This document shows, piece after piece, positions 1 to 23,499 of a stretch of DNA of 23,499 nt. The notes below the pieces were generated by a model. It saw only the letters and a list, made by a program, of their open reading frames with translations, was not told where the DNA came from and did no database searches. The position numbers and the translations under genes are program-made. Source of the DNA: Spirogloea muscicola (taxonomy: Eukaryota > Streptophyta > Zygnematophyceae > Spirogloeales > Spirogloeaceae); assembly GCA_009602725.1 (NCBI GenBank), contig WELB01000070.1, positions 145,601 to 169,099 of the forward strand, in the 5' to 3' direction. Positions within the stretch are counted from its first letter, which is position 1, and each line of letters starts with the position of its first letter.

Positions 1-193
1 TGACTAGCTCTTGTGCCAGCAGCTAAGGCTCGACCAGCTTTCTGATGCAGAGCATACGCCTGAGCTCGTTGCAGACAGGTTGACACTCGACGTCGCAGAA
101 ATGACAGATAGGCTGCCGGCATACCCATCTGGGCTTGGAGCATATCCTCGCGTCGTGCATATCCCAGACTCGCTATGTTCTCGAGTAGGGTAT

Positions 194-401
194 AAGCGGT
201 ACAGGCCGAGTCGTCATGGCCCCCGTCAGCACGGCTCCCCCCGCTCTGTGGCACCTCCGGCCCTCCATTTCCCCACCCGCCCTCCCTCCTGCCATTGCTG
301 CTTCCTTACCCTCCTCTAGCAGCTCCACAAGCGGTACAGGTCGAGTCGACATGGCCCCCGTCAGCACGGCTTCCCCCGCTCTGTGGCACCTCCGGCCCTC
401 C
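194..401. repeat. Tandem duplication, two 73-bp copies with a 135-bp period
   Basis: Copies lie at 194-266 and 329-401, each starting AAGCGGTACAGG and ending CACCTCCGGCCCTCC. They differ at only about three positions. A C-rich 62-bp spacer separates them. No coding potential is apparent. The near identity indicates a recent local duplication. The rest of 1-466 shows no gene. Confidence 0.85.
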
Positions 402-466
402 TAGTATAGGGCGTCATTCCATGTAGCCACAGTCACTGCGCTGCATTCTTTGCACTTTCTGCATTT

Positions 467-536
467 TCTGCCTGAACAATGTATTGGCTTGAATTGGCCT
501 CGCTTTAATTTCGTGCGCACCGCGCGCCTTCTCTCT
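467..536 (+). repeat. Left terminal inverted repeat
   Basis: This 70-bp arm matches the reverse complement of 1185-1254. Differences cluster in the middle (CGCTTTAATTTCG against CCCTTTCAATTCA). The outermost 30 bp are essentially identical. Confidence 0.75.
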
Positions 537-1184
537 TCGGCTGCTATTTCTGGGTCTAGTGGGGGTACCTCCTTACCTCGTCATGAGGTGTCATCTGACC
601 CGCCGGCGCCTGCAACTCAGTGGATAGAGTGTTGGGCTGGCCTTTCACAGCCCTCGCCCATTTGGGAGAGCCACCTTTCTTTCCCTTTTCCAGCTGCAAG
701 TCACTCCGACTTGTGGCTGCTGACTCGAGGTTGCTAAGCTCGCTGAGCTTCTGCGGGCAGGCTGCACTGCTGCTTCTGCATTGCAACATGGCGATGCATT
801 TCTGACTGCTAGCTACTTTCACTTGCAGCTGTTGACTTGGGTTCATTGAGCACCCACTTGTAGTAGCCACTTTGCATCTGCGTGGTCTGCGCTTTCTTCC
901 CCCCTTCGGACCTTGTTATACCCATTTGGGCTGGCCTCCTGAAGCCATCGCCCACCTCTGAAAGACCTCCTTCTGCTATGGGCTGGCTTCACACAGGCCC
1001 TTCGAAGGAGCTCCTCTCTTCTCTTCCCGTTTCTCAGGCCTCCGCTCACTTCACCCCCTCGCTTCATCTCTCTTCTTCAGCCCGAGATGGGGAGGTTGGC
1101 ACTCCGCTGCTCTCACTGCCCAGCTCTTGACACTCGCTCAGCCTATGTTCGCCGGCTCATTCTCTCACCGCCTCTGGCCGCCTC

Positions 1185-1254
1185 AGAGAGAAGGCGCGCG
1201 GGGCGCATGAATTGAAAGGGAGGCCAATTCAAGCCAATACATTGTTCAGGCAGA
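1185..1254 (-). repeat. Right terminal inverted repeat
   Basis: This arm is the inverted partner of 467-536. It starts AGAGAGAAGGCGCGCGGGGC and ends CAATACATTGTTCAGGCAGA. A diverged copy in the same orientation lies at 2362-2430. Confidence 0.75.
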
Positions 1255-2361
1255 GTCGAGTGCAGACTAAACAATGCTACATAATACGGAGACCTAATCT
1301 AAGGTACCTAAGATGACATTAGTACCCACGGGTGAGCACAAACAAATCTGACAAGCTAACTTGGGGAGCTGGAGCGCCGCCACGAAAGCCGGAGGAGAGG
1401 TAGCTCATCACGGGGGCGATGGCTTCGAGATACCAGCAAAGGAAAGAAGGAAGAGAGGACCCAGCACTCTGCTTGACTTCGCCGATCCTTTTGGGTATAC
1501 GCTTTCCGAGTCCTTCGGACCTTGTTCATGCTTTGTCGGCTGGCCTTTCATTGCCATCGCCCCCTTTGGAGAAGTTGCTCAATTCTTTGGGTTTAAGCCT
1601 TCACAGCCATTGCCCCCTTCAAGAAAGAAAGCGGCTGCTGATATGAAAGAATCGGCTGTGAAATGCCAGCCAGATGCATACAGGTGTTCATGACGGAGCC
1701 AAAGGCTAGGCAGACAGGGCGCCCTCAATACCCCCGTGTCAGCAGTAGGAAGTCAGATGAGCTGAGGGGAGGAAGAGCAACCCCGCTGCGCAAGCCAGAG
1801 GCTGCTGCAAGGGCGCGACCAGCGCGGCGGTGCAAAGCAAGGAGCTCCTTCAAGGGAGCTCCTCTCGGCAGAGCTTCTTCCGGAAGCGCAAGCAGTTTCT
1901 CAAGGACCTCCCAGGTTTCCCAGAAATGCTGCACTTAACCCCCCTCGATTCCCCTTCCCCAGCTTTCTGCGATCATGCTGTCCCAGCAGCTGCAGAGAAG
2001 CAGCTCTCACCGCCACAGGTTGGTACATTGTGAACGGCTGATGACCACCTCCACTTTGTTAGAGAACCTTTGGCCTCAGCTACTCTGCACGCGGCTCAGC
2101 AGCCCCTGCCATTGCAGGTACTACTGCCGCATCTGAATGAAACACTTGCCTTGCTGAGAAATCATTGCAAGCGGGCGAGCTCCATCAGCGACTTGGCAGA
2201 GCTAATGGCCGCTCCCTGACATCAGGCTCACTCCATGTAGTGTGCAGCAGTGCCTTTTGGAGGCACCAGAATATCTGATAGACTGATTGGGCAGGCAAGT
2301 GCCAAGGTCGATGTCATCATAAGTTCCCACGAAGGACAATGCATGTAGGGTAGCTTGCCCA
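1255..2361. other. Gene-free repetitive stretch, probable body of a second, left-truncated element
   Basis: No frame here has convincing protein similarity. Short modules recur in the same order as inside the 467-1254 element. CCTTCGGACCTTGTT occurs at about 903 and 1511, and GGAGCTCCTCTC at about 1010 and 1853, followed by the terminal-repeat copy at 2362. The stretch is therefore best read as a longer family member whose left end has been lost. This is inference from shared motifs only. Confidence 0.4.
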
Positions 2362-2430
2362 AGAGAAGGCGCGCGGGGCCCATGAAATGAAATGGAGGCC
2401 AATTCAAGCCGACACATTGTGTGCCCGAGG
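2362..2430 (-). repeat. Third copy of the 70-bp terminal repeat
   Basis: It starts AGAGAAGGCGCGCGGGGCCC, contains GGAGGCCAATTCAAGCC and ends near GTGCCCGAGGC. It is parallel to 1185-1254. No inverted partner was found in the window, so its element is truncated or rearranged. From 2431 to 2923 nothing was recognised apart from the probable 3' flank of the AAA ATPase gene. Confidence 0.7.
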
Positions 2431-2923
2431 CACTAAAGCAAATATATACAAATGCCATCAACATTGGCAAGGCACTTTGGCCAACAGATTGGGTTACGAG
2501 TTATTCTAGCTAAGATCACACTGTTGGCTAGCTTGATGGGCTGGTCTAACATGGGCCGAGAAGGCCACGTGCTTTCTGCAGCATTCAGAGAGACTACTAA
2601 TATAAATTGTTATTGCTAGTACTAACAAGAACTGCTGATTGACAACTGAAGGCCGGAGGAAGCTCCGACTGTGCTATGCAGTGGCATGTGATTCAAGTAA
2701 CCAGGAAAGGATACTAGCAATGAGCATGCCATGAGTGCGCTACCCCCGCCCCACTGCAGGAGCAGGAACTTGGCAGGTGGCGCCGCTGCAATTCCATGCG
2801 AGCTTCGCAAGAATGGGCAGGGCTGCTGAAGTCTGCCAGGTTGATGCGGCGGTCGGAGCTTGGGCGCCCAGATGGAGGTGAATGACTGTACAGAGGGTTG
2901 CGGCCGCAGCCTGGGGACGCTGT

Positions 2924-4929
<2,006 letters not shown>

Positions 4930-4969
4930 CTGCCTCCGGCGAACGCGGCGAATATCGCGGCGCGCTAAG

Positions 4970-5010
4970 CGGCGGCGGCGGTGGCGGCGGCGGCGGCGGT
5001 GGCGGCAGCG
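4970..5010. repeat. GGC/GGT-rich tract at the AAA gene 5' end
   Basis: This is an imperfect (GGC)n run with GGT interruptions. On the minus strand it would encode poly-Pro, poly-Ala or poly-Arg depending on frame. It lies where the first AAA exon should be, so it is either N-terminal coding sequence or 5' UTR. I could not decide which. Confidence 0.6.
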
Positions 5011-5129
5011 GGGATGGTGGCGGCGCCTGCGGCGGGGCACTGCTGGCCGGTCCTCCTCGTAACCAACCGCCCTCCCTCCCTCCTCCGCCTCCCTCCTCCT
5101 CCCATTGGTCACCGAATCCATCGACCCGT

Positions 5130-5982
5130 TAACGAGTCTCCGTCACCCCCCCGGATCCGGTCAGGCGCCCGTAGTAACTGGGACTATTCCCGATCGCGCC
5201 GTCCCGGCCGTGGGAACGGGCGATCGAAGACGATGGCTCCCACGTGGGGGGGCGGCTGCCGGGCGCAAGTGTCCGGCTGCCGACGTCGCGGGCGTCAGCT
5301 AACCGGAAGCTAGTTGACGGCTTATCACGGGGAAATGGCGTGGGGATTGAGCAAGGCAACTGGGAACCGGGAAGATGTCGCAAATCCTGCTAATGACCTC
5401 TTCTAGGATTGCCTCCTCTCATAATGCGCACCAAAGGTTGAAATGGGACAGAAACCACCTCTCAATCTGCCTTGGCGTGAACACTTGCAGATGTACTCCT
5501 GCAGTACCTTGCTACTTGGTGAAGCCCATCTCCTAATCCGCTCCAAGGGCACCTTGATCTCGGGAACTCTCAAACTGACCATTGAAGCCTAGGATGATAA
5601 TTATAGCCCATTCTTTGCTGGAGGCCCTTATTTCTCTGCCTCCAGAGTGCTAGTTCTACATGTTTGGCCTTCATATAACAGATTCGTGGATACCCCATTT
5701 CACCCGAGATCCATGACATATCATTTTCTGGCCTTTACCTGAGCTAGCATTCACCTAAGCAAGCCACCATTCCCACTAGCAAAGATTCAACCAGGAGTAA
5801 CAAAAGCAAGCATTGAGCTGACTGAACACGAAAGACTGAAACAGCAGATCGCACAGTGATGGCAGTAGAGATAGTTGGCAATGTGTCGATAGAAGAGAGA
5901 GAGCCTTTCCCCATGGCTGGCATTCCCATAAGCCCCAGCCATGTACTGCTTGACCAGCATAAGCAGGTCCAGCTACAAAATT
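5130..5982. other. Intergenic: AAA gene promoter side and arabinosyltransferase 3' flank
   Basis: This region lies between two genes that both read leftward. The left part (to about 5400) is GC-rich and suits the AAA promoter and 5' UTR. The right part (about 5400-5982) has balanced composition and suits the 3' UTR of the arabinosyltransferase. No coding frame with similarity was recognised. Confidence 0.5.
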
Positions 5983-8900
5983 TCAAACCTGTCCTTCTTT
6001 CCAGCCAGGGAGCACATTCATGGCATCATTAAGTCGGGTAATCAAGGTCACCTACACAAAACACAAAGCACATCAGAATGAATTTCAGAACAATCACAGT
6101 CTGCTTTTTTGAGAGTCCTACAGCTTACATTGCAGCACAACGACCAAAAACTGAGGACGTCATCAATGCCCTGCCTACCTGAAAGTACTCGGACAGAGTA
6201 CTGGAAATCGGCATCTCTAAGCCGCATTCTACTTTTGATGACACGACTCAATCACTCTAATCTTCACCAGATAACTTCTGGTTGTCACAAATAGCTGCCT
6301 GTGCCTGTCATGCCCTTTCAGATGCCAACCTTGCCATCACAAACAAAGAGCAGCATTGAATAGCCATAAAACAATCATAACTATTCACAAACATACCACT
6401 GTCTCTGGGGCCCCTGCTGGAGGTAGTGTGATGTTCTTGGGCGGTGCTCCTCCTGACCATTCTCGCTTGTCAAAGTGCCACCAACCCACCTTGCCAGGTG
6501 TGAATACGCCCTGGCAAGAACCCACCATGCAATGTGCTACGTCAGAAGTATGTCAAGCAGGCAAAAATAGCATGCGTTAATATGCATCAGAGGTCCATCC
6601 TGCAGGAAAATAATGCCAAGTCAATAAGAAACTTCTGCACAAAGCCCCGGCGTTGTCTCCGGATCTTTGAATGTCTCCTTAACTTTGACATGACAAACAA
6701 CTGCATTCCACGCTCGCAGCAGTATGGCGAAGGAGCTCACGTCCTGGGTGTAGTCACACCCATAGGTGTAGTGGATGATATAGTTTTCAGCTAGGAGTGT
6801 GTCCCATGGTGGTTGCACCATGAAGTCCTTGCGGAGGATGTGATGTATACCATGCAGGGCAGACGATACAGCATAGGCATACCTGCAAAGCAAATGATTG
6901 CCTTCAGTCATGCTTTGAAGGAGGACAAGCACGTCAGACAAAGACGGTATGATAGGAGACTGCGAGAGTATCATACTATATTTTACATGGTGTTTGCTAC
7001 TCTTGCATTTGCCAGCTCCATAGCAGTGTCTGTTCACAATGCATCCAGCTATGGTGTCGGATGCACATGGGGATAACTCACATTTCAAGCACCCAGCCAA
7101 AGACCTCATCTGCTTCTGGATCACTCTTCATAGCCAGAGACATGTTGTGCCATGTGGGTGCAATCTTTTCTAGATCTTTCTGGAGCACATACACGTATTC
7201 CAAAAGTAAGTCAGTTGCTAGCAGTGCTCCAGTGTGTGAGCAACCTCCTGACATTGTGGTGGCATAGAAGCGCCAAAAAGTAGGGCCCCGGCACCTCTGT
7301 GGAGTATTTACCTGACATAGGCACTAAGGATACTTCGATATAAGCAATTCAGCACTGAACATGCTTTGTTGCTTCAGTCCAAGTGCTAGTTGCTCATGCA
7401 GTAATGTAGGTCCCCACAAGGACCCTGACGTGGCTCCAATACATGCTCCCTCGTGACGCCTAGCTGACTAGCAAATGCGGTAACATCTACATGCTAGCAA
7501 GTGCCATGGGTCTGCAAAGATGACCAGGCCCACCTTCTTGATGATGACAGGCGAATTGCCAATTGGGTCAATGTTGGTCACAGGTCCGAGCTCCTCGGGG
7601 TAGAATTTCCTTACAAGTTCTGCGTAATATGGAGAGGAAGACCATTCTTCAGCACTTGCCCTTATGGCACCGGCCGCACACGCAGGTACATCCATGGGGC
7701 AAATTCATAAGAAACTGTCCTCACCGGACTACACAGATGACCCACAAATCTATCCTGGAGCCTAAAAGCAACGACCAAGAATAAGTGCTTAAGGGCCACT
7801 AATGACGACCATCTGAGACAGATGACAAATCTACTTACTCTCATTTTCTTTGGGAGTAATGTAGAAGAAAGGGAAGGCCGCTGGCATGAAGTCTGTTGCA
7901 AGATTTGGTAGGGGCCTCACAAATATGTGGTCGGGCTCTGCCATCAAGACGTATCTGTGCCAGAAAATCGTCTTTATTTCAAGATTTGTAAGAGTTTGTC
8001 TGTGATTGTTTTGAATGCCTGTCCTAGTCAACCCTGGTGTCAGATGCTCCTGTACTGATCCTACTTAAATCAAGCAATATTGTAGGCTTGATTGTGGGCG
8101 TGACCATGGCTCAAGCAACAACTGGAACAATACTGGGCAGCATCTTACTCTTCTTCAATTGTTGCTTTCTTAACCCACTGCACAAACGCCCAAGGTCGAT
8201 TGAGCACAACATAGCCCTGCAAAAGCAAGCTGTGCACTGATGAGACAGCCTGATGTCCACCCTTCTTGCTGCAGTGAGCCCTACGGCATACCATTACTGC
8301 TGAAAGCCTTCCACCTCGAGATGCTCAAGCTGATACTCTGCCCAAGTAAAGCAATTGACATTCCACAAGCATGGTGATGGATGAAGAACAATGTGCAGCA
8401 AGTCTCTGTAGAAGGTTGCTCACAGGACCAAAGGAAGCTGCTCATGAAGCACCAATACAGACCTTATCCATGCCGGGTGGCAAAGGATCCACAACAAATG
8501 TGGGAATCTCCTCCATCATGTTGTCTGCTTGTCCAGAGTGCAATATTCTCGTGAAGCCGCCCATCTCAGACTCGGGCATCTTAGCAAAGTGCTTATACCA
8601 GTGGTACATAATACGGCATTGCCATTTGTTGTACGGGGACTCGTTGGCAGTCACGAGGGTGTGAAACATCCTCTTCTGCTTGGGCGCTAGCGTCGTGGCC
8701 GGCCTGATTACGACGGGGTGGTCCTCAGGGAGTGTGTCCTGCTGCTGGCGAGTATCTGGTTCAGTGCAGGTAAGCACATAAGAAACCATCAGCTGCGATC
8801 AAGGTCTGTAAGGCTTACAGGAGCTGTACTCAAGAGGCCTACTAAGATTAAGTCACAGTGCACCTCCACTGACAGAAGGCCGCGCGTGCTGGTGCTGGCA

Positions 8901-9336
8901 GCTGCGTGATAAGCCTCTCGCAGACTGGTGGGAGAGTACCTGATCCTGACTCTCCACCACCTCGCCGTCCTCCGAGTACTCGCTTGGCAGCGATGACTGA
9001 GGCCCCTGAGGCGTCATCCGTCACCACATCTAGCGTACCACCAGGAACCCCTGTCTCCATGCTCGCTCCATCGTGGCTGGCGTGCTTGCCCGAGGGCGTA
9101 AACACCACGTTCATGGTGTTGTATGTCGCAATGAAGGACGATACTCTGCAGCGAACGCACGGTGTGTCAATGCCAGGACAGGCGAGTCGCCATTGTTGAC
9201 CAAGCAAGACCATGCTGCTGCCCTCTCACCAGCACTATAAGGTGGAATGCTAACGGCAACGAGCGACTACGATCGGCATGACATCTCCGGAAGCTCACCC
9301 GACAATGATAAGGAACGGCACCGCCAGCCGAGTCAT
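5983..9336 (-). CDS. HPAT: Hydroxyproline O-arabinosyltransferase (10 exons, 409 aa, complete)
   Basis: The family transfers the first L-arabinose onto hydroxyproline of extensins and small secreted peptides in the Golgi. Exons are 9336-9299, 9145-8940, 8755-8463, 8216-8149, 7954-7839, 7619-7534, 7179-7082, 6882-6741, 6510-6397 and 6051-5983, and every junction is GT-AG and in phase. Residues about 4-28 (from LAVPFLIIVG to ATYN) form a type II signal anchor split by intron 1, which fixes the start at 9336. A Gly/Ser-rich stem follows. Catalytic-domain hallmarks are FHTLVTAN, YNKWQCRIMY, GGFTRILHSG, PTFVVDPLP, GYVVLNRPWAFVQW, the DXD-like MAEPDH (residues 206-211), GPVTNIDPIGNSPVIIKK, FGWVLEMYAYA, HYTYGCDY (339-346) and GWWHFDKREW. 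At 409 residues it is somewhat longer than the usual roughly 360, mainly from the stem. It lies head-to-head with the GKRP-like gene. The family assignment is secure; the substrate is not visible from sequence. Confidence 0.96.
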
Positions 9337-9635
9337 CCTGGCAGGCCCGGCGCTGGCGCAGCGTCAGCGGCGGGCGTCGTCCGGCGGCCCGGGCTCAAGC
9401 CCGGCCGACTGGCTGCAGGTGGCAGAAGGCGAGCTCCGCGCCGTGCGCGCCCGGCTTCGTGCTCTGGCGAAGGTCCGCGTCGCTCGCGCCCGCCGCGGCC
9501 GCTCTCAACATGGCAGCGAGCGACGGGGCGCCGGCGCAACAGGGAGGTGGACGCCACCGCCGCTCCGGCGAAGCGCGCGCAGGGGCTCGCAGTGTAGCGG
9601 CCGCTTGCGCGTAGCCGACCGCGGTGGTTGCCTCG

Positions 9636-9705
9636 ACGGCGGCGGCGGTGGCGGCAGGCCCGCCGCAAAGGCGGCGGCGGCGGCGACGGCGGCGCCGGCA
9701 CGGCG
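9636..9705. repeat. Imperfect GGC repeat in the shared promoter region
   Basis: Two GGC-rich blocks, separated by GCAGGCCCGCCGCAAAG, lie midway between the HPAT and GKRP-like start codons. Confidence 0.7.
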
Positions 9706-9952
9706 GGCCTGCGATGGGGCCGTTCCGAGGCGGGTGGAAGAAGGTGAGACCGGGCCCACCCGCCGTTCCGTCGCCGAATACGGTGCAGCGACTCGAGGCC
9801 CCCTCCGCCGCCCATATGATAATAATGACCGGGGCCCCCTTTTCGATGTTATCACAGCATCTTTCCATTGCCACGAACGGAACGGCGGAGAAGGGCCGTC
9901 AGACTGCCGTCAACGAACCCCGTCGCCGCGGCTCGAGCCGTCGCAGCAGCCA

Positions 9953-9975
9953 GCGGCGGCGGCGGCGGCGGCGGC
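9953..9975. repeat. GGC tract abutting the GKRP-like start codon
   Basis: An uninterrupted run of seven GGC units ends one base before the ATG at 9977. If translation began upstream it would encode poly-Ala in the same frame, but no upstream start is needed. Confidence 0.8.
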
Positions 9976-9976
9976 A

Positions 9977-12900
9977 ATGGCGGCGCCCGTCACGGAGGCC
10001 TCCAACGAACTGGCGCAGGAGCTGGACGCCGCTGGCGCCCAGGGCATCGTCCGCGTGATGCGCGCTTGCGACGGCCAGGCCTTCGCCGGCTATCGCTCCT
10101 TCCCTGGCCTCCAGGACGCCGAGGTGCGGCGTGAGGAGGCTTAGACGATGGCAGTGGTGTCCGCCGCAGAGCTGGTGATGCAGAAGAAGGAGCGAGCTTC
10201 TTCTGTGGTTGAGCTTGACGAAGCTGACTCCTCTTGCTGCTCATCGGGACCTTCTTGTTGCTCATCCAGATACAAGAAGCCGTTGATGCTCTTACTGCTA
10301 TTGCTGTGGACATCCTAGCTTCTCCTCAGGTACGTCAAATCTCCAAACTGCCTGCCTGCATGGAGGCATTGGTCTGGTCGTCTACTTGCAGCTCATCGCC
10401 GTGTCAGCACCGCCGCAATTGCTCGATGCCAGAACCCTAAAGCTCCTCAACGTACCTACTAATTGGATTATTTTCTGCTCCTAGACCGTAAGCTGGACTG
10501 TGTCAACTGCAGCAAATTCACGCTGTCTTGTGTCAAAAAGCTGCTGGCATTGCCACCCCTGTGACCTTGCCATCCCCTGTTGTTGTGTTGACGGTGTACT
10601 TGTCTACACGTGCCATTTGGGGCTGTTGCTGTTCGTCTACTGTGTCCGTCTCTAGTCGACAGGAGAGCTTGAGCTGCTGCACATCTTGCAGGACAGTGGA
10701 GTCATTTTATCTGGAGCAGGCACAAGTGGCCGGCTAGCATATTGTGCGGCTAGAAGTTACAACAAGCTACTGGCCAGGCGTGGGCTTCCTCGTTCCTTTC
10801 ACTACCTCATTGCAGGTGGAGATGAGGCTTTGTTGGAGGTGACAGTCAGTGCTATTTCGCTCATCATGCTGCTGCCAAGCTGAACCTTCAGATACATGTC
10901 CTTTTGCTAGATTTTTGCCGCGGAGCTGTGCCTGTGCCTATATGACGTGCATGCCTGAGGGAATCAGAATCTTGCATCTGTATTGAATTGTGTGGCAACA
11001 TTTTCATTTGAGCAGTACATCAGGAGTTGCAAGGTAATAGCAGCTTACATAGCTGACAGGAAGCAAGCACTGTTTAGGCACCTACAAGATGCTGAGGCAC
11101 CTATTGCGGGCTGCTTGAGCCTCGAGAGAGCGCTGACTAGAATGCTGAATATGGTGTCAGCAGGTTCAGGAGGGTGCAGAAGACAATGCAGCTAATGCGG
11201 TGGAAAGTTTGCAAGAGCTTGAAAGGAGGGGTACACCTTATGGCAAACAGTACAGCCGTCTCATACTTGTGAGTCTGCTGGCTTTACATTGACAATTGTA
11301 GGAGATCAGTCTTTCAAGTTGGGATGCTGCTCATGAGCTCTATTGGCCGGTATTTCGCAACACTCCTCAAAGCAGAGGATGTCGCTCAGATGCTCTTTCG
11401 ACATCCCTTTCTAGTGCTGATACTGTAGCTGGGAGGGGGTTGATGGGAGCGGTCCGCAGCTTGACATGATGAAGGCTCACAGCAGCCATGTCAATTGCTG
11501 TACTCATCCTGGACCTCCTCTTGTGACCATCAGCTTCAAAGCAAGCACTGCAATCATGATGATGTGAAGCAGTGAGCTTCTTTGAGCAGGTTGGCATAAG
11601 CTGTGGATTGAGTGCCACAAGTGTGGCAGCCCAGGTGCAGGTAACTTGGTCAGCCACTTTTTCTGAAGGCTTGAAGCCATTTTTGGTTGTTCTCTGCATG
11701 CTGACGTTTTCCGGCTCTTGAAGCTCACGGCTAGGTGTCATTCCATGCTCCTGGGCCTGCAGTATGCTATGTCAAAGTCGCACTACGCCGTTGCATTGAT
11801 CGGCTTCAACCCTGCTACTGCAGCTCGAAGGGTCAAGGTATGTCGATCACAATGATCTCTTGCAGTCAGCTGACACAAGGCCCCTACAGTGGCATAGTTG
11901 GATTTAGCTTCGCAAGTTTAGTTTGCTTCGTTGACCCTTTACCTGCAACTTATGTGCACTCTGCAGGTGCAGGGTTTTGGCCATAATGTTCTTGATGTAG
12001 TCACGCATTTAAAGAGATCTGCAGACTTGCAAGTCATGGATGACAGAAGGCATTTTCTCATTAACCCTGTGGTGGGGCCGGTGAGCATGTGCATCCACAT
12101 CTTCTCTTATCTAGAACATGATAGCAGGACTCTCTGTCTACACTCTAAAGGTCTTGCCAAAGTTGTGCTGTAGATCGGCGTAGTTTCGTGTGAAGCAGGG
12201 CTGACGTGTGCTACTTTCAGGAGGCAATAACAGGGTCTACCAGGCTGAAAGGAGGCTCTGCCACAAAGATCTTGCTAGATATATGTTTTGGACGGGCACT
12301 ATCGAGGCTGTTACAGCTACCACTCCTTGGTCAAGGTAAACCAGACACGGGCTTGAAGGTCATATGGCAATGTCAACGTTTCTTAAGGTATTGAGTTGTT
12401 CCTCTGTAGAGCTAATGGTTGACTGCTTGCTTTGTCCATCAGCACCTGTCGCTCGGCAGGTTGCCTCGAGCATGACCAATGGCTCCCTTCAGACACCGAC
12501 CGTCAGCAGCACAGCTTTATCCGGACAGTTCAGGAGCGCAGTATGTGCACCTGCATCCTATTACCACACGCTGCTGGCCTACGAGGGTGTCTACCGTGCT
12601 GCCTACACCTGCCTTGCGTCCACAGCAGTGAGATATCCTAGAGCATATGCCAGCTCATTGCTGTTATATACATAAGGCATGCAAATATGCGTGCCTAAGG
12701 GGATGTCACTGATTTTACATGTGTGCCAGTGCTTTTAGCCCGTTCAATGCTGACTGTGCAATCAGATAATAAGGTGAATCATACCATGCTCTCATGCAGG
12801 CCATATTAGAGAAGGCCTCCGATTCTCTTCAAGCTGGAGGAAGCATCTACTATGTAGGTGGTACAAGCGGCGGCCTTGTTGGCCTCATTGGTATATTCCA

Positions 12901-14596
12901 GCATCTTTCACAGACAAACTTAGGCAGGGGAAATAGATAAACTAGAAGGCAGTGTGCAGATGTGCATAAGTTGGCACACTAGATGATCAAGAATTGCTGC
13001 AAGCACTATAGACCAGCACTGTGGAAGGACTCTCTGTGAACAGCTGATAATGTTATCTGTCATGTCAGTGGAGTTTCAATTGTTGGTGGAGTGTGTTGCA
13101 CCCTGACCTTCCAATCGTCCTCTTTGCCTTCTTCAGTGATGCCATCATCATCACTGCTGAGTAGTGCTGCTCTTATGCTCGCTCTTTGCAGATGCAGTTG
13201 AGCAAGTCCCGACTTTCGGCGCTCTGCCTGAGCACGTGCAAGGCTTCATTGTTGGCGGGTGGCAGGCATTGTCAAGTGCGGTTGCACCTGCAGCTCATGA
13301 TGGCGGAAGAAGTGCTTCCTCTTCGGCGTGCACCTCGCCTGCGGGACTGACCGGCACTAATGAAGCAGCTGTCGTTACAAGAGCTGATGCAAATTTAGAT
13401 GCTGGGCCGGATGAGGAGAGGCTGTCCATCTTAGCCCGTGATGTAACAATAGCATTGTCATCTAGGGCTGGTAATGCTGAAGAAGGTAGTCATGTGGGAG
13501 CACCAAGTGACACGATAAAGATGCAGGCCACAGCAGATCTACAGGAAGAACAGGAACCTGAGAATGCCATGCAGCGGGGGTTGACAGATGAGACTGAAGG
13601 GCCTGGAGCCCCCCCAGGTGCTTCAAGAGTCTCCACCGAGCACTTCGTAAAAGTAGTCCTGCCAAGAGCCAGGTAAGTATATACAGAAGCTGTCAATTGT
13701 GATAGTTGAAGGTTATGGCAGTGTTGGATGCTGCTGCATCAGCTTCTTTATTGCAGAAGTGGTGCGCTGCATGGGAGACTGATGCCAGCAAGTAAGAGAT
13801 AAGACAAGCTCGTGCGTGACTTGGAACTCCATTGCATGTATGTGTCAGGCACTACGACACAATCATTGTTTTGCACGCCTCGGAGGATGACGAGTTGCCT
13901 CCTTCCTTAGTCTCAGCCATTCTCCAGAAGAAGCAGGGCAAGGGCATTCAGCTTGCGCTTGTGACAGTGGGCACCGTTGAGCATGACAGGCTGTTGTGCA
14001 TTGACTTTGAGGTACCAAAGGGGTCCAGAGGATGGGGCTTTCAGGAAGAAAAGCCTCTGCCAGCTGCGTCTCCGCCTGTGGGCCTGGAATCTGTGGCGGA
14101 CATCATTGTCAGGGTGGAGTTGCCGGCCACCTGCGCAGCACCTCTGCTGCCGGGATTTCACTCCCTTGCCGAGCTTGCCATCAAGTATGTCACAAATATC
14201 ATCAGCACAGGAGCTCACGTCCTGATTGGCAAGGTTTATAGGTCCCTCATGGTGGACCTGAGGATCACCAACAGCAAGCTCCTCCACCGCGCGGCCCGCA
14301 TTGTGGCCGAGCTCGTCGGTTTGTCAGAGGCAGGGGCTATGGAGTACGTGGTGCGCGCCATCTACACTGACGACATACTCGCTTTGGGCTTGACATATGA
14401 AGATGTGCGGCTTCTCCCAGCATCGGAGCACATAGTCAGGGCCAGCAGAACCAGACGCATCGTCCCCCTGGCGCTGCTTCTGGCGACCAGCCTTTACTCT
14501 GTGCGGCAGGCTGCCGACATGGTCGCAAAGCCTGTGAGCGTGCGGACGCTGATTGAGGCCGACCTTGCTGCTCGCAAGAGCAAGCTTGTTGGATAA
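9977..14596 (+). CDS. Glucokinase-regulatory-protein-like double-SIS protein (12 exons, 772 aa)
   Basis: This gene resembles animal GKRP (GCKR), which binds fructose phosphates and inhibits glucokinase. Exons are 9977-10123, 10270-10329, 10692-10838, 11164-11268, 11590-11640, 11763-11837, 11967-12080, 12221-12335, 12443-12627, 12800-12890, 13192-13672 and 13849-14596; all are GT-AG and in phase. SIS domain 1 carries SGAGTSGR (residues 76-83), LIAGGDEA, EGAED (121-125), GISCGLSA (155-162) and STRLKGGSATKILL (from 239). SIS domain 2 carries YYVGGTSGG (351-359), AVEQVPTFGA, GFIVGGW and STGAHVLIGK (643-652). Residues about 655-772 form an all-helical region starting with DLRITNSKLL, matching the GKRP lid. 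Most of exon 11 (roughly residues 390-500) is an acidic, Ser/Ala-rich insertion, so the protein exceeds the 625-residue human form. After GTSGR it reads LAYCAARSYN, not the DASEC of MurQ, so etherase activity is unlikely. Its partner kinase, if any, is unknown; plants have hexokinases. Confidence 0.93.
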
Positions 14597-14984
14597 AGCA
14601 TCCCTTGCAGTCTAACCATCACCTAAATCTCCCAAGTTATGACTTGCAGAAGTCTCCTGTGAGGTCGCTGAACATCAAGCGTCAGGAGCAGTCACAATTC
14701 GGTCGGCAAGTTGCAAAAGGCAATAAGCACAAGATGGACATTAAGTGCAATTTACAATATGGACAGCAAGAGTTGCTCCGTCCGGAGTGGCGCATAATGC
14801 TGACACATAATCTGCCAGGCTATTGGTAGCCAACGGTTGCCAAGCTTTGGCCAACGCCTCAGCAGGCTTCTCGTCTCTTGAGGTCTGCATGTGAGTGAAT
14901 GTGATGCACAGACAGTGTTCCTGAGCCTGCCACTGTTGCCAGCGTTCCTCCTCGATTCTAACGCCTTTTGATGTCCTTGCGTGC
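14597..14984. other. 388-bp tail-to-tail intergenic region
   Basis: This separates the GKRP-like stop codon from the convergent MOSC stop codon. It should contain both 3' UTRs and polyadenylation sites. A TGTAA, the polyadenylation signal used by many green algae, reads on the minus strand near 14752. No gene was recognised here. Confidence 0.4.
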
Positions 14985-17731
14985 TTATGTAGCCCTCACA
15001 GCCAGCACCTCCAGCTTGTCACCAATCTCAATGTAGGTTGGCTTGCGTGCTGCCTCATTGCAGTTAGCAGAAGTGAAGTAGGCGCCCAGGTACACCTGCA
15101 CAGGCAGCAAGCACACGGGTTATATATTATCCAAGCATTAGTCAAGTTTGCAGGATTGCAGTAGCTCTCTCCGTAGAGGTGGCTCATTGTCCTTCGCTAC
15201 AGAAGATGGAGCCAAGCCATACTCCGTGGCTATCACAACGTGACAAGTTTGGACAATGCGAGCATGTCATTGGCAAGTCAATCATCTCCACTGTCAGAAC
15301 GGCAACAGGATGTGCGCAGGCTACCATCCATCCTCTCATACCTGTCTGGACTCGTGCTGGAGGAGTCCCAGGGCCTCGCCAGTCCGGAAAGTTGCGAGGG
15401 TCTGCAGCCCGTTCTTGTCAGTGGATTGAGTGCACAAACAAGGCACACAATGCTGAGCAAAACAATGTCACTTGCTCCGCATGGCGCAGCTCACCCTCGA
15501 AGGTGGCATACCTGCAGGGCCACATGCCTCAGCCACCGCCCAACTTCTTACCTTGGTCGGCTCCTCAGAGCCCAGACCCAGGCCTGTCTCCTGGTCCACA
15601 GTGGGCACCTAAAACACCAGCAGCAGCTGTCACAATACGGCATGCGTGTGGACAGTCGCGATGTTCCGCTCCATGGCTGCTTGTTTGGCCAACTGCAAGC
15701 AAGAGGGGCCCGTACCTTGCACCGGGAGCACTCTTTCACAAAGACAAAGTTGGGGGACTCCGCGGCGTCCCTGCTTGCGCTGGAGATGCGGAGCTCGCGC
15801 CAGGTATCCTCCTCCCAGGCCTCTGGCCCCTCGAGAACAATGCTATTACGATGGCAATCGGAGAAGGGAGCCCATCAGCAGCTTGCTGCAATCAAGATTA
15901 TGGCTATCAACATCTCAAAGGAGGATTACAAATAGTGCGTCTAGTGCAAGGTTCACAGACATTCACCTCGGCCGGAAGCGGCTCATGGGCAGCGGAGCTG
16001 GCATCTTTTTGTTGAGGTCGGCATGGGTTGCCTGCAGGACATCTGAACGTGATGTCAAGCCCTCTGCTGAATGCAGGAACTGAGCCACCAGAAAGTCAAA
16101 TATGATAGAGGGCATGCATCAAGGGTGATTGGCAGCAACGCTGCCAGGGAAGAGCTGCGCACGGACTCTGACTTCAGTCTTTGCAATGTGGAGCTGTCCA
16201 CCTTGGCTATCATGTGGAATTGCGACAGGTTCTGGAAGCCTGTGAGATGGCCCTTGGGAGCACGGTCAACCTGCCGCCTTGTGCTCTCTGCGTGCACCTC
16301 CGTGCTGCAAATAAGCAGAGCCGCGAAAGCCGCCATCCTCCGTACTCCTTGCACACTTTATGCCCACACTTCACGTAACATGGTCTTGCACATGGTCAGC
16401 TAGCCTGGGTCTTCAAGCAACACGTTACACTGCAGACTTTCACCATGTTGCAAGAGCCCACTCACTGGAGTCGAAGCGCACAAGGCGAAGGTCGAGGTCA
16501 AGAACCCTGGAGAACCACGCGGCGGCCTCGTCGCCTTCGTCGTTCGCAACCCCCTGCCACATGGACCAGAACTTGATGCTGATGCTGCTGGCCTTCTCTG
16601 GCAGCTTCAATGGCACTTTCAGGTTTGGCATCCCGGGTGCCATGATTTCTGCGCAAGATATGGGATGCGCCCTCAGCTTTGAACAGAAGCTCTGCAGACA
16701 TCTTCTCACCATACACTGCGGTGGCTCTCGTATGACTAAGAACACTGAAATTGGTTGATAGCAGGCTCTGGCCAACATCTGGAGGGAAGGCGTGCCGCTT
16801 ACCCATGGTAGCGTCGTCTGCCAGCTCTTCGCCTGATGTTGCTGCCACTGGCAGGAGTGGCTGGATCGTCGCCATCTCGGGCTTGACGCGCTGCGTGAGC
16901 ATGCGGCCGGACTCAGCGTAGACCACCATCCAGAAGCGGTCGTACAGCAGCCCTGCAAACGCGCAGGCGCAGCAGCAGTTGCTTATGACCAGCCAATTCT
17001 AAGCTCCCTTGCGACTTGCAAACACCTCATCATGGCTTAGCAACAGTCTGACCTGACGACTGTCCAAGCACACCTTGCAGTCCTGAGCCTTGCAAGCCTA
17101 ACAATGCCAGGACCTTGCCCACCTCGCGGACTCGTGGGATTCGGGCTCGCTCCATACCGGTGGTGGAAAGCCGGGCCTTGGTGACGGCGAAGCCGCGGCA
17201 GGACTTGATTGGGTAAATGTAGAGGTCGCTGACGGTGTGGCAGGCCAGCGGCGGCAGCGTCGCCACAGGGGCTCCTTGCGCTTCGGTCGCTGCAGGGGTG
17301 CCGGTCGCACCCCACCCGCTGGTCCAGGACTTGGGCAGGAAGCTGGTCATTGTAAGAGGAGCTGGAATGCCGTCGGCGAGTCGAGTGCGGGGCTTCAGAG
17401 CTCGGGAAGCCGGGTGAGCTCGGATGGCGTGCACGAGAACGTGCTGGGCACTCTGCGACCGCAATGTGGGTGCTGGAAGGAGGGGAACAAAGCGCGGAGG
17501 TAGTGAGAATGAACGTGAATGGGGATACTGTGCAGCAATGCGGGCGCTGGCAGCAAGGGGGGGGAGTGCGGAGAGCGGGCGTCGCCAGCGGCGAGGTGGA
17601 GGAGCTGCAGGCAGTGAGGGAGGGAGCGGGGGAGAAGGGGGGGGGGCTTGCAGACTAGCGGGAGGGGCATGTGTGGCGAGAAGGTGGGGTGGGGCAGCCA
17701 TGGCGGAGAAGGGGAGGCGCGCTGACCTCAT
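14985..17731 (-). CDS. MOSC-domain protein (mARC / moco-sulfurase-C-terminal-like), with probable transit peptide
   Basis: The family has a MOSC N-terminal beta-barrel followed by a MOSC domain that binds sulfurated molybdenum cofactor through a conserved Cys. Readable exons are 17731-17158, 16952-16803, 16648-16466, 16031-15967, 15842-15716, 15608-15552, 15401-15342 and 15095-14985, with GT-AG junctions. Motifs are YIYPIKSCRG (residues 172-180), LYDRFWMVV, MLTQRVKPEMA, APGMPNLKVPL, RLVRFD, then ADLNKKMPAPLPMSRFRP, VLEGPEAWEEDTWREL, CSRCKVPTVDQETG (candidate Mo-ligating Cys) and, near the C-terminus, ANCNEAARKPTYIEIGD. The exon that should carry the DGFPFLL-like strand, between 16466 and 16031, could not be fixed; AESTRRQVDRA around 16290 may be part of it. 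Starting at 17731, the first 127 residues are rich in Ser, Ala, Pro and Arg with almost no acidic residues, typical of an organelle transit peptide. A start at 17350 is the alternative. Confidence 0.9.
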
Positions 17732-18423
17732 GGTGCCTCGGAAGCTTCCACGCGACGAAGGGCCCCGCTTGCCGGCGAGTTACCGCAAGTGCGGACTCGG
17801 CAGGTGCCCGTGCCGTCTTTGCCGAGTCCAGAGATGCACAGGGCACTGGAGTCCTCCACCTCGTCGTCGCCAGATCCGGCAGCCTGACGGATCCCCACAT
17901 CCCGCCCCTCCGCGGTCTGCCCCGTCGAGAAGAGTTTCGGGTCAAAATGGCGGAGTTCCGAATGGCGGTGAAAAGGAGGCATCGGTCCGCCGCCTTCGGA
18001 GATAGACGAGAGGCGGGAGGGGGATCCCGGGCTGCCGGCGGAGGGCGGGCGCAGTGTGAACGGCTCCCCGGCCGCTCGCCCCGGCGGCGGGCGCCCCAAC
18101 CTCCCTCCCCCACCTCCCTCCTTTCAATGCCAGCAATCGTGTATTCTAATGTCAACAGCCGCATTCTGTTTTCCTCCATGACCGCCCCCGCCGCAGCGCC
18201 GGCGGCCTGAGGCGCCCGCCGCCGCCGCCGCCGCCGCCGCCCTTTGACAGAGTCGGCGCCGCCGCGCGTGGTAGTCTGGGGCAGGTGCCTGGAGCAGGCC
18301 TGCAGGCGCCGGTGGCCGGCTCCAGGGTTGCCCGCCTACGCTCCTGCTCCCCGCTGCTGGCATTGGCACTCGTGAGCTCTGAGACCCCGGGCCGTCGTCA
18401 GCTGGTCGGAAAATCGGCTTCAG
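17732..18423. promoter_or_regulatory. Head-to-head intergenic region (MOSC / PBS1-like kinase), holding the missing kinase first exon
   Basis: The MOSC start at 17731 (minus) and the first recognisable kinase exon at 18424 (plus) diverge. The kinase first exon should lie here, but no MGC-type myristoylation start was found. A good donor, GTGAGC at 18372, precedes the acceptor CTTCAG ending at 18423, which would leave a very short 52-bp intron. A GCC run occupies 18214-18242. Long frames on both strands look like GC artefacts. Confidence 0.45.
18214..18242. repeat. GCC trinucleotide tract upstream of the kinase
   Basis: About nine uninterrupted GCC units lie in the presumed 5' region of the kinase gene. 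Confidence 0.8.
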
Positions 18424-20869
18424 AGAGCGAAGCCGGCCGCGCCNGAGGACTCCGCCGCCGCCGCCGCCGCAGGCTCCGCGGCGCCGCCGCCGCCGGACGG
18501 CGATCAGCGGCGGCGGCCCCCGGCGGGGAAGATTGCGGCGCAGACGTTCACGTTCAAGGAGCTCGCTGCCGCCACCAAGAACTTCCGCCCCGAGTGCCTC
18601 ATCGGCGAGGGCGGCTTCGGCCGCGTCTACAAGGGCCGCCTTGAGGCCACCGGCCAGGTGACGGCCGCTCAGTGGCAGCCGCTCGCTGAGCCCCGCCGCA
18701 TTTGCCGGCGTCCGCATGCGCTCGTCTCCGCGAGGGCCGACGGCCGCGGCCGCCGCACACCTGTAGTCCGGCCAAGCCGTCGGTGGCGTCACGGTCATTG
18801 CCGCAGGCATCTTGCGGCCCGGTGTCGCCGCAAGGGCCTTGCGAGGCGCATTTGCCTTCTCTGGCCTCGCCGGCAGCCGCACTCGCACCCCCCATGGACT
18901 CGAGAGCAGACTGACGACAGGGGCCCGCTGTTGCCAACGCATACGAATTTAAGCGATCTGTCTTCAGTAGCATCAGAGGACAGCAGGCGGTTGCGGGGGT
19001 CACGGCTGATGGCGGCTCGTGACAGTGGCGGCGCCCGCCCACCGGCCTGGCGTATACTTGGTGAAGGTCGCAGGCATGTCGTCAACAAGCGCAAACCTGC
19101 AACTGACGCGGCCTCCAAGGTGGCCGGCGGCGGCTGCCTTGTCGGGTCCAGGTGGTGGCGGTCAAGCAGCTCGACCGCAACGGGCTGCAGGGCAACCGCG
19201 AGTTCCTGGTGGAGGTGCTGATGCTCAGCCTGCTGCACCACCCGAACCTCGTCAACCTCATCGGCTACTGCGCCGACGGCGACCAGCGCCTGCTCGTGTA
19301 CGAGTTCATGTCCCTTGGCTGCCTTGAGGATCACCTACATGGTACGCACTGCCGCCGACACTTCATGGGCCTCGCCTAGCGCTCGACCTGCCCAATTGCG
19401 CTGCCTGCTCAGTCCCTCAGGCGGCAGGTCCTTTCATTGATAGGCCTGTCATTTGATGTGGGAATCATGCTGTCCTCTTCCTGGTAGTACCAGAACCTAC
19501 TAAGGTTGTGTAGCCTGGATTGGAGGATGATCAAGCTTGGACTCAAAGTCAACGGGGCAGAGCCGATTTTCCATGGTTGTCATGGTGGGGCTTCTTCTCC
19601 TCCTCGGCAGACATGGCGCCAGGAAAGGTGCCGCTGGACTGGAACACGCGGATGAAGATTGCAGCAGGCGCCGCACGGGGGCTCGAGTACCTGCACGACA
19701 AGGCCAACCCGCCGGTGATCTACCGCGACTTCAAGTCATCCAACATCCTGCTGGACGACAGCTACCACCCAAAGCTGTCCGACTTCGGGCTTGCGAAGCT
19801 CGGCCCCGTCGGCGACAAGACCCATGTGTCGACGCGTGTCATGGGCACCTATGGGTACTGCGCTCCTGAGTATGCTATGACAGGCCAGCTGACACTCAAG
19901 AGCGACGTGTACAGCTTCGGAGTTGTGCTGCTTGAGCTCATCTCCGGTCGCAAGGCCATTGACAGCTCGCGCACGACCGGAGAGCACAATCTCGTCGCTT
20001 GGGTATGCGCAAGTCGCCACTGCCGAATACATCTTTGAGAATGAGATGAGGAGGCCAGAGCGGCGCCTACCGCTCATTAGCGCAACTCTTGCTGGCACAA
20101 CAGCACACATGCATCTCTCTTGGCAGCAATGCGAGGGCGACATGAATCAGTGCCATCGGTTTGGCAATGCAGGCAAGACCGATGTTCAAGGACCGGCGGA
20201 AATTCCCGACGATGGCGGACCCGCTACTGCAGGGCCACTTCCCCATGCGCGGCCTGTACCAGGCACTTGCCGTTGCGGCCATGTGCCTGCAGGAGCAGGC
20301 GGCGACCCGACCCCTCATCAGCGACGTGGTCACAGCCCTCACCTACCTGGCTGCGCAGGTCAGACTGGGTGGTCAGAACGACTGCTGTGAGCTGCGGCCA
20401 AAAGCTAGTTTATACTTTCGCAGTGCGCCAAACCATCTTCAATCGTCAATCTAGCTGATAACATGGGCTGCCACAGCTAACAAATCCATCGCTTGGCACG
20501 GCTGCTTTGGTGCAGAAGTACGACCCTACTGCACAGCCGGCGCAGAATACGAGGCAGGGCAGCAGCGCACCGTCACCTCGCGGAGCGTCGCGCGGGCAGT
20601 CGCCACGGGCGGTGGCCTCCAGCACCTCCAGTTTCAGCAGCGATGCCGCTGCGCGAGACCGGTCTCGGGCAGGCCGTCAGTCCAACGGCAAGTACACCAA
20701 AAACGGGCCCACCGCAGTCGCGGACGGCCGCAGCTCCCCAGAGTCCTCGGAGGAGTGGGACAGCCGGGTGGCGCGGCAAGCGTACGCCGGCAACCTGCGG
20801 GAACACGGTGAGGTGGTCGACCGGGGCTCTGGGGGCGACTGGCACGAGAGGCGTTCAGACGGGGGATGA
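18424..20869 (+). CDS. PBS1-like receptor-like cytoplasmic kinase, RLCK subfamily VII (5' exon unresolved)
   Basis: This Ser/Thr kinase is of the plant RLCK VII family, which relays signals from surface receptors, usually anchored to the plasma membrane by N-terminal acylation. Exons are 18424-18657, 19152-19341, 19611-20002, 20173-20358 and 20516-20869 (451 residues), all GT-AG and in phase. An Ala/Pro-rich start, containing an ambiguous base at 18444, precedes [12 protein letters not shown]. Motifs are the Gly loop GEGGFG (18604-18621), catalytic Lys in VVAVK (19164-19166), [18 protein letters not shown] (RD type, from 19721), DFG (19781), the activation segment [34 protein letters not shown], and the lobe end [20 protein letters not shown]. 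After the kinase domain comes a Ser/Arg-rich tail of about 115 residues ending at TGA 20867-20869. Similarity to Arabidopsis PBS1 is strong throughout the kinase domain. The N-terminal acylation motif was not found because the first exon is missing. Confidence 0.94.
18452..18470. repeat. GCC tract coding poly-Ala in the kinase N-terminal exon
   Basis: In the kinase frame this run gives six consecutive alanines, followed a few residues later by four prolines. It is low-complexity linker between the N-terminus and the kinase domain. Confidence 0.75.
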
Positions 20870-21724
20870 TGATCAGCTCCACACACTTCCTCTCCAGCCC
20901 CCCCTCACCTCACCCCCCCCTTTCCCCCACCCTGCGTTGCTATCTAACTCCGCCTACATGTAGGCCCACTTGTCAAGGAGAAGAATGGATCGTGTATGAA
21001 GTGATGGAGGGCCTGTCACTGCACCATGCTGAACACCACAATGGTGAGAGTAGCAGCAGTCACTGTGCTGCAGCAGAGCCCCTCCGCCCTCCCTTTTCAA
21101 CAGCCCTCCCTTTTCAACAGCCGTGTACGTGTCTTCTCTTCTGCCTTCTGTGCAGCCTGCCAACTTGTCAGCTACACTGAGTACACCGCGTCAAGGTAGT
21201 GAACATCTGCATGTGAGAAATGGTCAATAGCCAGCCGCAGCCTGATAAGGTTTGCCATATATTGCAGATTTTAATGTGACAGCTATTCAGGAAGGCAGGC
21301 AGGCAAAGAACCATTGTCACTCTTTTGAGCACTCCTGCACCAACTCTATGACAGCTAACATTGTCTGACCCTTCGTAATCTGCCTAGACAGCACAAAGGA
21401 ACTTGATTATGCACGAAGCTGAAATGGCAGTAAGCGTTTTCGTGATTCGATGAGATTATGCAGGCACCCTATGCGGCTCACAAATTCAACCTCAACCCTT
21501 GCTTCTAGCTGCTCGTGGTCAATATATGCATCGTCATTTGCCAGCATCAATCAATAATTATGACTGTTTCTAGCTGCAAAGCAGGGGAACAAGGATTGGC
21601 AGCCACTGCCCTCGAAAGGTGTGCGCAAGGGTGTTCATTGAGAGAGCTTGTGGTCACTGTACAATTTAACACCCTGTGTTTTCGAGCTCAGAGCACCACT
21701 CACTTGTGCATGCTTAAATCACTG
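20870..21724. other. 855-bp tail-to-tail intergenic region
   Basis: This lies between the convergent kinase and TLDc stop codons. It holds a pyrimidine-rich stretch (about 20890-20940), a perfect 17-bp tandem duplication at 21087-21120, and otherwise unremarkable sequence presumed to be 3' UTRs. No convincing gene was seen. Confidence 0.45.
21087..21120. repeat. 17-bp tandem duplication
   Basis: Two perfect adjacent copies of CCCTCCCTTTTCAACAG lie in the kinase/TLDc 3' intergenic region. Confidence 0.9.
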
Positions 21725-23499
21725 TCACCAGCCGTGAAGTCCAGGAGCTTGCGTGGGCTCATGCCAAGCCGCCTGACGAGGGCTGTACCTCGACGCATGC
21801 GCAAAACCCCATAGCTGCAAGTTCAAAACAGTAGCACATGTCAGGCTTGGCGAGCCAATTCCAGGATGAATACGGTGACAGACCTCTACAGCATGCGAAG
21901 CAGAATAGCTGCAAGCCGGCTCATTGGTCAATCTGCAGACCTCTACATTCTTCACAATGTAGTCCTCATCATGCGCCAGGCATGGGCTCCCATACGTCTC
22001 GCAGGGCCCGCTGGTCCCAGTCGTGCTATGGCATCCATGCCCCAGCAGTGATTGCTAGTTGGTCAGCCTGGTGCAGACATACTCTCAGCAAGCATATAGA
22101 CAAGAAGCAGGTCATGACCTCCCCTCGGGAGCCTTGCAGTGATCTTTGATCACCCTTTGCAAACAGACTCAAGCTGGAACAGCAGCGGATGTTGACTCAC
22201 AGGTCGCCATCAAGCTGGATGGCAAAGTGGCCCCCGCCCCCTAACGCAAGGGTGTCGATGAGGCACAGCACAAAGTAGCGGTTGATGCCTGCACAAGCAA
22301 GCAACATGCTGAGCCATGCCGCCAGCTCTTGGAGGCATGTCGCTGTACCTTTCAGCGCGAAGATATCACATCAGGCCTGAGTGGCGTCGAAAGGCTGCAC
22401 GGAGGGACCTGTGGAGAGGAAGAGCTCCAGCTTCCCTGTGACGTCCGTGAAGACGAACGAGTCACTGCTGCCCTATGACATTGCCACATGCAAGACGGCC
22501 CTGTCACTCGCAATTAGCCATGGGGCCATCTGACACTTGCAGAACCTTGCTCCCCTATTACGACCTGCGCCAGCCAGCAGACCCGCCTGGAGTCTTGTTG
22601 CATTCGCTCACATGCACGACCCAAATTCCGGTTGCTCACGAGATACTTCTTCCGGCTGGACGGCTTGAGCACAGTCGAAAGCAGGCCTCCGAAGACGGCT
22701 CCTCGCTTGTCTCCCACGACCTGAGCATACGCAGCCAGGATGAGCGCCGTCGGTGGTGATATACTTGCAGAGAAATGGGCACAGACATCTCCTCCAGCAG
22801 TATGCGGCATCTTCTGACTGGCTAGGCATGCAGTCTCTGGACAGCTACATTGTCCAGTCATGTACGCCACGAAGTCCACGCCAAACCTTGACCAAGTACG
22901 CATCTTGCGCAGGACTTGCAGGACATGCAGAAGACACTCGGTTAGCGATATGGAAGTGAGCCTCACCAGCAGGCTGGGCCCGGCCAGCATCTGGCTCCGG
23001 CGATACATGGTCGCCAAGGAGATGCCGTGCCGCTGAGAACTGCAGGGGCGAGGGCGAGCCTGTGAAGCACCGGTGACCGCCCCGACGCAGCCACCAGGGT
23101 TCGAACACCAGTGGCAAGACTGCGGCAGATGAGATAGTGTCAACCGTCGGAGCGGAGTAGCTCGCACGTGCGGTTACCTATACAGGAGGACCCACTCGCG
23201 GCCGATGGCGATGGCCGGCAGCGCGCAGCAGAGAGCCCGGCGGTGCGCGTCCAGAAGCAGCTCCGACTGGTGCGACATGTCCGGCAGGCGCCCGGGGGCC
23301 TGCTTCAGCGCCCGCGGCGGCGGCGGCAGCGGCAGGTCCAGGTGGACCGCCGGCAGACCGCCGCCACAACCGCCACCGGGAACGCCAGAGCCGTCGGAGA
23401 CGCCGTCGGCCACATTACCGCCGCCGCCGCCGCCGCCGCCGCCGGCGGCGGCGGCCTCCTGTGCCTCGGCGCCGGACACGAGCTGCCACCCGCCAGCCT
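21725..23499 (-). CDS. TLDc-domain protein (7 exons seen, 5' end beyond the window)
   Basis: TLDc proteins (OXR1/NCOA7-like in animals) are linked to oxidative-stress resistance and V-ATPase regulation; the plant forms are little characterised. Exons are 23499-23178, 23039-22967, 22720-22640, 22472-22409, 22288-22201, 22025-21941 and 21814-21725, all GT-AG and in phase (266 residues visible). The first exon is open to the window edge and encodes an Ala/Gly-rich stretch, then a Pro/Leu linker. The TLDc domain starts at about SELLLDAHRRAL and includes REWVLLYSSQRHGISLATMY, GDKRGAVFGGLL, KPSSRKKY, SDSFVFTDVTGKLELF, GINRYFVLCLIDTLALGGGG, GPCETYGSPCLAHDEDY and the closing VELWGFAHASRY, with every core strand present. 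It ends at TGA 21727-21725. A true start codon may lie outside the window. The match to plant TLDc proteins is clear; the molecular role is not. Confidence 0.93.
23418..23455. repeat. GCC/GGC tract coding poly-Gly in the TLDc N-terminus
   Basis: On the minus strand this run encodes AAAA followed by about nine glycines, ahead of the TLDc domain. Confidence 0.8.

Follow-up and report, generated by a model that had tools for sequence, protein, structure and literature searches.

Glucokinase regulatory protein (GKRP) is best known as a brake on glucokinase in animal liver. The animal protein (GCKR) is represented by the solved structures 4bb9, 4lc9 and 3w0l, which we take, largely from the entry titles, to be the human, rat and Xenopus proteins, respectively. 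It comprises two SIS domains followed by a lid. Sequence similarity in the SIS and lid regions extends to MurQ, the N-acetylmuramic acid 6-phosphate etherase, which has about 300 residues and a single SIS domain. The residues of human GKRP that bind fructose 1-phosphate (F1P) or fructose 6-phosphate (F6P), 19 in all, are given in a figure legend of PMC4109836, and that paper describes SIS-2 as directly involved in glucokinase binding.

Here, a stretch of 23,499 nucleotides from the alga Spirogloea muscicola (the window) contains a gene that, judged from its sequence, encodes a GKRP-family protein. The gene has 12 exons at positions 9977-14596 of the + strand, which were joined by script from the window sequence:

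Exon 1: 9977..10123, + strand; probable start codon and N-terminal GKRP segment PVTEASNELAQELD
Exon 2: 10270..10329, + strand; placed by exon joining, GT..AG borders
Exon 3: 10656..10838, + strand; SIS-1 with GAGTSGR (Pfam and exon joining)
Exon 4: 11164..11268, + strand; SIS-1, EGAED with Glu136, equivalent to human Glu153 (residue mapping)
Exon 5: 11590..11640, + strand; SIS-1, GISCGLS with Ser169, equivalent to human Ser179 (residue mapping)
Exon 6: 11763..11837, + strand; SIS-1 (exon joining)
Exon 7: 11967..12080, + strand; SIS-1 (exon joining)
Exon 8: 12221..12335, + strand; carries STRLKGGSATKILL (exon joining and residue mapping)
Exon 9: 12443..12627, + strand; connection between SIS-1 and SIS-2 (exon joining)
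Exon 10: 12800..12890, + strand; SIS-2 (Pfam and exon joining)
Exon 11: 13192..13672, + strand; SIS-2 with Glu379, equivalent to human Glu348, then the variable insert
Variable insert in exon 11: residues 405-520, about 13278-13625, + strand; dN/dS 0.8-1.6
Exon 12: 13849..14596, + strand; end of SIS-2, C-terminal lid and stop codon (Pfam)

All 11 introns have GT..AG borders and the exons join in phase, as the original prediction had held for a twelve-exon gene confined to this interval. Starting at the ATG at 9977, the open frame runs for 784 codons and closes with the TAA whose last base is 14596. The predicted full-length product is therefore retained, with its length revised from 772 to 784 residues; both motifs that had been quoted from it, one of them STGAHVLIGK, are present. 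At the start of exon 4 and at the end of exon 5, the splice site was chosen to agree with the animal alignment, each choice concerning two residues (VQ). Reading intron 1 as coding was rejected, as it carries an in-frame stop in the window copy and has 155 bases in the C1 copy described below.

The GKRP lid family matches three loci in the assembly (153,112,186 bases, 471 contigs), namely the window (C70), C79 and C1. For comparison, 9 kb was taken around the C79 copy (L003) and the C1 copy (L004). Both have the identical 12-exon layout with GT..AG borders and open frames; exon 3 of the C1 copy begins three bases later, with TAG standing at the usual start. In the C79 copy, a stop lies 62 codons upstream of the equivalent of the ATG at 9977 with no Met between, and on this basis that ATG is taken as the probable start codon. 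The upstream frame is open for 241 codons in the window and for 301 codons, with upstream Met codons, in the C1 copy, making a longer N-terminus possible for these two copies. The exon 1 segment PVTEASNELAQELD aligns to AVPITEKSNPLTQDLD of human GKRP. As the conserved part starts directly after the probable start codon, the algal protein is probably cytosolic or nuclear.

The three copies share 89-91% protein identity at a dS of 0.13-0.18 and are under purifying selection outside the insert, with pairwise dN/dS of 0.19-0.21 across residues 1-404, 0.16-0.28 across residues 521-784, and 0.8-1.6 in the insert itself (residues 405-520). In each of the three paralogs the lid exon is part of this one gene, in line with the original prediction. 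Collinear DNA flanks the copies on both sides, out to roughly the limits of the fetched sequence (window positions 8432-16967 and 7754-16909). Among ten neighboring frames scanned, eight match known families: hydroxyproline O-arabinosyltransferase (three frames), AAA ATPase (two), protein kinase (two) and MOSC (one). The same assembly has 92 exon-level matches to the GRAS family. The window gene is a real gene of a plant-type genome, in a Zygnematophyceae-like alga. Contamination from a bacterium or an animal was considered and rejected, as was a dead gene; with eleven introns, plant-type neighbors and three collinear copies whose frames are open, either is extremely improbable.

Three GKRP Pfam models match above their cut-offs, in order, within one algal chain: GKRP_SIS_N (E 2e-29, residues 81-185), GKRP_SIS_2 (E 2.2e-15, residues 344-404, covering only 61 of 191 model positions) and GKRP-like_C, the lid (E 6.4e-21, residues 669-771). 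The best relatives among solved structures in a PDB sequence search are Xenopus, human and rat GKRP (7e-69 to 1e-63); MurQ structures trail these, at 8.1e-22 and weaker as compared to the best value of 7.2e-69. The Pfam and GKRP structure matches are too strong to have arisen by chance. The algal and animal proteins share the order of two SIS domains and lid, as well as the N-terminal segment, at 30-31% identity by BLAST and 35-36% in a MAFFT alignment. Together with the plant-type neighbors, these matches bear out the earlier view of a full-length GKRP homolog in a plant-type genome, with both SIS domains and the C-terminal lid of the animal protein. The alga departs from animal GKRP in the variable insert of residues 405-520 and in a second one, roughly 30 residues long, within exon 12. 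AlphaFold prediction of exon 12 alone with seven relatives gave a mean pLDDT of 49.9; the lid blocks reach about 66-86. A Foldseek search with this weak model returned GKRPs as the first seven PDB matches and MurQ after them. The predicted fold is consistent with the sequence evidence but contributes little beyond it.

A rival view makes the algal protein an enzyme, either an etherase acting on MurNAc-6-phosphate or a different sugar-phosphate lyase from the MurQ superfamily. The possible etherase pair Glu136/Glu379 (human 153/348) is kept in the alga, as it is in animals, and taken alone would allow etherase activity. Bacterial-type etherase genes are also reported in protists (PMC7052976). 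The NCBIfam etherase models do match the algal protein, but all three matches fall below their cut-offs (161.9 against 168, 152.2 against 255 and 143.7 against 302 bits). The two-SIS algal protein also separates from four MurQ sequences at 100/100 in both half-protein trees described below, contrary to the placement inside bacterial MurQ that would have told against the original prediction. With these scores and this split, MurQ membership was rejected. In addition, the serine of the DASE motif, found in the three MurQ sequences inspected and in all but one of the 21 bacterial GKRP-like sequences, is valine in the alga and animals. A genome search that may miss matches detected neither AnmK, which would supply the etherase substrate, nor bacterial glucokinase; the controls for these searches were positive in 5/14 and 3/14 genomes, respectively. 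An enzymatic role is thus improbable.

Residue mapping shows that the putative fructose-phosphate pocket is conserved. Alignment to the residues listed in the figure legend of PMC4109836 places the alga identical to human at 15 of the 19 positions, where residue 178, Leu in that legend and Ile in 4bb9, was scored by the 4bb9 sequence. The four changes from human to alga are Gly107Ala, Val180Cys, Ser258Thr and His351Pro. The cysteine and proline also occur in Xenopus, and in 7/8 and 8/8 bacterial sequences; the alanine and threonine occur in 8/8 bacterial sequences. The eight bacterial GKRP-like proteins, out of 21, that this mapping covers match the human pocket at 12-14 of 19 residues, so that most of the pocket is a family-wide feature rather than one specific to animals. 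A separate filter covered all 21 bacterial sequences, from Sumerlaeota, and retained columns in which the commonest bacterial residue reaches at least 80%. In two of these columns alga and animals have a residue in common that occurs in 0/21 of the bacteria: algal Ser169 (human 179), a residue of the pocket list, and Val378 (human 347), which adjoins Glu379. The bacterial sequences instead carry Thr at the human 179 site (21/21) and Ser at the human 347 site (20/21). Among the other fixed columns, seven are common to alga and bacteria and ten to animals and bacteria. The human sequence used is without the stretch 443-446, so that Asp413, one of two candidates (with Gln443) for the salt bridge to glucokinase Arg186, is the sole glucokinase-contact residue placed; it aligns with algal Glu548.

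Taken in aggregate, the domains, the matches to solved structures, three copies under selection, the pocket, and the trees that group alga with animals suggest that the algal protein is a fructose-phosphate-binding regulator of the GKRP family with hexokinase as its leading candidate partner, a reading to which we assign a probability of roughly 0.6. The two fused SIS domains would be closed by the helical lid. The predicted ligand, held between SIS-1, SIS-2 and the lid, would be fructose 6-phosphate, fructose 1-phosphate or both, or else a related sugar phosphate, and the ligand-bound state could alter binding to a partner protein. That partner could be a hexokinase of the family described next, as the original prediction had proposed, placing it under fructose-phosphate control.

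Profile search for Hexokinase_1, which may miss matches, gave nine exon matches at only three loci (C64, C1 and C10), and these parallel the three GKRP loci in number. One hexokinase exon from C1 (96 residues) is closest to rice hexokinase 6 (3e-21), with a nearly equal match to a 914-residue hexokinase-1 (7e-21) and a further match to a hexokinase-1 of plant length, 4qs7, presumably from Arabidopsis (1e-17). Glucokinases of 448-474 residues match this exon far less well, at about 1.4e-7, with the glucokinase of the GKRP complexes at 1.5e-7 and weaker. The first exon at each of the three loci contains a hydrophobic stretch; a hydrophobic anchor of this kind marks plant type-B hexokinases. As the genome's only detected hexokinase family, these proteins are the likeliest single partner, an assignment that is tentative and falls somewhat short of even odds.

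Fructose phosphates may alternatively be bound while the partner is another enzyme or factor. In animals the partner of GKRP is glucokinase, whereas no vertebrate-type glucokinase was detected in the alga beyond the three hexokinase loci, as judged from one compared exon and a genome search that may miss matches. Bacterial glucokinase is likewise without a match, and the alga-specific inserts (residues 405-520 and about 30 residues in exon 12) fall in SIS-2, the domain to which PMC4109836 assigns a direct role in glucokinase binding. Against a different partner stand the pocket and overall form common to animal GKRP, as well as the presence of a hexokinase family likewise kept at three loci. 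On balance a non-hexokinase partner is possible, at clearly less than even odds.

Relatives of the algal protein also occur in bacteria. One scan of genome contigs identified five loci, four from Candidatus Sumerlaeota/Sumerlaeia and one from Delongbacteria. Across 40 genomes of the Sumerlaeota phylum, 33 match the GKRP alignment at E 0.001 or better and 24 (by hand count) match in both SIS-1 and the lid, with best E values at or below 1.8e-57; the remaining genomes are MurQ-like, partial or without a match. Full-length GKRP-like proteins in 24/40 genomes indicate that such proteins are not an animal specialty. The original prediction had regarded GKRP as known chiefly from animals and overlooked these bacteria. 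The bacterial proteins (L005-L008, L011-L028) have the same full-length architecture at 32-38% identity to the alga by BLAST, and are encoded in one open frame without introns, in contrast to the 12-exon algal gene. A segment near the N-terminus is common to the alga (FAGYRSFPGLQD) and bacterial L023 (FAGYGTYPGLYD) and is absent from the two animals. BLAST scores against the alga are 271-334 bits for 21 bacterial sequences, 300 for Xenopus and 251 for human, the animal sequences being incomplete; by this plain measure, animals are no nearer to the alga than bacteria are. Two scans of viral contigs, each using just two short peptide patterns, gave no viral relative. Plasmid records matched a 414-residue query in 39 cases, none over more than 80% of the query, and the six matches with a named feature among the 20 listed are all named murQ.

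Trees were built with IQ-TREE from the alga, two animals (human and Xenopus) and bacteria essentially of one phylum (all but one sequence). The animal sequences are incomplete in every tree, with stretches missing from the structure-search alignment, and rat was left out. The bacteria comprise 21 of the 24, leaving out L010 (split over contigs), G026 and G034; L014 duplicates L006, L034-L036 repeat L009, and L029 is fragmentary, divergent and interrupted by unknown residues. Position and length suggest that L007 and L008 belong to G023 and G020, respectively. Alga and animals group in three of the four trees at 95-98% bootstrap: the unrooted 27-sequence full-length tree (95/91), the unrooted full-length tree without the partial Delongbacteria sequence (96/91), and the SIS-2/lid-half tree rooted on four MurQ sequences (98/93), where the pair is nested among bacteria. 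The branches to the alga and to the animals are long. Support from these data for a single eukaryotic GKRP family of bacterial origin is weak to moderate.

The competing account derives the algal gene from a bacterium, in an event separate from the origin of the animal gene, with introns gained later. Consistent with this account, alga-bacteria BLAST scores match or exceed alga-animal scores, and seven fixed residues are common to alga and bacteria only. The SIS-1/N-half tree, built without L009 and four bacterial sequences whose cut motif could not be located, also places the alga with six bacterial sequences (80/47), alga and animals both being nested among bacteria. However, constraining alga and animals together in this half is as good or slightly better, by 0.49 log units (AU p 0.594). 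Of the alternative groupings, which were chosen after the first tree was seen and assessed on the tree without Delongbacteria, alga with L016/L018 (AU p 0.014) and alga with L011 (p 0.007) are rejected, and alga with a nine-member bacterial clade is tolerated (p 0.152). Set against the alga-animal grouping in the other three trees, an independent transfer is less likely than not. Both origins raised in the original prediction, ancient descent with loss in most plants and transfer followed by intron gain, are plausible on these data. The most inclusive form of the single-family reading holds that GKRP is an old eukaryotic sensor, acquired once from bacteria before the plant/animal split (or passed early between eukaryotes), and that it controls hexokinase in the alga; the bacterial pocket signature (Thr179, Ser347) would have been lost along the way. 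As a joint proposal this is speculative and, taken whole, unlikely to hold in every part.

The window gene places a known family in an unexpected lineage, an alga that appears to be close to land plants. No GKRP of a green alga or plant appeared among the matching titles listed in a literature search of partial coverage, and no priority is claimed. The finding hints at a sugar sensor older and more widespread than animals alone. Even if the algal protein were not to bind fructose phosphates and a hexokinase, it would serve as an outgroup that helps to separate ancestral from animal features of GKRP. If it binds both, a regulator of animal liver would be placed in the algal lineage neighboring land plants, the origin of GKRP would become testable, and plant science would gain a candidate hexokinase regulator. 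If the algal and animal genes do descend from one old eukaryotic sensor, fructose-phosphate feedback on glucose phosphorylation would predate the glucokinase of vertebrate liver.

The three algal copies of the GKRP gene, in the window and on contigs C79 and C1, diverge unevenly within and near the second sugar-isomerase domain (SIS-2), where dN/dS and alignment delimit one segment:

Window 13278-13625 (aa 405-520): rapidly changing 116-residue insert within SIS-2

Pairwise dN/dS among the three copies is 0.8-1.6 across this insert, which is absent from the aligned rows of two animals and eight bacterial proteins. In contrast, a nearby insert of ~30 residues in exon 12 is almost invariant across the copies.

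Comparison of the three copies also singles out a non-coding segment:

Window 10124-10269: intron 1, with counterparts in the 9-kb stretches around the C79 copy (L003) and the C1 copy (L004)

Whichever two copies are compared, the identity of intron 1 is 93-95%. On average this exceeds the identity of every other intron (75-95% across all 11) and is level with that of the exons. It is open and in frame in the C79 copy, contains a stop in the window copy, and is 155 bases long in the C1 copy. This intron may have a regulatory role or be used alternatively. A separate stretch, upstream of the C79 copy, falls where the collinear alignment is interrupted and is probably a dispersed repeat:

Window 1629-1841 / L003 1353-1564: 213-base stretch, 93% identity between the two

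The C1 copy itself differs at two points:

L004 2719-2721: TAG at the usual exon 3 start
L004 6648-6674: region of the shifted stop codon

An alternative exon 3 acceptor lies 3 bases downstream of the usual one, and its use would preserve the frame; the displaced stop adds nine residues.

Elsewhere in the assembly, separate from the three GKRP loci, the MurNAc-6-phosphate etherase model finds two weak matches (E 4e-4 and 7e-4, in listed order; below cut-off):

C126:301202-301408: weak etherase-model match
C316:6298-6498: weak etherase-model match

Both cover model positions 124-192 and are perhaps other SIS proteins. Hexokinase matches fall at three loci (C64, C1 and C10), the same number as for GKRP, the pattern expected of a triplicated genome.
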